This document shows, one piece after another, positions 1 through 64,000 of a stretch of 64,000 nucleotides of DNA (positions within the stretch are counted from its first letter, which is position 1; every line of letters starts with the position of its first letter). Under the pieces are notes generated by a model. That model saw nothing but the letters and a program-made list of their open reading frames with translations. It searched no databases and was not told where the DNA came from. A program made the translations under genes and the position numbers. Origin of the DNA: Zoogloeaceae bacterium G21618-S1 (GTDB lineage Bacteria > Pseudomonadota > Gammaproteobacteria > Burkholderiales > Rhodocyclaceae); assembly GCA_027214125.1 (NCBI GenBank), contig JAPWHF010000004.1:223777-287776 (forward strand). Reading direction: 5' to 3'.

Positions 1-122
1 ACAGCAACAGCAGCGGCGGCGCTCACGCCAAACTTCTCTTCCATCTGCTTGATCAGTTCGGACAGTTCCAGAACCGACATGGACGCGACTGCGTCAAGGA
101 TTTCGTCTTTGCTAATAGCCAT
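1..122 (-). CDS. rplL: 50S ribosomal protein L7/L12, N-terminal part (cut by window edge)
   Basis: Only the first 40 or so codons are present. The translation begins [20 protein letters not shown], the dimerisation domain of L7/L12 that anchors the stalk dimers to L10, and reaches the start of the Ala-rich hinge. L7/L12 recruits translation GTPases such as EF-Tu, whose gene lies about 3 kb upstream on the same strand. It follows rplJ with a gap of about 60 bases, the usual order. The C-terminal factor-binding domain lies outside the window. Identification is secure from the N-terminus and the gene order. Confidence 0.95.
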
Positions 123-184
123 TTGAATTACTCCTGATTACTGAACTAACGCCGCTTCCGGAGAATCGGCGATTACTCGTGAAA

Positions 185-709
185 TTACGCAGCCTCTTTC
201 GCGTCCCGAACCGCTGCGAGCGCACGCACGAACTTGGAAGGCACCTCGTTGAGCGTCTGGACAAACTTGGCGATCGGCGCCTGCATCGTACCGAGCAGCT
301 TTGCAAGCAGCTCTTCACGACTCGGCATGGTGGCCAGTGCCTTGATCCCAGCTGCGTCCATGACGTAGTTGGGCATGACACCGCCTTTAATGATCAGTTT
401 GTCACTGGTCTTCGAAAATTCCTGCAAAACCTTGGCCGGGGCCACCGGATCTGCGGACATGCCGTAGATCAGCGGACCAACCAACTGGTCAGACAGGCCA
501 TCGAAGTGCGTGCCGGCAATGGCACGCTTCGCCAGGGTGTTCTTCAGTACGCGCAGGTAAACGCCCGACTCACGTGCCTTGGCACGCAATGCAGTGATTT
601 GACCCACTTCGAGACCACGGTACTCAGCGACAACGATCACCTGAGCGTTCGCCACTTCGGCGGACACTTCGGCAACAACTGCCTTCTTACCTTCAAGATT
701 GAGACCCAC
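185..709 (-). CDS. rplJ: 50S ribosomal protein L10
   Basis: L10 forms the base of the ribosomal stalk and carries the L7/L12 dimers. The product is 174 residues and starts [20 protein letters not shown], as in other betaproteobacterial L10 proteins. I chose a GTG start at 707-709: a GGGAG ribosome-binding site lies 6 bases before it, whereas the in-frame ATG two codons earlier (713-715) would abut the same GGGAG with no spacer. The gene lies between rplA and rplL. L10 normally represses its own operon by binding the leader RNA, and the folded 290-base leader upstream fits that. Confidence 0.95.
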
Positions 710-1003
710 GGTCATCTCCCACTGAATGGTTACGCCTTGCCCAGGCATGCTGCCCCGGGTTCGGACTACTTGCGGCGACCGTCATTCAGGGGATCAAGAG
801 CATCGGCATGGCCGATAATGAATCCTGATTCGGGCTTCGCCATCTACGCTGGGCCTCCGCCGCAAACAACAGTGCGGAGATTTGAGATCGCGCCCGGACA
901 AGCCGGACAATGATCCCCAACGGTCTTTGACAACCTGCAGCCCCTTCGGAGCTGCAGCCCAAAGACCCGACCGCCCCTTACGGGTCGACCGGGCAAACTG
1001 GCA
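710..1003 (-). promoter_or_regulatory. rplJ leader region, probable L10-binding autoregulatory leader
   Basis: This gap of nearly 300 bases between rplA and rplJ has no credible gene. It holds a nested hairpin at 922-967: an outer stem GGTCTTTG/CAAAGACC and an inner stem CTGCAG/CTGCAG, separated by an asymmetric internal loop. The position and the bulged two-stem shape match the L10 leader known from E. coli and other bacteria, where the L10-(L12)4 complex represses rplJL translation. The fold was drawn by eye and covers only part of the leader. Confidence 0.6.
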
Positions 1004-1702
1004 TCAAGCGCTGATAACGCTCGACGGCTCCACGCGCATCCCGGCACCCATGGTGCTGGACACTGCAACGCGGCGCAGATACAAACCTTTCGACGTGGCC
1101 GGCTTGGCTTTGTTCAAGGCATCGACCAGCGCTGCGGCGTTCTGCTGCAGCGATTCGACCGAGAACGACGCACGACCGATGGTGGCATGCACGATACCGC
1201 CCTTGTCGGCGCGATACTGAACCTGACCGGCCTTGGCGTTCTTCACGGCGGTTTCGACGTCCATGGTCACCGTACCCACTTTCGGGTTCGGCATCAGGCC
1301 ACGCGGGCCGAGAATCTGGCCCAGCTGACCGACAACACGCATGGCGTCCGGCGTCGCGATACACACGTCGAAATTGAGGTTACCGGCCTTGACCTGCTCA
1401 GCCAGATCGTCGAAACCGACGACATCTGCACCAGCGGCCTTAGCCAGTTCGGCCTTGTCACCCTGTGCAAACACGGCGACACGAACGCTCTTGCCGGTAC
1501 CGGCGGGCAGCACGACCGAACCACGGACCACCTGATCCGATTTACGCGGATCGATACCGAGATTCACGGCCACATCAACCGACTCATCGAACTTGGCGCT
1601 CGCCAAATCCTTGATCAGCGCAAGCGCCTCGGCCATCGGGTACACACGATTGCGATCAACCTTGGCGCGGATCGCTTGCACGCGCTTGGAAACTTTTGCC
1701 AT
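1004..1702 (-). CDS. rplA: 50S ribosomal protein L1
   Basis: L1 binds 23S rRNA at the mobile L1 stalk that helps release deacylated tRNA, and it represses the L11 operon by binding its mRNA. The product is 232 residues, the usual length, starting [20 protein letters not shown] and containing the conserved [14 protein letters not shown] segment near residues 123-136. It starts 2 bases after rplK ends, so translational coupling is likely. Nothing is unusual. Confidence 0.97.
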
Positions 1703-1704
1703 GA

Positions 1705-2136
1705 TCAGAGCCCCTCAACCGTCACGCCCATGCTGCGAGCCGAACCAGCAATGGTCCGCACAGCACCCTCAAGATCCGCCGCCGTCAGGTCGGGCATCTT
1801 GGTCTTGGCAATTTCTTCGACCTGCGCGCGCGTCACGCTACCCACCTTGTCGGTGTGCGGCTTCGCGGAACCCTTCTGCAGACCGGCGGCTTTCTTGATC
1901 AGGATCGACGCCGGCGGCGTCTTCATGATGAAGGTGAAGCTCTTGTCGCTGAAGGCGGTGATCACGACCGGAATCGGCAGTCCGACCTCAAGGCTCTGCG
2001 TGCGCGCATTGAACGCCTTGCAGAATTCCATGATGTTCAGACCGCGCTGACCCAGCGCCGGACCAATCGGGGGGCTCGGGTTGGCCTTACCTGCCGGCAC
2101 TTGCAGCTTGATGTAGCCAATGATTTTCTTAGCCAT
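1705..2136 (-). CDS. rplK: 50S ribosomal protein L11
   Basis: L11 binds the GTPase-associated centre of 23S rRNA and is required for RelA activation. The product is 143 residues, the normal length, with the proline-rich N-terminus [20 protein letters not shown] typical of L11. A good site (AGGAGC) lies before the ATG. The gene is followed at once by rplA and preceded by nusG, the standard order. Identification is secure. Confidence 0.97.
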
Positions 2137-2216
2137 GATGGCTTGCTCCTATAGTGAGTGCGAACGCACCGGCACATGACCGGCGCTCCTCGTTCCCGCC
2201 AGCGGCGGGGTCAGGC

Positions 2217-2750
2217 TCAGGTTTTTTCAACCTGGCCAAAATCCAGTTCGACGGGTGTGCCGCGACCAAAAATAGTCACCGACACCCGCAGCTTGCTCTT
2301 CTCGTAATTCACGTCTTCGACCGCCCCGTGGAAATCGGTAAACGGCCCTTCCTTGACGCGAACCACCTCGCCAACCTCAAACAGAACCTTGGGACGCGGC
2401 TTCTCGACGCCCTCCTGGATCTGACTCATGATCTTGGCGACTTCCTTTTCGGAAATCGGCGTCGGCTTGTTCCCCGTACCACCGATAAAGCCGGTCACAC
2501 GCGGCGTCGACTTGACCAGGTGCCACGTCTCCTCGTTCATTTCCATCTCGACGAGGACGTAGCCCGGGAAAAACTTGCGCTCAGAAATGCTTTTCTGACC
2601 CGCCTTCATCTCGATCACTTCTTCAACCGGCACCAACACCTGACCAAACAGGTCCTGCATTTCTGCACGATTGATGCGTTCGATCAGCGCTCGCTGAACC
2701 GATTTTTCAAAGCCCGAGTAGGCGTGCACGACATACCAGCGTTTGGGCAT
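2217..2750 (-). CDS. nusG: transcription termination/antitermination factor NusG
   Basis: NusG binds RNA polymerase through its NGN domain, suppresses pausing and couples RNAP to Rho or to ribosomal S10. The product is 177 residues: NGN domain first ([20 protein letters not shown]) and a C-terminal KOW domain ([20 protein letters not shown]). The start at 2750 is preceded by GGAAG at a 5-base spacing; a longer reading frame runs upstream into secE but lacks NusG similarity. It begins 2 bases after the secE stop codon, so the two are translationally coupled. Confidence 0.97.
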
Positions 2751-2752
2751 AA

Positions 2753-3100
2753 TCACTTCCAGTTCAGTACGAGGTCGTATAACACCCACTCAAGGCTCTT
2801 GTCCGTGAGCCACAAGAAAAGCGCCATGGCTACCACAAACGCGAAGACGACGCCCGTCATCTGGACCGTTTCCTTACGGCTCGGCCAAACCACCTTCTTT
2901 GCTTCGGTCACTGTTTCCCGAACAAAAACGGCAAAACGCTGCCCCGGCTCAGTGAACCAGGCAGTCGCAGCTCCCGCAATCACGCCCGCCAAAACGGCCA
3001 GAACGCGCAGCACGAGCACCTGCTCGGAGAGCAGGTAGAATCCGGCTACGCCAGCGGCCACCAGGAGCAGCGCCAGCACAAACTTGAGCTTGTCAGCCAT
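2753..3100 (-). CDS. secE: protein translocase subunit SecE
   Basis: SecE is the essential clamp subunit of the SecYEG channel in the inner membrane. The product is 115 residues with three predicted membrane segments (about 5-22, 30-48 and 85-105), the enterobacterial/betaproteobacterial three-helix form. The conserved cytoplasmic stretch [19 protein letters not shown] is present at about 58-76. It lies between tRNA-Trp and nusG, the normal place. I see no strong ribosome-binding site before the ATG. Confidence 0.95.
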
Positions 3101-3124
3101 TCGGGTCTAACAGTCCAGAAAATA

Positions 3125-3200
3125 TGGCAGGGGCAGAGGGAATCGAACCCCCAACCTTCGGTTTTGGAGACCGACGCTCTGCCAGTTGAGCTATACCCCT
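3125..3200 (-). tRNA. tRNA-Trp (anticodon CCA)
   Basis: The minus strand folds as a complete 76-nt tRNA. The acceptor strand AGGGGTA pairs with the 3' strand before an encoded CCA. The D arm contains AGCTCAACTGGCAGAGC, the anticodon loop reads CTCCAAA (anticodon CCA), and the T arm carries GGTTCGATTCC. It lies between tuf and secE, where betaproteobacteria usually keep tRNA-Trp. Confidence 0.97.
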
Positions 3201-3264
3201 GCAGCAGAGACTACAGGGCGCTGCAGCATCGCAGCGCCCATCGGAAACAACACTCAGCCAGCGA

Positions 3265-4455
<1,191 letters not shown>

Positions 4456-4509
4456 ATCGACACCTCTGTCCGAAATCAGGAATACGCGCTACACAATTTA
4501 CGCAGGCCA

Positions 4510-4527
4510 CACCAAGAATTCTTGGTG
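4510..4527. repeat. 18-bp perfect palindrome overlapping the 3' end of tRNA-Thr
   Basis: CACCAAGAATTCTTGGTG reads the same on both strands and includes the 3'-terminal ACCA of tRNA-Thr. In the primary transcript it could form a short hairpin that pairs the CCA end, placing a structured element exactly at the 3' processing site upstream of tuf. The effect on processing is inference. Confidence 0.5.
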
Positions 4528-4597
4528 CCCATGGGCAGGATTGAACTGCCGACCTCTCCCTTACCAAGGGAGTGCTCTGCCACTGAGCTACATGGGC
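4523..4597 (-). tRNA. tRNA-Thr (anticodon GGT)
   Basis: The minus strand gives a 75-nt tRNA with encoded CCA. The acceptor strand GCCCATG pairs with CATGGGC, the anticodon arm is CTCCC-TTGGTAA-GGGAG (anticodon GGT), and the T arm has CAGTTCAATCCTG. Its 3' end overlaps an 18-bp perfect palindrome (4510-4527), described separately. It is the third tRNA of the Tyr-Gly-Thr transcript leading into tuf. Confidence 0.97.
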
Positions 4598-4614
4598 GCA
4601 CCACACACAAACCA

Positions 4615-4688
4615 TGGAGCGGGTGAAGGGAATCGAACCCTCGTCGTAAGCTTGGAAGGCTTCTGCTCTACCATTGAGCTACACCCGC
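4615..4688 (-). tRNA. tRNA-Gly (anticodon TCC)
   Basis: A 74-nt tRNA with encoded CCA on the minus strand: acceptor strand GCGGGTG, D arm with AGCTCAATGGTAGAGC, anticodon loop CTTCCAA (anticodon TCC), T arm GGGTTCGATTCCC. It lies 17 bases upstream of tRNA-Thr in the same transcript. Confidence 0.97.
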
Positions 4689-4772
4689 ACACAACGAAGC
4701 GTTACACCAACACCGCTCGCTTCACCGGGCAAATCACCACGGCGCTGTCTCACTACGCACATCTAAAAAAAC

Positions 4773-4857
<85 letters not shown>

Positions 4858-4872
4858 AGCGAGAAGCCCCGC

Positions 4873-4901
4873 ACTATAGTCGTGGCAACCCCCTGTGTCA
4901 A
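4873..4901 (-). promoter_or_regulatory. sigma-70 promoter of the tRNA-Tyr/Gly/Thr-tuf transcript
   Basis: On the minus strand a perfect TTGACA (4896-4901) and TATAGT (4873-4878) are separated by exactly 17 bases. The expected start point falls about 8 bases before the mature 5' end of tRNA-Tyr, and GC-rich bases follow the -10 box as in stringently controlled promoters. The -35 hexamer overlaps the stop codon of the upstream lrp-type gene. Confidence 0.85.
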
Positions 4902-5413
4902 ACCTTTTTTGGCGACATCGGGGAATGCGGCGCGGTTTGTCTTGAGAGGCCATCGAGCGGCAATGCGGTGGTGTGCTTTACCGTCTGCAACACGAAGCTG
5001 GATTTGACGTTGGCCACCCCTTCCAGCTTGAGCAAGCGCTCCATCAGGAAGCGCGAAAAATGTTCGAGATCTTCCACGATGACATTCAGCAGGTAGTCCA
5101 TTTCGCCGGTCAGCGCAAAACAGGAAAGCACTTCTGGCCAGGCCTGCGCCGCCGCATGAAACGCGCGGATCTGCGTGTCGCCGCGCTTCTCCATGGTAAC
5201 GGTGACATAAGCCTGAAGCCCGAGCCCGACGCGCCACGGGTCGACAATGGCGGCGTAGTGCCGAATGACGCCTGCCGTCTCCAGCTGCCGCACCCGTCTC
5301 AGACAAGGCGATGGCGACAAGGACACGCGTTGCGCGAGTTCAGCATTGGTCATGCGCCCCTCGCGCTGCAACAGCTCAAGAATCCCCAGATCGGTCCGAT
5401 CCAATGCCTCCAT
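4898..5413 (-). CDS. Lrp/AsnC family transcriptional regulator
   Basis: A 171-residue regulator with an N-terminal winged helix (LDRTDLGILELLQREGRMTN..., about residues 3-60) and a C-terminal RAM ligand-binding domain (about 65-150). The start at 5413 has GGAGGA 7 bases upstream. It is divergent from the indolepyruvate ferredoxin oxidoreductase gene. Lrp/AsnC members often control the adjacent amino-acid catabolic gene in response to an amino acid, so aromatic or branched-chain amino acids are plausible effectors here (inference). A TGGCAA-N4-TTGCCA palindrome in the shared intergenic region is a candidate operator. Confidence 0.9.
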   Translation of the reverse strand: MEALDRTDLGILELLQREGRMTNAELAQRVSLSPSPCLRRVRQLETAGVIRHYAAIVDPWRVGLGLQAYVTVTMEKRGDTQIRAFHAAAQAWPEVLSCFALTGEMDYLLNVIVEDLEHFSRFLMERLLKLEGVANVKSSFVLQTVKHTTALPLDGLSRQTAPHSPMSPKKV

Positions 5414-5463
5414 GCTACCGTCCTCCGTGTTATTGGTGGAAGTTTGCGCAAGCACCGCATCGC

Positions 5464-5479
5464 TGGCAATTTATTGCCA
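5464..5479. promoter_or_regulatory. palindrome in the Lrp/oxidoreductase intergenic region (candidate operator)
   Basis: TGGCAATTTATTGCCA is a perfect 6+6 inverted repeat around an AT core. It lies about 50 bases upstream of the lrp-type start and 215 upstream of the oxidoreductase. Length, AT-rich centre and position resemble Lrp/AsnC half-site pairs. The rest of the 281-base gap shows no other convincing site apart from the hairpin at 5664-5681. Confidence 0.5.
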
Positions 5480-5663
5480 CGCAGGCCGACATGAACACTG
5501 CGCCTGCCGTCCTCCGGGGCCATGAGCTCCGCCGCTTTGCAAGCGTCCTGAGCCTGCGAACGCCAAACAACTAGCCGCCGTCGTGCGTGCGCGCTAGGCT
5601 AGTGAAGACTGCCCTTCGATACATTGCAGGCGGCAGGCTCTGACATCTGGTTTTCGCGGCACC

Positions 5664-5681
5664 CAAAAAACACGTTTTTTG
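5664..5681 (+). other. A/T hairpin directly before the ribosome-binding site of the oxidoreductase gene
   Basis: CAAAAAA-CACG-TTTTTTG forms a 7-bp stem and 4-base loop ending right before the GAGGAG ribosome-binding site of the gene at 5695. It is too weak to be a classical terminator. It could keep the leader open or modulate initiation; this is inference. Confidence 0.35.
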
Positions 5682-5694
5682 AGGAGAAGCCCCC

Positions 5695-8600
5695 ATGGCC
5701 GACAGCACGCCCGTCTCCACCCCGTCACGCGAGATCACCCTCGACGACAAGTACACCCTGCACAGCGGACGCGTGTACCTCACCGGCTATCAGGCCCTGG
5801 TGCGCCTACTGATGATTCAGCAGGAACGCGATCTCGCGGCCGGGCTCAATACGGCCGGTTTTGTATCGGGCTACCGCGGTTCGCCACTTGGAGGACTCGA
5901 CCAGACGCTCTGGAAGGCGCGCCCTCACTTGAAGCAGCGTAATATCGTGTTCCAGCCCGGCATCAACGAAGATCTGGCCGCCACCGCCGTATGGGGCTCG
6001 CAACAGGTCAACCTGTCGCCCGAGGCGGAATACGACGGCGTCTTTGCACTGTGGTACGGGAAGGGGCCAGGGGTCGATCGCAGTGGCGATGTGTTTCGCC
6101 ACGGCAATGCGGCGGGCAGCTCGAAGTTTGGCGGCGTGGTGGTGGTCGCAGGCGACGATCATGCGGCCAAATCCTCCACCTTCCCGCACCAGACCGACCA
6201 TTTCTTCAAGTCGATGATGATGCCGGTACTCGCCCCCGCCGGCGTGCAGGAATACATCGACTTCGGCGTGCATGGCTACGCGCTGTCGCGCTACTCCGGC
6301 TGCTGGGTGGCGTTCAAGGCACTGGCCGATACAGTCGAGACCTCGGCCTCGGTGGATGTCGATCCGAACCGCATCAAAGTGATCATCCCCGATGATTTCG
6401 CCATCCCGCCCGACGGCCTCAACCTCCGCTGGCCCGACCCGCCGCTGGTGCAGGAAAAGCGCCTGCTCAACTACAAACTCTATGCCGCGCTGGCTTACTG
6501 CCGCGCCAACGGACTCAATCAGATCGTCATCGATTCGCCCGCGCCCAAGCTCGGCATCATCACCTCGGGCAAGAGCTACCTCGACGTGCGCCAGGCCTTC
6601 GACGACCTCGGTATTGACGACGCGCTGGCCGCCGAGATCGGCATCCGGCTCTACAAGATTGGCATGGTGTGGCCGCTGGAGTCCGTCGGCGTGCGCAACT
6701 TTGCCGAAGGCCTCGAGGAGATTCTGGTAGTCGAAGAGAAGCGCCAGCTGCTCGAATACCAACTCAAGGAAGAGCTCTACAACTGGCGCGAGGACGTGCG
6801 CCCGCGCGTCATCGGCAAATTCGACGAGAAAGGTGAATGGGCCTTGCTGCCCAAGGGCGACGGCAAGGTGGACCACGGTGAATGGCTGCTGCCCGCCGCC
6901 GGCGAGCTGACCCCGGCGATGATCGCCCGCGTCATCGCCGGACGCGTCGCACGCTTCTTTACCTCCGACCGCATCCAGGCGCGCCTGGCCTTTCTGGAGG
7001 CCAAGGAGACCGCCCTCGACCAGCGCATGTTCTCCATCGACCGCGTGCCCACCTTCTGCTCCGGCTGCCCGCACAACACCTCCACCCACGTGCCCGAAGG
7101 CAGTCGTGCGCTGGCCGGCATCGGCTGCCATTACATGGTTACCTGGATGCCCGAGCGACGCACCGAGACCTTCACCCAGATGGGTGGCGAGGGCGTGCCC
7201 TGGGTGGGCCAGTCGCCTTTCACCCGTGAAAAGCACGTCTTTGCCAACCTCGGCGATGGCACCTACTTCCACTCAGGCCTGCTGGCGATCCGGCAGGCGG
7301 TGTCGGCCGGCGTCAACATCACCTACAAAATCCTCTACAACGACGCGGTGGCCATGACCGGTGGCCAGCCGCACGACGGTCATCTGTCGGTGCCGATCAT
7401 CGTGCAGCAACTGCAGGCCGAGGGCGTGCACAACATCGTGATCGTCACCGACGGCACCGATCGCGCCTACGGCCCTTCCGACATCCCGCATATCCCGGTG
7501 CGCCACCGCGACGAGCTCGACGCCGTTCAACGCGAGCTGCGCGCCTCGGGCGGCGTCACCGCGCTGATCTACGACCAGACCTGCGCCGCCGAAAAACGCC
7601 GCCGCCGCAAGCGCGGGCTCTATCCTGATCCGGCGCGCCGGGTGTTCATCAACGAGGCCGTGTGCGAAGGCTGCGGCGACTGTGGCGTGGCCAGCAACTG
7701 CATGTCCATCCTGCCCGTCGAAACCGAGTTCGGCCGCAAACGGCAGATCGACCAGTCGTCCTGCAACAAGGACTATTCCTGCCTGAATGGCTTCTGCCCC
7801 AGCTTCGTCACCATCGAAGGCGGCGCGCCACGCAAGGGCCGGGCGATTGCCGATGCCGGCGAGCGCTTTCCCGCGCTGCCCGAGCCTGTCCTGCCCGACA
7901 CCCGCAAGCCCTTCGGCATCATGGTCACCGGGGTCGGCGGCACCGGTGTGGTTACCATCGGCGCGCTGATCGGCATGGGCGCACACCTTGATGGCAAGGG
8001 CGTCACGGTGCTCGACATGACCGGCCTGGCGCAAAAAGGCGGCTCGGTGTTCAGCCATATTCGCGTTGCCGACCGGCCCGAGTCTCTGCACGCCGTGCGC
8101 ATCGCCGCCGGCGAAGCCGATGCGGTGATCGGCGGCGACGTGGTGGTCTCGGCCAGCGTCGAAGCTCTGGCCAAAATGGCGTCCGGGCGCACCCGCGCCG
8201 TCATCAACTGTGCAGAGACGCCCACCTCGGACTTCGCCAAGAACCCGGACTGGCAGTTCCCGCTCGACAAGATGGAGCGCACCGTGCGCGACGCCGTCGG
8301 GGCCGAGAACGCCGACTTCCTCGACGCGCAGGGCCTGGCCACCACCTTGATGGGTGACGCCATCGCCACCAACCTGTTCCTGCTCGGCTACGCCTGGCAA
8401 AAAGGCATGGTGCCGGTCAGCCACGCGGGCCTGATGAAAGCCATCGAGCTCAACGGCACCGCCGTGCCCATGAACAAGCAGGCATTTGTATGGGGCCGCC
8501 GCGCCGCCTGCGACGTAGACGCCGTCAGCCGCATCGCCCGGCCGCCGCACGCCGTGCCGCTGCATCCACCGGGGCTGGACGAGATCGTTGCGCGCCGCAT

Positions 8601-9231
8601 GCACACGCTCACCGACTATCAGGACGCGGCCTATGCCCGCCGCTACCAGCACCTGGTCGAGCGTGTTCGCGCCGCCGAGGCGCCACTGGGCATGACCCGG
8701 CTGGCCGAGGCCGTGGCGCACAACTACTTCAAGCTGCTCGCCTACAAGGACGAGTATGAAGTCGGCCGCCTGTATAGCGATCCGGCCTTCTGGGACCGCC
8801 TCAACGACACCTTCGAAGGCGAGTTCGAGGTCAAGTTCCACCTCGCTCCACCTTTCCTGTCGCGCCCCGACCCGGTGACCGGGCGTATCGCCAAACGTAT
8901 CTACGGTGAAGGCATGCGGCGCGTGTTCGGCGTCCTCGCCCGGCTCAAGGGCTTGCGTGGCACGCGCTGGGATATCTTTGCCCGCACCGAAGAGCGACGC
9001 GCCGAACGCGCACTGATCCGGCAGTACGAGCAGGACGTGGGCGAAATTCTTGATTCGCTGAGCTTCCTGCGTCACAAGCAGGCTGTAGAGATTGCCCGTC
9101 TGCCAGAAAGCATTCGCGGCTTTGGCCATGTGAAGGCGCGCAACATGGCGCTGGCCGAAGCACAACGCCAGGCCCTGCTCGCAAGATGGCGCGCACCCGC
9201 GTCAAACACGGAGGACGCCAACGCCGCCTGA
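5695..9231 (+). CDS. fused indolepyruvate:ferredoxin oxidoreductase (alpha-beta-type subunits in one chain)
   Basis: A 1178-residue enzyme that oxidatively decarboxylates arylpyruvates or related 2-oxoacids to acyl-CoA with reduction of ferredoxin, using thiamine diphosphate and Fe-S clusters. The N-terminal half is IorA-like: GYRGSPLGG near residue 60, a thiamine-domain FCSGCPHN near 453, and a conserved GDGTYFHSG near 519. It is followed by a cluster-binding CEGCGDCGVASNC (about 657-669) and an IorB-like gamma domain beginning GVGGTGVVTIGALIG (about 744). Such single-chain forms of about 1150-1200 residues are common in Proteobacteria. GAGGAG precedes the ATG. It is divergent from a Lrp-type regulator, which fits a role in amino-acid breakdown. 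The exact substrate cannot be read from sequence. Confidence 0.9.
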   Translation: MADSTPVSTPSREITLDDKYTLHSGRVYLTGYQALVRLLMIQQERDLAAGLNTAGFVSGYRGSPLGGLDQTLWKARPHLKQRNIVFQPGINEDLAATAVWGSQQVNLSPEAEYDGVFALWYGKGPGVDRSGDVFRHGNAAGSSKFGGVVVVAGDDHAAKSSTFPHQTDHFFKSMMMPVLAPAGVQEYIDFGVHGYALSRYSGCWVAFKALADTVETSASVDVDPNRIKVIIPDDFAIPPDGLNLRWPDPPLVQEKRLLNYKLYAALAYCRANGLNQIVIDSPAPKLGIITSGKSYLDVRQAFDDLGIDDALAAEIGIRLYKIGMVWPLESVGVRNFAEGLEEILVVEEKRQLLEYQLKEELYNWREDVRPRVIGKFDEKGEWALLPKGDGKVDHGEWLLPAAGELTPAMIARVIAGRVARFFTSDRIQARLAFLEAKETALDQRMFSIDRVPTFCSGCPHNTSTHVPEGSRALAGIGCHYMVTWMPERRTETFTQMGGEGVPWVGQSPFTREKHVFANLGDGTYFHSGLLAIRQAVSAGVNITYKILYNDAVAMTGGQPHDGHLSVPIIVQQLQAEGVHNIVIVTDGTDRAYGPSDIPHIPVRHRDELDAVQRELRASGGVTALIYDQTCAAEKRRRRKRGLYPDPARRVFINEAVCEGCGDCGVASNCMSILPVETEFGRKRQIDQSSCNKDYSCLNGFCPSFVTIEGGAPRKGRAIADAGERFPALPEPVLPDTRKPFGIMVTGVGGTGVVTIGALIGMGAHLDGKGVTVLDMTGLAQKGGSVFSHIRVADRPESLHAVRIAAGEADAVIGGDVVVSASVEALAKMASGRTRAVINCAETPTSDFAKNPDWQFPLDKMERTVRDAVGAENADFLDAQGLATTLMGDAIATNLFLLGYAWQKGMVPVSHAGLMKAIELNGTAVPMNKQAFVWGRRAACDVDAVSRIARPPHAVPLHPPGLDEIVARRMHTLTDYQDAAYARRYQHLVERVRAAEAPLGMTRLAEAVAHNYFKLLAYKDEYEVGRLYSDPAFWDRLNDTFEGEFEVKFHLAPPFLSRPDPVTGRIAKRIYGEGMRRVFGVLARLKGLRGTRWDIFARTEERRAERALIRQYEQDVGEILDSLSFLRHKQAVEIARLPESIRGFGHVKARNMALAEAQRQALLARWRAPASNTEDANAA

Positions 9232-9236
9232 ACGCA

Positions 9237-9270
9237 CTTTGGCGGGTGACCACAGCGTCGCCCGCCAAAG
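9237..9270. terminator. hairpin after the indolepyruvate oxidoreductase gene
   Basis: A perfect 10-bp inverted repeat CTTTGGCGGG/CCCGCCAAAG with a 14-base loop (extendable by G-T pairs) lies 6 bases after the stop codon. There is no clear T-run, so it is a probable mRNA 3'-end hairpin rather than a textbook intrinsic terminator. Confidence 0.5.
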
Positions 9271-9324
9271 AAATACCCCGGCTTTCTCCGGCAGATCTCG
9301 CATTGCCCCCAGCGGCGCACGGCT

Positions 9325-10113
9325 ATGATGGGCCAACGTCGGCTTATCCCTTTCTCCATGCTGCTCATTCGATTTGTACTGTCCCAACTGGTGGGCTGGG
9401 CCTTGACCTTCGCCGCCCTCAAGCTCGGCGCGCCGCTGAGCGGTTTCGCGCTGGCGATCAGTCAGGGCGTTCTCGCCGCGTTCGCCAGCCGGGTGCTCCG
9501 GGCGCCGCGCTGGTGGCTCGTTTTCCACCTCGCCTTCACACCGCTGGTGTGGGCGGCCAGCGGACTCGGCATTTCGGCCGGCTGGTATCTGGCCGCGTTC
9601 ACGGTGCTCGCACTCTTCTACTGGACCAGTTTCCGCACCCAGGTGCCGCTCTTTTTGACCAATGCGACGACCACGCACGCCGTACTCGCCCTGCTGCCCG
9701 ACACGCCCGCCCGGGTGCTGGACGCGGGCGCAGGCACTGGCTCGCTGCTGCGGCCGCTCGCCGCCGCGCGGCCCGACTGCCATTTCGTGGGCATCGAAGC
9801 GGCCCCCGGCCCGTGGGTGATCGGCCGCCTGCTGGCGGCAGGCACGACCAATATCGACTGGCGGCGCGGTGACTTCTGGGCGGACGACTGGGCCGCCTAT
9901 GATCTGATCTACACCTTTCTGTCGCCAGTCCCCATGCCCGAGGTGTGGGCCAAGGCAAACACACAGATGCGCCCTGGCGCGCGGCTGGTGAGCAACAGCT
10001 TTGCGGTACCCGGGGTTGCGCCCGATTTTGTCGTGCCCGCCACCGAAGCGGGCGGTCGCGAACTGTATGTCTATTCGCCCGCGGCGAAAGGCAAAGCGCC
10101 AATAAAGGGATAA
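9325..10113 (+). CDS. membrane-anchored class I SAM-dependent methyltransferase
   Basis: A protein of 262 residues or fewer. The N-terminal third has about three hydrophobic segments (LLIRFVLSQLVGWALTFAAL; ALAISQGVLAAFA; a third near residues 80-105). The C-terminal part is a class I methyltransferase with motif I VLDAGAGTGSLLRPLA (about residue 129) and an acidic end to strand 2 (GIEAA). The substrate is unknown. No ribosome-binding site is obvious; ATG codons at 9325, 9328 and 9358 are all possible, and 9358 would start just before the first membrane segment. A ParA-like gene follows. Confidence 0.7.
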   Translation: MMGQRRLIPFSMLLIRFVLSQLVGWALTFAALKLGAPLSGFALAISQGVLAAFASRVLRAPRWWLVFHLAFTPLVWAASGLGISAGWYLAAFTVLALFYWTSFRTQVPLFLTNATTTHAVLALLPDTPARVLDAGAGTGSLLRPLAAARPDCHFVGIEAAPGPWVIGRLLAAGTTNIDWRRGDFWADDWAAYDLIYTFLSPVPMPEVWAKANTQMRPGARLVSNSFAVPGVAPDFVVPATEAGGRELYVYSPAAKGKAPIKG

Positions 10114-10199
10114 AAACCGGTCAGTTCTACCGGCCGCCGACCTCGATGCGCGACGATAATTCGATCATGCGGCATCGGCCGCGCTTCGGAACTACCGTC

Positions 10200-10904
10200 A
10201 TGGCTGACATCATTTGCGTGATCGGGAACAAGGGTGGAACCGGCAAGACCACCCTCTCGCACATGCTCTGCCAGGGGCTTGGCCTCCTTGGGCAGCGCTC
10301 CGCGTGCGTGCTCACCGACACTTCCCGCGAACCGCTCGCCCCCAATGGCCGACGCTATGTCACGGCCGACGCGCGCACACCCGAAAGCCTCACCAAGGTG
10401 GTCGACAAACTGCGCACCATGGACGGCTGGCTGGGCGTGATCGACGGCGGCGGCAATCGGCCCGAGGTGGACCGGCGCCTGTACGCGCTGGCCGACATCA
10501 TCCTGCTGCCGTTTCGTGAGTCGCACGAAGATATCCGCACGGTCGTCGCCGACATGGAACGCTTCCCCCGGGCCTATGCCCTGCCCTCGCAGTGGCCGAC
10601 CAATCCGTGGGCACGAGAGGCCGCCGACCGCAGCGTGGCGCAATGGATGAGCGCCTATCGGCACCGCATCCTGCGGCCGGTCAACGGTTTGTCATCAACC
10701 AAACTCTTATTGCAACGTGAAGTGCCGGATCAACTTCCGACGCCACTGGCCAACGCCTGCCGAGGCATTGCCCGGCAGATGCTGGATGTAATGGAAATTG
10801 AATACCGCGACACCAAAGACCCGGAAGAAGAAGCCGGCAACGCCGACGAGGCGATGGCAGTCGCCGACAGCTTGCCGCACTACGCCAACGGCCATCCGCG
10901 CTAG
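10200..10904 (+). CDS. orphan ParA/MinD-type ATPase
   Basis: A 234-residue protein opening MADIICVIGNKGGTGKTTLS, with the deviant Walker A motif KGGTGKTT characteristic of ParA/MinD/CobQ-type ATPases (residues 11-18), a Walker B-like strand LGVIDGGGNRPEVD (about 80) and a later strand IILLPF. No parB or min gene is adjacent, so it is an orphan that might position some cellular cargo or act as a small exchange regulator. An upstream extension of the frame lacks similarity; the ATG at 10200 places the Walker loop at the usual distance. I cannot assign a cargo. The acidic C-terminal tail after residue 200 appears disordered. Confidence 0.7.
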   Translation: MADIICVIGNKGGTGKTTLSHMLCQGLGLLGQRSACVLTDTSREPLAPNGRRYVTADARTPESLTKVVDKLRTMDGWLGVIDGGGNRPEVDRRLYALADIILLPFRESHEDIRTVVADMERFPRAYALPSQWPTNPWAREAADRSVAQWMSAYRHRILRPVNGLSSTKLLLQREVPDQLPTPLANACRGIARQMLDVMEIEYRDTKDPEEEAGNADEAMAVADSLPHYANGHPR

Positions 10905-10945
10905 GATCGGTTGCCCGCGCCGCGCCGGGGCAGCCGTGCGTAATT

Positions 10946-11575
10946 TTATACGCGCGACCCGTGACGGGTGATCACCAACACCGCCTGCGCGCGATTGGTG
11001 ACATTCAGGGCACGGAAGATCGCCGACATATGCACCTTCACCGTCCCTTCAGACAGGCCCAGCAGTTCGGCAATTTCGCGGTTGGTGCGCCCCTGCGCGA
11101 GCAATTCCATGACGCGGGTCTGCGCAGTTGTCAGGCCAAAGCGATCCTGCACCGGGGCGCCACTGCGCCGACGTGCACCGGTGGCGTCTTCCTTGGGCGT
11201 ATAGACGCCCCCGTTGAGTACAATCCGAATCGCCTCGAGCAACTCTTCGCTTGAGCAGGACTTCGGCACGAAGCCAGAGGCTCCGGCCTTCAAGGCGCGC
11301 TGAATTGAAGCGCTATCGTCCAGCGCAGACACGACAATCGCCGGCACATCCGGGAAGCGCTTGGCCAAAATGGCCAGCAGCGAAAATCCGTTCATGTCCG
11401 GCAACATCAAATCGATGACAGCCAGATCCCACTCCGGATCGCGCTCAAGCTCCGCCAAGGCCTCATCCGCCGCCTTGAAGCCCGAGCACTGAACCCCTTC
11501 TTCCAAACGCATCAGCGTCTGCGACATGGCTTCACGCACTAAGACGTGATCTTCAACCACCAGAATCTTGGTCAC
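10946..11575 (-). CDS. NarL/LuxR-type response regulator
   Basis: A 209-residue regulator: receiver domain at 1-120 with the acidic pair in VVEDH (residues 8-9) and the phospho-acceptor D55 (AVIDLMLPD), then a LuxR-type helix-turn-helix at about 145-200 (LTTAQTRVMELLAQGRTNRE). I chose the GTG at 11573-11575: GGAG lies 8 bases upstream and the reading starts VTKILVVEDH as in this family. It is divergent from a TonB-dependent receptor whose downstream genes include a hybrid kinase, the likely partner (inference). Confidence 0.88.
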   Translation of the reverse strand: MTKILVVEDHVLVREAMSQTLMRLEEGVQCSGFKAADEALAELERDPEWDLAVIDLMLPDMNGFSLLAILAKRFPDVPAIVVSALDDSASIQRALKAGASGFVPKSCSSEELLEAIRIVLNGGVYTPKEDATGARRRSGAPVQDRFGLTTAQTRVMELLAQGRTNREIAELLGLSEGTVKVHMSAIFRALNVTNRAQAVLVITRHGSRV

Positions 11576-11869
11576 GCACACTTCTCCATTTGCATCCGAG
11601 CATGCTTGGGTGCCGCCCGCGGTCATTCCAATTCACACATTCCGAAAGGATAGCACGCCGCCATGCAAATCAGCGTTGCAACATTGCGTCCTGCCGCATC
11701 CGTCCTTCCTCCTATTTTGCGTGATCGGCGACGCCGATGAAACCAGCGGCACCAGCGTGCGTTCTACCCTATGCGCGTGCGCTCAATCCGGTGACAATGG
11801 AGGCGTTTCCGTTCCTACTCAACGGCTCCTTGCTCCTGAAAAAACCGGAGCGACACCGTCCAGCTCACC
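11576..11869. promoter_or_regulatory. divergent promoter region between response regulator and TonB-dependent receptor
   Basis: A 294-base non-coding gap. The clearest element is a 15-base palindrome ATCGGCG-A-CGCCGAT at 11724-11738, roughly central, a candidate operator for the adjacent NarL-type regulator. No confident -35/-10 pair was found by eye, and the receptor gene has only a distant GGAG before its ATG. Confidence 0.35.
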
Positions 11870-13837
11870 ATGCCCAGTCGACACACCACTTGGGCCGCCG
11901 CACTCACGCTTGCTGCGTTGGCCCTCCCATCACATGGCGCGCCTGACGCTGCCGCCAGCGAAATGCGTTTTCTGGACGACATCCCGGTAGTGCTCTCGGC
12001 GGCGCGCCTGGTCCAGCCACTCAAGGACGCGCCTGGTGCTGTCACGATCATCGACCGCGCCATGATTCGCGCATCAGGCGCGCGGGATGTGGCCGAACTG
12101 CTTACCTGGGTGCCGGGTTTTCAGACGGGCCGCAAGAACGGTTCGACCGCGCTGACGACCTACCACGGCCTGTCAGACGACGCCCCCCGGCGCATGCTGG
12201 TGCGGGTGGACGGCCGCTCGGCCTACTCGCCATATTTCATCAGCGGCATCGAATGGGCCAAAATCAGCGTCGATATTGATGACATCGAGCGAATCGAGGT
12301 CTTTCGCGGCTCCAACGCCGCCGCCTATGGCAGCAATGCTTTCCTCGGCGTGGTCAACATCATCACCCGGCCCGCCGCCGACACCCCGCGCTACCGGGTA
12401 CGACTCACCGAGGGCGAGAACGGCATCCAGGAGCGCGTGCTGTCGACCCGCCAGCAATTCGGCGACGTCACGGCCCGGCTGACGGTCGGGCGACAAGGCG
12501 ACAACGGCCTCGCCCCCATCGACGACACCTATCGCAACCAACGGGTCGACGCCCGCGTCGACTGGCAACTGACTCCCGACCAGGAAGTCGAGTTCCACCT
12601 GGGCTTTGCCGACGGACGGGCGCGGACCGGACTGACAACCGATGTCTCCGACCCAGCGCGCAGCGTCGACAACTACACCGGTTTCGGTCAGATTCGCTGG
12701 CGCAAACAGCTTGGCCTGGGCGACGAAATCAAGGCAACCTATTTTCATCAGGAAGAGCGCGCGGCCGATGCGTTCTTTGTGCCACTTGGAGGTGGCCTGG
12801 GAGTGCCAGTCAACTACGGGAATAGAGCGCTGCGTGATGACATCGAAGTTGAGCATCTGATCCACCCCAGAGGCGATCTGCGACTGGCGTGGGGCGTCGG
12901 TCTGCGCGAAGATCGGGTGAGCTCAACGCAAATATTCAACACCGACGACAACATCATTGTCCGCCAGACCCGACTCTTCGCCAACACCGAATGGCAAGTC
13001 AGTCCGCACTGGACGCTCAACGCCGGCGCCATGCTGGAAAAAACCAATGAGACCGGCCTGCGCCTTTCGCCGCGCTTTGCAGCCAACTTCCACGTCGTAC
13101 CCGACACCACGCTGCGTGCGGCCGTGAGCCGTGCCTACCGCAACCTCACCCCCTTCGAGCGGCAAGCGGATGTCAGATTCTATGAGAGCAGCACCGGAAC
13201 GCTCGTGCGCCAAAGCTTCCAGCCCTCGCCGGGCCTGAGGCCGGAGCGCATCACCACGCGTGAAATAGGCATCCGCCAGGAATGGCAAAGTGGCCGCAGC
13301 AACATCGATCTCCGACTCTTTGATGAACGGGTCGAGGATATGCTTCGCCGAATTACATCCCCCTCCAACGCAAACCCTGCCCCGGTTCTCAACACAAACG
13401 GGGAGACCCCGCATTACACCAACGGCGGCTATGCGCGAATTCGTGGTGCTGAATTGACCGGTCTATATCGTCCGACACATGACACATGGATCGGCGGGCA
13501 TTATGCTTCGTTGGATATCAACAGCAACGACGAATTTGCAGATCGTTCGGCGCCGAATGAGCAGTTTTCGGTATTCGCGGCGGCACAAGTTCTCCCCGGA
13601 TGGCATATGAGTCTAACGCACCACTTTGTCGGCAGCATGCAGTGGTATACCCAGGACAAGAACCGCTTGAAAGCCTATCGTCAAACCAACCTGCGCCTGG
13701 CGCACGGCTTTGCAGCACGGGGCCTGCGCGGTGAAATCGCGGTCGGCGTGCAGCACTGGACCGACGCATTTGCCGACTACCTACCATCACTGACCCGACC
13801 GACCCAGGCCTACGCGACGCTGAGACTGGAGTACTAG
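11870..13837 (+). CDS. TonB-dependent outer-membrane receptor
   Basis: A 655-residue outer-membrane protein with a signal peptide (residues 1-23, ending SHGA). A plug domain at about 40-160 (DAPGAVTIIDRAMIRASGARDVAELL... and an FRGSNAAAYGSNAFLGVVNI strand) is followed by a beta-barrel that closes with the aromatic residue of TLRLEY. The substrate is unknown; the length is close to cobalamin/siderophore-type receptors. It heads a set with a periplasmic binding protein and a hybrid kinase, and is divergent from a response regulator. This suggests that ligand uptake and signalling are linked (inference). Later genes in the set follow after a gap of 105 bases. Confidence 0.88.
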   Translation: MPSRHTTWAAALTLAALALPSHGAPDAAASEMRFLDDIPVVLSAARLVQPLKDAPGAVTIIDRAMIRASGARDVAELLTWVPGFQTGRKNGSTALTTYHGLSDDAPRRMLVRVDGRSAYSPYFISGIEWAKISVDIDDIERIEVFRGSNAAAYGSNAFLGVVNIITRPAADTPRYRVRLTEGENGIQERVLSTRQQFGDVTARLTVGRQGDNGLAPIDDTYRNQRVDARVDWQLTPDQEVEFHLGFADGRARTGLTTDVSDPARSVDNYTGFGQIRWRKQLGLGDEIKATYFHQEERAADAFFVPLGGGLGVPVNYGNRALRDDIEVEHLIHPRGDLRLAWGVGLREDRVSSTQIFNTDDNIIVRQTRLFANTEWQVSPHWTLNAGAMLEKTNETGLRLSPRFAANFHVVPDTTLRAAVSRAYRNLTPFERQADVRFYESSTGTLVRQSFQPSPGLRPERITTREIGIRQEWQSGRSNIDLRLFDERVEDMLRRITSPSNANPAPVLNTNGETPHYTNGGYARIRGAELTGLYRPTHDTWIGGHYASLDINSNDEFADRSAPNEQFSVFAAAQVLPGWHMSLTHHFVGSMQWYTQDKNRLKAYRQTNLRLAHGFAARGLRGEIAVGVQHWTDAFADYLPSLTRPTQAYATLRLEY

Positions 13838-13942
13838 GGCATGGCGTCAATCGACCCGTCGGACCAGAGAACGACAAAAGGCCCCCGACTCTCCCGGCCT
13901 GGTGTCTCCTGCATTTCCGGGCGCCGGCACTAAAGCCCCCTC

Positions 13943-14863
13943 ATGAGACGCTCAGGCGCCCGTCTTCTTCGCGCTCTTGTCATGTTGCTGTGCTGCATGG
14001 CCGGATCGCTAATGGCGGCACCAAGCATCTACCTCGTCCTGAGCGGCGACGCAGAGGCCTACCAACGCACGGCGCAAACTGCAGCCGACACCTTGCAAGC
14101 CAGTCTCCCCGGTGTAGAAACGATCCGCACCGACATCGACAGTCTCGACACCCAAACGCTACAGGCCGACGACGTGCTGATCAGCATCGGTACGCGAGCC
14201 GCACAAGTATTGTCGCAGCGGCCCGGCCAGCGGCTCATCTGCTCGCTGCTCACCGAGCAAAGCTACAACGCCTTGCCGCCCGCCACGCCGGGCCAGCGCA
14301 CCGCGGTTTTCATCGACCAACCCGTATCCCGGCAATTGGCGCTGATTCGCGCCGGCCTGCCCGAATGGTCACGCATCGCGATCGTGCACGGCGCTGAGTC
14401 GCGCGATTTCGTCAAAGACATCAACGCGGCCGCCCCCGCACTTGGCCTGACCGTCAGCGCAGCCAAGGTCTCCAGCAATCAAACGCTCTACAACGCCTTG
14501 CAGGCGGTGCTGGCCTCGCCGTCCGTTCTGCTCGCCGTCCCCGACCCAAACGTGTTCAACAACTTCACCATCCAGAACGTCTTGCTCACCGCCTACCGGC
14601 ACCGCTCCCCGGTCGTCGGCTTTTCACCCGCTTATGTCCGTGCGGGCGCCGTCATGGCGGTGTATTCCAGCCCGGAGCAGATGGGCCGGCAAGCCGCCGA
14701 AATTGCCGTTCAAAACCTTCTCGGAGGCCCTTTGCCCGAGGCCAGGCACCCGGCCTACTTCTCGGTCAGCGTCAACCCGCACGTGGCGCGCTCACTGTCC
14801 ATCGATCTGCCCGATACCGCCACCCTCGAGGCGCTGATTCGCCGCCAGGAGAGCGCGCGATGA
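13943..14863 (+). CDS. periplasmic substrate-binding protein of the ABC_sub_bind type
   Basis: A 306-residue secreted protein with a signal peptide of about 25 residues (LVMLLCCMAGSLMAAPS). The body resembles the ABC substrate-binding family related to TrpX/YtfQ-like proteins, with SIGTRAAQVLSQ near residue 75 and LLAVPDPNVFNNFTIQNVLL near 195, where the family recognises its ligand hinge. No permease or ATPase gene is adjacent. Instead the stop codon overlaps the start of a hybrid kinase by 4 bases (ATGA), so it most likely serves as the kinase's ligand-sensing partner (inference). Confidence 0.78.
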   Translation: MRRSGARLLRALVMLLCCMAGSLMAAPSIYLVLSGDAEAYQRTAQTAADTLQASLPGVETIRTDIDSLDTQTLQADDVLISIGTRAAQVLSQRPGQRLICSLLTEQSYNALPPATPGQRTAVFIDQPVSRQLALIRAGLPEWSRIAIVHGAESRDFVKDINAAAPALGLTVSAAKVSSNQTLYNALQAVLASPSVLLAVPDPNVFNNFTIQNVLLTAYRHRSPVVGFSPAYVRAGAVMAVYSSPEQMGRQAAEIAVQNLLGGPLPEARHPAYFSVSVNPHVARSLSIDLPDTATLEALIRRQESAR

Positions 14864-16779
14864 TCCAGTCCTGGGGCATCCGCGCCCGCGTCATTCTGGC
14901 GGCGGTGGTACCGGCCATCGTACTGGCCGTGTTCATGACGATCTACTACACCCACTCGCGCATTGCCGACCTCGAAGAGGCCTACCGCGATCGCGGCCGC
15001 GCCTTTGCCCGCCAGATTGCCAGCGCGACCGAGTACGCCGTCTTCTCGAACAACCGCGAAGACATACGCCGCCTGCTCGATGGCACCCGCGCCGAAGAAG
15101 GCGTTCGCGGCATCATGACCGCCGACACCTCCGGCCAGGAACTCGCGCGCAGCGGCGTCATCTCCGCCGACGTCCCCCTGCGCCGACCGACCCAATCCGT
15201 CGACGAAGCCTTCGACCAAACGCTGCGCTTCTACGAACCGATCCTGCCCACCCGGCTCGACGTCGACCTCCTCGCCTTCAACGAAGTCCAGCAAGGCAGC
15301 AGCACCCAGCAACTTGGCGTCGTCACCCTGGATCTGTCCCGCACCCGGCTCGATGCGCAACGCGACGCGCTCCTCTGGACCGGTCTGTCGGCGCTCATGC
15401 TGGTGCTCGCCGGCAGCGTGTTGCTGGCCATTCGCATGAGTCAGGGTGTCAGCCAGCCTATCCGCAACGTCGCCGAAGCGGTCGGCCGGATTGGCGCCGG
15501 ACGCCTGAACGAGCGTGTTGAGGTGCGTGGCGGTGGCAGCCTCAGTCGTCTCGCCGTCGGCGTCAACGACATGGCCGAGCGCCTCCAGGGCGCCCGCGAC
15601 GACATGACCCGACGCATCGCAGAGGCGACTTCCGAGCTGCGTGCGAGCAAGGAAGAAGCCGAACGCGCCGACATCGCCAAGTCCCGCTTTCTGGCCGCTG
15701 CCAGCCACGACCTGCGCCAGCCGATGCATGCGCTCGGGCTGTTCATCGCCGAGCTCAGCGAAAAAGACCACCCTCAGGCCACGCACCGTCTCGTGCGCCA
15801 GATTGCGGCCTCAGCCGAGGCCATGGAAAACCTGCTGGACAGCCTGCTCGACATCTCCCGCCTCGACGCCGGCGCGCTGCAGCCGAACATCCAGCCCACG
15901 CCCGTGCAGCCCATTCTCGATCGCATCGCCAACGACTTCCACATCTGGGCCGAAGAGCGTCACCTGCAGCTTCGGGTGCGCCCCTGCCCACACTGGATCG
16001 CCACCGACCCCCTGCTGTTCGAGCGCATTCTGTCCAACCTGGTCAGCAACGCCATCCGTTACACCGATCGTGGCTGCATCCTCATCGCCTGCCGCCCCGA
16101 GCGGGACCTTCTCCGCGTCGAAGTCCGCGACAACGGCCGGGGGATCGAAAGCGACGCCCAGGAATTGATCTTTCAAGAATTCGTCCAGCTCGACAACCCG
16201 GAGCGCGCCCGCAGCAAGGGGCTTGGCCTCGGCCTGGCCATCGTCCGTCGACTCACCCAGCTCCTCAGTCACCGCCTGAGCCTGCGCTCGGGACCCGGCT
16301 GGGGCTCGGTATTCGGCGTCAGCGCCCGACGCGTTCCACCCGAAGCACTCGCCACGATTGCCCCCACCGACCGCCAGCCGGGCAGCCTGCAGAACGTCCG
16401 GATCGCCATCCTCGACGACGACCCGCTCGCCCTCGAAAGCCTCAATAGCCTGCTGTGCTCATGGGGTTGTGAGGTCACCTCGGCCGCCATGCCGTCGGCG
16501 CTACTGGACGCCCTCGCCGGCGGCCCCATGCCCGACATCCTGATTACCGACTACCGCCTCCAGGAGCACCAGACCGGGCTCGACGTCATTGGCAGCCTGC
16601 GCAACGCCTTCGGTCACCGCCTGCGGGCCATTCTGATCAGCGGCGACACCGCCCCCGAACCCGCCGATCGCGCGCGGGCAGCGGGCGTCCCACTGCTGCA
16701 CAAGCCGGTGCGCCCCGCCAAGTTGCGCGCGCTGGTACAACGGATGCTGAGCGACGACGCATCGGACGACAGCAATTAG
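14860..16779 (+). CDS. hybrid sensor histidine kinase with C-terminal receiver
   Basis: A 639-residue inner-membrane kinase. Membrane segment at 10-30, periplasmic sensor domain at about 31-168, second membrane segment at about 170-190, then HAMP. The HisKA box AAASHDLRQPMHALGLF has its histidine near 282. The HATPase domain has N box NLVSNAIRYTD and G boxes DNGRGI and GLGLGLAIV. A receiver domain begins near 515, with its aspartate in ITDYRLQ near 562 and the lysine in LLHKPVRP. Its ATG overlaps the preceding binding-protein stop, and CAGGAG supplies the ribosome-binding site. The NarL-type regulator at 10946-11575 is the nearest candidate output. Confidence 0.88.
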   Translation: MIQSWGIRARVILAAVVPAIVLAVFMTIYYTHSRIADLEEAYRDRGRAFARQIASATEYAVFSNNREDIRRLLDGTRAEEGVRGIMTADTSGQELARSGVISADVPLRRPTQSVDEAFDQTLRFYEPILPTRLDVDLLAFNEVQQGSSTQQLGVVTLDLSRTRLDAQRDALLWTGLSALMLVLAGSVLLAIRMSQGVSQPIRNVAEAVGRIGAGRLNERVEVRGGGSLSRLAVGVNDMAERLQGARDDMTRRIAEATSELRASKEEAERADIAKSRFLAAASHDLRQPMHALGLFIAELSEKDHPQATHRLVRQIAASAEAMENLLDSLLDISRLDAGALQPNIQPTPVQPILDRIANDFHIWAEERHLQLRVRPCPHWIATDPLLFERILSNLVSNAIRYTDRGCILIACRPERDLLRVEVRDNGRGIESDAQELIFQEFVQLDNPERARSKGLGLGLAIVRRLTQLLSHRLSLRSGPGWGSVFGVSARRVPPEALATIAPTDRQPGSLQNVRIAILDDDPLALESLNSLLCSWGCEVTSAAMPSALLDALAGGPMPDILITDYRLQEHQTGLDVIGSLRNAFGHRLRAILISGDTAPEPADRARAAGVPLLHKPVRPAKLRALVQRMLSDDASDDSN

Positions 16780-16896
16780 CCACTCGCCATCCCCGCATCA
16801 CCAGGCCTACCACGACCAAATGCTGCCATGCACCATGCATTTAGGTGCTGGCTCAGCTAAGATCAACGCTCAGACTGAAAACCCACGGAGCCCGCA

Positions 16897-17532
16897 ATGA
16901 GCCACGAATCCTCGTCCGACCCTCTCGATTTTGTGCGCAACATGTGGAACGGCATGGGCTTCTCACTGCCCGGCATGGTCACGCCCACGCTGGATGTAGA
17001 CGAACTCGAAAAGCGCATCACCGACATGAAGGCCGTCGAAGGCTGGCTCAAGATGAATCTCAACATGCTGCAAATGAGCATCCAGGGCCTCGAGATGCAG
17101 CATGCCACCCTGACCACGATCAAGGCCATGGGCGAAGCCACCCGCCAGAAAGGCCCGGACGTTGCCGATTCCGGAACCTCGGCTACCACCAATCCCTTCA
17201 ACAACGCCGCCTTGTGGTCATGGCTGCAAGCCATGAGTGGAGCAGCACCCGCCGAAGCGCCCCCCCAGGCGGCACCACAGAGCGAGGCGCCAACATCCAC
17301 TGCAGAAGGCGGCAATCCGTTTGCCGATGTCGCCGCGGCAGCAACCAACGCGGCAGCCAGCGCCGCGATGTGGCCCTGGCAATTGATGCCCGAGAAAGCG
17401 CCCGAAAAAAAGACCGCGCCGACTAAAAAACCGGCGGCTAAAAAGCCCGCAAGCAGCGCCCGCGCAAAGCCTGCCGCCGCGCGCGCACCCGCCGCCAAGA
17501 AGCCGGCTGCCACACCCCGCAAAAAAACCTGA
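16897..17532 (+). CDS. PhaM-like polyhydroxyalkanoate granule-associated protein
   Basis: A 211-residue protein whose N-terminal 90 residues (DPLDFVRNMWNGMGFSLPGM, then DVDELEKRITDMKAVEGWL and the helical MLQMSIQGLEMQHATL) match the PhaM type from Ralstonia, which activates PHA synthase and links granules to the nucleoid. The C-terminal 45 residues are a Lys/Ala/Pro tail (KKPAAKKPASSARAK...), histone-like and probably nucleic-acid binding. GGAG lies 8 bases before the ATG. No PHA synthase gene is in the window. The middle segment of about 70 residues is Ala/Pro-rich linker. Confidence 0.75.
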   Translation: MSHESSSDPLDFVRNMWNGMGFSLPGMVTPTLDVDELEKRITDMKAVEGWLKMNLNMLQMSIQGLEMQHATLTTIKAMGEATRQKGPDVADSGTSATTNPFNNAALWSWLQAMSGAAPAEAPPQAAPQSEAPTSTAEGGNPFADVAAAATNAAASAAMWPWQLMPEKAPEKKTAPTKKPAAKKPASSARAKPAAARAPAAKKPAATPRKKT

Positions 17533-17593
17533 GCACGCGACGCGCGCAGCACGCCACAAAAGCACCGAGCCCGGCATCATCAGCGAGGTGCGT

Positions 17594-18490
17594 CTAGCCG
17601 CGCAGCAGGCCGAGCCAGAACGTCAGTGAAGGCACGGCCAACAGTGTGGTGGCGGAGATCAGCCACGCCACCCCCGGCCCGTCGCCGCCCATTCGCATCG
17701 CCAGAATGTAGGCCGATGACGCGGACGGCAGCGCGGCGAACATCACCGCCACATCGCGCGCCACGCCGGACAAGCCCAGCCATGGACCGACAAACCACAC
17801 CACGGCGGGCAGGCACAACAATTTGACCGCCATGATCCACACCGAACCCGCCCAGCGGCCACCCGCCTGCCCCCAGCGCAGCGCCGCGCCCACCGCCAGC
17901 AGGCCCAGCGCAATCGATGCGTCGGCCAGGCGACCCAAGAACGACTGAGCCGGCAGCGCCAGCGTTCCGCCCAGCAGATTGAACGCCAGCCCGGCGAGTG
18001 TTGCCAGGATCAACGGATTCTTCGCCAGCTCGCGCAACACCCCGCCCTGACCGTGACGTGCCATCAAACCTACCGCCATGACGTTGGCGAAGGGCACCAT
18101 GGTGCCGCACAACACGCCCATGGTCGCGAGGCCTTCGGCACCGTGCACTTTGCCGGCAATCGCCATGCCGATATAGGTGTTGAACCGAAAGGCGCATTGC
18201 ACGCGCGACGCAAAACCCATCGACGACAGCCCGGCAAGCGGCCGCGCCGCGAGCCCGAGGAAAAACCCCGATCCCATCACCGCCAAGCCCGCCAGAAACA
18301 ACGGCAAGGTGGTTTCCAGATCAATCTGCGCACGCGCCAGGGCACCAAACAGCAAGGCTGGAAACAGCACGAAATACACCATCTTCTCGAGGCCCGGCCA
18401 AAACCCTTCGCCGAAACCGCCATAGCGGCGCAGCAGTGCGCCGAGCAGAATCAGCGAAAAATCCGGCAGCAGAAGCAGAAACGTCTCCAT
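17594..18490 (-). CDS. AEC-family (auxin efflux carrier-like) permease
   Basis: A 298-residue inner-membrane protein with about ten hydrophobic segments, starting METFLLLLPDFSLILLGALL. It matches the AEC family, whose bacterial members export or exchange organic acids such as malate or malonate; the substrate here is unknown. The reading frame extends about 100 codons upstream without membrane character or similarity, so I start at the ATG at 18490, though no ribosome-binding site is evident. It is divergent from the ferritin-like gene at 18636. Confidence 0.8.
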   Translation of the reverse strand: METFLLLLPDFSLILLGALLRRYGGFGEGFWPGLEKMVYFVLFPALLFGALARAQIDLETTLPLFLAGLAVMGSGFFLGLAARPLAGLSSMGFASRVQCAFRFNTYIGMAIAGKVHGAEGLATMGVLCGTMVPFANVMAVGLMARHGQGGVLRELAKNPLILATLAGLAFNLLGGTLALPAQSFLGRLADASIALGLLAVGAALRWGQAGGRWAGSVWIMAVKLLCLPAVVWFVGPWLGLSGVARDVAVMFAALPSASSAYILAMRMGGDGPGVAWLISATTLLAVPSLTFWLGLLRG

Positions 18491-18635
18491 GAACGCGAGG
18501 ATACCCGTGGCTCGCGACGCGCGACATCCGCAATACACACATTCTTTTTGCCACCGGTGCATCCAGTGCCGGAGCTGGTCCGTACAGGAGACAAGGGTGG
18601 CCATCGCCGCCCCCTTGCCCACAACGGAGATCACC

Positions 18636-19223
18636 ATGAACAAGAAAGAGATTGATCTGTCCCTGACCCGCGTTGAACGCCGTCTGTTTCTGAAGAACAG
18701 CAGCCTGTTCGCCCTCGGCGCCACCGCCGCCATTGGCCTGGCCGCCCCCGGACGCGCGCTGGCCGGCAAGATGAAGATGAGCGAGACCGACGACCTGGCC
18801 ATCCTCAACGTTGCCCTCGGCCTGGAGTATCAGGCAATCGCGGCCTATCAGGTCGGCGCCGAGTCGGGCTTGCTGCAAAAGCCGGTGCTCGATGTGGCCG
18901 TGAAATTTCAGGGCCACCACAAGGCGCATGCCGATGTGCTCGCCGGCACCATCGAGAAGCTCGGCGGCAAGCCGGTGATGGCGATGCGTGCAGAAGACTA
19001 CCAGTTCCCGGTTACCCAACTCAAAGAGCAGGCCGACGTCCTGCGCTTTGCCGCCGGGCTGGAAAAAGGCGCCGCCAGCGCCTACCTTGGCGCGGTACCG
19101 CAGTTTTCAAACCGCGAACTGGCCCGCGCGGCGGCCAGCATTCTGGGTGACGAAACCATGCACTGGGCGATCCTGCTCAACGCACTGGGCGAAGACCCGG
19201 TCCCGGCCGCGTTCATCGCCTGA
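18636..19223 (+). CDS. Tat-exported ferritin-like domain protein
   Basis: A 195-residue protein with a twin-arginine signal (VERRLFLKNSSLFALGATAAIG, residues 12-33) and cleavage around residue 43. The mature part is a four-helix ferritin-like domain: helix 1 with LEYQAIAAYQVGAE, helix 2 with FQGHHKAHADVL, helix 3 with LKEQADVLRFAAGLEKGAASAYL, helix 4 with ILGDETMHWAIL. Conserved Glu and His residues fit a metal centre, but the family function is not established. GGAG precedes the ATG. A strong terminator follows at 19265-19304. Confidence 0.8.
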   Translation: MNKKEIDLSLTRVERRLFLKNSSLFALGATAAIGLAAPGRALAGKMKMSETDDLAILNVALGLEYQAIAAYQVGAESGLLQKPVLDVAVKFQGHHKAHADVLAGTIEKLGGKPVMAMRAEDYQFPVTQLKEQADVLRFAAGLEKGAASAYLGAVPQFSNRELARAAASILGDETMHWAILLNALGEDPVPAAFIA

Positions 19224-19264
19224 CCCGACGCCCGATCCCGCGGGGACCGGGCGTTAATCACATC

Positions 19265-19304
19265 ACGGGGATCGTGCCAGTTCGGTGCGATCCCCGTCTT
19301 TTTT
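19265..19304 (+). terminator. intrinsic terminator after the ferritin-like gene
   Basis: A perfect 10-bp stem ACGGGGATCG/CGATCCCCGT with a 13-base loop is followed by CTTTTTT on the plus strand. It ends the ferritin-like gene transcript, which faces the convergent P460 gene. Confidence 0.92.
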
Positions 19305-19334
19305 GGCCGGCATCTTTGCAAAGAGATGCCGGCC
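19305..19334. terminator. second hairpin between convergent genes
   Basis: GGCCGGCATCT/AGATGCCGGCC is a perfect 11-bp inverted repeat with an 8-base loop, directly after the previous terminator and 46 bases beyond the stop of the minus-strand P460 gene. It lacks a T-run on either strand but probably ends the minus-strand transcript. Confidence 0.55.
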
Positions 19335-19380
19335 TGTGGTGTTGGCTGCCTGCCCGAGCCGCGAGACCCAGGCGGGTGCT

Positions 19381-19953
19381 TCAGCGCATGCGTGCCATAA
19401 AGTGCTCGTCGTAACGCGCTACGAAGTCGGTTTTTGCCATCGGCAGATGGCAACTTCGGCACCCACTGAAATCCGAGGTCGCGGCGGTCTTGCCGTCGGC
19501 CTGCCAGGCGCCATACACCCAGTCACCATTGCCCACGGTGCCTGCCGGCAGCCTCGCGCCCCAGCCCTCGCCCTTGGCCATGACAAAGATTTTCGACAGC
19601 GGGCCCTTGATCAGCCGCCCCTCCGCGTTCATGAGCAACTTGCCTGCGGCGTCCTTGCGCGCGGCATAGAGCTCCATCACCGAGACCGTCCCGGCCGGAA
19701 AAGCCTCGCCCTTCTGTGTCGTCAACCCGACCGGGTTGATATAGATCTCGCGCACTTGGGCTCCCTCTACCTTGTCGACGGTCGGCACAAATGCGGGCCA
19801 TGAACGATAGGTGGCTGGCACGCCGATATCGCCATCACCGGGCACCTTGGCCATGGGCTCGGCGCCGCGATGACTGGCACAGCCGGCGCCGATCACGGTG
19901 ACACCAATGATGGCCAGGCCAAGGGTCGTAAAGTGGAATCGTGTCGTGTTCAT
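19381..19953 (-). CDS. cytochrome P460-family c-type haem lipoprotein
   Basis: A 190-residue exported protein. The N-terminus MNTTRFHFTTLGLAIIGVTVIGAGCASHRG has a lipobox with the cysteine at about 25. The body fits the cytochrome P460 fold, and the single c-haem motif CRSCH lies near residue 166. Family members oxidise hydroxylamine or bind NO-related ligands through a lysine cross-linked haem, but I cannot confirm the cross-linking lysine by eye. GGGAG lies 7 bases before the ATG; a short palindrome GTATCC-GGGG-GGATAC is at 19981-19996. Sigma/anti-sigma genes lie upstream on the same strand. Confidence 0.78.
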   Translation of the reverse strand: MNTTRFHFTTLGLAIIGVTVIGAGCASHRGAEPMAKVPGDGDIGVPATYRSWPAFVPTVDKVEGAQVREIYINPVGLTTQKGEAFPAGTVSVMELYAARKDAAGKLLMNAEGRLIKGPLSKIFVMAKGEGWGARLPAGTVGNGDWVYGAWQADGKTAATSDFSGCRSCHLPMAKTDFVARYDEHFMARMR

Positions 19954-19980
19954 GAGCGTTCTCCCGTCAATGTTGAGCGT

Positions 19981-19996
19981 GTATCCGGGGGGATAC
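19981..19996. repeat. short palindrome upstream of the P460 gene
   Basis: GTATCC-GGGG-GGATAC lies 28 bases before the P460 start codon, just upstream of its ribosome-binding site. It could be a protein-binding site or a leader hairpin; nothing else supports either. Confidence 0.3.
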
Positions 19997-20047
19997 CTCA
20001 TCTGTACGGGCCAACCCGCCGCGTGGATGCACGCTTGCTGGAATCAA

Positions 20048-20075
20048 CGCAAAGACGCCCGCCGAAGCGGGCGCC
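20048..20075 (-). terminator. hairpin ending the sigma/anti-sigma transcript
   Basis: On the minus strand GGCGCCCGC-TTCG-GCGGGCGTC is followed by TTTGCG, 21 bases after the anti-sigma stop codon. The stem and UUCG tetraloop are strong; the T-run is short. Confidence 0.65.
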
Positions 20076-20095
20076 CAAGGCCGCTGGAAAACCGC

Positions 20096-20788
20096 TTATC
20101 CCGCGCCGATGCCGCCAACCAGAATGACCGGACCGGTCGGCGCACCGGTGGGCGAGCCGCCCGCGGGTTCGACCGACACGGCCAGCTTGGCCCCGGCCTG
20201 CAAGCGCCCGACCAGCGCAACCGGGACCGGCACTTGCGCGCTCAACTGGCCAAGCACCGCGACCGACACCGGCGCGCTGCCGTCGGGTGGCAGCAGCCAC
20301 AGCTCGTAACTTTGGGTGCTGGCCGCGAGCACCGGCCGCGCCGACGCCAATTGCAGCCAGCGCCCATCGTCCGACAAGGACGCCACCACTGGCGCCGCCC
20401 CCTCGCCGCTGGCCAGCGTGGCGATCGGGTGCATGACCGGCGCCACCGGCGCACGCTCAACCAGGCTGGCACCCAGCCAGACCGTGAGCGCCGCCGTCGC
20501 GGTCAGCGCCCAGCCACGCCACAGACCCACCCGGGCGAACCACGGCTGCCGGTAGCGGCGAAGATCGAGATCATGCGAGATGCGCTGCCAGGTTCGCGGT
20601 GCCGGTTGCATACGGAAAGCCTCGCTGGGCTGGGGCGTAAACACGTGCTGCCAATGCTGAAGACGCAGGGCGACACGTGGCTCTTCAGTGCACGCGCGTT
20701 CGAAGCGCGCCCGCGCGGCGCCACGCAGCGTGCCCAGCAGGTATTCGCCACACAGCGCGTCGAGAAGCGGGGATTGGTCGAGCTTCAT
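20096..20788 (-). CDS. anti-sigma factor of the RskA type
   Basis: A 230-residue single-pass membrane protein. The N-terminal cytoplasmic anti-sigma region includes LLDALCGEYLLGTL (residues 8-21), a membrane segment lies at about 92-110 (GWALTATAALTVWLGASL), and the periplasmic part carries the RskA signature LWLLPPDGSAPVSVAVLG near 165. The start overlaps the sigma factor stop by 4 bases, so both are made together. It is expected to hold the partner sigma at the membrane until a signal releases it. The inducing signal is unknown. Confidence 0.85.
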   Translation of the reverse strand: MKLDQSPLLDALCGEYLLGTLRGAARARFERACTEEPRVALRLQHWQHVFTPQPSEAFRMQPAPRTWQRISHDLDLRRYRQPWFARVGLWRGWALTATAALTVWLGASLVERAPVAPVMHPIATLASGEGAAPVVASLSDDGRWLQLASARPVLAASTQSYELWLLPPDGSAPVSVAVLGQLSAQVPVPVALVGRLQAGAKLAVSVEPAGGSPTGAPTGPVILVGGIGAG

Positions 20789-21357
20789 GACACCCCCATG
20801 CAGCTATCGACGCACTGCTTGAGGCTCTGCATGCCACGTCGAACCCAGGATTTAACGGTGCCCAGGGGTTTGGCCAGCTGATCAGACAGCTCGCCGTGAC
20901 TGAGCCCATGCATGTAGGCCAGCACCAAGGCCTGCCGCTCACCGCCCTTGAGCTCTTCGAGACAGCCGCGCAGCCAGTGACGCATGCGGGCGCTGTCGGC
21001 TTCGTCCTCGGACGCGTCGGACCAGTCGAAATAGCGATCCAGGCTGTCTTCGTCCTCATCGACGGAGATGACCCGCGCCACATCGGCCCGACTCACGGTG
21101 TCGATGGCGCGATTGCGCACGATGGTCGCCATCCAGGCCACCGGCCGGGTCGCCACCGGGTCGAAGCGTGCCGCCGCATGCCAGATCTTAATAAAAGCGT
21201 CGTGCAGCACCTCTTCGGCCAGTTCGCGCCGGCCGGTGACCTTGAAGGCCACGCCCAGCAAGACCGGCGCTGTCAGGCGATAGAGCTGTTCAAAGGCCTC
21301 GGCGTCGCGCGCGGCGCTGAGGAGAATCAATCGTCGGATGTGGATATCGTCGAGCAT
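20785..21357 (-). CDS. ECF sigma factor (SigK-like, paired with RskA-type anti-sigma)
   Basis: A 190-residue ECF sigma factor. Region 2 (FEQLYRLTAPVLLGVAF..., with AWMATIVRNRAIDTVSR near 95) binds the -10 element and core polymerase; region 4 (GERQALVLAYMHGLSHGELSDQLAKPLGTVKSWVRRG, about 138-174) binds the -35. GGGAG precedes the ATG. It is coupled by overlap to the anti-sigma gene, and the cytochrome P460 gene follows on the same strand, a candidate target. Such SigK/RskA pairs respond to envelope or redox stress in several Proteobacteria; the signal here is unknown. Confidence 0.88.
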   Translation of the reverse strand: MLDDIHIRRLILLSAARDAEAFEQLYRLTAPVLLGVAFKVTGRRELAEEVLHDAFIKIWHAAARFDPVATRPVAWMATIVRNRAIDTVSRADVARVISVDEDEDSLDRYFDWSDASEDEADSARMRHWLRGCLEELKGGERQALVLAYMHGLSHGELSDQLAKPLGTVKSWVRRGMQSLKQCVDSCMGVS

Positions 21358-21402
21358 GGCTCCCTTCTCGGCGCAAAAGAGGCGCCCTTGCTCCCTGTAC
21401 GA

Positions 21403-22542
21403 CTATGGCCTCGCGCTGGATGCACGCGCACGAAGCGCTTCGCGATCTGCATCGGCCGCGGGCGCCGGCTTCGCCTCGCCGAGCGCATAGTCGCTCAGGC
21501 CGAACGGCGGCGCAAACTGGCGGATACCACCGACCTCCACCACCATGCCGCGGGCCTGGATCTGAGGATGCTGCAGGCTTTCGTGCAGGCGGAGCACCGG
21601 CGTGACGCAGCAATCGACGGCATCGAACACCGCCGTCCAGTGAGCCAGCGTCTGGCTACGAAAAATCGCTTCGAGCTGTGCTCGGGCATACGCGCCATCG
21701 GCGCCCCGGCAGAGGTGGTAGGGCTTGAGGTCTGCCCGACCGAGGGTGTCGCAGGTCAGCTGCCAGAACTTTTCTTCGAGCGCACCCACTGCCATATGCC
21801 GCCCGTCCTGCGTTTCATATACGCCGTAACAGGGCACCCCGCCGGTGAGCAGGTCTTCGCCGCGCGGCCGGGTTTCGCCTTCGCTCAGCACTTCGGCCAT
21901 GGGGAAGATCGCATGCGCCAGCGCCGCATCCGTCATGGCCACATCAACATGCCGGCCGCGGCCATTGGCGCGCGCGTCAATCACCGCCGCCAGCACGCCC
22001 ACCAGCGAGGTGAGCGTGCCGCCGAGCAGGTCGGCCACCTGCAAATTGCTGATCGCTGGCGCTCCGCCGGCAACGCCCATCTGGTCGAGCACGCCGGCAT
22101 AGCCGAGGTAGTTGATGTCGTGCCCGGCGCGCTGGGCGTAGGGGCCGGTCTGGCCGTAGCCGCTGATGCTGGCGTAGACCAGACGTGGGTTGCGCGCGCT
22201 GAGCGTGGCGTAGTCCAGCCCGAGTTTGGCCATCACGCCGGGGCGAAAGCCTTCGACGAGGATGTCGGCGGTGTCGACCAGACCGAGCAGCACCGCCTTG
22301 TCGGCGGGCGCCTTGAGGTCGAGCACCAGACTCTTCTTGTTTCGATTGACCAACTGAAAGAAGTAGCTGGTGTCGCCGTGCATGGCCCCCATGGTTCGGG
22401 CGTAATCGCCCACACCGGGGTCTTCTATCTTGATGACTTCGGCGCCCAGGTCACCCAGATGCATCGTGGCCAGGGGGCCGGGCAACAAACGGGTCAGGTC
22501 GAGAACGGTGAGGCCGGTCAGCGGCTGGGTACGCTCGGTCAA
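21403..22542 (-). CDS. CaiB/BaiF family CoA-transferase, alpha-methylacyl-CoA racemase-like
   Basis: A 379-residue class III CoA-transferase-fold protein. The segment YGQTGPYAQRAGHDINYLG (about 130-148) carries the Asp of GHDINY found in alpha-methylacyl-CoA racemases, so epimerisation of a 2-methylacyl-CoA is more likely than CoA transfer (inference). The start is a TTG at 22540-22542 with AGGAG 6 bases upstream; this site overlaps the stop codon of the carbonic anhydrase gene, so the genes are coupled. It is the last gene of the ligase-liv-ligase operon and could process branched or arylpropionyl-CoA intermediates. Confidence 0.85.
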   Translation of the reverse strand: MTERTQPLTGLTVLDLTRLLPGPLATMHLGDLGAEVIKIEDPGVGDYARTMGAMHGDTSYFFQLVNRNKKSLVLDLKAPADKAVLLGLVDTADILVEGFRPGVMAKLGLDYATLSARNPRLVYASISGYGQTGPYAQRAGHDINYLGYAGVLDQMGVAGGAPAISNLQVADLLGGTLTSLVGVLAAVIDARANGRGRHVDVAMTDAALAHAIFPMAEVLSEGETRPRGEDLLTGGVPCYGVYETQDGRHMAVGALEEKFWQLTCDTLGRADLKPYHLCRGADGAYARAQLEAIFRSQTLAHWTAVFDAVDCCVTPVLRLHESLQHPQIQARGMVVEVGGIRQFAPPFGLSDYALGEAKPAPAADADREALRARASSARP

Positions 22543-22551
22543 GTCTTGCTC

Positions 22552-23157
22552 CTATTTGGGTCGACGCGGGCGCGAGGCCTGCACGTTGATGCCGCCAGTC
22601 TCCATGTCATACACCCACCCATGCACCGCCAGTTTGCCGGCATCGACCGCCCGTGCCACGAAGGGGTAGGCCAGCAGATGCTCCATCTGCAGACTGACGT
22701 TTTCTTCGACGATCAGACGATGACGCTGCAACGCACTGAGCGGTTCGCTGCCGGTTTGTAAGCGGCTATCGATGCGGTGCGCAGCCTCGCGCGCACTGTT
22801 GAGCCAGATAGGCACGTACTGGTCGTGCTCGCTGGTGTTGTCGAGCGCGAGGATGCCGCCGCAACCATAGTGGCCGCAGATGACAATGTCGGGAATATTG
22901 AGGTGGTTGATCGAGAACTCGAGCACGGCCGACAGGTTCCAGTCGGTGCCGGCGACGATGTTGGCCACATTGCGATGAACAAAGATCTCGCCCGGACGGG
23001 TCTGGGTGATGGTGTTGACCGGCACACGGGAGTCCGAGCAGCCGATCCACAATACCGTCGGGTGCTGCGCCTTCGACAGCTCGGCAAAATACGGCCGCTC
23101 GCGCTCGAACACCGTTTCGACGAAACGGCGGTTGCCCTTGAGCAGGTCGTTGATCAT
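22552..23157 (-). CDS. beta-class carbonic anhydrase
   Basis: A 201-residue enzyme interconverting CO2 and bicarbonate. Zinc ligands are visible as C40, H96 and C99 (WIGCSDSRV, VICGHYGCGG), and D42/R44 form the conserved catalytic dyad. GGGAG lies 7 bases before the ATG at 23157; an in-frame upstream extension lacks similarity. It sits between a PaaK-like ligase and a CoA-transferase in a catabolic operon, so it may supply bicarbonate to a carboxylase or manage CO2 from degradation (inference). Confidence 0.95.
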   Translation of the reverse strand: MINDLLKGNRRFVETVFERERPYFAELSKAQHPTVLWIGCSDSRVPVNTITQTRPGEIFVHRNVANIVAGTDWNLSAVLEFSINHLNIPDIVICGHYGCGGILALDNTSEHDQYVPIWLNSAREAAHRIDSRLQTGSEPLSALQRHRLIVEENVSLQMEHLLAYPFVARAVDAGKLAVHGWVYDMETGGINVQASRPRRPK

Positions 23158-23231
23158 GCCCTTCTCCCGCAACGGATGGATCTGACGGTCTGCCCGACGC
23201 CTGTTCGCTGCGGGGGCATCCGTCGAGAGAT

Positions 23232-24461
23232 CTACTCGTAGGTCCGGACGTCGTCGATGACCTTGCCGTCGTTGGGCAGCGACCCGGTGTCGCAGAACGT
23301 CACCTCTCCGCGCAGCTTGGTCAGCTCGCGCAGGCTGGCCACGATCGCCGCCTGCAGTGCGTCGGTGCCGATGGCCTCGCACTTGAGCGTCATGCGGTCG
23401 GTCAGGCCGGGGTTGTCCACCACCAGCCGGGCGCGCAGGACCTCAGGGTGCCGCTTGAGCACCGCGGCGATCTGCCCGGGATGCACGAACATCCCCTTGA
23501 TCTTGGTGGTTTGGTCGGCCCGCCCCATCCATCCCTTGATGCGGCCGTTGGTGCGACCGCAAGGGCTGGTGCCCGGCAGCACGGCGGAGAGGTCGCCGGT
23601 GCCGAAACGAATCAGCGGGTAGTCGGGATTGAAGGTCGTCACCACCACTTCGCCCACCTCGCCGTCGGCGACAGGGTCGCCGGTGCCGGGGCGCACGATC
23701 TCGACCAGCACGTCTTCATCAATCACCAGGCCTTCGCGCGCCGACGTTTCATAGGCGATCAGGCCGATGTCGGCCGTGGCGTAGGCCTGGAAGGCATGAA
23801 TGCCCCGCGCCGCCAAGGCATCGCGCTGACTCGGTGGAAACGCTTCGCCCGACACAAAGGCCTTGCTCAGACTGAGCGCGATGTCCGCTTCATCGGCTTT
23901 TTCAAGCAAAATTCGCAGGAAGGACGGCGTACCGGTGTAGGCCACGGGCTGCAAGTCAAGCATGGCCGCCAGTTGCTGTTCGGTCTGACCGACACCGCCC
24001 GGAAACACCGAGCACCCAATTGCGTGCGCACCGGTTTCCATCATCGATCCGGCGGGGGTCATGTGATACGAAAAGGTGTTGTGCACCAGATCGCCTTCAC
24101 GGAAACCCGCGGCAAACAGCGCGCGCGCCATTCGCCAATAGTTCTCGCGCCCACCCTCCGGTTCGTAGAGCGGGCCAGGCGAGGCAAACACCCGTGCGCA
24201 AGACGCGCCCCACTTGACGGCAGAGAAACCACCGAAGGGGCGGGCCGCCTTCTGCAGTTCAAGCAACTCCGACTTGCGGGTCACAGGCAATGCCGCCAGT
24301 GCCTCACGCGTGGTGATGGTGCTGGGGTCGACCGCCTTCAATAGATCCGCAAATGCCGCCGTTTTGGCTTTTGCATGTTGAATCTGCAGGGGCAGACGGG
24401 CCAGCAAGTCCCGCTCACGCTCGGCAGGGTCGCGATGTTCTCTGGCGTCGAAGAAGTTCAT
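23232..24461 (-). CDS. phenylacetate-CoA ligase-like AMP-forming enzyme
   Basis: A 409-residue adenylate-forming enzyme of the PaaK type, which activates an aryl or acyl carboxylic acid to its CoA thioester via an AMP intermediate. Landmarks are FASPGPLYEPEGG near 108, the TGTPSFLRILLEKADE segment near 190, YETSAREGLV near 247 and the C-terminal domain with GMFVHPGQIAAVLKRHPEV near 330. The usual PaaK SSGTTG loop is altered to FASPGP. AAGGA precedes the ATG at 24461. It belongs to the operon with the Liv transporter; the substrate is undetermined. Confidence 0.82.
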   Translation of the reverse strand: MNFFDAREHRDPAERERDLLARLPLQIQHAKAKTAAFADLLKAVDPSTITTREALAALPVTRKSELLELQKAARPFGGFSAVKWGASCARVFASPGPLYEPEGGRENYWRMARALFAAGFREGDLVHNTFSYHMTPAGSMMETGAHAIGCSVFPGGVGQTEQQLAAMLDLQPVAYTGTPSFLRILLEKADEADIALSLSKAFVSGEAFPPSQRDALAARGIHAFQAYATADIGLIAYETSAREGLVIDEDVLVEIVRPGTGDPVADGEVGEVVVTTFNPDYPLIRFGTGDLSAVLPGTSPCGRTNGRIKGWMGRADQTTKIKGMFVHPGQIAAVLKRHPEVLRARLVVDNPGLTDRMTLKCEAIGTDALQAAIVASLRELTKLRGEVTFCDTGSLPNDGKVIDDVRTYE

Positions 24462-24549
24462 AGGATTCCTTGGTTCGGTCAATACGGGCCCGGCACACGC
24501 ATCGCGCGTGAGGCCAACCGCAGTCACGAGCAACGCCCGCGAGAACGGA

Positions 24550-25392
24550 TCAGGACAGCCAGCGCTTGCGACGGCGATAATGTTTGACGTCGCGGAAGCT
24601 CTTGCGCCCTTCGCCGGACAGGCCGAGGTAGAACTCTTTCACGTCCTCGTTGGTCGAGAGGTACTTCGCATCGCCTTCCATCACGATGCGGCCGTTTTCG
24701 AGGATGTACCCGAAATCGGCATAGCGCAGCGCGACCATGGTGTTCTGCTCGGCGAGCAGGAAGCTCACGTTCTCTTTCTTGTTCAGGTCTTTCACGATCT
24801 CGAAGATTTCTTCGACGATCTGCGGCGCCAGGCCCATGGAGGGCTCATCGAGCAGCACCATCTCGGGGTTGGCCATGATGGCGCGACCAATGGCGCACAT
24901 CTGTTGCTCACCGCCCGAGGTGTAGCCCGCCTGCGAGCTACGACGCGTCTTGAGACGCGGGAAGTAGTCATAGACCATGTCGAGCGAGCGCTTGATGCCG
25001 GCGCTGCCATCGCCCCGGGTGTAGGCACCGGTGAGCAGATTCTCTTCAATGGTCAGGTGGCCGAAGCAGTGACGGCCTTCCATCACCTGGATCACGCCAC
25101 GCTTGACGAGGTCGGCCGGCGTCATCTGATCGATGCGCGCGCCCTTGAATTCGATATTGCCCTTGGTCACATCGCCACGCTCTGCACGCAGCAGGTTCGA
25201 GATGGATTTGAGCGTTGTGCTCTTGCCGGCGCCGTTGGCACCGAGCAAGGCAACGATCTTGCCTTTCGGGACGACAAGGGATACCCCCTTGAGGACCAGA
25301 ATGACGTGGTCGTAAATGACCTCGACGTTGTTGACGCTGAGGTAGGGTGCGGCCTCGATGGCCGCGGCAGTATTCTGCATTGTCATTGTCAT
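24550..25392 (-). CDS. livF: ABC transporter ATPase, LivF type
   Basis: A 280-residue ATPase of a branched-chain-amino-acid-type transporter, with Walker A LLGANGAGKSTTLKSI (about 59-74), signature TSGGEQQMCAIGRAI and Walker B EMVLLDEPSMGLAPQ. The C-terminus is about 40 residues longer than E. coli LivF and rich in basic residues. Three in-frame ATGs (25392, 25386, 25380) are possible; the ribosome-binding site is weak. The transporter genes sit between two CoA ligases, so an aromatic or fatty acid is a more likely cargo than leucine (inference). Confidence 0.88.
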   Translation of the reverse strand: MTMTMQNTAAAIEAAPYLSVNNVEVIYDHVILVLKGVSLVVPKGKIVALLGANGAGKSTTLKSISNLLRAERGDVTKGNIEFKGARIDQMTPADLVKRGVIQVMEGRHCFGHLTIEENLLTGAYTRGDGSAGIKRSLDMVYDYFPRLKTRRSSQAGYTSGGEQQMCAIGRAIMANPEMVLLDEPSMGLAPQIVEEIFEIVKDLNKKENVSFLLAEQNTMVALRYADFGYILENGRIVMEGDAKYLSTNEDVKEFYLGLSGEGRKSFRDVKHYRRRKRWLS

Positions 25393-25444
25393 GTCTCTGC
25401 CGACTTGGTGTTGCCCCTCCTCCCCCGCAAACTGCTCAAGAGAG

Positions 25445-25480
25445 GGTCCGCCGAACGCACCGCGATGCGCTCGGCGGACC
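25445..25480 (-). other. hairpin in the livK-livF gap
   Basis: GGTCCGCCGA.CGC pairs with GCG.TCGGCGGACC (13 of 14 positions) around an 8-base loop, between the binding-protein stop and livF. Such hairpins after a highly expressed binding-protein gene often stabilise its mRNA and damp downstream expression; that role is inferred. No T-run follows. Confidence 0.5.
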
Positions 25481-25538
25481 TCCCCCATTCGGGGAAGGCC
25501 CCGCACAGCCGCCCAGGCGGCCGTGCGTGCCCTTGCGA

Positions 25539-26861
25539 TTACATCTCTTTCGAGCAATCGCGCGGGGTAATGCCTTTTTCCTTGGCGTAGGCCGCCGCAG
25601 ACTCTTCGATCATGCCGCGGACCAGTTCCTTGTCGGCGTCAATCCAGTCGGTCACGACGTTCCACTTGTTGCCGTCCCACTGCTGGTACTTGACCTTGCC
25701 GGAACCTTCGTGGTCCATGCAGCTGGTCTTGAGCGGCGGCAGGAAGCCCGTGGCGCCCAGTTCGCCCAGACGCTTGTCATCCATGTCCAGGTTCTCGAAG
25801 CCCCAGCGCACTTGCTCGCCGGTCAGGGCCTTGCCCTTGCCGTACTTCTCCTGCGCCTTGCGAATCGCCTCGACCGTGATCAGACCGTGCACCACGCCGC
25901 GGTTGTAATAGACGCTACCGACCCGCGACTTGTCTTCCATGTTGCCGTGGCCCTTGGCGTACACGAACTTCTCGATATCCTTGATGACCGGATAGTCGGC
26001 GCCTGCCACGTTGTAACCTGCGGCCGTAAAGCCCTTGGCAGCGCTACCGGCCGGCACCGTGTCTTCCTCTGCGCCGGACCACCACACGCCAACCATCTTC
26101 TCGCGCGAGAAGCCGGTCTTGGCGGCGGACTTGAGTGCGGTCGGGTTCATCACACCCCAGCCCCACAGAATGACCCAGTCCGGACGCAGCTGGCGGATCT
26201 GCAGCCACTGCGACTGCTGCTCGTTACCCGGGTGGGCGACGGCCAGCTTGGTCAGCTCATAGCCATAACGCTCGGCCATTTTCTCGAGCACGGCGTGCGA
26301 CTCTTTACCGTAGGCGGAATCGTGATACAGCAGGGCGATCTTCTTGCCCTTGAGCTTGTCGGTACCGCCCTCTTTGCCGGCGATGTACTTGATCATGGTG
26401 GTCGCCTGCGACCAGTAGGTAGTGATCAGCGGGAAGACGTACGGGAAGACACGGCCATCGGCTGCGTCGGTACGGCCGTAACCCATGGTTACCAGCGGAA
26501 TTTTGTCCTTGGCGACCTTGTCGAGCACGGAATAGGTGATACCGGTCGACAGCGGCTGGAACACCGAGTTACCCGTCTCGCCCTTTTCCTTCAGACGCTC
26601 GTAGCACTCGACGCCCCGGGCGTTGTTGTACTCGGTTTCGCACTCTTCCCAAGCGAGCTTGACGCCGTTGATGCCGCCGTCGCGCTCGTTGATCATCTGC
26701 ATATAGTCGATCCAGCCACCGAAAATCCCCGAACCGCCTGCAGCGTAGGGACCGACGCGGTAGCTTGGCAGACCAATGAACTGTTCTGCCGCAATCGCCA
26801 TGGACGAACCCAGCAAGCCCGCAACAGCGGCGCCGAGAATGACTGTTTTCTTCAGATTCAT
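25539..26861 (-). CDS. periplasmic branched-chain-amino-acid-type binding protein (LivK-like)
   Basis: A 440-residue substrate-binding protein with a signal peptide ending SMAIAAEQF (cleavage near 24) and a type I periplasmic fold (Peripla_BP_6), longer than LivK (about 370). It includes YMQMINERDGGINGVKLAWEE near 62 and GKKIALLYHDSAYGKES near 180. GAGGAG precedes the ATG at 26861. Similar long binding proteins accompany CoA ligases in Azoarcus/Thauera-like genomes, suggesting uptake of an aromatic or related acid. The ligand is not deducible. Confidence 0.87.
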   Translation of the reverse strand: MNLKKTVILGAAVAGLLGSSMAIAAEQFIGLPSYRVGPYAAGGSGIFGGWIDYMQMINERDGGINGVKLAWEECETEYNNARGVECYERLKEKGETGNSVFQPLSTGITYSVLDKVAKDKIPLVTMGYGRTDAADGRVFPYVFPLITTYWSQATTMIKYIAGKEGGTDKLKGKKIALLYHDSAYGKESHAVLEKMAERYGYELTKLAVAHPGNEQQSQWLQIRQLRPDWVILWGWGVMNPTALKSAAKTGFSREKMVGVWWSGAEEDTVPAGSAAKGFTAAGYNVAGADYPVIKDIEKFVYAKGHGNMEDKSRVGSVYYNRGVVHGLITVEAIRKAQEKYGKGKALTGEQVRWGFENLDMDDKRLGELGATGFLPPLKTSCMDHEGSGKVKYQQWDGNKWNVVTDWIDADKELVRGMIEESAAAYAKEKGITPRDCSKEM

Positions 26862-26931
26862 GTGTTTATCTCCTCTTTTTTCTTTGGTGTTGCCTGGTGA
26901 GATCAGCGCAAAACGCCAACCCGATTCCAGT

Positions 26932-27999
26932 TTAGTGCGGGAACGGCCACAGCCGCAGCTTCTCCTTGCCGATCTGCCACAAGCGAGCCAGCCCGTGCGG
27001 TTCGACAATCAGGAAGAACACAATCAGCCCGCCAAAGACGATGAGCTGAAGGTTGGATACGAAACTCGAAGACACCAGGTCGCCCAGCAGCATCGGCACA
27101 AACACATCGAGCGCGATCGGCAGGAGCACGATGAAGGCCGCACCGAGGAAGGAACCCATGATCGAGCCAACACCGCCGATGATGATCATGAACAGGATCT
27201 TGAACGACAGATCGAGGTTGAAGCCTTCGGGCTCGACCGTGCCGATGTAGGTGTAGGCGTAGAGCGCGCCGGCCACACCGCAGTAGAACGAGGACACGGC
27301 AAACGCAGTGAGCTTGGTGCGCATCAGGCGGATGCCGATCACCTCGGCGGCCACATCCATGTCACGCACCGCCATCCACGAACGGCCGGTGGTGGAGCGC
27401 ACCATGTTCTTGGCCGCCAGGGCCATCACCACCACCACGAACAGGGTCAGCAGGTACTTGGACTGCGGCCCCTCGAAGGCGAAGCCGAGAATTTCGATCT
27501 GCTGTGCGGTGATCACGCCCGAGGACGAGTAGTTGGAGAACCACTCGATCTTGACCAGCGCCCAGACGATGAAGAACTGCGCCGCCAACGTGGCCACCGC
27601 GAGGTAGAAGCCCTTGATGCGCAAGCTCGGCAGGCCGAACATCACGCCAACCAGGGCCGCACACAGCCCGCCCAGCAAAATCGCCACCAGGAAGGGCATG
27701 CCGTCGATGCGCAGCATGAAGTTATAGGCCCCGAAGGCGCCCACCGCCATGAACGCGGCCGAACCCAGCGACAGCTGACCCGCGTAGCCGGTGAGGATGT
27801 TCAGACCGATCGCTGCCAGCGAAAAGATCAGCACCGGAATCAAAATGGCCTTGAGCCAGTACTGGTCGGCAAACAGCGGCACCGCCAGGGCGAAGAAACC
27901 AATCAGCAGCAATACGCCGATACGGTCCTGAAGAATTGGGAAGATCTGTTGATCTGCCTCGTAACTGGCCTTGAACTGGCCGGCTTCACGGTAAAGCAT
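26932..27999 (-). CDS. livM: ABC transporter permease, LivM type
   Basis: A 355-residue inner-membrane permease with roughly ten hydrophobic segments and the LivM motif LTGYAGQLSLGSAAFMAVGAF near 68. The EAA-like cytoplasmic loop VRSTTGRSWMAVRDMDVAAEVIGI lies near 205. GGAG precedes the ATG. A GC-rich repeat-like stretch (28020-28125) separates it from livH. Confidence 0.9.
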   Translation of the reverse strand: MLYREAGQFKASYEADQQIFPILQDRIGVLLLIGFFALAVPLFADQYWLKAILIPVLIFSLAAIGLNILTGYAGQLSLGSAAFMAVGAFGAYNFMLRIDGMPFLVAILLGGLCAALVGVMFGLPSLRIKGFYLAVATLAAQFFIVWALVKIEWFSNYSSSGVITAQQIEILGFAFEGPQSKYLLTLFVVVVMALAAKNMVRSTTGRSWMAVRDMDVAAEVIGIRLMRTKLTAFAVSSFYCGVAGALYAYTYIGTVEPEGFNLDLSFKILFMIIIGGVGSIMGSFLGAAFIVLLPIALDVFVPMLLGDLVSSSFVSNLQLIVFGGLIVFFLIVEPHGLARLWQIGKEKLRLWPFPH

Positions 28000-28019
28000 G
28001 AGTTGTCTCCAATGTTGCC

Positions 28020-28122
28020 GCTCTCGTTATTCGTATCCATCGCCCGGCGCCGGGCCGCCCCAAGGCGGGCGACGGCCCCCTCCGGGGGGCAGCGCCGGGG
28101 CCTTGGCCCCAAGCGTGGGGGC
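28020..28122. repeat. very GC-rich intergenic repeat-like segment between livH and livM
   Basis: This gap is built of short inverted repeats such as GGCCCCC-TC-CGGGGGGC and CGGGGCC-TT-GGCCCC. It looks like the multi-hairpin intergenic elements common in GC-rich betaproteobacteria. Copies elsewhere cannot be checked here. It lies within an otherwise tight operon, so it may fine-tune mRNA stability. Confidence 0.5.
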
Positions 28123-29049
28123 TCATACTCTGTCAATATGCTTTTCGCCGAACAGACCTTCCGGACGAACCAGCAGGAAGCCGAGCGCGAGGATGTACGG
28201 GAACCAGGATTCGATACCACCGCCAACGAAGGGGCCGACATACACCTCGGCCAGCTTCTCGGAGGCGCCGATGATCAGACCGCCCACGATGGCACCGGGC
28301 ACCGAGGTGAATCCGCCGAGGATCAGCACCGGCAAGGCCTTGAGTGCGGTGAAGGTCAGCGCAAACTGCACCCCGTTGCGCGCGCCCCAGATCATCCCGG
28401 CCACGAGGGCCACGAAACCGGCTACGGCCCACACGATGACCCAGATGTGACGCAGCGGAATACCGATCGACAAGGCCGCCTGGTGATCGTCCGCCACCGC
28501 GCGCAGGGCACGACCGATGCGGGTGTATTGGAAGAACAGCGCCAGCGCCGCCACCAGCACCGCTGCCACCGCTGCGGCGAACACGTCGAAAGACGAAATC
28601 AGGATATTGAAGTTCTCCATCATGTACTCGATGGGAACATCCGCTATGCCCAGATCCAGACCGCGAACGTTGGCGCCCCAGATGCCCTGTGCAATACCTT
28701 CAACCAGGAAGGTCAGACCGATGGTCGCCATGAACAAGGTAATCGGCGGCTGATTGACCAGCGGGCGCAACACAAACTTCTCGGTCGCGATGGCCAGAAC
28801 AACCATGGCCGTCAGCGAGAGTACGAAAGCCAGCCAGAACACCGCACGACCACCGTCTTCCAGGCCCGTCCAGCCGGGCAGGACCTCCAGAAAACCGACA
28901 AAGGTCAGCGCGGCGAAAAACACCATGGCGCCCTGTGCGAAGTTGAACACCCCGGACGCCTTGTAGATCAGCACGAAGCCGAGTGCCACGAGTGCGTACA
29001 ACACCCCTGACAGCAGACCGCCGATCAGCACTTCGAAAAAGAACTGCAT
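28123..29049 (-). CDS. livH: ABC transporter permease, LivH type
   Basis: A 308-residue inner-membrane permease with about eight hydrophobic segments, starting MQFFFEVLIGGLLSGVLYALVALGF and showing the LivH segment FNFAQGAMVFFAAL near 36. The loop RIGRALRAVADDHQAALSIGI is the conserved ATPase-contact region. GGGAG precedes the ATG. It follows livG by 32 bases. Confidence 0.9.
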   Translation of the reverse strand: MQFFFEVLIGGLLSGVLYALVALGFVLIYKASGVFNFAQGAMVFFAALTFVGFLEVLPGWTGLEDGGRAVFWLAFVLSLTAMVVLAIATEKFVLRPLVNQPPITLFMATIGLTFLVEGIAQGIWGANVRGLDLGIADVPIEYMMENFNILISSFDVFAAAVAAVLVAALALFFQYTRIGRALRAVADDHQAALSIGIPLRHIWVIVWAVAGFVALVAGMIWGARNGVQFALTFTALKALPVLILGGFTSVPGAIVGGLIIGASEKLAEVYVGPFVGGGIESWFPYILALGFLLVRPEGLFGEKHIDRV

Positions 29050-29081
29050 TGTTTGTCTCCCTTATCCTTTTCGCGGCGCGC

Positions 29082-29864
29082 TTAGTGGCTGGTGCCGAGA
29101 TAGGCAGCAATCACATCCGGATTGTTTTTCACTTCATCCGGCACGCCGTCGCCGATCTTCTTGCCGTAGTCGAGCACCACCACGCGGTCCGAGATATCCA
29201 TCACCACGCCCATGTCGTGCTCGATCAGGACGATGGTGGTGCCGAACTGGTCATTCACATCGAGAATGAAGCGACACATGTCCTGCTTCTCTTCCACGTT
29301 CATGCCGGCCATTGGCTCGTCGAGCAGCATCATCGACGGCTCGGCGGCCAGCGCCCGGCCCAGCTCAACGCGCTTTTGCAAGCCATAGGGCAGGCGCCCG
29401 ACCGGCGTCTTGCGGATGTTCTGGATTTCGAGAAAGTCGATCACCTCCTCGACCTTCTTGCGATGCTCGATCTCCTCTGCCCGGGCCTTGCCCCAGTGCA
29501 GCGCATGATGAAAGACGTTGCACTTCATCTTCAGGTTGCGGCCGGTCATGATGTTGTCGATCACGCTCATGCCCTTGAACAAGGCGATGTTCTGGAAGGT
29601 GCGCGCAATGCCCTGCTTGGCCGCCTTGTGCGGCTCCATGTCGCGGCGGATCTCACCACGGAAGGTGACCTGCCCCTCCTGCGGGTGATACACCCCGTTG
29701 ATCACGTTCAGCATCGAGCTCTTCCCGGCGCCGTTGGGGCCGATGATTGAGCGGATTTCGTGTTCGCGCACATCAAAACTGATGTTGGTCAGCGCCTTGA
29801 CGCCACCAAAAGAGAGCGAGATGCCCTCCATCTTCAGAATGACGTCGCCGATTTCTCGTGCCAT
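29082..29864 (-). CDS. livG: ABC transporter ATPase, LivG type
   Basis: A 260-residue ATPase with Walker A GPNGAGKSSMLNVING (about 39-54), the signature region YGLQKRVELGRAL and Walker B MMLLDEPMAGMN. The LivG-specific insert with NIMTGRNLKMKCNVFHHAL is present. GAGGAG precedes the ATG. It starts 15 bases after the acyl-CoA ligase gene and pairs with LivF, LivH and LivM. Confidence 0.9.
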   Translation of the reverse strand: MAREIGDVILKMEGISLSFGGVKALTNISFDVREHEIRSIIGPNGAGKSSMLNVINGVYHPQEGQVTFRGEIRRDMEPHKAAKQGIARTFQNIALFKGMSVIDNIMTGRNLKMKCNVFHHALHWGKARAEEIEHRKKVEEVIDFLEIQNIRKTPVGRLPYGLQKRVELGRALAAEPSMMLLDEPMAGMNVEEKQDMCRFILDVNDQFGTTIVLIEHDMGVVMDISDRVVVLDYGKKIGDGVPDEVKNNPDVIAAYLGTSH

Positions 29865-29879
29865 GTTGTCTCCTCGCGC

Positions 29880-31844
29880 TCAGGCGGCCGTCTTTGCGGC
29901 CTGCGGGGCGAAGGTTTTCGCCTCTTCAATCTTCAGATCAGCCGAAACCTTGCCCTGGCGACCATCCTCGTATTTCACATCGGTTTCGATGTGCTGCTCG
30001 CTCTTGCCCGAATACAGCGCATCGATCAGAACGGCGTAGCGTTCCGACACGAACTTGCGTCGCACCTTGCGGGTGCGGGTCAGCTCGCCGTCGTCGGCAT
30101 CCAGCTCCTTGTGCAGGATCAGGAAGCGCTTGATCTGCGAGTCGGCCATCATCGGGTCCGACGCCAGCTGCGCGTTGATCTCTTCCACGCACTCCTTGAT
30201 CAGCTGCAGCACCATCGGCTGCGCGGCCAGATCGGTATAGCCCGAATAGGCCAGACCGCGACGCTCGACATAGTTGCCCACGGCCTCGAGGTCGATGTTG
30301 ATGAAGGCCGTCACGAAATCGCGCTCGTTGCCGAAAGCCACCGCTTCCTTCACATGCTGGAAGAACTTGAGCTTGTTCTCGATGTAGTTGGGCGCAAAAA
30401 TGCTGCCGCTGTTGAGCTTGCCCACATCCTTGGCGCGATCGATGATCTTCAGATGACCGTCTTCATCAAAGAAGCCGGCGTCACCGGTGAGGAAGTAGCC
30501 ATCCTCGTTGATCGACTCGGCGGTGGCGTCCGGCCGCTTGTAGTACGACTTGAGCAGCATCGGACCCTTGACCAGAATCTCGCCGTTCTCGGCCAGCTTC
30601 ACCTCCACACCCGGCGCCGGCTTGCCGACAGAATCGAGCTTGATCTGGCCGTCCGGCTGCAGGCATACGTAGGCGCAGGTTTCGGTCTGGCCATACAGCT
30701 GCTTGAGGTTGATGCCGATCGAGCGGTAAAAGCGGAACAGATCCGGACCAATCGCCGCGCCAGCGGTGTAGGCCACGCGAATGCGCGAGAAACCCAGCAC
30801 ATTCTTGAGCGGCCCCAGGATGAGCAGGTTGCTCAGCCAGTACTGGAATCGATCCGAGGTCGACACCGGCTTGCCATCCAGTATCTCGGCGCCACAGCGC
30901 TTGGCCACATCCATGGCAAAGCCAAAGATCTTGCGCTTGAACCAGCTCGCGTCTTCCATGCGGATCAGCACGGTGGTCAGCAGGTTTTCGAACACCCGCG
31001 GCGGTGCAAAGTAATAGGTAGGACCGATCTCACGCAAATCGGTCATCACCGTCTCGCCCGACTCGGGGCAGTTGATGGTAAAACCCGACACCATCGCCTG
31101 CGCATACGAGAACAGGTGGTCGCCCACCCAGGCCATCGGCAGGTAAGACAGGATGTCTTCGTTCTCGGTCAGCTTGTCGAACTGGCAACCGCCCTTGGCC
31201 GACTGAATAAACGCATCATGCGTCTGGCACACGCCTTTCGGCTTGCCCGTCGTCCCCGAGGTATAGAGCATCACCGATACATCATCGGGCTCACCCTTGC
31301 GGATCTCGCCATCGAGAAAGTCCGGTTGGCTCTTGTCGTGGGCCGTACCCATCGATTGCAACTCATCCAGGCCAAGCAGGAAGGTGTCTGCGTAATGACG
31401 CATGCCGCGCGAATCGTCATAAATGACATGTTCGAGGAGTGGGCACTGCTCACGAATCTCGAGCATCTTGTCCACCTGCTCCTGGTCTTCGACCACGGCG
31501 AACTTGATCTCGGCGTCCTGCAGCACGTAGGCCATTTCCTCGGCCACCGCATCCTGATACATCATCACCGGAATGCCACCCAGGCACTGACAGGCCGCCA
31601 CCGACCAATACAGACGGGGACGGTTGTCACCGATGATGCCGAGGCGATCGCCCCGCTTGAAACCCAGCTCAGCCAGACCGCAGGCAATGGCGCGCACGTT
31701 TTGCGCAACCTCTGCCCAGCTATAGGTCTGCCAGATGCCGTATTCCTTCTCACGCATTGCCGGCCGGGTCGGCCGCTGTTGAGCATGCTGCATCAACAGG
31801 CGCGGAAAAGTATTCAGTTCAGCCTGCCCACGGGGGTCTGACAT
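29880..31844 (-). CDS. long-chain-type acyl-CoA ligase (AMP-forming)
   Basis: A 654-residue adenylate-forming ligase of the long-chain fatty acyl-CoA synthetase group. The P-loop is VMLYTSGTTGKPKGV (about 200-214), the YGQTETCAYV motif lies near 385, and the hinge/ATP motif YFLTGDAGFFDEDGHLKIIDR near 455-475. AAGGAGGAG lies 6 bases before the ATG at 31844; the longer frame upstream is non-coding. As first gene of the Liv operon it probably activates the imported acid, while a second PaaK-like ligase lies five genes downstream. The substrate class cannot be told from sequence. Confidence 0.87.
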   Translation of the reverse strand: MSDPRGQAELNTFPRLLMQHAQQRPTRPAMREKEYGIWQTYSWAEVAQNVRAIACGLAELGFKRGDRLGIIGDNRPRLYWSVAACQCLGGIPVMMYQDAVAEEMAYVLQDAEIKFAVVEDQEQVDKMLEIREQCPLLEHVIYDDSRGMRHYADTFLLGLDELQSMGTAHDKSQPDFLDGEIRKGEPDDVSVMLYTSGTTGKPKGVCQTHDAFIQSAKGGCQFDKLTENEDILSYLPMAWVGDHLFSYAQAMVSGFTINCPESGETVMTDLREIGPTYYFAPPRVFENLLTTVLIRMEDASWFKRKIFGFAMDVAKRCGAEILDGKPVSTSDRFQYWLSNLLILGPLKNVLGFSRIRVAYTAGAAIGPDLFRFYRSIGINLKQLYGQTETCAYVCLQPDGQIKLDSVGKPAPGVEVKLAENGEILVKGPMLLKSYYKRPDATAESINEDGYFLTGDAGFFDEDGHLKIIDRAKDVGKLNSGSIFAPNYIENKLKFFQHVKEAVAFGNERDFVTAFINIDLEAVGNYVERRGLAYSGYTDLAAQPMVLQLIKECVEEINAQLASDPMMADSQIKRFLILHKELDADDGELTRTRKVRRKFVSERYAVLIDALYSGKSEQHIETDVKYEDGRQGKVSADLKIEEAKTFAPQAAKTAA

Positions 31845-31982
31845 ACCCGCCTCCTCCTTGTGTGTCTCTTTTCTATGCCGCAGCGCCGGGGGTTTTCTTA
31901 TTCGGCGTCCGGATGGCCTGGGGGCCCTATTCGAGGCTGGAGTCTCGCAGCCTATGTTTGCGCAACTATTTTCAGAATGTAC

Positions 31983-31999
31983 GCAATTGTGACAATTGC
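31983..31999. promoter_or_regulatory. perfect palindrome upstream of the ligase-liv operon (candidate operator)
   Basis: GCAATTG-TGA-CAATTGC is a perfect 7+7 inverted repeat, 139 bases upstream of the ligase ATG and 84 upstream of yihY. A TTGTCA that could serve as -35 for the operon overlaps it on the minus strand. The repressor or activator is unknown. Confidence 0.45.
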
Positions 32000-32082
32000 C
32001 CAATCCGTGTCAGCACGAGGCCGACACAAGCGCGCAACACGGTTACAGTGAGGGCTTCACGCATCCGCAATAAGCCATCGCC

Positions 32083-33093
32083 GTGACGACACTCACCCGC
32101 GCACTTCGCTACGCCCTCGTCCCCTGGCGCGCCGCCCGCAAATGGGGCGACGACCGCTGCGCCACCTACGCCGCGGCGCTCGCCTACTACTCCGCCTTCT
32201 CGCTCGCCCCGGTGCTGGTCATCGCCGTCTCGGTCGCCGGCCTCATCTTCGGCGCCGACACCGCCAGCGAACGCATCGTCGGCGAGCTCGAAGCGCTCAT
32301 CGGTGCCGACGGCGCACGGCTCATCGCCCGCATGGTCACCGCCAGCCAGGCGTCCGGCCAGGGCGCACTCGCCGCCGTGGTCAGCACCGTCATCACCCTC
32401 ATCGGCGCCACCGGCCTGTTCGTACAAATGGGTCACGCCTTCGAAGCCATCTTCGGCCATCCCACTCAAGGCCGCAGCGCCTGGATGAAGCAACTCATCG
32501 GCCGCCTGCGCGGGCTCACCGTCGTCATCGGCATCGGTTTTCTGCTCATGATCTCGCTGGTCGCCAGCGCCGCCATCCTCGCCGTCGGCGAATACGCCAC
32601 GCGTGGCATCCAGGCCTTGCTGTGGCTCGCCACCGCCCTGCAGATCGGCATCTCGCTCGCCCTGCAAAGCAGCATGATCGGCATCATCTACAGGGTATTG
32701 GTGCCCACCAAGCTGTCCACCCGCGCCCTCATGATCGGCGCCGTACTCACCGCCATCCTGTTCGAGCTCGGCAAATGGGCCATCGGCCTGTATCTGGGCC
32801 GCAGCAACACCGCCGCCACCTTCGGCCCCGCCGGCTCACTCGCCATCGTCTTGCTGTGGGTGTACTACGTCTCGCTGATCCTGCTCTATGGCGCCGAGAT
32901 CACCTTCCAGCTCAACCGGATCGAACACGTCGGCGATCGGCGCTTCCGTCGACAGAAGAAAACGAAGAAGCTGGCGGCAGCACCGATCATTGAAGCGCCC
33001 GTTGCAAGCGCAGAAGTACCACCAGCAGAAGCCACCCCGGCGCTCTTCAAACCGCCCGCGGGGGAAGGCGCGCCGGCCAAACAGGGTACGTAG
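32083..33093 (+). CDS. YihY/BrkB-family inner-membrane protein
   Basis: A 336-residue integral membrane protein with six to seven hydrophobic segments and the family opening CATYAAALAYYSAFSLAPVLVIAV (about 25-48) and GPAGSLAIVLLWVYYVSLILLYGAEITFQ (about 248). The C-terminal 50 residues are an Ala/Pro/Lys tail that is probably cytoplasmic. Family function is not established; older RNase BN labels are wrong. The assumed GTG start lacks a clear ribosome-binding site, and a downstream start is possible. The stop codon lies inside a palindromic repeat (33089-33180). Confidence 0.83.
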   Translation: MTTLTRALRYALVPWRAARKWGDDRCATYAAALAYYSAFSLAPVLVIAVSVAGLIFGADTASERIVGELEALIGADGARLIARMVTASQASGQGALAAVVSTVITLIGATGLFVQMGHAFEAIFGHPTQGRSAWMKQLIGRLRGLTVVIGIGFLLMISLVASAAILAVGEYATRGIQALLWLATALQIGISLALQSSMIGIIYRVLVPTKLSTRALMIGAVLTAILFELGKWAIGLYLGRSNTAATFGPAGSLAIVLLWVYYVSLILLYGAEITFQLNRIEHVGDRRFRRQKKTKKLAAAPIIEAPVASAEVPPAEATPALFKPPAGEGAPAKQGT

Positions 33094-33180
33094 CCCGGAT
33101 GCAGCGAAGCGGAATCCGGGAGCGGTGGCTGATCAACCGATGGCCCCGGATTCCGGCCTGCGGCCTCCATCCGGGCGACG
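33089..33180. repeat. palindromic dispersed repeat, copy 1
   Basis: A 92-base element with imperfect terminal inverted repeats (CGTAGCCCGGATG against CATCCGGGCGACG, 12 of 13 pairs) and internal GCGAAGCGGAATCCGGG and AACCGATGG blocks. The same blocks occur in inverse orientation at 58404-58495, so they form one family. It begins inside the yihY stop codon and fills the gap to the next gene. Related elements starting GTAGCCCGGATG are widespread in proteobacterial intergenic DNA. Confidence 0.75.
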
Positions 33181-33183
33181 CAA

Positions 33184-33654
33184 TCAACTGCGCGGCTTCT
33201 CGAAGCACCGCGCCCGCACAATTTCATACTCCAGACGCGCATCCCGCGCACCACGCTTCGCCTCGGCCACCGCAGCATCGTCGGTCGAGTCACTCTCCGA
33301 CCGCGCCATCACCGCCAACCGCGACGCCTGCATCGCAAGCACCAACTGCTCACCCACCCGCGCCGCACACCCCCACGCCGACATCCCCGCGACCGCCTGC
33401 TCAGCCTTGGTCATTTCCTTGATCAAAGCCACCACCGCGTCACCCGACGCGCTCATTGCCGCCTCCGCAGCCAGCCCCCACCGCTGATCCGCCACATCAA
33501 ACTCCGCAAACGCCGCCTGCACCAAGGCCATCGCCTTGCGCTTGTCGTAAATGTCGACACCCGTCCGGCCCATGAACGCCAGCACGAACAGCACCACGCC
33601 GATGAGTACCCAGGGGATTTGGCGGCGTTTCGGCACGCTTGCTTGATCTGTCAT
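33184..33654 (-). CDS. small membrane-anchored protein of unknown function
   Basis: A 156-residue protein: short basic N-terminus (MTDQASVPKRRQIPW), one membrane segment at about 15-32 (VLIGVVLFVLAFMG), then an Ala-rich helical domain, probably periplasmic, with cysteines in MSAWGCAAR and VRARCFEKP that could pair. I do not recognise the family. The start at 33654 has GAGGA 5 bases upstream; the longer frame adds 33 residues without support. It lies between a palindromic repeat and an AT-rich orphan gene. Confidence 0.55.
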   Translation of the reverse strand: MTDQASVPKRRQIPWVLIGVVLFVLAFMGRTGVDIYDKRKAMALVQAAFAEFDVADQRWGLAAEAAMSASGDAVVALIKEMTKAEQAVAGMSAWGCAARVGEQLVLAMQASRLAVMARSESDSTDDAAVAEAKRGARDARLEYEIVRARCFEKPRS

Positions 33655-33753
33655 CACGGTCCTCATTGCCATCAATTGGTCGACAGTCTGACAGTTTGCC
33701 GGCCGGTGGTAGGTCGGTTGCAGAGCAACTAGTTGGTTCATCTCAGCTTGCAT

Positions 33754-34374
33754 CTATCGCGGATATATATGCGATGTGCCGATGGAAGATCTTTCTAACA
33801 AGTTGCCCCAGAGCCCCCAGCGAGACTGATCTTCAGCTATCGCGCCAAACATCCACAAGCTGCCGATGCCCTTGGCTTCCTGTGTTATCGCCACCTCCAG
33901 CGGATCGATTTTTAGTCTTCGATTGAGATGCACCGCGACACACAGCTCGGGCGCGGAACCGTATTTGCTGAGAGATGAGATTAGGCTTTCAAGAGTCCGG
34001 GAGCCCGAACAATCAGTAGAAGTAAGCTCCTTAAGCTGAATTTTTGAGTAGTGGGTTGTACCGTCTAGAACATGCAAGCTGACGAAGTCATAGTCGGCCT
34101 CTTCTATTGGTGACAAGAAAACGATGGTGCCGATCCGCTCACTCATCATGTGGCAAAAGATGGCGGCCTCTCTCAACTCTCGCAGGCTCTTCAGGCCGTT
34201 GGTTCGAAGGTGACGGATTGCCTTCGGCGTTTGGGATAGAGCTAGCTCAATCTCAATCCTTCGAAGTTCGACCAAGAACGGAGCCGGCGCTCGATAGCCG
34301 AGCTTGGAAAATCTTCGAAGCTCAATCTTGTCCATGGGTGAAGGCCCAACGAATTTTGACGACGACATTGACAT
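33754..34374 (-). CDS. AT-rich orphan gene, possibly nuclease-fold protein of unknown function
   Basis: A 206-residue soluble protein with clearly lower GC and different codon use from its neighbours, suggesting recent acquisition. The segment EEADYDFVSLHVLDGTTHYS followed by KIQLKEL (about 90-115) has an acidic residue, strand and QxK arrangement like PD-(D/E)XK nuclease-fold proteins such as Mrr/DUF4365-type. An HMMSERIG helix precedes it. There is no partner methylase or toxin/antitoxin gene nearby. The start could be residue 1 or the MDKIELRR at residue 14. Palindromic repeats lie just upstream. The function is not known to me. Confidence 0.5.
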   Translation of the reverse strand: MSMSSSKFVGPSPMDKIELRRFSKLGYRAPAPFLVELRRIEIELALSQTPKAIRHLRTNGLKSLRELREAAIFCHMMSERIGTIVFLSPIEEADYDFVSLHVLDGTTHYSKIQLKELTSTDCSGSRTLESLISSLSKYGSAPELCVAVHLNRRLKIDPLEVAITQEAKGIGSLWMFGAIAEDQSRWGLWGNLLERSSIGTSHIYPR

Positions 34375-34417
34375 ATATGGACTGTATGCGACCTAGGCAT
34401 ACCGCGCGTCAGCGCGT

Positions 34418-34494
34418 GTAGGGTGCAATAACCGAAGGGCATTGCACCACGCAACCGTTGAACGGTGCAATGCCCTTCGGTTATTGCACCCTAC
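34418..34494. repeat. 31-bp perfect inverted repeat element
   Basis: Two perfect 31-base arms (34418-34448 and 34464-34494) beginning GTAGGGTGCAATAACCGAAG flank a 15-base loop. It belongs to the GTAGGGTG...-type palindromic repeats found dispersed in many Proteobacteria. It is non-coding and would form a very stable hairpin in RNA. It sits in the 359-base gap between the AT-rich orphan gene and fadH. Confidence 0.85.
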
Positions 34495-34526
34495 ATCCGC
34501 GCTTCGGCGGCTGATCGCGCGAGGCC

Positions 34527-34620
34527 GATTGTCGTAGGGTGGTCAGCTTTGCTGCCCACCATCGGTCGGGGATCTCGCACGCGGTTTGGTGGGCGGCGAG
34601 CCGCCCACCCTACGACAATC
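34527..34620. repeat. 94-base palindromic repeat with 16-bp perfect ends
   Basis: GATTGTCGTAGGGTGG at 34527-34542 is mirrored perfectly by CCACCCTACGACAATC at 34605-34620, with a further inner inverted repeat around GCCCACCA/TGGTGGGC. The GTAGGGTGG core links it to the element 33 bases upstream, and it looks like a small non-autonomous mobile palindrome. The remaining bases before fadH (34621-34733) show only an AT-rich stretch at 34700-34720. Confidence 0.8.
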
Positions 34621-34715
34621 TGTGCTGCACTCGTGAGCACCGTCGCTCGCAAGCCGCTTGCATTTCCCTCGCGCACAAGGAACAATAACCAAGCGCTTGC
34701 TTGCTTAATAATTAA

Positions 34716-36767
<2,052 letters not shown>

Positions 36768-36769
36768 GC

Positions 36770-37366
36770 ATGCCACGCAAAAAGACCGAACCCGCCGCCG
36801 ATGCCAACCGCCGCGCCGATGTCCTGCGCGCGGCGGCACGGCTGTTTGTCGAAAAAGGCTTCGAGGCGACCACCACGCGTGACATCGCCGAGGCCGCCGG
36901 CATGCGCTCTGGCAGCCCCTTCTATCACTTCAGGAGCAAGCTCGATCTGCTCAAGGCGGTGCTCCTCGAAGGGCTGATCAATAGCGACGCCCGCCAGCAG
37001 GCGGCCATCGCCGGCCTGGACGACCCGCTCGACCGACTGCGCGTGCTGGTACGAACCCATCTGGCCAGCCTGCATGAATTCGACTGCGACTCCCCCCTGC
37101 TGATCGGTGAAACCCGCGCACTCGATGCGAGCGCCAAACGCGAAATCGCCGACGCCTTCGACCGCTACCAGATCCCCTGGCAACAGACGCTCGACGCCCT
37201 GGTCGCGCAGGGCGCGCTGGCCAGCGCCGCGCCGCCGGTGCGGCTGTGGCTGTTCGGCATGCTCAACTGGAGTACCCACTGGTATCGCGCCGACGGTGCG
37301 CAGTCGCTAGATGCGCTCGCCGACAGCGCGCTGGCGATGCTACTGGGCAAGCCGCCCGGCGCTTAG
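36770..37366 (+). CDS. TetR-family transcriptional regulator
   Basis: A 198-residue regulator with an N-terminal TetR helix-turn-helix (RADVLRAAARLFVEKGFEAT, DIAEAAGMRSGSPFYHFRSK; about 14-60) and a helical ligand-binding domain. It starts 2 bases after the fadH stop, so it is co-transcribed and probably controls fadH-type fatty-acid genes in response to an acyl-CoA (inference). There is no separate ribosome-binding site beyond the fadH end. Nothing is unusual. Confidence 0.87.
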   Translation: MPRKKTEPAADANRRADVLRAAARLFVEKGFEATTTRDIAEAAGMRSGSPFYHFRSKLDLLKAVLLEGLINSDARQQAAIAGLDDPLDRLRVLVRTHLASLHEFDCDSPLLIGETRALDASAKREIADAFDRYQIPWQQTLDALVAQGALASAAPPVRLWLFGMLNWSTHWYRADGAQSLDALADSALAMLLGKPPGA

Positions 37367-37425
37367 CCGCCCTGCAAGCTCGGCAAGAACAGCGTCATGC
37401 GTGTCCGGCACGGCCGCACCCACAC

Positions 37426-37461
37426 AAAAACGACAATCGCCGCACAAGGCGGCGATTGTCG
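37426..37461 (-). terminator. intrinsic terminator of the small gene at 37488
   Basis: A perfect 13-bp stem CGACAATCGCCGC/GCGGCGATTGTCG with a 5-base loop, followed on the minus strand by TTTTTG. It lies 26 bases past the stop of the minus-strand gene and also separates it from the convergent TetR gene. Confidence 0.92.
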
Positions 37462-37487
37462 CGGGCCCGAAGGCGCCAAAAACCGGG

Positions 37488-37853
37488 TCAGGCGTGCGCG
37501 GCGGAGAAGGCCTTTGCAGGTCGGCGTTGCGGCTCGGCACCCTGCGCCGACACCGCACGCGATGCCGCCAACGCCGCCTGATCATCCGCAGACAAATGCA
37601 GATCGACGGTCGCCAGGCGGGCCAGTGTGGCCTCGAGGTCCCAGGGCGCGGCCAGGCGAAGCTTCTTGCCCGTGCGCATTTCGGCATGCAGCCAGAAGGC
37701 ACCCGTCTCAGCGTCGGCGCGCAGATACACCCGCGCCGCCAGCGTCGGATCGGCCTCGATACGGGCCAGACCGTCCTGCTTCTTGCGCTTGCCTGCCAGG
37801 CAGGACCCCGCCAGCACCACCACCACGATTGCCACTGCGCCGATCAGCTCCAT
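37488..37853 (-). CDS. small membrane-anchored protein of unknown function
   Basis: A 121-residue protein: hydrophobic N-terminal anchor MELIGAVAIVVVVLAGSCLAG (1-21), then a basic patch KRKKQDG and a soluble domain with VYLRADAETGAFWLHAEMRTGKK, which looks like a small beta-sheet. I do not recognise the family. GAGAGGA lies before the ATG at 37853, and a strong intrinsic terminator follows, so it is a real transcription unit. The cysteine at position 18 might be lipid-modified (GSCLAG is not a good lipobox). Confidence 0.65.
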   Translation of the reverse strand: MELIGAVAIVVVVLAGSCLAGKRKKQDGLARIEADPTLAARVYLRADAETGAFWLHAEMRTGKKLRLAAPWDLEATLARLATVDLHLSADDQAALAASRAVSAQGAEPQRRPAKAFSAAHA

Positions 37854-38153
37854 GAATCCTCTCCGTTCGCAGTGTGCGTCACACCGCCTTGTTGCACTGT
37901 CCCACCGCATGGCCGCGGCCTTCATGGGATCGAAGAGTAAATCAGCACCCCCTGCGTCGTCGCGCATATGGATAGCGCCAATTTATATATAAGCGCACCC
38001 CAATCGCAAACCTGGCGTTATATACCCGCTCGACGGGCGCCTTCGCGACATGCATCACGCCCCGCGGCGCCCGTGGCGCTTCGGCTTCGGGGGCCAAGCG
38101 CGTTAGACTGGACGGGTCCGAGCGCCTTGCGGCGCCACCTGGAGCCGATGCCG
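37854..38153. promoter_or_regulatory. divergent intergenic region before the proton-channel gene
   Basis: A 300-base gap with no credible gene. The only standout is an AT-tract with TATATATAAG at 37980-37992, a possible -10 region for the plus-strand gene about 160 bases downstream. No matching -35 is obvious. Confidence 0.3.
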
Positions 38154-39227
38154 ATGCAACACAAAGCCTTCACCCGGCCCGTCCACGCCACTACCTGGAT
38201 GAGTCTGTTTCTGGCACTCGTGGCATTGCTGGCGGCCTTTCTGGCCCCCCAACTCGAATCCGCCTTTCGCGCCAACGCGCTGTTCAATGGCGTGATCATC
38301 GTCGTACTGGCGGTGGGCATTGGCGTCAATCTGCGCCAGGTGTGGCGCCTGCAGCGCGAAGTGCTGTGGATCGAAGCCTTTGAACCGCGCGCCGACGGCG
38401 GCGGCACCGGCGACGGCCGCCCGGTCTTGCTCGCCCCCATGGCCCGCCTGCTGACCAGCCGCGACGGCGGCCGCTTCCACCTCTCGCCAGCGTCGATGCG
38501 CACCATCCTCGACAGCGTGCAGATCCGCCTCGAAGAACAGCGCGACCTGTCCCGCTACCTGATCGGCCTGCTCATCTTCCTCGGCCTGCTCGGCACCTTC
38601 TGGGGCTTACTGGCCACCATCCGCTCGGTGGGCGACATCATCGGCGGCATGAGCGTGGGTGCCGACCCGGTGGCCATGTTCGACACCCTCAAGACGCGGC
38701 TGGACGCGCCGCTCTCCGGCATGGCCACCAGCTTCTCGACCTCGCTCTTCGGTCTGGCCGGCTCGCTGGTGGTGGGCTTTCTCGACCTGCAGTCGGGCCA
38801 CGCCCAGAACCGTTTCTACAACGAGCTCGAAGAATGGCTCTCCAGCATCACCCGCCTGCCCGCGTCCGGCGTGGGCGGCGATGGCGACGGCACCGTGCCC
38901 GCTTACGTCGTAGCCCTGCTTGAACAAACCGCCGAAAGCCTTGAGCGCATGCAGCGCGCCTCAGTCGAATCCGAACGCGAACGCCACGCCATTGGAGACC
39001 AGCTCGGCGACCTGAACAACCAGCTCACCCGCCTGGCCGACCTCATCTCGCGTGAGTCGCGCGACTTCAGCACCCTGGCCAGCAGTCAGGACGACCTGGC
39101 CGGCCTGGTTCGCCATCTGGCGCATCAGCCCAACCAGAGTGCGCAATTCTCCGAAGAACTGCGCTCCGAACTGCGCCTGCTCTCGCGCACTATCGCCGCG
39201 GCCCTCGACAGCCGCCGGGCGGACTGA
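38154..39227 (+). CDS. MotA/TolQ/ExbB-type proton-channel protein
   Basis: A 357-residue inner-membrane protein. Two hydrophobic segments near the N-terminus (about 15-35 and 40-60) are followed by a MotA/TolQ/ExbB core with LIGLLIFLGLLGTFWGLLAT (about 140) and SGMATSFSTSLFGLAGSLVVGF (about 190). A cytoplasmic helical tail is rich in Glu/Arg. GGAG is 9 bases before the ATG at 38154; the ATG at 38148 would be only 3 bases away. It pairs with the OmpA-domain protein that begins 5 bases after its stop, forming a stator-like couple. No flagellar, Tol or Ton genes are nearby, so its purpose is unknown. Confidence 0.8.
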   Translation: MQHKAFTRPVHATTWMSLFLALVALLAAFLAPQLESAFRANALFNGVIIVVLAVGIGVNLRQVWRLQREVLWIEAFEPRADGGGTGDGRPVLLAPMARLLTSRDGGRFHLSPASMRTILDSVQIRLEEQRDLSRYLIGLLIFLGLLGTFWGLLATIRSVGDIIGGMSVGADPVAMFDTLKTRLDAPLSGMATSFSTSLFGLAGSLVVGFLDLQSGHAQNRFYNELEEWLSSITRLPASGVGGDGDGTVPAYVVALLEQTAESLERMQRASVESERERHAIGDQLGDLNNQLTRLADLISRESRDFSTLASSQDDLAGLVRHLAHQPNQSAQFSEELRSELRLLSRTIAAALDSRRAD

Positions 39228-39231
39228 ACCG

Positions 39232-40380
39232 ATGGCCTCACTCGGGCGCCGCCGACGCGGTATCGACTATTGGCCAGGCTTTGTCGATGCGCTAGCCGCG
39301 CTGCTGATGGTGATGATCTTCGTCATCCTGATCTTCACCATCGGCCAGTTCGTGCTCACCGACGCCGTGTCCGGCCGCGACCGCGCGCTGGCACAACTCA
39401 ACGCCGAGCTGTCTCAGCTGGCTGAGCAACTGAGCCTCGAAACCAACGCCCGCAAGAGAACCGATGTGCAACTGGGCGAACTCTCCGCCTCGCTCGCCAG
39501 CAGCGAATCGGCCCGCCAGGCACTCGATGTCCGCCTGCAATCGACCGAAGCCGCGCGCGCTGAAACCGAAGCCGCACGCGTCGCGTCGGAGGCGGCCCGC
39601 ACCGCCGCCGAGGCCGAAGGGCTGCGCCTGGTAGCCGACATCACCGCCCTGCAACGCCTCAAGGCCGAGCTCGAAGCCGAGTCCGCGCGACTGGCCAGCC
39701 AGCTCGACAGCACCGGCACGGCGCTCAAGGAAAAGACCGAACTGTCGGAGCGCTCGATTGCTCAGGTCGAACTGCTCAACCGCCAGCTCGCGGCGCTGCG
39801 CACCCAGCTTGAACAGCTCAATGAAGCCCTCGGCGCGGCCGAGACCGCCGCGCGCAGCAAGGATCTGGAGATCGAAGAACTCGGCAAGAAGCTCAACGTC
39901 GCGCTGGCCAGCCGGGTACAACAACTGGCGCGCTACCGTTCCGAGTTCTTCGGCCGGTTGCGTGAGGTGCTGGACAAGCGTGACGATGTGCAGATCGTCG
40001 GCGACCGCTTTGTGTTCTCCAGCGAGGTGCTCTTCGACAGCGCCTCAGCCGATGTCAGCGAGGCCGGCAAAAACCAGCTCGCCAAACTGGCCAGCACGCT
40101 CAAGGGCATCGCCCGCGAGATTCCGGCCGATCTGCCCTGGGTGCTGCAAGTCGATGGCCACACCGACCGCCGCCCGATTTCGACCGAGCGCTTCCCCTCG
40201 AACTGGGAGCTATCGACCGCGCGCGCGCTGTCCATCGTCAAGTTCCTGCGCGCACAGGGGATCGAACCACAGCGCCTGGCCGCCACCGGCTACGGCGAAT
40301 TCCACCCGCTCGACGAACGCAACACCGACGCCGCCTACGCCAAGAATCGGCGCATCGAGCTCAAGCTCACGAATCGCTGA
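39232..40380 (+). CDS. MotB/OmpA-domain stator partner with long coiled coil
   Basis: A 382-residue protein with a single membrane helix at about 15-40 carrying the proton-binding aspartate in GFVDALAALLMVMIF. Next is a coiled coil of about 190 residues rich in Ala/Glu/Arg (LNAELSQLAEQLSLETNARK...EELGKKLNVAL, 50-230). A C-terminal OmpA-like peptidoglycan-binding domain has LQVDGHTDRRPI and NWELSTARALSIVKFL. It is the MotB-like partner of the preceding gene. The coiled coil is much longer than in TolR/ExbD and recalls ZorB or other orphan stators. Its 3' end overlaps the convergent AraC gene by 14 bases. Confidence 0.82.
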   Translation: MASLGRRRRGIDYWPGFVDALAALLMVMIFVILIFTIGQFVLTDAVSGRDRALAQLNAELSQLAEQLSLETNARKRTDVQLGELSASLASSESARQALDVRLQSTEAARAETEAARVASEAARTAAEAEGLRLVADITALQRLKAELEAESARLASQLDSTGTALKEKTELSERSIAQVELLNRQLAALRTQLEQLNEALGAAETAARSKDLEIEELGKKLNVALASRVQQLARYRSEFFGRLREVLDKRDDVQIVGDRFVFSSEVLFDSASADVSEAGKNQLAKLASTLKGIAREIPADLPWVLQVDGHTDRRPISTERFPSNWELSTARALSIVKFLRAQGIEPQRLAATGYGEFHPLDERNTDAAYAKNRRIELKLTNR

Positions 40381-41209
40381 GCGCCACCTCGCCGCGCACC
40401 TGCGCCAGCCAGTCGCGCGGGGCGCAGCCCATGCGCGCACGGAAGGCCCGCGCCAGCGCATTCGGGCTGCCATAGCCGACCCGATCCGCCACCACCGCCA
40501 CCGGCCGCCCCTGCTTGAGCAGCGTGCAGCTCACGGTCATCCGCCAGTCGGCAAGATAGTCGCCAGGCGTGACGCCCACGGTGTCTTTGAAGGCAGCGGC
40601 GAAACGTGCACGTGACATGCCCGCCTGCGCCGCCAGCGCCTCGAGCGACCACGCCGTCTGCGGCGCGTCGTGCATGGCGGTGATGGCGCGCGCGAGCTTC
40701 GCGTCAGCCAGGCCTGCCAGCAGCCCGGTGCCACCGAGCTGCGCATCCATCAAGTAGCGCAGCAACTGGATCAGCAGCAACTCGCACAACCGATCAATAG
40801 CCGCCTGCCGACCGCACTGATCGCGCTCGGCTTCGGCAAACAGCAACTCCAGCGTCGGCCCCAGGCCCGGCAAGTCGGCCAGCGGGATCAGCAACATCGG
40901 CGGCAAGGCCATGGCCAGCGGGTTGCCGGCCGAAGCGCCCAGATCCACTTCGGCACATAGCAAGTCGACGGTATCGCCCGGCGCCGCGATAAAGCGGTGT
41001 GGCGCCACGCGCGGATAAAACAGCAGGCTCGGCTCGGTAACAAGCAGATCCTCATGCACCGACGCGCGCGCAGTGATTGGGCCGCGCCGCAGCAGATGGA
41101 TGTAGCCATGCGGCGCCGCGTAGTGGTACTGCCCGCAGAAGGCGCCGCTATGAAACACACGCGCCGACAACGAGTAGTGCTGAAGCAAGCCGGCCAGTCG
41201 ATCCGCCAT
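40367..41209 (-). CDS. AraC-family regulator with N-terminal cupin domain
   Basis: A 280-residue regulator: N-terminal cupin-type ligand domain (RVFHSGAFCGQYHYAAPHGYIHLLRRG) and a C-terminal double helix-turn-helix with WSLEALAAQAGMSRARFAAAFK and VADRVGYGSPNALARAFRARMG (about 190-270). GGGGGG lies before the ATG at 41209. It is divergent from the CMD/P460/UDG/NTF2 set and probably regulates it. The ligand is unknown. Confidence 0.88.
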   Translation of the reverse strand: MADRLAGLLQHYSLSARVFHSGAFCGQYHYAAPHGYIHLLRRGPITARASVHEDLLVTEPSLLFYPRVAPHRFIAAPGDTVDLLCAEVDLGASAGNPLAMALPPMLLIPLADLPGLGPTLELLFAEAERDQCGRQAAIDRLCELLLIQLLRYLMDAQLGGTGLLAGLADAKLARAITAMHDAPQTAWSLEALAAQAGMSRARFAAAFKDTVGVTPGDYLADWRMTVSCTLLKQGRPVAVVADRVGYGSPNALARAFRARMGCAPRDWLAQVRGEVALSDS

Positions 41210-41328
41210 CTCAACCCCCCAGAAAAGACGATAGGTTACGTTTTTGATACTGAAAGTGCCATATCGTACCAAACAAGCAGCGATGATGCGTCACGTGCTC
41301 TTGCACTTCATTCACAACGGAGAAACAC

Positions 41329-41862
41329 ATGACCCAGATCGCCCCCCTGACCCTCGACACCGCCGACACCGCGACCGCCGCCACACTCAAGGCCGTCAAA
41401 ACCAAACTCGGCATGGTGCCGAACATGTTCGCCACGCTCGCCCACGCCCCGGCCGCGCTCAACGGCTACCTCGGTTTATCCGAGACGCTGGCCGCCGGCC
41501 GCCTCAGCGCCGCACAACGCGAAATCGTGGCGCTCGCCGCCGGCCAGGCCAACCACTGCCAGTACTGCCTGAGCGCGCACACTCTGATCGGAAAAGGTGC
41601 CGGCCTGTCGCCCGAGGCCATCGCCGCCGCGCGCCAGGGCAAGGGCGGCAACGCACTGGACGCGGCCATCGCCGACTTTGCACGCGTACTGGTCGAGCAG
41701 CGCGGCGTGGTCTCGGCCGAAGCCATGACCGGCTACCGCCGCGCTGGGCTCGATGACGGCCTGATTCTGGAAGTGATCGCCAACGTCGCGCTCAACACCC
41801 TCACCAACTACACCAACCACGTCGCCGATACGACCGTGGATTTCCCCGTCGTCGCCGTCTGA
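41329..41862 (+). CDS. AhpD-like carboxymuconolactone decarboxylase family peroxidase
   Basis: A 177-residue protein with the AhpD active-site pattern E-x11-C-x2-C-x3-H: E65, C77, C80, H84 in the segment REIVALAAGQANHCQYCLSAH. Such proteins act as small alkylhydroperoxidases or reductases. The LGMVPNMFATLAHAPAALNGYL opening is typical of the uncharacterised peroxidase-related subgroup. GGAG lies before the ATG. It is divergent from the AraC gene, and the P460-family gene follows 25 bases downstream. Confidence 0.87.
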   Translation: MTQIAPLTLDTADTATAATLKAVKTKLGMVPNMFATLAHAPAALNGYLGLSETLAAGRLSAAQREIVALAAGQANHCQYCLSAHTLIGKGAGLSPEAIAAARQGKGGNALDAAIADFARVLVEQRGVVSAEAMTGYRRAGLDDGLILEVIANVALNTLTNYTNHVADTTVDFPVVAV

Positions 41863-41887
41863 CCGCCCCTGCAAAAAGGAGAAGAAG

Positions 41888-42436
41888 ATGAAAACCACGC
41901 TCACCCGCGCGCTGCTCGCCAGCGCCCTCGCCCTGCCGCTGGTCGCCACCGCCAGCGACTTTTCGCCCTATGTCGATGCCAAAGGCGGTATCAGCCGCCC
42001 AACCGACTTCCGCACGCACTTCGTTCATCTGGGCTCCTGGGCGGTGCTGGACGAAAAGTCCGCCGCCCGCGGTCTGCACGATGTGTACACCGAAAAGGCC
42101 TCGGCCGAGGCCTATCGCAAAACCGGCAAGTTCCCCGACGGCGCCACGCTGGTGAAGGAAATCCGCAAGCTCGAAACCGGCGCGATGACCACCGGCGACC
42201 CGGTGGTCTGGGGCTCCGATGCCGCCGTGTGGTTCGTCATGGTCAAGGACGCCAAAGGCCGCTTCGCCGGCAATCCGCAATGGGGTGACGGCTGGGGCTG
42301 GGCCATGTTCAAGGCCGACGCCCCCGCCGCCAACGTGGCGGCCAGCTATGATGCCGACTGCAAAGCCTGCCACATCCCCGCGGCGCAAACCGATCGGGTG
42401 TTTATCCAGGGCTACCCGACGCTGATCCCGCACTGA
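41888..42436 (+). CDS. cytochrome P460-family c-type haem protein
   Basis: A 182-residue periplasmic protein with a signal peptide (LLASALALPLVATA) and the family body (DFRTHFVHLGSWAVLDEKSAARGLHDVY...), ending with a single haem motif CKACH near 157. It is a second member of the family in this window and only distantly similar to the first. Family members include hydroxylamine-oxidising P460 and cytochrome c'-beta, which binds NO. AAGGAG precedes the ATG. Its AhpD-like neighbour suggests a redox or detoxification role (inference). Confidence 0.8.
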   Translation: MKTTLTRALLASALALPLVATASDFSPYVDAKGGISRPTDFRTHFVHLGSWAVLDEKSAARGLHDVYTEKASAEAYRKTGKFPDGATLVKEIRKLETGAMTTGDPVVWGSDAAVWFVMVKDAKGRFAGNPQWGDGWGWAMFKADAPAANVAASYDADCKACHIPAAQTDRVFIQGYPTLIPH

Positions 42437-42452
42437 GTTGCATCGAGGCAAG

Positions 42453-42486
42453 GCATCGCGCAGGATGACTCCGTCCTGCGCGATGC
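42453..42486. terminator. strong hairpin after the second P460 gene
   Basis: GCATCGCGCAGGA/TCCTGCGCGATGC is a perfect 13-bp stem with an 8-base loop, 17 bases after the P460 stop and 21 bases before the next gene. With no T-run it may act as an mRNA 3' stabiliser or partial terminator. Confidence 0.6.
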
Positions 42487-42506
42487 GCCACTTCGGGAGC
42501 CACCCC

Positions 42507-43106
42507 ATGCCGACACTCGACGCCTTTCTGGCCGACGTCCGTGCCTGCACGCGCTGTGCCGCGCATCTGCCGCACGGCGTACGACCCGTCTTCCAGTTCC
42601 ACCCCAGCGCCCCCATCCTCATCGCCGGCCAGGCGCCGGGTGCCCGCGTGCATGCCTCCGGCGTGCCCTTTGACGACGCCAGCGGCGACCGCCTGCGCGC
42701 CTGGCTGGGCGTGGACCGAGACACCTTCTACGATCCCACGAAAATCGCCATTCTTCCGATGGGGTTCTGCTACCCCGGCACCGGCAAAAGCGGTGACCTG
42801 CCGCCGCGCCCCGAATGCGCCCCCGCCTGGCGCAATGCCTTCATGCAGCGCTTCGACCATCTGTCGCTGGTGATCGTGCTGGGCAGCTACGCCATGGACT
42901 ACCACCTTGGTACCGGCAAGACGCCGCTCACCACGATCGTCCAGAACTGGCGCGACCACTGGCCGCAAACGCTACCGCTGCCGCACCCCAGCCCCCGCAA
43001 CAATCGCTGGCTGGTGCGCAACCCCTGGTTCGAACAAGACGTGCTGCCCGCGCTGCAAGCACGCGTCCACGACGTGCTGACCTCCAAGCCCAAGGAAACC
43101 CCATGA
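42507..43106 (+). CDS. uracil-DNA glycosylase superfamily protein
   Basis: A 199-residue protein resembling small members of the uracil-DNA glycosylase superfamily: RACTRCAAHLP near 12, PILIAGQAPGARVHASGVPFDDASGDRLRAWLG (motif 1-like, 37-69), and LPLPHPSPRNNRWLVRNPW (motif 2-like) near 160. Cys residues at CTRC plus GFC and PEC could bind an iron-sulphur cluster as in family 4/5 enzymes, but the spacing is unusual. GGGAG precedes the ATG. Whether it excises uracil is not shown. Its stop overlaps the next gene by 4 bases. Confidence 0.75.
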   Translation: MPTLDAFLADVRACTRCAAHLPHGVRPVFQFHPSAPILIAGQAPGARVHASGVPFDDASGDRLRAWLGVDRDTFYDPTKIAILPMGFCYPGTGKSGDLPPRPECAPAWRNAFMQRFDHLSLVIVLGSYAMDYHLGTGKTPLTTIVQNWRDHWPQTLPLPHPSPRNNRWLVRNPWFEQDVLPALQARVHDVLTSKPKETP

Positions 43107-43495
43107 CCGACCCCATTGCCGACATCACCGAGCTGCTGCACAAGTACTACGACGCGCTGGTGCGCTGCGACACCATGCTATTGGCCGAGGTTTTTCACCC
43201 CGAAGCACATTACTTTACCGCCAGCGATGGCCAGCTGCTGCACCTCGACATGCCCACCTACTTTCCGATTGTGGCCGGGCGCACCTCGCCCGAAAGCACC
43301 GGTGAAGCCTGCCGCTACACCATCGACAGCATCGAACTGATCGGCCCGGTCACCGCACTGGCCCGTATGCACAGCACCATGATGCAAAAGCACTTCGACG
43401 ACATCCTCAGCCTCATCTACCTCGATGGCCAGTGGCGCATCATCGCCAAAGTCTTCCATTTCGACCCGGTTGCCACCGACCCAGGCGCCCGCTGA
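43103..43495 (+). CDS. NTF2-like (putative lumazine-binding type) protein
   Basis: A 130-residue single-domain protein of the NTF2-like cone fold: ITELLHKYYDALVRCDTMLL (8-27), HPEAHYFTASDGQLLHLDMPTYF, then LIYLDGQWRIIAKVFHFDP. Related proteins are annotated nuclear transport factor 2-like or lumazine-binding type and are usually without known function. It starts inside the stop of the glycosylase-like gene (ATGA), with AAGGA upstream, so it is translationally coupled to it. Confidence 0.75.
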   Translation: MTDPIADITELLHKYYDALVRCDTMLLAEVFHPEAHYFTASDGQLLHLDMPTYFPIVAGRTSPESTGEACRYTIDSIELIGPVTALARMHSTMMQKHFDDILSLIYLDGQWRIIAKVFHFDPVATDPGAR

Positions 43496-43536
43496 CCACA
43501 CCCCATGTGAACATCACCGGGGCCACGCAGTGGCGC

Positions 43537-43929
43537 CTAATCCTCGGCGTCAGCCGCCACCCAACGAATCGTCACTTCACGCCGGCCCCAGTTGCGAGCC
43601 TTTTTGACGTTCTCGCCCATATAGATATCGATCTTCTGGTTCCAGCGCGGATGCATCTTGTCGAGCACCACGTAGCGCCCGTCGAGCCCCTCGATGGTCA
43701 CTTCGGCGCCTTGCACCAGGCCGAGATCGAGCAGGTCGCGGGAGACGGCGATGACTTTCATGCCGGGTTCCAGAGTGTCACCCCAGGCGGCGATGTTGGG
43801 CGTGTCGTCGGTCTCGCCCGGCGACGAGGTGTAGGCCGTGGCGGTGACGGTGAGCGCGCGTTCATCATCCCCGCAGGCAGCGGTCAGTGCGGCCAAGAGC
43901 AACACGGCGAGTCGAATGAGCGGGCGCAT
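43537..43929 (-). CDS. 3D-domain lipoprotein
   Basis: A 130-residue protein with a lipobox LTAAC (cysteine 19) and a 3D domain, the double-psi barrel fold also found in lytic transglycosylase MltA. The conserved Asp residues are in GDTLEPGMKV and RYVVLDKMHPRWNQKIDIYM. 3D-domain proteins act on or bind peptidoglycan, but the catalytic role of this stand-alone form is uncertain. No ribosome-binding site is clear before the ATG. Confidence 0.78.
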   Translation of the reverse strand: MRPLIRLAVLLLAALTAACGDDERALTVTATAYTSSPGETDDTPNIAAWGDTLEPGMKVIAVSRDLLDLGLVQGAEVTIEGLDGRYVVLDKMHPRWNQKIDIYMGENVKKARNWGRREVTIRWVAADAED

Positions 43930-44159
43930 GATTACGGAACACGCTAGCGCAAGTCGGCCATGGTCGCCAAGCAGGATCTGACCGAGCGCACCGTCTCAGA
44001 TCAGCCCCAGGCTGCGCAACACCGGTCGCCAGCGGCGATGGGCAAGCGTGCGACATTCGGCGGGCTCGAGCGCAGCGCGTTGGCCCGGTGCGTGGCGCAG
44101 AACCTCCCGACGCTGCCGGCGACTGCGCCCACGTTACTCAGCCCGGCGCTGCCATCACC
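43930..44159. other. gap without a convincing gene
   Basis: This stretch holds only short open frames. One minus-strand frame ends RRRWRPVLRSLGLI-like just before a TGA at 43996-43998 but has a stop about 45 codons upstream and no start codon, so it may be the remnant of a lost gene or chance. No promoter, repeat or RNA was recognised. Confidence 0.3.
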
Positions 44160-45791
44160 TCAATCCGTGCTGAAGTTCAACAGCCGGCGTTTGTTGGGGA
44201 TGCGCACATAGCGCCCGCTCATTTCGATCAGCCCGGCCTCGCTCAACTGTTGGAAGGTTCGCGATAGCGTTGGCGGCGTGAGATTCAGATAGGAAGCGAT
44301 GACCTGCTTCTGCGCAGGCAGTACCGCTTCGAGCACGCCGTGCCCGTTGATGCGGGCATGTGCCAGCAAATGATGAATGACCCGTTCCATGCCGGTTTGC
44401 AGCGCAAAGGCTTCGAGCTCGGCCGCCACCGTGTGATAGCGACGGCCCAGGTGCGCCAGCACCGCTTGCGAAAACGGCAGACTGCGCGTCAGCAGTGCCA
44501 GCAAAGGCGCTTGCGGAATCAACAACAGCACAGAAGCCGTCAGCGCTTGCGCGAACACCGTATGCGCCGAGCCGGTCAGCGCATCCGCCTCGCCAAACAC
44601 CTGGAGCGGGCCGACAATATCCATGACCTTTTCGGCGCCGCGGGCGTTCGACACCGCCAGCTTGACCTGCCCGCTGATCACCAGATACACGCCATGCGGC
44701 GCATCCCCGCGGTTGAACACCACCTTGCCCTTCGGCATGCGCAGCAGACGCGAAGCGGACTCGAGGCCGTCGCGCTCAGTCTTGGTCAGCCCTTGAAACA
44801 GCGCATGCCGAGACAGCACCGAGCTGTCTTCCTTGAGCCGCTCGACAATGCCTGCTGCCGTGGCTTCCGTCTCACTGATGGCCGGGCGCAAGAGCACCAG
44901 CAGCACCATCTGGCCATGCAGCGCCAGATGCGTCAGCCGCGCCCACACCGATGCCATGGCGCCCTGAGCGGCACGGCAACGCAGTCGCCCTTCAAAACGC
45001 CCCGCCATCAGGACTTCGCTGACCAGCACCGGAAACCGCTGCGCTTCATCGGGCGCCAGCACATCCGCCAAATGCTGCGTGCACAAGGCGTCAGCCGACT
45101 CACCAAAGAAATCGGCCGCTGCCGTGTTGGCATGCAGGATGGCCGATGGCATCAAGGCCGAATCGACCGACACAATCAAGGCCGGCGCCTCGCCATGTGC
45201 GCACATCTCGAGCACGCCGGCCTCGCTCGCCAGCAGCGCCGCGCTGTGCTGCGCCACCACATCGCTGAAGCTCGGCTCGGTCGCCGTCGGCGCCATCAAG
45301 GCCTGTGCCCGCGCCTCCCAGCTGGCCATTCCGTCACACGGCAAGGCGGTTGTCTTGCCCCCCGTCGGGGACGCACTCGCCTGTGCCGCACGCAGCGCCT
45401 TGGCAACGACCTGGTCCTCGCCCTGGATATGGTCGACCAGCCAATCGCCGAGAAACATCAACAAACGCTGCCCGTCGAGCACCCCGTCCTCGCCCAGCGC
45501 TTCGACCATATCGCCCACCTGCGCGAGGAAGCGCGCATGGCTCTCATGGTGGCCGTCGCTCTGTCTTGCTTCCAGGCCACACAGGGCCATCAAGGCCTCT
45601 TCGGTGCTGAAATGCACCTGCGCGTACTCGGTGAGGTAACCGAGAAGCAAGCGCACCTCGTCCGCCGACAATTCGGGCGACTCGACCAGCTTCACCGCCG
45701 TCGCGTTGACCAGCTCAACCAGCCCGCGATGCTGCTGATCGACCACGTCGATGTCGGTTTTCAGGGAATCGTTCCACGCCACAATCTGCAT
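44160..45791 (-). CDS. hemerythrin-PAS-Crp/Fnr fusion transcription factor
   Basis: A 543-residue regulator with three parts. An N-terminal bacteriohemerythrin domain has all seven iron ligands: H21, H60, E64, H81, H85, H121, D126, with the usual HxxxE, HxxxH and HxxxxD spacing. A PAS-like domain lies at about 190-320 and a Crp-type cyclic-nucleotide fold at about 330-440 (MPKGKVVFNRGDAPHGVYLVISGQVKL). A C-terminal Crp helix-turn-helix includes VIASYLNLTPPTLSRTFQQL. No Fnr-type cysteine cluster is present. The di-iron domain should bind O2 or NO, making this a direct gas-to-DNA switch (inference). The recognition helix keeps S-R but has Pro where Fnr has Glu209, so its target may differ. GAGGTG precedes the ATG. 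An FNR-type palindrome lies upstream. Confidence 0.87.
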   Translation of the reverse strand: MQIVAWNDSLKTDIDVVDQQHRGLVELVNATAVKLVESPELSADEVRLLLGYLTEYAQVHFSTEEALMALCGLEARQSDGHHESHARFLAQVGDMVEALGEDGVLDGQRLLMFLGDWLVDHIQGEDQVVAKALRAAQASASPTGGKTTALPCDGMASWEARAQALMAPTATEPSFSDVVAQHSAALLASEAGVLEMCAHGEAPALIVSVDSALMPSAILHANTAAADFFGESADALCTQHLADVLAPDEAQRFPVLVSEVLMAGRFEGRLRCRAAQGAMASVWARLTHLALHGQMVLLVLLRPAISETEATAAGIVERLKEDSSVLSRHALFQGLTKTERDGLESASRLLRMPKGKVVFNRGDAPHGVYLVISGQVKLAVSNARGAEKVMDIVGPLQVFGEADALTGSAHTVFAQALTASVLLLIPQAPLLALLTRSLPFSQAVLAHLGRRYHTVAAELEAFALQTGMERVIHHLLAHARINGHGVLEAVLPAQKQVIASYLNLTPPTLSRTFQQLSEAGLIEMSGRYVRIPNKRRLLNFSTD

Positions 45792-45916
45792 TCACTTCAC
45801 CTCAGGAGTCTCCCGGAACCGGCCATTCGCACACCCTGGCCGGCCGGCCCGCTCGCGCGGGCACACGTGGTGCCGCGCATCAAGCCCCGATTGTCCTGAA
45901 CGGACCGCGCCGCGTG

Positions 45917-45930
45917 TTGATGGATATCAA
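45917..45930. promoter_or_regulatory. FNR/DNR-type binding palindrome
   Basis: TTGAT-GGAT-ATCAA is a perfect FNR-family site, 126 bases upstream of the hemerythrin-Crp ATG and 150 upstream of the gene at 46081. It suggests oxygen- or NO-linked control of one or both genes, by Fnr/Dnr-type proteins or by the fusion regulator itself. The rest of the 289-base gap shows no other clear site. Confidence 0.72.
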
Positions 45931-46080
45931 TTGCATTTGTCCAAACCCCTGATGTAACGGCAAAAAAAGGGGCCTCGAAGCCTGTCGCACCCGACGCGCC
46001 TTGTTCGCCGCGGAGGCGCGTCTACACTGAAACCTGTCACCCCCCGGCTCGCCCAAATGCACGCCTCATAGGAAATCGTC

Positions 46081-47226
46081 ATGGCTCAAGGCTTGAAGTA
46101 CGACAATGACACCCTCGTCGGTGGCCCGTCACGCGCCTGGGTCACCCCCAATTTCCGCCTCGCCGAGTACGCTCGGCCCGACGGCAGCATCCGGATCCAC
46201 CGGGAACTGGTTGCTGCGGTGCAGATACTGCGCAACACACTCAAGCGCAGCGTCGATATCGCCTCGCTGCTGCCCGAAGGCACGCTCGGGCGCGGTCGGG
46301 ACGGCCGCTTCGTGTGGGTCGAAGCGGGCGAACCCGCCGAGGTCGCTGCCGCCGCCACACGCTTGGCGCGAGACGGCTGGTTCGAACGCATCGAGATCAA
46401 GGGCGCAGGGGTGTACCTCGAAATGCCCGATCCCGCGCAGCTACCACCCTTGCCGGCCGAAAACGCGCTGGCGCGCGCCATCGAGGTCACCGCCGCCTTC
46501 GAGACCTCGGGCGATCCCTACCTGCAGGTGACCGGTAATTTCGACGGCGCGGGGCTGTCTTTCGGGCCGATCCAGGTGAATTTCGGCACCGGCACACTGC
46601 AGGAGATGTTCCGCCGTTTCGAGGCCCGCGACGCCGCCGCGCTGCGCCGCGCCTTCGGCCCGCGCTGGCCGGCCTGGCAGGCGGTGATGGCCTTGCCCTC
46701 GCGACGCAAACAGGTCGAATGGGCCGACGAACACAGCCGCGGGCGCAACAAAGCCGACTTCGAACCGGCCTGGACGGCAGCGCTGCAGGCAGTCGGCAAC
46801 ACCCCCGCCTTCCGCGACGAAACCCTGCGCTATGCCTACGATGTGTATGGTCGCAAGCTCATCGCCGCGCTGTCGTGGCTCAATGGTGTGTGCCCCATCC
46901 CCATCGGCAACTTCCGCTGTCTGGCCGCGCTGTACGACCTGTGCGTGCAGCAGGGCAGCCTGAACAAGGCGCATGACACCATCCGCCGGCGCATCGCCAC
47001 CGAAAACCCGACCGACGAATTCCAGCTCACCCGCATCGCCGTCGAAGAGCGCGGGCGCAAGGCCAACGCGCAGTGGCGCGCCGACTGCATCAGCCGCCGC
47101 CTGTGCATCCTCGAACGCGAACCGGTCGAAGTCACCGAGTCAGGGCGCAGCGCCCAGCGCGACAACCCGAATCTGTATCTGCTGCGCAATGTGCCGGTGA
47201 AGCAGATGGAGCGGTATTTGTTGTAG
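46081..47226 (+). CDS. cell-wall-hydrolase-like protein: M15-type N-terminus fused to lysozyme/chitosanase-like domain
   Basis: A 381-residue protein with no evident signal peptide. Residues 20-60 (WVTPNFRLAEYARPDGSIRIHRELVAAVQILRN) resemble the start of M15 D-Ala-D-Ala peptidases but without visible zinc ligands, so this part looks degenerate. From about 137 the sequence AFETSGDPYLQVTGNFDGAG then LSFGPIQVNFGTGTLQEMF resembles lysozyme-like/GH46-type peptidoglycan-binding proteins, with E141 a candidate catalytic acid. The rest is helical with many Arg/Trp. AGGA precedes the ATG. No holin or phage genes are nearby. The annotation is by motif memory and needs a search. Confidence 0.5.
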   Translation: MAQGLKYDNDTLVGGPSRAWVTPNFRLAEYARPDGSIRIHRELVAAVQILRNTLKRSVDIASLLPEGTLGRGRDGRFVWVEAGEPAEVAAAATRLARDGWFERIEIKGAGVYLEMPDPAQLPPLPAENALARAIEVTAAFETSGDPYLQVTGNFDGAGLSFGPIQVNFGTGTLQEMFRRFEARDAAALRRAFGPRWPAWQAVMALPSRRKQVEWADEHSRGRNKADFEPAWTAALQAVGNTPAFRDETLRYAYDVYGRKLIAALSWLNGVCPIPIGNFRCLAALYDLCVQQGSLNKAHDTIRRRIATENPTDEFQLTRIAVEERGRKANAQWRADCISRRLCILEREPVEVTESGRSAQRDNPNLYLLRNVPVKQMERYLL

Positions 47227-47262
47227 CCGCGCGTCAGCGAAGCACGCACTGAGTGCCAGAAA

Positions 47263-47301
47263 GCCGACAGCCCGCAACGCCGCATTGCGTCGGCCTTCTT
47301 T
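47263..47301 (+). terminator. probable terminator after the hydrolase-like gene
   Basis: GCCGAC pairs with GTCGGC around an inner stem GCA/TGC, followed by CTTCTTT, 37 bases after the stop codon. Stem and tail are moderate, so this is probable rather than certain. Confidence 0.6.
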
Positions 47302-47379
47302 ACAGACAATACGTCACAGCATCGGTGGCGCCAAGGCCAACCCATTGTTTTATTAGAAAAATGTGACACGCGTCCGTTT

Positions 47380-47396
47380 TGGCGCAAGACTTGCTT
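47380..47396 (+). promoter_or_regulatory. sigma-54 (-24/-12) promoter of the PEP-CTERM gene
   Basis: TGGCGCA-AGAC-TTGCT places GG (47381-47382) and GC (47393-47394) exactly 12 bases apart, the RpoN -24/-12 arrangement. The expected start leaves a leader of about 70 bases before the ATG. In Zoogloea-type bacteria PEP-CTERM genes are reported to depend on RpoN with PrsK/PrsR, which this fits. Confidence 0.7.
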
Positions 47397-47478
47397 TCGA
47401 CTACCCAGACCCATTGCCGACGGCCTCGCCAGCACCACCGCCGAAAAGCATCGTCCTCATGATTCTGGAGCCAAGCGC

Positions 47479-48243
47479 ATGACACAGCTTTCTCGTATCG
47501 CCCTGACCACCGCCCTGACACTCGCTGCCGCCGGTGCCCAGGCCGCCCCGACCTTCTGGACCGACTGGACCGGCGGCGATCTGGATCAGGGCCCTGGCTT
47601 CCAGGCCCAGGGTACGATCACCACCGGCACGGCCACGGTGGGCGTCACCTACACCAACGCCAATGGCGTCGGCTTCTATCAGCCCACGGGCGGCATCGAC
47701 TACTGGCAGAACCAGGGCGGCGGCCGGAACGACGCCATCTCGCCATACACCAGCGCAGCGGTCGACAACAGCCCGACCGGCTCCGACATCATTGCGCTGC
47801 GCTACGCTGGCACGCAGACGCTGCAGTTCTCCGAGGCCATCGCCAATCCGGTGTTCGGCTTTGTCAGCCTCAACGGCAACGGCTACGCCTTCAATCAGGA
47901 TTTCGTGATCATCAGCGCAGGCGGTGCCGACGGCAATGCCTGCGGCTACTGGGGTTGCGGCACGTCGTACAAAAACATCGTCGATCTGGGTGGCGGCAAT
48001 TTTGAATACCAGCTGCTGGGCACCGGCGAGCCGCACGGCACCCTGCGCTTCACCGGCGCCTTTGACACGGTCAGCTGGCGCAGCCTGAGCAACGAATACT
48101 GGAACGGTTTCACGGTTGGTATCCAAGGCACCGCGGTTGAAATCTTCCCCGAGCAGCCCGGCGGCACGGTTCCGGAACCAGCCACGCTGGCGTTGCTTGG
48201 CCTGAGCCTGCTCGGTCTGGGCGCTGCCCGCCGTCGCCGCTGA
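47479..48243 (+). CDS. PEP-CTERM sorting-domain exported protein
   Basis: A 254-residue exported protein with a signal peptide (LTTALTLAAAGAQA) and a C-terminal PEP-CTERM tail: VPEPATLALLGLSLLGLGAA followed by RRRR, recognised by exosortase/EpsH systems. The body is Gly/Thr/Asn-rich beta-type with two cysteines in the segment NACGYWGCG. Such proteins are made by floc- or biofilm-forming bacteria and sorted to the outer surface or extracellular matrix. GGAG precedes the ATG; a -24/-12 promoter is upstream and a terminator downstream. The specific role of this protein is unknown. Confidence 0.9.
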   Translation: MTQLSRIALTTALTLAAAGAQAAPTFWTDWTGGDLDQGPGFQAQGTITTGTATVGVTYTNANGVGFYQPTGGIDYWQNQGGGRNDAISPYTSAAVDNSPTGSDIIALRYAGTQTLQFSEAIANPVFGFVSLNGNGYAFNQDFVIISAGGADGNACGYWGCGTSYKNIVDLGGGNFEYQLLGTGEPHGTLRFTGAFDTVSWRSLSNEYWNGFTVGIQGTAVEIFPEQPGGTVPEPATLALLGLSLLGLGAARRRR

Positions 48244-48264
48244 ACACGCTCGCGCACCATGCAG

Positions 48265-48293
48265 AACGGCGACCTCGGTCGCCGTTTTGTTTT
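48265..48293 (+). terminator. intrinsic terminator of the PEP-CTERM gene
   Basis: AACGGCGAC-CTCG-GTCGCCGTT followed by TTGTTTT on the plus strand, 21 bases after the stop. Perfect 9-bp stem and tetraloop. Confidence 0.88.
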
Positions 48294-48326
48294 CAGCGGC
48301 GGCCATTCGCCGCCATCAAGTCGCAG

Positions 48327-48680
48327 TCAGTCGCGCCGATCCTTCGCGCCCCGCTCGCGATCCTCATCATCGCGGTCGGCACGTTTACGCTCGGTCTTCA
48401 TGACTTCGCCAGAATGCGGATCGACATACAACTTGACACGCTGCCCCTCGGCATTGGTCGCCTTCACTTCATAGCGATCGCGCTCACGCTCGACCGACCG
48501 GATGTCGCGGTAACCGGCCGCGGTGAGTGTGTCGTGGATTTGCGGGATGCCGAGCCACTCAAGCTGAGACATGGGCGCGCTGGCAGGCGCGTTCTGCGCA
48601 AACGCGGGCACCAGGGCAGCACCGCCGGCAACGAGTCCGGAAGCCATGACGAGGGAGGCAAGCAGGGTACGGGTTTTCAT
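48327..48680 (-). CDS. PepSY-domain exported protein
   Basis: A 117-residue protein with a signal peptide (TLLASLVMASGLVAGGAALVPAFAQ) and a single PepSY domain: LGIPQIHDTLTAAGYRDIRSVERERDRYEVKATNAEGQRVKLYVDPHSGEVM split over residues 43-94. The tail is rich in Arg/Asp/Glu (RKRADRDDEDRERG). PepSY proteins often inhibit peptidases or bind divalent ions; this small stand-alone type is of unknown role. AAGGAG precedes the ATG. Confidence 0.85.
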   Translation of the reverse strand: MKTRTLLASLVMASGLVAGGAALVPAFAQNAPASAPMSQLEWLGIPQIHDTLTAAGYRDIRSVERERDRYEVKATNAEGQRVKLYVDPHSGEVMKTERKRADRDDEDRERGAKDRRD

Positions 48681-48858
48681 GGTGGTTCTCCTTTGGGTTC
48701 ATCTCGATCGTCTGTTCGACCGTGGAGCCATTCTGGAACCCACCCCCTGAACCACGGCTGAAGCGCGCGTTCACCCCGCGTTCATGCGGCGCGATCGCGC
48801 GCATCAACGCAAAAAAGGGCGGTCACCCGCGAGGGCGCCGCCCATTCTCAAGGCCAGA

Positions 48859-49941
48859 TCACACCGCCTCGGCCGTCTCCATCGTCGGGTAGTCGATATA
48901 GCCTTCGGGGCCCGAGGTGTAGAAGGTCGCCGGATTCGGCGTATTCAGCTCGGCGCCTGCCGCAATCCGTGCCGGCAGGTCCGGATTGGCCAGGAAGCCT
49001 GTGCCAAACGCAACCGCGTCCAGGGTGCCCGCGGCGACAGCAGCCGCCGCTTCGTCGGGGGTGTAGCCCATGTTGCCGATGAGCACGCCATGGTAGTGCT
49101 CGCGCACCGGACTCACCACGTCGCCGTGCTGCTTGCCGAAGAAGTCGGCGCGCATCAGGTGCAGATAGGCCAGGTCGTAGTCATTCAGGCGCTTGGCCAA
49201 CCAGGTGATGAGGCCGACCGGGTCGCTGTCGATCATGTCGTTGTAACTGTTGAGCGGCGACAGGCGCAGACCGACGCGGTCGCTCCCCCACACGCCAATC
49301 ACCGCGTCGAGCACTTCAAGCAGCAGGCGGGCACGGTTTTCGATCGCGCCGCCGTAGGCACCGCTGCGGGTATTGACGCCGTCGCGCAGGAACTGGTCGA
49401 GCAGGTAGCCGTTGGCGCCGTGCACTTCCACGGCATCGAAGCCGGCGGCCTTGGCGTTGGCCGCCGCCTGGGCGAAACCGGCAACGATGGCGGGAATCTC
49501 GTCGTCAGCCAGCGCGCGCGGCACGGTGTAGGGTTGCTTGCCTTGCGGGGTGTGCACCTCGTCGTTGGCAATGGCCTTGGCGACCGATGACACCGGCTGG
49601 CGGCCGTCATTGAGCAGCGGATGGGCGGCGCGGCCGCCGTGCCACAGCTGCAGCGCGATGCGCCCGCCCTTGGCGTGCACCGCATCGGTCACGGTCTTCC
49701 AACCGGCAATCTGCGCCTCGGAATAGATGCCCGGCTCGTGCCAGAAGGCCGAGGTGCCTTCCATGGCCATGGTGGCCTCGGCAATGAGCAGCCCGGCGCT
49801 GGCACGCTGGGCGTAGTGGGTGGCCATCAGCGCGCCGGGCACATGCTCGGCTTCGGCGCGGGTGCGGGTCAGCGGCGCCATCAAGATGCGGTTGGGCAGC
49901 GTCAGCGCGCCGGCCTGCAGGGGTGAAAACAGCGTGGTCAT
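48859..49941 (-). CDS. Old Yellow Enzyme-family alkene reductase (NemA-like)
   Basis: A 360-residue FMN-dependent NAD(P)H oxidoreductase reducing activated alkenes and nitro compounds. The barrel starts LFSPLQAGALTLPNRILMAPLTRTRA. VEVHGANGYLLDQFLRDGVN (about 178-197) includes His/Asn that bind the substrate carbonyl, and the FMN phosphate region is GNMGYTPDEAAAA...FGTGFLANPDLP (about 305). AAGGA precedes the ATG at 49941. It is divergent from an HxlR regulator with a palindrome between them, the standard arrangement for electrophile-sensing control. Confidence 0.92.
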   Translation of the reverse strand: MTTLFSPLQAGALTLPNRILMAPLTRTRAEAEHVPGALMATHYAQRASAGLLIAEATMAMEGTSAFWHEPGIYSEAQIAGWKTVTDAVHAKGGRIALQLWHGGRAAHPLLNDGRQPVSSVAKAIANDEVHTPQGKQPYTVPRALADDEIPAIVAGFAQAAANAKAAGFDAVEVHGANGYLLDQFLRDGVNTRSGAYGGAIENRARLLLEVLDAVIGVWGSDRVGLRLSPLNSYNDMIDSDPVGLITWLAKRLNDYDLAYLHLMRADFFGKQHGDVVSPVREHYHGVLIGNMGYTPDEAAAAVAAGTLDAVAFGTGFLANPDLPARIAAGAELNTPNPATFYTSGPEGYIDYPTMETAEAV

Positions 49942-50010
49942 GGATCGTGTCCTTGTTCGAATCTCTGAGCGGAAAAACAACTTGGACAGAGTGTGGGGGT
50001 GCTGGTAACA

Positions 50011-50029
50011 AATATCAACCAGTGGTATT
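50011..50029. promoter_or_regulatory. inverted repeat between nemA-like and hxlR-type genes (candidate operator)
   Basis: AATATCA-ACCAG-TGGTATT is an inverted repeat (6 of 7 pairs) lying between two direct GGTAAC repeats (50004-50009, 50032-50037). It is 70 bases upstream of the reductase ATG and 39 upstream of the regulator ATG, a suitable place for HxlR-type autoregulation. Confidence 0.5.
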
Positions 50030-50067
50030 TTGGTAACCTACTCGCCGCATTGAACCCGGAGCCCCAC

Positions 50068-50412
50068 ATGAACGCCCCAGCCACCGAAGTCGACACCAAA
50101 AAAACCGGCTGCAATGAACCCTGCCCCATCGAGCGCGGCATGCGCGTGCTCGGCGGCAAGTGGACCGGCTCGGTGCTTTGGCACCTCAAGGACGGCCCGG
50201 TGCGCTTCAACGACCTCGCCCGCCAGCTCGGCGGCGCCAGCAAGAAGATGGTGGACCAGCGCCTGAAGGAACTCGAAGCGCAAGGCCTGGTGCGCCGCGA
50301 GGTGCTCAGCACCCGGCCGATTGCCGTGGCCTACGAGATGACAGACATGGGCCACAGCGCCCTGGGCGTGCTCGAACACCTCAAGGCGTGGACCGACACA
50401 CACGGGATCTGA
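50068..50412 (+). CDS. HxlR-family winged-helix regulator
   Basis: A 114-residue HxlR-type regulator with CPIERGMRVLGGKWTGSVLWHLKDGPVRFNDLARQLGG (19-56) and LVRREVLSTRPIAVAYEMT. A Cys pair at 15 and 19 (GCNEPCPIERG) could sense electrophiles, as in related aldehyde/quinone-responsive members. GGAG is 7 bases before the ATG. It is divergent from the Old Yellow Enzyme gene and probably represses it. Confidence 0.88.
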   Translation: MNAPATEVDTKKTGCNEPCPIERGMRVLGGKWTGSVLWHLKDGPVRFNDLARQLGGASKKMVDQRLKELEAQGLVRREVLSTRPIAVAYEMTDMGHSALGVLEHLKAWTDTHGI

Positions 50413-50456
50413 ACGGCGCCGCACCCGACGGCCCAACGGGCGCAGAGCCAACGCAC

Positions 50457-51134
50457 TCAGCCTGCGGGCACCCGCAGCGCGTCCACGCAGGCATCGATGC
50501 GCTGCTCAGCCTCACGCAAGGACGCCTCAAGCCGTTCGTCCGCAAACTCGTCGTACTCCACGGCCACACTGGTTACATCGGTAATGCCGATATAGCCGAA
50601 GGCCGTCCGCACGTGCGGCTCGACGTGGTTCATTGCCGCAATGCGGCCGCCGGGGCCGTAGCCGTGGTCACCCCGCGCGCTGACGAGAATGAGCCGCTTA
50701 CCCTGCGCCTTCAGGAGTGGCCAGTAAGGCACGCCGGCACGCTGCCGATCGAATCCGAAGGTGCGCCCAACCCGCACGATATTGTCGATGTAGGCCTTGA
50801 AACCGGCTGGCACGCCAAAGTTGTACATCGGCACGCCAGCGACGATGACATCGGCCGCCAGCAGCTCATCGACCAACGCATCACTCTCGGCCAAAACACT
50901 GTCCATCCACGGTTCGCGCTGCGCCGGCGGCGTGAAGGCGGCATGGATCCACTCGCCGCTGACCGGCCGCGGTGGCTGCCGGCCGACATCCCGGTAGCGA
51001 ATGCGATCTTGCGGGCAGGCCTCACGCCAGCGCGCTGCGAAGCGTGCCGTAAGCCGGCGCGAATGAGAACCGTAGGGCTCAATTCCGGAGCGGCCGGCGC
51101 GGGCGCTGGCATCAATATGAAGGAGTGTCGTCAT
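50457..51134 (-). CDS. FMN-dependent NADH azoreductase-like flavoprotein
   Basis: A 225-residue flavodoxin-fold enzyme of the AzoR type, reducing quinones or azo/nitro compounds. It starts MTTLLHIDASARAG and carries the FMN-binding segment VPMYNFGVPAGFKAYIDNIVR (about 101-121) and VSARGDHGYGPGG near 150. AAGGA precedes the ATG. It is divergent from a LysR regulator, the usual pairing for this family. Confidence 0.9.
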   Translation of the reverse strand: MTTLLHIDASARAGRSGIEPYGSHSRRLTARFAARWREACPQDRIRYRDVGRQPPRPVSGEWIHAAFTPPAQREPWMDSVLAESDALVDELLAADVIVAGVPMYNFGVPAGFKAYIDNIVRVGRTFGFDRQRAGVPYWPLLKAQGKRLILVSARGDHGYGPGGRIAAMNHVEPHVRTAFGYIGITDVTSVAVEYDEFADERLEASLREAEQRIDACVDALRVPAG

Positions 51135-51272
51135 GGGGGTATCCTTGTACGAATGTCAAAATTGATTTGTGTAAAAACGCCGGAGCACTCGCACTTTGCC
51201 AAGCAAACAAGGCATATTCAAACGATCAATTTTTCACCGACCGGCAAATAATTTTTGCCGATCACCCCAAGC

Positions 51273-52199
51273 ATGAACTCACGCCTGCCCCCTTTGTCCC
51301 AGTTGCGCGCCTTCGAAGCCGCGGCCCATCACCTCAACTTCAAACGAGCGGCCGAGGCGCTGTCGGTCACGCCGGCCGCCATTAGCCATCAGGTGCGCGC
51401 GCTGGAAGCCCATCTGGGCATGCCGCTGTTCGAACGCCAGCCCCGGCAGCTGGTGCTTACACCGGCGGGGCAACACCTCTATCCGGTACTGCAAGACGGC
51501 TTCGCCGCCTTTGCCCGGGCGATTGCCACCATCACGAGCGCGAATGCGCAACACATCGTCACGCTCTCGGTCACACCGGCTTTCGCCGCGCATTGGCTGA
51601 TCCCGCGACTGTCATCGTTCAATGCGCAGCATCCCGACATCAATCTGCGCCTCCACGCCAGCGAGGTCGCTGTTGATCTGAGTCGCAGCGACGTGGATCT
51701 GGCGGTGCGCTACGGATCCGGCCCCTATCCGGAATGCGAGACGCTCGAACTATGCAAGGACGTGTTTGCTGCGGTGGCGGCACCAACGCTGATGGCAGAC
51801 GGGATGACGGCGCCCGACAACGCACGCTTGATCCACGTCGACTGGCATCGCCCCCACCCCGACTTGCCAATCTGGGCCGACTGGTTCCGCACCGCCGGCA
51901 GGACGGCGCCGAGCGCTGGGCCGGGGCTGAACTTCAGCGACGAGAGTCACGCCATCCAGGCCGCCATGGCCGGTCAGGGCGTGGCACTGCTGAGCCTGAG
52001 CCTGGTCGACGAGGCGATTGCACGCGGGGCGCTAAAAGTACTCGCCGGCCCGCAGTTGGCCGGTCCGTCCTACCACCTGCTGGCCGCACCAGAGCGCTCG
52101 GCCCCGGCGGGTATCGTGGCGCGCTGGCTGCGCTCGGCCTTTGCCTCCGCCGCGTCACTCAGCGCACAAGCACCAGTGCCCATATCACGGCGGCGTTGA
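51273..52199 (+). CDS. LysR-family regulator (GcvA-like subgroup)
   Basis: A 308-residue regulator with an N-terminal helix-turn-helix LSQLRAFEAAAHHLNFKRAA...SVTPAAISHQVRALEAHLG (8-52) and a LysR effector domain with DLAVRYGSGPYPECETLEL near 150. A TTG at 51255 would add six residues; I prefer the ATG. It is divergent from the azoreductase gene, its probable target. Its 3' end overlaps the convergent dgkA by 41 bases. Confidence 0.88.
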   Translation: MNSRLPPLSQLRAFEAAAHHLNFKRAAEALSVTPAAISHQVRALEAHLGMPLFERQPRQLVLTPAGQHLYPVLQDGFAAFARAIATITSANAQHIVTLSVTPAFAAHWLIPRLSSFNAQHPDINLRLHASEVAVDLSRSDVDLAVRYGSGPYPECETLELCKDVFAAVAAPTLMADGMTAPDNARLIHVDWHRPHPDLPIWADWFRTAGRTAPSAGPGLNFSDESHAIQAAMAGQGVALLSLSLVDEAIARGALKVLAGPQLAGPSYHLLAAPERSAPAGIVARWLRSAFASAASLSAQAPVPISRRR

Positions 52200-52527
52200 G
52201 CAGGGCCACAAATACAGCGGCACTGCCAATGTCCTTGGCGCGTTTGGCGAGCGAGTGGCTGTCGAGCGAGACACGGTCGACGGTGGCTTCGACCGCCGAA
52301 TTGAGCAACTCGACCACGAGCACGAACATCACGCTGGCGATCAGCATGGCACGCTCGATGCCACTCACATCGAACCACAGGGCGAGCGGTATGAGCACGG
52401 CGGCGAGCAGCACCTCCTGACGAAACGCGTCTTCGACACGAAAGGCGGCGGCCAGACCGTTCATCGAATAACCAAAGGCGTTGATCAACCGGCGCAGGCC
52501 GGTTTTACCCTTGAACGGGCTTTCCAT
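52159..52527 (-). CDS. dgkA: diacylglycerol kinase
   Basis: A 122-residue trimeric membrane kinase phosphorylating diacylglycerol to phosphatidate. Three membrane helices are present, and the conserved catalytic segment VELLNSAVEATVDRVS (about 69-84) then LAKRAKDIGSAAVF. The start at 52527, with GGAG upstream, lies inside the 3' end of the glycosyltransferase gene (23-base overlap), so it is the third gene of the metallophosphoesterase-glycosyltransferase operon and can recycle diacylglycerol made there. Confidence 0.93.
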   Translation of the reverse strand: MESPFKGKTGLRRLINAFGYSMNGLAAAFRVEDAFRQEVLLAAVLIPLALWFDVSGIERAMLIASVMFVLVVELLNSAVEATVDRVSLDSHSLAKRAKDIGSAAVFVALLNAAVIWALVLVR

Positions 52528-53710
52528 TCAGATCTCCGGGAACGGTGCGGGGATGGGGGGCGGTCAGTTGCCGGTAGAGCACGGCCAGACGCGCAGCCAT
52601 GGCGGTGTCGGACCACTCGGCAGCGTGCGCCCGGGCGGCGCGTGCCAGCGTGGTCTGGCGTCCGGGGTCGGCGAGCAGATCGATCAGCGCCTGCGCGAAG
52701 GGCTCGGCCTCGGCGGGCGGCGTGCGGGCAGCGGCGCAATTGGCGACCACGTCGCGTACGCCCATCTCGGCCAGACACACCACCGGCAAACCGGCGGCCA
52801 TGGCTTCGAGCAGCACCAGGCCCTGGGTTTCGGTCTTGGAGCCGAACACGAAGGCATCGGCGGCCGCGTAGCAATCAGGCAAGTCGTCTTCGCGCGAAAG
52901 ATAGCCGACGAAGGCCACGCTGTCGGTCAGTCCGCGGCTTCTGACGGCCTGGCGCAGCGGCGCATTGGCCGGGCCGTCGCCAGCCAGCAAAATGCGTGCG
53001 CTCGATTTCCTGTTCCGCAACTGCTCTGCCACATCGAGCAGAAAATGCAGGTTCTTCTCGAAGGCCAGCCGACCGACGTACAGCGCCAGCGGCCGCTCGG
53101 CGGTGAAGCCGAAGCGCGCGCGGAAACGCGCGCCGTCGCCCTTGGCGTAGTGCGCCACCGGAATGCCGGTGGGCAGAATGTGAACCGGCTGGCGCACACC
53201 GTAGTCCCGCAAGCGCTCGGCCATCGCCGACGAGGGCGCGATCACCGCATCGACCGCATTGCATTGCTGCCGCGAGAGGCGACGGGCCAAGGCGCGCAGC
53301 GCCGATCGGGGCAGCCAGGGGGCGTAGTGGTGCAGGTAGTCTTCGAACAAAGTGTGATAGGTAACGACGGTTGGCAGCCCGGTCTTGCGGCGCAGGCGGC
53401 TGCCCAGGTAGTGCGCCAGAAACGGCGTCTGGATATGAATGGCGTCATAGTCATCCAGCGACAGCGCATCGACGGCGCGGCAGGCGTCGCGCCAGCGCAT
53501 GATGCGGTCTTCCGGGTCGCCCGGCACTGGTCGGCCGGCGATGCGCAGGACATCGATGTCGTCCCCGGCCGGGGCGTCGCCGCCGTAGTCCGGCGCCAGC
53601 AGCGTGGACGTCACACCGTGCGCCGGCAACTGCCGGCGGAAGGTTTCGATCGAGGTGGACACCCCGTTGATGCGCGGGAAGTACACATCGCTCAACATCA
53701 GGACACGCAT
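52505..53710 (-). CDS. GT4 glycosyltransferase, Agt-like (probable glycolipid synthase)
   Basis: A 401-residue GT-B glycosyltransferase: MRVLMLSDVYFPRINGVSTS opening, TYHTLFEDYLHHYAPWLP near 118, nucleotide-sugar part ALYVGRLAFEKNLHFLLDVAEQL near 206 and the EX7E-like FGSKTETQGLVLLEAMAAG near 290. This subgroup includes enzymes that glycosylate diacylglycerol. AAGGAGG precedes the ATG at 53710, which lies inside the end of the metallophosphoesterase gene. Next to a PlcP-like phosphoesterase it resembles Agt, which makes glycolipids from diacylglycerol in phosphate starvation (inference). Confidence 0.8.
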   Translation of the reverse strand: MRVLMLSDVYFPRINGVSTSIETFRRQLPAHGVTSTLLAPDYGGDAPAGDDIDVLRIAGRPVPGDPEDRIMRWRDACRAVDALSLDDYDAIHIQTPFLAHYLGSRLRRKTGLPTVVTYHTLFEDYLHHYAPWLPRSALRALARRLSRQQCNAVDAVIAPSSAMAERLRDYGVRQPVHILPTGIPVAHYAKGDGARFRARFGFTAERPLALYVGRLAFEKNLHFLLDVAEQLRNRKSSARILLAGDGPANAPLRQAVRSRGLTDSVAFVGYLSREDDLPDCYAAADAFVFGSKTETQGLVLLEAMAAGLPVVCLAEMGVRDVVANCAAARTPPAEAEPFAQALIDLLADPGRQTTLARAARAHAAEWSDTAMAARLAVLYRQLTAPHPRTVPGDLNGKPVQG

Positions 53711-54489
53711 TCGGCATCCTCCTTGTGTGGCATCGGTTCCGGCGCGGGATGCGCCATGCTTGAATCCCAGCGCACGACACGCAGGGTGCCGCTGTCGTCT
53801 TCCACCAAGGCCGAGCACGAATCGACCCAGTCACCGCAGTTGGCATACATCGTGCCGTCGACATCCTTGATGGTCGGCCAGTGGATATGGCCGCAGACCA
53901 CGCCGTCGAGGCCGCGGTCGCGCACATGGTGCACCACCGAATCCTCGAAATCGAACACGAAATCGATCGCCTTCTTCACCTTCTGCTTGGCATAGCCGGC
54001 CAGCGACCAGTAGCCGCTGATGCCCAGCAGGCGCCTAGCCCGCGACAGCCAGATATTCAGCCGTACCAAAGTGTTGTAAGCCATGTCACCCAGCACCGCG
54101 ACCCAGCGATGATGACGCGTGACCTGGTCGAAAGCGTCACCGTGGATGATCAGCAGGCGGCGCCCGTCGGCCGTGGTGTGAATCGCCTCTTCGCGCAGTT
54201 CGACACCGCCAAAGGCCGTGCCGCAGTAGTCGCGCAGCGCCTCGTCATGGTTGCCTGGGATGAACACCACCTGCGTGCCGTGGCGTGCCATGCGCAGCAG
54301 TTTTTGCACCACGGTGTTCTGCTCGGCCGTCCAGTGAATGCTGCGCGACATGGCCCAGAAGTCGATGATGTCGCCCACCAGATACAGCTGCTCGCAGGGG
54401 TGGTGACGGAGGAAATCGAGCAGACGATCGGCCTGACAAGCCCGCGTGCCCAGGTGAATATCGGAGAGGAAGACAGTTTTCCAGCGCAT
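53698..54489 (-). CDS. calcineurin-like metallophosphoesterase, PlcP/LpxH2-like
   Basis: A 263-residue metallophosphoesterase with all family motifs: FLSDIHLGTR (8-17), VGDIIDFW (37-44), PGNHDE (77-82), IHGDAFDQVTRHH and VCGHIHWP. The segment YWSLAGYAKQKVKKAIDFVF matches the PlcP branch of proteins often labelled UDP-2,3-diacylglucosamine diphosphatase. PlcP is a phospholipase C that releases diacylglycerol from phospholipids. The glycosyltransferase gene overlaps its end by 13 bases, and dgkA follows. No ribosome-binding site is clear. A phased TGTCA array is upstream. LpxH-type lipid A synthesis is the main alternative. Confidence 0.82.
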   Translation of the reverse strand: MRWKTVFLSDIHLGTRACQADRLLDFLRHHPCEQLYLVGDIIDFWAMSRSIHWTAEQNTVVQKLLRMARHGTQVVFIPGNHDEALRDYCGTAFGGVELREEAIHTTADGRRLLIIHGDAFDQVTRHHRWVAVLGDMAYNTLVRLNIWLSRARRLLGISGYWSLAGYAKQKVKKAIDFVFDFEDSVVHHVRDRGLDGVVCGHIHWPTIKDVDGTMYANCGDWVDSCSALVEDDSGTLRVVRWDSSMAHPAPEPMPHKEDAECVS

Positions 54490-54514
54490 TGCCGCGCAGT
54501 GTGTGCAGGCGGCG

Positions 54515-54552
54515 TGTCAGCTTCGTGACAACCGGATTGCGCACCAATGACA
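54515..54552 (-). promoter_or_regulatory. Pho-box-like array upstream of the phosphoesterase operon
   Basis: Read on the minus strand, TGTCA (54548-54552), TGTCA (54526-54530) and TGACA (54515-54519) start 22 and 11 bases apart, so three units fall on an 11-base grid with one degenerate unit between. PhoB boxes are TGTCA-type direct repeats with an 11-base period. The array is 26-63 bases before the ATG. Confidence 0.5.
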
Positions 54553-54557
54553 GTGCA

Positions 54558-54602
54558 CGTCTGCGGGTCGGATCACCGCCGTGCGCACCCGACCCGCAGA
54601 CG
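54558..54602. terminator. perfect 14-bp hairpin between kinase gene and phosphoesterase operon
   Basis: CGTCTGCGGGTCGG/CCGACCCGCAGACG with a 17-base loop, 79 bases after the kinase stop and just upstream of the Pho-box-like array. There is no T-run. It probably marks the 3' end of the kinase transcript and insulates the next operon. Confidence 0.6.
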
Positions 54603-54680
54603 CTGCCTGTGCCGTCCACGCCTGGCTGGACTTACCCCCACAACATCAGCGATCGGACATCTCAGACCCTGCCAGCCGCC

Positions 54681-55887
<1,207 letters not shown>

Positions 55888-55895
<8 letters not shown>

Positions 55896-57048
55896 CCTGT
55901 ACCTCCAGCGATCGGCCAATCGCGATCCCGGTCAATGTCTGGTTAACATGCACGCCGCCATACTGTTCGCCGTAGGTGCTGAAGCCCACGCAGTTGTTGC
56001 GGATCAGTAGATCGGCCACGGCATCGCGCTGCTGGCCGGCGTCCATTTCAAGATGACGCAGAATGCAGTCACAACTGAAAACCAGCTCGGGGGGGCCGAT
56101 CTGCGCCCGGACACCGTCCAGCGCCCGCGACAGGTCAGACACCATGTCCCGCCCCTGAGCAACCCGCAACACCAGCCCTTCCTCGATGGCACAGTAGAAG
56201 GTGAGACTGCCGTCCGCATTCACTTTCTGAATCGACCGGACATAGTCCGTGCCATCGATCATCACTACAACCGGATGCGCGGCAAACTGCGCCGGCCCCA
56301 GACTCTCGCACGCCACCCCGACCAAGCGCGCGTACTCCTGCGCGGCCGGCAGCCCGTTGATTTCATGAACAACACGACGACTGGCGTCCGCCTCGGTCAC
56401 CACAAAGCGCTCATCCTCGGCAGCAAAATGCTGCGTCTTGAATGCCATGAACGGAAGATGGGTGCCCATCAACGCAAGGACGGCACAATCTGAGTGAAAC
56501 GCCCCCTCGTGATAGACCCAGGTGCGACTGAAATTCAGATCATCTCCCGCCGACCCACCAATGACCGGAATACGCCCCAGCGCCGATTGCAGCGCATGCG
56601 ACACCGGCTCCTCTCGAACCGAGAGTCCGTCGACCAACTGCAACCCAAAGCAATGGGCCGGCGCATCGCCGGACGGACTCTGCGCCTTGAGCCGGGCCAG
56701 CAACTCACTGGCAAATACATGCCCGGAAGCCATATCGAACTGCTGCAAACCGTCGAGACGACCGACCACCGCGCCAAACTCGCTACGGCAAAAACTCACC
56801 CCCGACAAGCTGTGCCGACAATATCCCGCGGGCCCGATTTCGCCCGCGGTGGTGCAACCGACCACGGTTACCCCATCGAACAGACGCGCCAACTCATCGG
56901 CCAGGGCATCGAGATCGTACAAGCTGGAGCAGAAGAACAAGACCAGCGCGCAGTCGCGCTGCGCAACCGCATCATGAAGCGCCCGCGCCGCCAGGCGAGC
57001 ATCCTGAAGCAGAGTGTGACCGAGTCGAACACCTTGTTGAACCGCCAT
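55888..57048 (-). CDS. FIST-domain sensor protein (NosP-like)
   Basis: A 386-residue cytoplasmic protein. The N-terminal FIST domain (CALVLFFCSSLYDLDALADEL, then VVGCTTAGEIGPAGYCRHSL) lies at about 30-200; the FIST_C domain (FSCDCILRHLEMDAGQ, then NCVGFSTYGEQYGGVHVNQT) lies at about 210-375. FIST proteins sense small ligands; the NosP branch binds haem and NO. I cannot point to the haem ligand, so the ligand stays open. Its stop overlaps the kinase start, a typical co-cistronic NosP/NahK layout. About 240 bases of non-coding DNA upstream separate it from the divergent small gene. Confidence 0.82.
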
Positions 57049-57292
57049 GTCATGTCCACCAAAGACGTGCCAAAACCACGTTGCCCAAGTATGTCAGTCC
57101 AGCGCCAGTCGCCACTGGAGTTAAAAACCGCCTCCATGTATTTACGACCGTCGGCCACCAGACTGTAGAACGTGTTGCGTGCTGAACGAAAATGCCGCCA
57201 CCGGCGCACTTGACGGATTCCGCGAGCCCCAGAGGATGTCATCTGACGCGCCAGGATGCCGTAAAATGCACGCATTTTCGGGAGGAAGGACG

Positions 57293-57697
57293 ATGGAGCT
57301 GACGAATTTCGACGATTTCCTGCGCATGGCTGGTCAACAAATCGAACCACAGCGCTTGTTGTTCGTCTTTGCCGCTGCGCAGCTTCCCGACGAACACACC
57401 GAAGACGAAGCGCAACGCTTTGCCCAGGGCCAGGGCGGTACCTTGTCGCCCATCATGTATGTCGACAAGGCGCTGAATGAGGTGCCGGACTTCGACACAC
57501 TGAAGCGCGAATCCCTACAAATGGGCCGCGAGTGGCAGATCGTGTTTGTCGGTGCGCTCGACGGCCACAACGGCGTGATGCTGAGCACAGAGCAGGCCGA
57601 GCAGCCGCTTGAGCTGATGGTCAAGCACATCGAGAACGGCGAGGTTCAACGCTTCCTGGCCTTTGACACACAGGGCCAGGCCATCAGCTTCCTTTGA
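57293..57697 (+). CDS. small conserved protein of unknown function
   Basis: A 134-residue soluble protein starting MELTNFDDFLRMAGQQIEPQ with RLLFVFAAAQLPDEHTEDEA, then MYVDKALNEVPDFDTLKRES, VGALDGHNGVMLSTEQAEQP and a hydrophobic end FDTQGQAISFL. Homologues in betaproteobacteria are often labelled ribonucleotide reductase subunit alpha, which I do not accept: none of the reductase motifs is present and the protein is far too short. GGAGGA is 7 bases before the ATG, so expression is well supported. The function is unknown. Confidence 0.8.
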   Translation: MELTNFDDFLRMAGQQIEPQRLLFVFAAAQLPDEHTEDEAQRFAQGQGGTLSPIMYVDKALNEVPDFDTLKRESLQMGREWQIVFVGALDGHNGVMLSTEQAEQPLELMVKHIENGEVQRFLAFDTQGQAISFL

Positions 57698-57984
57698 GGT
57701 CGCAGCTTGGCGCGGTGACTTGCAACGTAGACGGGCAAACCGTCGCCAGTTGTGATTTCTCTATACCCGGCCGATCCCGAATCGGCGCCGCAAAATCGAC
57801 GAAACGCTGTGGCGCTCGGGTCTTCGGATTTGAGCAGCTTCGCCAGCAGAACAGCCGTGTGCACATCGCCCTGATAGACCGCACCCGGCCCGGCGCTCAG
57901 GAAGGGCGGCTGGCTCGACAGAATCACCTCCGCCGGTGCTTCGTCCATGCGCGCGGACGCAGCGCCAAGACAGGCAAAAAACAT
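57646..57984 (-). CDS. possible small secreted protein, unknown
   Basis: A 112-codon frame with GGAGG at a 3-base spacing before its ATG, a short signal-like start (MFFACLGAASA) and a plausible body (AEVILSSQPPFLSAGPGAVYQ, LLAKLLKSEDPSATAFRRFCG). The 3' end overlaps the convergent gene by 52 bases, which weakens the case for the full length. It may be the end of a damaged gene next to the decayed MFS copy. I do not recognise the family. Confidence 0.4.
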   Translation of the reverse strand: MFFACLGAASARMDEAPAEVILSSQPPFLSAGPGAVYQGDVHTAVLLAKLLKSEDPSATAFRRFCGADSGSAGYREITTGDGLPVYVASHRAKLRPQRKLMAWPCVSKARKR

Positions 57985-58049
57985 CGACCTCCAATTTCAA
58001 GCCAATACGACATCCATCCTGTGTCGTTGCGACCTCAAGAGCGCTCAGA

Positions 58050-58391
58050 TCGTACGCCGCCCCACCCCAAGCGCCACCACCGCCGCGCCGGCCAGCGTAG
58101 CGGCGTTCCAGCCGGCATCCATGAACACCCAGAACAGGATCGGGGGAGATCGCGAAGCCGACATCCAGGCCGGAATAGACCGTGCCGTATACACGACCTG
58201 TCGCGCCTTTGGGCGCGGCCTTTTTGATCATCATGTCGCGACTCGGGCCGCCGATGCCGACGGCAAAGCCGGTCGCGTGCCGCCCAGCCAGCCAGCCGCA
58301 CACCAGCAGCAAGAGGGCGCCGGCGGTCATCGATACGGCCACCACGCGGTCGCTGTGGCGGCGGGTGCTGGCGACGAATCCGCCGATCAGC
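58050..58391 (-). pseudogene. decayed duplicate of the 3' part of the MFS transporter gene
   Basis: This segment is a near copy of 59357-59744, the last third of the intact MFS gene: long identical blocks such as LIGGFVASTRRHSDR and GFAVGIGGPSRDMMIKK are shared. It lacks the first two thirds, has deletions of about 21 bases near its 3' end and about 25-30 bases in the middle, and an extra G in GGGGGAG around 58138 shifts the frame. No start codon is plausible. A palindromic repeat (58404-58495) sits at its 5' edge. It is clearly a non-functional remnant. Confidence 0.9.
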
Positions 58392-58403
58392 GAGCGTAGT
58401 GAA

Positions 58404-58495
58404 CGTAGCCCGGAAAAGGCCCGCAGGGCCGCCTCCGGGATCCATCGGTTGGCAACCACGGCCCGCGGATTTCGCTTCGCTCCATCCGGGCTACG
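58404..58495. repeat. palindromic dispersed repeat, copy 2
   Basis: A 92-base element with perfect 11-bp ends CGTAGCCCGGA/TCCGGGCTACG and internal blocks shared, in opposite orientation, with the element at 33089-33180 (GCGAAGCGAAATCC, AACCGATGG, CCTGCGGGCC). It abuts the truncated end of the MFS remnant, so it may mark the breakpoint of the duplication. The 139 bases from here to the cbiZ stop hold nothing I recognise. Confidence 0.75.
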
Positions 58496-58634
58496 AATCC
58501 GAACATCCGTTTTCTCAAACTGCCCATCGTGTCGCCGGTCGCCAGTGACCCCAGACCAATTCCGGCCATACGGATGTCGAAGCACCCGAATACTGCGGGA
58601 CATGAGCGAGTTTGTTCCGTTTCTCTGTGCTGAC

Positions 58635-59288
58635 TCACTCCGCCAGCAGCGAGTCCCGAACGACTTGCCGCACGGCTTTTGCAATCAACCAGCCGGGAAC
58701 TGTGGCGGGGCCGGCGTAGGCGTGGAGGGCGCCCAGCCCTGTTGTTGCCACGGTCACGGTGTCGGTCGAGGTGCCGGTAGCGAGTGCGCCGTCGGGGGTG
58801 AGGATGGCCATGTCGGTGAGGGTGGCGGTCTTGGCTTCGGTGGCGGTGATGATGGCGTTCACCATGGCTGCTCGGGTGAGTGCGGCGTCGACCAGCACGA
58901 TGACATTGATGGTGCTGGGCGTGGCCTTGTGCGGCGGAGAGATACCGGCGCTGGTGGCATTGCCGATGCCGGCGGTGGCGAGCACTCCGACGCGCAAACC
59001 CTGTTCTTCGGCGAGGGCGAATCGTGCCTTGTGCAGTGGCACCGCAGTGAGCAGGCCGACGAAGGGGCCTTTGATGTCGCACTGGCTGGCGATGCGCTCC
59101 AGGTCTGACCCGGGGTCGTCGGAGCAGTAGTCGACGGGCACGTTCGCGTTGAGGATATGGCGGAGTCGGCGAAACCCACCGCCGTGGAAAGACGACGAGA
59201 GCGTTGTCAGCAGCGCACGGCTTTCGACGTGAATGACGCCGGAGCGGTGTTTGATGCTGATACCGGGAATCGGGGTTTCAATACGCAT
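58635..59288 (-). CDS. cbiZ: adenosylcobinamide amidohydrolase
   Basis: A 217-residue protein of the CbiZ family, which cleaves the aminopropanol side chain of adenosylcobinamide so that cobyric acid can re-enter cobalamin synthesis. Family marks include ALLTTLSSSFHGGGFRRLRHILNANVP near 30, LTAVPLHKAR near 84, and ATAGIGNATSAG near 104 with INVIVLVDAALTRAAMVNAI. The ATG at 59288 fits the family start; no strong ribosome-binding site. The intact MFS gene begins 65 bases upstream of it and may carry a corrinoid-related or other cargo (inference). Confidence 0.85.
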   Translation of the reverse strand: MRIETPIPGISIKHRSGVIHVESRALLTTLSSSFHGGGFRRLRHILNANVPVDYCSDDPGSDLERIASQCDIKGPFVGLLTAVPLHKARFALAEEQGLRVGVLATAGIGNATSAGISPPHKATPSTINVIVLVDAALTRAAMVNAIITATEAKTATLTDMAILTPDGALATGTSTDTVTVATTGLGALHAYAGPATVPGWLIAKAVRQVVRDSLLAE

Positions 59289-59353
59289 GGGCGGGAGTTT
59301 AGTGCATGCAACACGTCGGGCCTTGCCCTGCGCCCTGCAGCGTCTCACCTAGA

Positions 59354-60565
59354 TCAGACGGTCCGCCGCCCCACCCCAAGCGCAGCCACCACGGCCACCA
59401 TCAGCACCACCGCCGCACCGGCCAGCGTGGCGGCGTACCAGCCTTGGTCCATGAACACGCCGAACAGGATCGGGGAGATCGCGAAGCCGACATCCAGGCC
59501 GGAATAGACCGTGCCGTAGACCCGGCCAGTCGCGCCTTTGGGTGCCGCCTTTTTGATCATCATGTCGCGACTCGGGCCGCCGATGCCGACGGCAAAGCCT
59601 GTCGCGGCCAGGGCGGCCATGGTGCCGGTGCCGCCCAGCCAGCCGGTGGCGCACACCAGCAGCAAGAGGGCGCCGGCGGTCATCGACACGGCCACCACGC
59701 GGTCGCTGTGGCGGCGGGTGCTGGCGACGAATCCGCCGATCAGCATGCCGAAGGCGCCGCAGAGCATGTAGGCACTGATGGTGAGCGTGGCGGCCTCGAC
59801 GCTGACGCCGTGCACCGCCTTGAGAATTGACGGGGCAAAGCTCTGCACCACGGCCAGCGTCATGGTCGACAGTAAAAAGAAGGCGAAGCACCACCAGATC
59901 ACCGGCAACTTGAGGTAGTCCAGATCCGAGCCCTTGGGCGCATCGGGATGGCGCACCGCCACTTCGGTGAGCAGTTTGTCGCGATGCCAGTAGAGCACCG
60001 CCAGCACGAGCGCATACAGCGCGGCGGCGCAGAGGTAGGCGGTGCGCCAGTCGGACAGTGCGGTGATGCCGACCAGAAACGCAGGCGCCAGCGCCCAGCC
60101 GAGGTTGCCGGTCAGGCCGTGGGCGCTGAAGGCGTGGCCGAGGCGGGCCGTGGACACGCGCTGGTTGAGGATGGTGAAGTCGGCCGGGTGGAAGGGCGCA
60201 TTGCCCAACCCGGCCAGCACGGCCACCAGCATGAGCCCGCTGTAGCCGGTGGCCTGGCTGGCCACCAGAGCCGCGAGCAGGAAGAGGCTGATCGCCGCAA
60301 ACAATACGGGGCGCGCGCCAAAGCGATCGACCACGAAACCCGCCACCGCCTGCCCACTGCCCGAGACCACGAAGAACAGGCTCATCAGCAGGCCGACGTC
60401 GGAAAAACTCAGGCCGAATTCACGGATGAAAATCGGGAACAGGGGCGCGAGCAGCAGGTGCGAGAAATGCGAAATGCCGTGTGCCAGGCCCACGAGGCCG
60501 ATGACCCCGGCGTCTTGCTTGAGCGATGGCGTGGGCGCGACGGCGTCGGCAGTTGTGGTGTTCAT
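59354..60565 (-). CDS. major facilitator superfamily transporter
   Basis: A 403-residue inner-membrane transporter with twelve hydrophobic segments. The MFS loop motif between helices 2 and 3 appears as GFVVDRFGARPVLF (about 77-90), and the second half has GGFVASTRRHSDRV. The substrate is unknown; the opening LVGLAHGISHFSHLLLAPLFPIFI resembles the fosmidomycin-resistance/oxalate-formate-like groups. Its 3' third is duplicated as a pseudogene 1.3 kb away on the far side of cbiZ. No ribosome-binding site is clear. Confidence 0.85.
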   Translation of the reverse strand: MNTTTADAVAPTPSLKQDAGVIGLVGLAHGISHFSHLLLAPLFPIFIREFGLSFSDVGLLMSLFFVVSGSGQAVAGFVVDRFGARPVLFAAISLFLLAALVASQATGYSGLMLVAVLAGLGNAPFHPADFTILNQRVSTARLGHAFSAHGLTGNLGWALAPAFLVGITALSDWRTAYLCAAALYALVLAVLYWHRDKLLTEVAVRHPDAPKGSDLDYLKLPVIWWCFAFFLLSTMTLAVVQSFAPSILKAVHGVSVEAATLTISAYMLCGAFGMLIGGFVASTRRHSDRVVAVSMTAGALLLLVCATGWLGGTGTMAALAATGFAVGIGGPSRDMMIKKAAPKGATGRVYGTVYSGLDVGFAISPILFGVFMDQGWYAATLAGAAVVLMVAVVAALGVGRRTV

Positions 60566-60645
60566 GTGCCAATACTACGTCGCGCCGGCGCGGCTGGCAT
60601 CCCGCGCCACCACAAAAACATCAGGCGCCCGTCCGCGCGCCCCGC

Positions 60646-61212
60646 TTACTCGATTCGCAAAGTGCCAAACCAGCGCGCGCCGGGCGCAATCTCACTGCGT
60701 TCACCCGGACCGTAGGGCGGGGTCGCGGTGTCGTCGGGCGGCGCGCCGATCTGGTTGAGGTCGATGGCTTGCGGCGTGCCGACCAGGCCGCGTTCGGTCA
60801 AGCGCAGCTTGTAGTAAACACCGTTCCACAACTTCGCCCCGAAATCGCTGGGCGCCTTATAGAAGAACAGCAATGCGTGCTCAAGCCAGGCCAGATCGTC
60901 TGGCGTGACGCTTTGCGGGTTGGCGTGCGGATAGGGCACATGGCAGACAACTTCGTCCGGCGTCTCAATACACTTGAATTCCTTCATGGAGAGAAAGAAA
61001 TCCTGAAAACGGGTGTAGTCCAGATCCAGTGCAATACCGATTCGGCCAACTTCAGGCGTGAAGGTGACGGTGCCAATCGGGGTCGCGCGACCGTCGCGGC
61101 CATCGAGAAAAATATTGCGGGTGCCCGTCATCTCCCAGGCGGCGGCCGGCCGAATCAGGCTGAAGGCCGCAAACAACACCATGGCGGGAAAACACATTCT
61201 TGACTTAAGCAT
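60646..61212 (-). CDS. secreted protein of unknown function
   Basis: A 188-residue exported protein with a signal peptide (MLKSRMCFPAMVLFAAFSLIRPAAA) and a mature part rich in Thr/Asp/aromatic residues: WEMTGTRNIFLDGRDGRATPIG, KEFKCIETPDEVVCHVPYPH (two cysteines about ten residues apart, possibly a disulphide), WNGVYYKLRLTERGLVG. The family is not known to me. GGAG is 7 bases before the ATG at 61212. It stands alone between the MFS gene and a divergent binding-protein gene. Confidence 0.7.
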   Translation of the reverse strand: MLKSRMCFPAMVLFAAFSLIRPAAAWEMTGTRNIFLDGRDGRATPIGTVTFTPEVGRIGIALDLDYTRFQDFFLSMKEFKCIETPDEVVCHVPYPHANPQSVTPDDLAWLEHALLFFYKAPSDFGAKLWNGVYYKLRLTERGLVGTPQAIDLNQIGAPPDDTATPPYGPGERSEIAPGARWFGTLRIE

Positions 61213-61491
61213 GGCAAGGCTCCGTCGGGTCGCCGACCACGCAAACACCACGCGCATGCGCTACGTTTCGGCGACAGTTACGGCCAGCATCCCCAAGTCG
61301 ATGGTCAGGGTCAATCCCGATTTTCTCGATTTGTCGCTCATCGCCCTGTGCGGTCCGGGCAAGATTAGAGGTCAAGATGGCCCGCCCGGCTGCCGTTACC
61401 ACCTGAACGTGCGACGCCGTGCCATCTATTAGCTGCCACCCACTGTCGCCCCCGGACACACCCTCGCCGACTCCGCGACAGGCCACCGCCA
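61213..61491. other. intergenic region between divergent genes
   Basis: A 279-base gap. Only short frames without family character occur on either strand. It must hold the promoters of the secreted-protein gene and the binding-protein/sensor operon, but I see no convincing -35/-10 pair or operator. Confidence 0.4.
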
Positions 61492-62685
61492 ATGCGCTTT
61501 TTCTTCTTGCTCTTGCTGATGGGGATACTCGGCCCGACCGGCGCAACGCAACCGGAGATGCTGTTTGGCATGTCCACTACGCTGAGCGGCCCGGCAGCCG
61601 AACTTGGCACCAACATGCGGGACGGCGTGCTGATCGCCTTCGACCGGGCCAATCGCAACGGTGGCGTCGACGGCAAAGCACTGCAGCTACACGTGCTCGA
61701 CGACGCGTACGAGCCGGCGCGCGCCGCCCGCAATGTCCACGATCTCGCAAGCAACCCTGACATGCTTGCGATTGTCGGCAATGTCGGCACGCCCACCGCC
61801 ATCGCCAGTCTGCCGGTCATTCGCGAACACCGGATCCTGTTCTTTGCACCCTTTACCGGCGCCGGCGTGTTGCGCCGGGCCCCGCCCGAGCGCTACATCG
61901 TCAACTACCGCGCCAGCTATGCCGAAGAAACCGCAGCCATGGTCAACGCCCTGATTGACACCGGAGGACTGAAGCCGCACGAGATCGCCTTCTTCACCCA
62001 GCGCGACGGCTACGGCGATGCGGGCTTCTATGGCGGCATCACGGCGCTGCGCAAGCATGGACTGAAGAGCGATCTGGATGTCGCGCATGTGCGCTACGAA
62101 CGCAACACCCTGGCGGTCGAAAGTGCATTGGCCGACTTGCTCTACGCCGACCCCTTGCCGCGGGCCATCATCATCGTGGGCGCCTACGCCCCGGCGGCCA
62201 AGTTCATCGGCCTTGCCCGCGAACACGGCATCAACGCCCTCATGCTCAATGTGTCCTTCGTCGGCAGCCGCCCACTGGCCGACACGATGAAGGCCCCCGA
62301 CGGCAAAACGCTGATTACCCAGGTCGTTCCACACCCCGCGCACCGTGACCTACCGATCGTTGCCGAGTATCTGGACGACCTCGCGCGCTACAAGGACACG
62401 CTCAAACCGTCCTTTGGAAGCCTTGAAGGCTATCTGGCCGGTCGGGTACTGATTCGGGCCCTGAACCAACTGGGCCAGCCGCCAACCCGGGAGGCCCTCA
62501 TTGATGCACTGGAAGGCCTGGGTCAGTTTGATCCGGGACTCGGCTACCCCCTCAATTTGAGTAAAACGAACCATCAGGCCAGCCATGAAGTCTGGCCCAC
62601 GAAGCTCAATGGCCGCGCCATTGTCCCCTTCGACTGGGCACAGATCGGCAGTCTGCTGAAAAAAGGTCAATCCACCCGTGAGTAG
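61492..62685 (+). CDS. periplasmic binding protein (Peripla_BP_6/LivK type) coupled to a sensor
   Basis: A 397-residue protein with a signal peptide (MRFFFLLLLMGILGPTGATQ) and a type I periplasmic fold: LFGMSTTLSGPAAELGTNMR (about 24-43), FDRANRNGGVDGK, and VGNVGTPTAIASLPV near 96. No transporter genes adjoin it; instead the next gene, a membrane sensor, starts inside its last codons (8-base overlap). It therefore probably presents a ligand to the sensor rather than to a permease (inference). No ribosome-binding site is obvious before the ATG. Confidence 0.83.
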   Translation: MRFFFLLLLMGILGPTGATQPEMLFGMSTTLSGPAAELGTNMRDGVLIAFDRANRNGGVDGKALQLHVLDDAYEPARAARNVHDLASNPDMLAIVGNVGTPTAIASLPVIREHRILFFAPFTGAGVLRRAPPERYIVNYRASYAEETAAMVNALIDTGGLKPHEIAFFTQRDGYGDAGFYGGITALRKHGLKSDLDVAHVRYERNTLAVESALADLLYADPLPRAIIIVGAYAPAAKFIGLAREHGINALMLNVSFVGSRPLADTMKAPDGKTLITQVVPHPAHRDLPIVAEYLDDLARYKDTLKPSFGSLEGYLAGRVLIRALNQLGQPPTREALIDALEGLGQFDPGLGYPLNLSKTNHQASHEVWPTKLNGRAIVPFDWAQIGSLLKKGQSTRE

Positions 62686-64000
62686 CCAGGGCTTCTCCCG
62701 TCGGCAACTGACGCTCCTGCTATGGACGCTGATACTGCTCGGGCTGGTGACGAGCGGCGGCATTGCGATCTACGTCGCCAAGAGTCTGGCCAGCGTCGAC
62801 GACGAGCGGGCTTCGATCCGGAAGACGCATGAGCAGATGCAGCTGAGTCTGGAGTACATCCGGCGCCTGGCCGGCGAATCCAGCAATGCCCACGATATCC
62901 TGCTGGCCCCGCTGGGGTCGGATGAACCCACCCCCGACAACCCGGCGCTTGATGCGCTTGAGGTCGCCACCCACGATGCCATTGCCGCTTTCGGCGCCAC
63001 GCTGTCCTTCGACGCGCTGCTGGCACAGGTCGGGCAACTGAAACAACTTTGGACACGCACCACCGAATGGCACCAGGCTTATGCCCCGATCGCAAACGAT
63101 ATCCGGGATGAGCGCAGTCTCGATGTCGTACGGGAACACCTGAATCGCATGCAGGCGTCAATCAGCAGCCTGGAGGGGCAGCACAAACTCCATCTGGCGA
63201 CGCTGCTTCGCCAGTGGAAATCATCCGACGGCCCGCATTTCATCGCCCTCGCCCGGCAGGTTCGCACCGAGCAGACACTGCGCTGGCCGCGCGCGCTGCA
63301 AGCCGCCAAGACCGAGCTCTATGAGTTGGCACGGGAGATCGAACTTCTGGCCACGCAGCGTAAGCACTCGGCCATTGCCGACATCAAGGACAACCAACTC
63401 AAACCCTCAATCGATCGACTCACCCGGCAACTCGCCGTGCTCGACGATCGCCTTGCCAATACAGCCCGCGATCCCCGGCTCGACCTTCAGCCCGCATTGA
63501 ATGCCTTGTTCGGCGAAGGGCACCGTTTCGATCCTGCCCTGCAAAGCATCGTGGTCGGCACAGGCGGTCTGGTCGGGTTGCAGCAGGCCTATCTTGTGCT
63601 GGAGCAAGCACGACTCGCGCTGATCCAGGATGCGAGCCGCCATCAGGCCAGCACACACCAGATTCTCGACACACTGACGCGGGCATCCGCCGAGCAGATT
63701 GCCGCCGCAAGCGGCCAGGCCGAAGCCGCCCTGGCCACGGCGCTGCGACGCATGACGATGTCGGCATTCTCCCTCGCGCTCATCTTCATGGTCCTCGGCA
63801 TCCTGATCTCTGCCCATATCCGCCGCCAGTTTGTCCATCTGGCCGAACTGCAACGCGAGAACGCACTCATCCTCAATTCCGCCGGCGAAGGCGTGATCGG
63901 CCTCACCGCCGATGGTCAGATGCGTTTCGTCAATCCAGCGGCTGGCGAGATGCTGGCGGCCCGGCCCGAATCGATGATCGGTCAGCCGCTCGACCAGTTC
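62678..64000 (+). CDS. membrane sensor protein with PAS domain, C-terminus cut by the window edge
   Basis: A frame of 441 codons runs from a GTG at 62678 to the end of the window. It has a membrane helix at about 10-32 (LTLLLWTLILLGLVTSGGIAIYV) and a periplasmic helical domain of about 340 residues. A second membrane helix (MSAFSLALIFMVLGILISAHI, about 360-380) is followed by the beginning of a PAS domain, ENALILNSAGEGVIGLTADG. The missing C-terminus would decide between histidine kinase and diguanylate cyclase. GTG overlaps the end of the binding-protein gene, with AAAAGG 10 bases upstream. A binding-protein-coupled sensor is the likely function. Confidence 0.72.
   Translation, partial: MSSQGFSRRQLTLLLWTLILLGLVTSGGIAIYVAKSLASVDDERASIRKTHEQMQLSLEYIRRLAGESSNAHDILLAPLGSDEPTPDNPALDALEVATHDAIAAFGATLSFDALLAQVGQLKQLWTRTTEWHQAYAPIANDIRDERSLDVVREHLNRMQASISSLEGQHKLHLATLLRQWKSSDGPHFIALARQVRTEQTLRWPRALQAAKTELYELAREIELLATQRKHSAIADIKDNQLKPSIDRLTRQLAVLDDRLANTARDPRLDLQPALNALFGEGHRFDPALQSIVVGTGGLVGLQQAYLVLEQARLALIQDASRHQASTHQILDTLTRASAEQIAAASGQAEAALATALRRMTMSAFSLALIFMVLGILISAHIRRQFVHLAELQRENALILNSAGEGVIGLTADGQMRFVNPAAGEMLAARPESMIGQPLDQF

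Follow-up and report, generated by a model that had tools for sequence, protein, structure and literature searches.

Described hemerythrin sensors act via chemotaxis or cyclic-di-GMP enzymes. The Vibrio diguanylate cyclase VcBhr-DGC carries a hemerythrin domain, and the Ferrovum phosphodiesterase Bhr-HD-GYP is active in the reduced but not in the oxidised state; no O2 adduct was visible for the Ferrovum hemerythrin (PMC8846402), so that O2 binding is not deducible from a ligand set. On the side of the Crp/Fnr regulators, DNR proteins sense NO with heme (PMC12750200). The DNR box is given as CTTGATnnnnATCAAG in PMC1274295, and in HcpR2 proteins a Pro at the CRP-181 position accompanies GTAACnnnnGTTAC instead of TTGAC (same paper).

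Here, we analysed a gene located in a stretch of DNA of 64,000 nucleotides (the window, a term that we use for the whole stretch) whose predicted product is one chain with a hemerythrin that has intact di-iron ligands, a putative relay made of a helix and a PAS-like region, and a DNR-branch Crp module. It thus pairs a di-iron-type domain with a DNA-binding module, which makes possible a direct test of the signalling of such a site in one protein. No description of a hemerythrin-Crp fusion was found in the open-access PMC literature, among the matches listed. Both component families are known; what appears to be new is the combination, together with its probable kinase ancestry and the predicted loss of the TTGA contact. 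We favor, at slightly better than even odds (about 55%), a reading in which the protein would be a kinase-derived one-component regulator that is placed under FNR/DNR control, recognizes a new DNA motif and uses its di-iron site to sense O2 or the redox state.

Architecture and distribution of the fusion

A first-pass annotation of this DNA had proposed a bacteriohemerythrin domain with all seven iron ligands, a PAS-like region, a Crp fold and a Crp helix-turn-helix within 543 residues, and our analysis confirmed this architecture (Table 1). The Hemerythrin, cNMP_binding and HTH_Crp_2 families exceeded their Pfam cut-offs of 25.3, 27.5 and 27 bits, respectively. PAS_4 (residues 218-297) stayed slightly under its cut-off in the window's fusion (21.3 versus 23.1), and PAS families exceeded theirs in several relatives (PAS_9 in L086, 46.0 versus 27; PAS_4 in L083, 35.1 versus 23.1). 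The fusion also scored 92.2 with TIGR02481 (cut-off, 51.75) and narrowly missed the cut-off of the bacteriohemerythrin subfamily model NF033749 (83.5 versus 84).

Table 1. Features of the fusion locus, in window coordinates
Feature	Position	Strand	Evidence or detail
Hemerythrin-PAS-Crp(DNR) fusion gene	44160..45791	-	543 aa, ATG start, stop codon included
Crp-type helix-turn-helix, residues 469-538	44178..44387	-	PF13545, 53.5 bits
Codon of Pro507, at the Glu position of Fnr (E209), CRP (E181) and DNR	44271..44273	-	Alignment
Crp effector-domain fold, residues 351-436	44484..44741	-	PF00027, 63.5 bits
PAS-like region, residues about 204-302	44886..45182	-	PAS hits in relatives, model
Bacteriohemerythrin domain, residues 13-132	45396..45755	-	PF01814, 47.2 bits; likeness to DcrH-Hr
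Ribosome-binding-site-like GAGGTGA	45797..45803	-	Ends 5 bases before the fusion ATG
-10-like hexamer GACAAT	45890..45895	-	4/6 to TATAAT; starts 29 nt after the box centre
FNR/DNR-type box TTGAT-N4-ATCAA, TTGATGGATATCAA	45917..45930	.	Pattern search
Divergent neighbour, 381 aa	46081..47226	+	No Pfam/NCBIfam match at E <= 0.01

The di-iron ligand set reads H-H-E-H-H-H-D (H21, H60, E64, H81, H85, H121 and D126) and aligns with that of DcrH-Hr (2avk), the best PDB sequence relative of the hemerythrin part (E 8e-8). All seven ligands are invariant in the 20 full-length fusions that we found, the window's included, and they are conserved in relatives down to 39% identity to it. Across 17 fusions, residues 1-135 contain 33 invariant columns versus 8 in residues 136-323. 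Such conservation argues against a reading in which the hemerythrin buffers iron or O2 or is a relic, and in which the PAS or Crp pocket, or the protein level alone, carries the signal. We consider this reading unlikely, even if the PAS-like and Crp folds are both kept and the box upstream of the gene, described below, probably sets its level.

The AlphaFold2 model of the fusion (mean pLDDT of 83.5, pTM of 0.82) was obtained from an alignment of 21 rows, corresponding to 17 fusions and four stand-alone Crp proteins, which was used instead of an earlier one with seven close relatives (mean pLDDT of 67.4). In this model, the hemerythrin part consists of four long helices, another helix (residues 175-198) precedes the PAS-like region, and residues 201-300 have block pLDDT values of 87 to 96, with an order of helices and strands that fits PAS as judged by eye. 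The best 50 Foldseek rows for the model were all of the Crp/Fnr type, without a PAS structure among them, so the PAS and hemerythrin assignments rest on sequence. Cysteine is absent from residues 324-543, and the fusion would therefore have no Fe-S cluster of the FNR kind. CRP, the cAMP receptor, has an Arg-Ser pair in its phosphate-binding cassette; in the window's fusion, residues 400-416 (GEADALTGSAHTVFAQA) contain no Arg and hence no such pair, and some of the other fusions have an Arg in this stretch, as read without a strict alignment to CRP.

To determine how widespread this architecture is, we surveyed 395 genomes from 68 genera of the GTDB family (match threshold E <= 1e-75, up to three candidates scored per genome). 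Twenty genomes matched, 19 with full-length proteins and one (G609) with a partial protein at a contig end. The full-length fusions amount to 20, the window's included, in seven genera of this one family; genome G102 has two copies (C25:35852-37645 and C10:62686-64482, loci L086 and L087) as well as a stand-alone sister, L082. Seven of the 10 Denitromonas genomes examined, among them the genome that holds the window (the source genome), carry a full-length fusion. Identity to the window's protein reaches 95% in D. ohlonensis SFB-1, 94% in D. halophila SFB-3 and 76% in D. iodatirespirans IR-12. In an order-level sample (399 genomes, E <= 1e-30), the matches listed included only the window's own fusion and G102, both from the same family, and samples of the class (369 genomes, E <= 1e-62) and the phylum (398 genomes, E <= 1e-58) returned only the own fusion. 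Because these groups were sampled and at most three candidates were scored per genome, a hemerythrin-Crp fusion with a weak match or a different build could have escaped detection.

Several other candidates were discarded. Four long Crp-matching frames from other genera (L035-L037 and L039) gave Crp families alone in Pfam (E <= 0.001) and were taken as long stop-to-stop frames. Five more (L033, L034 and L040-L042) turned out to be Crp-PilJ proteins, a second architecture found in the family, about 500 aa long, with an N-terminal Crp module and a C-terminal PilJ domain (L033:1282-2811-, L034:1686-3287+, L040:1053-2552-, L041:908-2500- and L042:1520-3010+). The Crp-PilJ gene adjoins a cytochrome cd1 gene in G029. 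In G017 (L033), it directly adjoins a hemerythrin gene, and this pair, considered as a split fusion, was set aside as a Crp-PilJ case.

Origin of the two halves

The phylogeny of the Crp module was reconstructed from 82 rows (20 fusions, one partial and 61 stand-alone proteins). For the stand-alone set, we took those retrieved loci whose frame lacked a hemerythrin and matched Crp over 190 residues or more, discarding duplicates and anything shorter; since most of these loci had been collected for their high similarity to the fusion, the sample is not random. The 20 fusions and the partial protein formed one clade (support of 100/99), with the stand-alone L082 of G102 as its sister (98/98). The DNR-like protein of the source genome fell into the group that holds the fusions (91/85, and 96/94 one fork deeper). 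Within the clade, the two fusions of G102 (G102a and G102b) and that of G744 branched first, followed by G002 and then by the remainder, and a subclade of 18 fusion rows that includes G002 received 100/92. The tree program warned of long branches and of groupings of distant Crp rows close to the root that may be spurious; its long-branch list includes none of the fusion rows.

A sequence comparison of the Crp half with the PDB placed P. aeruginosa DNR first (3dkw, E 1.7e-27). The Crp half is assigned to the DNR branch, a name taken from this similarity and from the NnrS-linked relative in the source genome rather than from a reference DNR row in the tree. That relative (L044:5126-5827-) is located beside NnrS-like and hemerythrin-like genes (names given by eye), close to a gene for an FNR with its cysteine cluster, and both this FNR and the DNR-like protein keep the Glu of the recognition helix.

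Membership in the DNR branch would also fit a specialised NO regulator of denitrification, in which NO is the signal and is bound either by the di-iron site or, in the Crp half, by a heme site like that of DNR. Along these lines, cytochrome cd1 (E <= 1e-90) was found in 18 of the 19 fusion genomes versus 84 of 131 family genomes (Fisher p of 0.004 once the seven fusion genomes among the 84 were removed, uncorrected for kinship). However, the association is modest and three fusion-free Denitromonas have cd1 too, and the hemerythrin that was added is closest to the domain of an O2/redox sensor (DcrH-Hr). Moreover, no heme-bound DNR structure against which a heme site could be judged from sequence is known (PMC12750200). 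NO as the signal is possible, but we regard it as doubtful.

For the N-terminal half, a hemerythrin sensor kinase is the probable ancestor. In G102a, the hemerythrin and the helix that follows share 39 to 41% identity over about 203 residues with hemerythrin sensor kinases of the same family (L103-L106, equivalent to L108-L111, with kinase parts recognised by eye). A profile of the H-box made from five hemerythrin sensor kinases matched after the PAS in G102a (28.6 bits) and G102b (21.0 bits), and the best scores among 2000 shuffles of each were 7.0 and 9.4, respectively. In both proteins, the phospho-acceptor His has changed to Gln. An H-box that lacks its His in these basal fusions suggests a hemerythrin sensor kinase whose core probably gave way to the DNR module. 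A convincing H-box was not found in G744 (4.2 bits) or G002 (3.3 bits), Pfam HisKA gave no match in eight fusions at E <= 1, and in the window's fusion the H-box stretch is absent and Pfam detects no histidine-kinase domain.

Recognition helix and upstream box

The recognition helix of the window's fusion is LTPPTLSR, which bears out the earlier observation that S-R is kept and that Pro takes the place of Fnr Glu209 (CRP Glu181). Among the 20 fusions, this position is occupied by Pro (13), Ala (3), Ser (1) or Glu (3), and the S-R after it is invariant (20/20); the stand-alone rows have Glu in 60 of 61 cases and Gln in the other. Judging from these alignments, the loss of Glu is derived and clade-wide in the fusions (17/20). 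Since stand-alone relatives almost always keep this residue, the product probably reads a motif other than TTGAT-N4-ATCAA. The suggestion of the first-pass annotation that the fusion may prefer a different motif is thus strengthened to a probable one, in line with the Pro precedent of HcpR2. A motif modelled on that of HcpR2, KTAAY-N4-RTTAM, was rejected as the target, as it did not exceed its reversed control in any of 14 genomes (4 versus 24 in the source genome). The palindrome GTAACCwwGGTTAC is present in all eight Denitromonas genomes searched but was set aside too, as the fusion-free G009 also carries it; in G003 (L146:1501-1514) and G009 (L158:1501-1514) it lies close to the beginning of a chemoreceptor-like frame (by eye).

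The perfect TTGAT-N4-ATCAA that had been noticed 126 bases upstream of the fusion gene was found again and is the only one in the window. The 4.39-Mb source genome contains this sequence at 13 places and the reversed pattern at none. Of the 20 fusion genes, 13 have a TTGAY-N4-RTCAA box in the 300 bp before them (the window's own and those of G001, G002, G003, G004, G006, G007, G458, G506, G539, G568, G590 and G739), versus a mean of 0.0065 and a maximum of 1 in 2000 mononucleotide shuffles of the same upstream regions, with the qualification that the 13 cases are not independent, as the own, G001, G003, G004, G006 and G007 genes are close Denitromonas orthologues. Each of the 13 promoters with a box also has a hexamer that agrees with TATAAT at four or five of six positions and starts 29 to 30 nt past the box centre (in 12 of them it scored best when offsets 25-40 were scanned, and in G001 it was identified by reading; the shuffle control covers the box alone). 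This spacing would place the box near -41, a class II position, and the box is predicted to be part of a class II-like promoter.

In G002, a gene that looks like pqqE by eye is found upstream of the fusion, with the box between both genes, and the neighbours of the fusion vary across other genera, indicating that the box goes with the fusion gene. In Denitromonas, it may additionally act on the divergent gene (Table 1), which adjoins the fusion in none of the other genera examined. As the box is conserved in 13 of 20 fusions and Glu is lost in 17, FNR or DNR is probably the activator of the gene and would switch it on via the predicted site. All 13 box-bearing fusions lack the Glu, and the idea that the box might be bound by another Fnr-type protein has therefore become the probable one. 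The three fusions that keep Glu are the basal G102a, G102b and G744, none of which has a box, and four others (G594, G544, G466 and G489) have neither, so that the box and the loss of Glu are not strictly coupled.

The same distribution bears on autoregulation, in which the fusion itself would still bind TTGAT-N4-ATCAA and the box would be its own site. The invariant S-R of the recognition helix and the presence of a box at 13 of the 20 genes are what such a circuit would show. Yet boxes and Glu never coincide in one fusion, a Pro at CRP position 181 is linked to another motif in HcpR2 (PMC1274295), and the source genome has an FNR and a DNR-like protein with Glu intact, all of which makes autoregulation quite unlikely.

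Further perfect boxes in the source genome lie near genes for a stand-alone bacteriohemerythrin, a cytochrome c, an OmpW-like and a UspA-like protein (names given by eye), positions that would suit an FNR/DNR regulon. The bacteriohemerythrin-like gene (contig C5, L133:1573-2043+) has its perfect TTGAT-N4-ATCAA at L133:1501-1514, with the box centre 65 bases before its start, and an FNR-type box is found some 300 bases from the start of a pqqD-like frame (L137). Genes resembling pqqD and pqqE by eye adjoin the fusion in G002 (L045:6656-7894+) and are found 1.6 kb from it in G739 (L088:3494-4910+). These pqqD/E-like genes excepted, no neighbour that might hint at a target was conserved across genera in the 16 loci compared. 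In the window, a cytochrome P460 family gene (41888-42436, 91.2 bits) lies a few genes off, on the opposite strand to the fusion, and an AhpD-like gene (41329-41862) is located beside it.

Proposed mechanism and comparison with known systems

In the favored reading, the fusion gene would be activated at low O2 or in the presence of NO by another Crp/Fnr protein, either FNR or the organism's own DNR, via the box. The fusion would then act on a motif of its own, no longer TTGAT-N4-ATCAA. Its di-iron site would read O2 or the redox state, and the PAS would relay the change to the Crp dimer. Hemerythrin-controlled cyclic-di-GMP enzymes suggest by analogy that DNA would most likely be bound by the diferrous (low-O2) form. 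In the resulting cascade, anaerobic control would lead to the synthesis of a second regulator with its own direct readout of the gas state. Our certainty decreases from the activation via the box to the changed motif and then to di-iron sensing through the PAS relay. Binding of iron, gas and DNA by the fusion is what we infer from its sequence, and O2 or redox sensing, DNA binding by the reduced form and the PAS relay are proposed by analogy.

A broader evolutionary scenario, which we offer tentatively and at well below even odds, is that a kinase became a transcription factor by the swap with a DNR module and left the FNR/DNR code as its gene gained the box, resulting in an insulated second tier. 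In this scenario, the box would have arrived in that part of the tree where Glu changed to Pro and later to Ala or Ser. If true, the second tier would integrate O2, through the di-iron site, with NO or redox signals, through the DNR pocket and the PAS. The kinase relatives, the basal fusions (with Glu and no box) and the derived fusions (without Glu and mostly with a box) form an ordered series, in which domain swapping, a change of DNA specificity and promoter rewiring can be traced stepwise.

Among known systems, the Crp fold and the helix-turn-helix of the fusion are shared by P. aeruginosa DNR (3dkw) and by the source genome's DNR-like protein. With about 230 aa, DNR stands alone and its recognition helix contains P-E-T, whereas the fusion has the added hemerythrin and PAS and reads P-P-T. 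FNR/ANR belong to the same superfamily and share the type of box, but the cysteine cluster that FNR uses for its [4Fe-4S] is missing in the fusion. The HcpR2 branch of Crp/Fnr has Pro at the CRP Glu181 position like the window's fusion (PMC1274295); unlike in HcpR2, motifs of its type are not enriched in the fusion genomes. The hemerythrin-HisKA kinases (L103-L106) have a hemerythrin and helix like those of G102a, and a degenerate H-box is left in G102a and G102b; where these kinases have their core, the fusions have the Crp module. Finally, DcrH-Hr as well as VcBhr-DGC and the Ferrovum Bhr-HD-GYP (PMC8846402 for the latter two) contain a seven-ligand bacteriohemerythrin within a signalling protein, as the fusion does, but their outputs are chemotaxis or cyclic-di-GMP enzymes, while in the fusion the output would be a DNA-binding Crp module.
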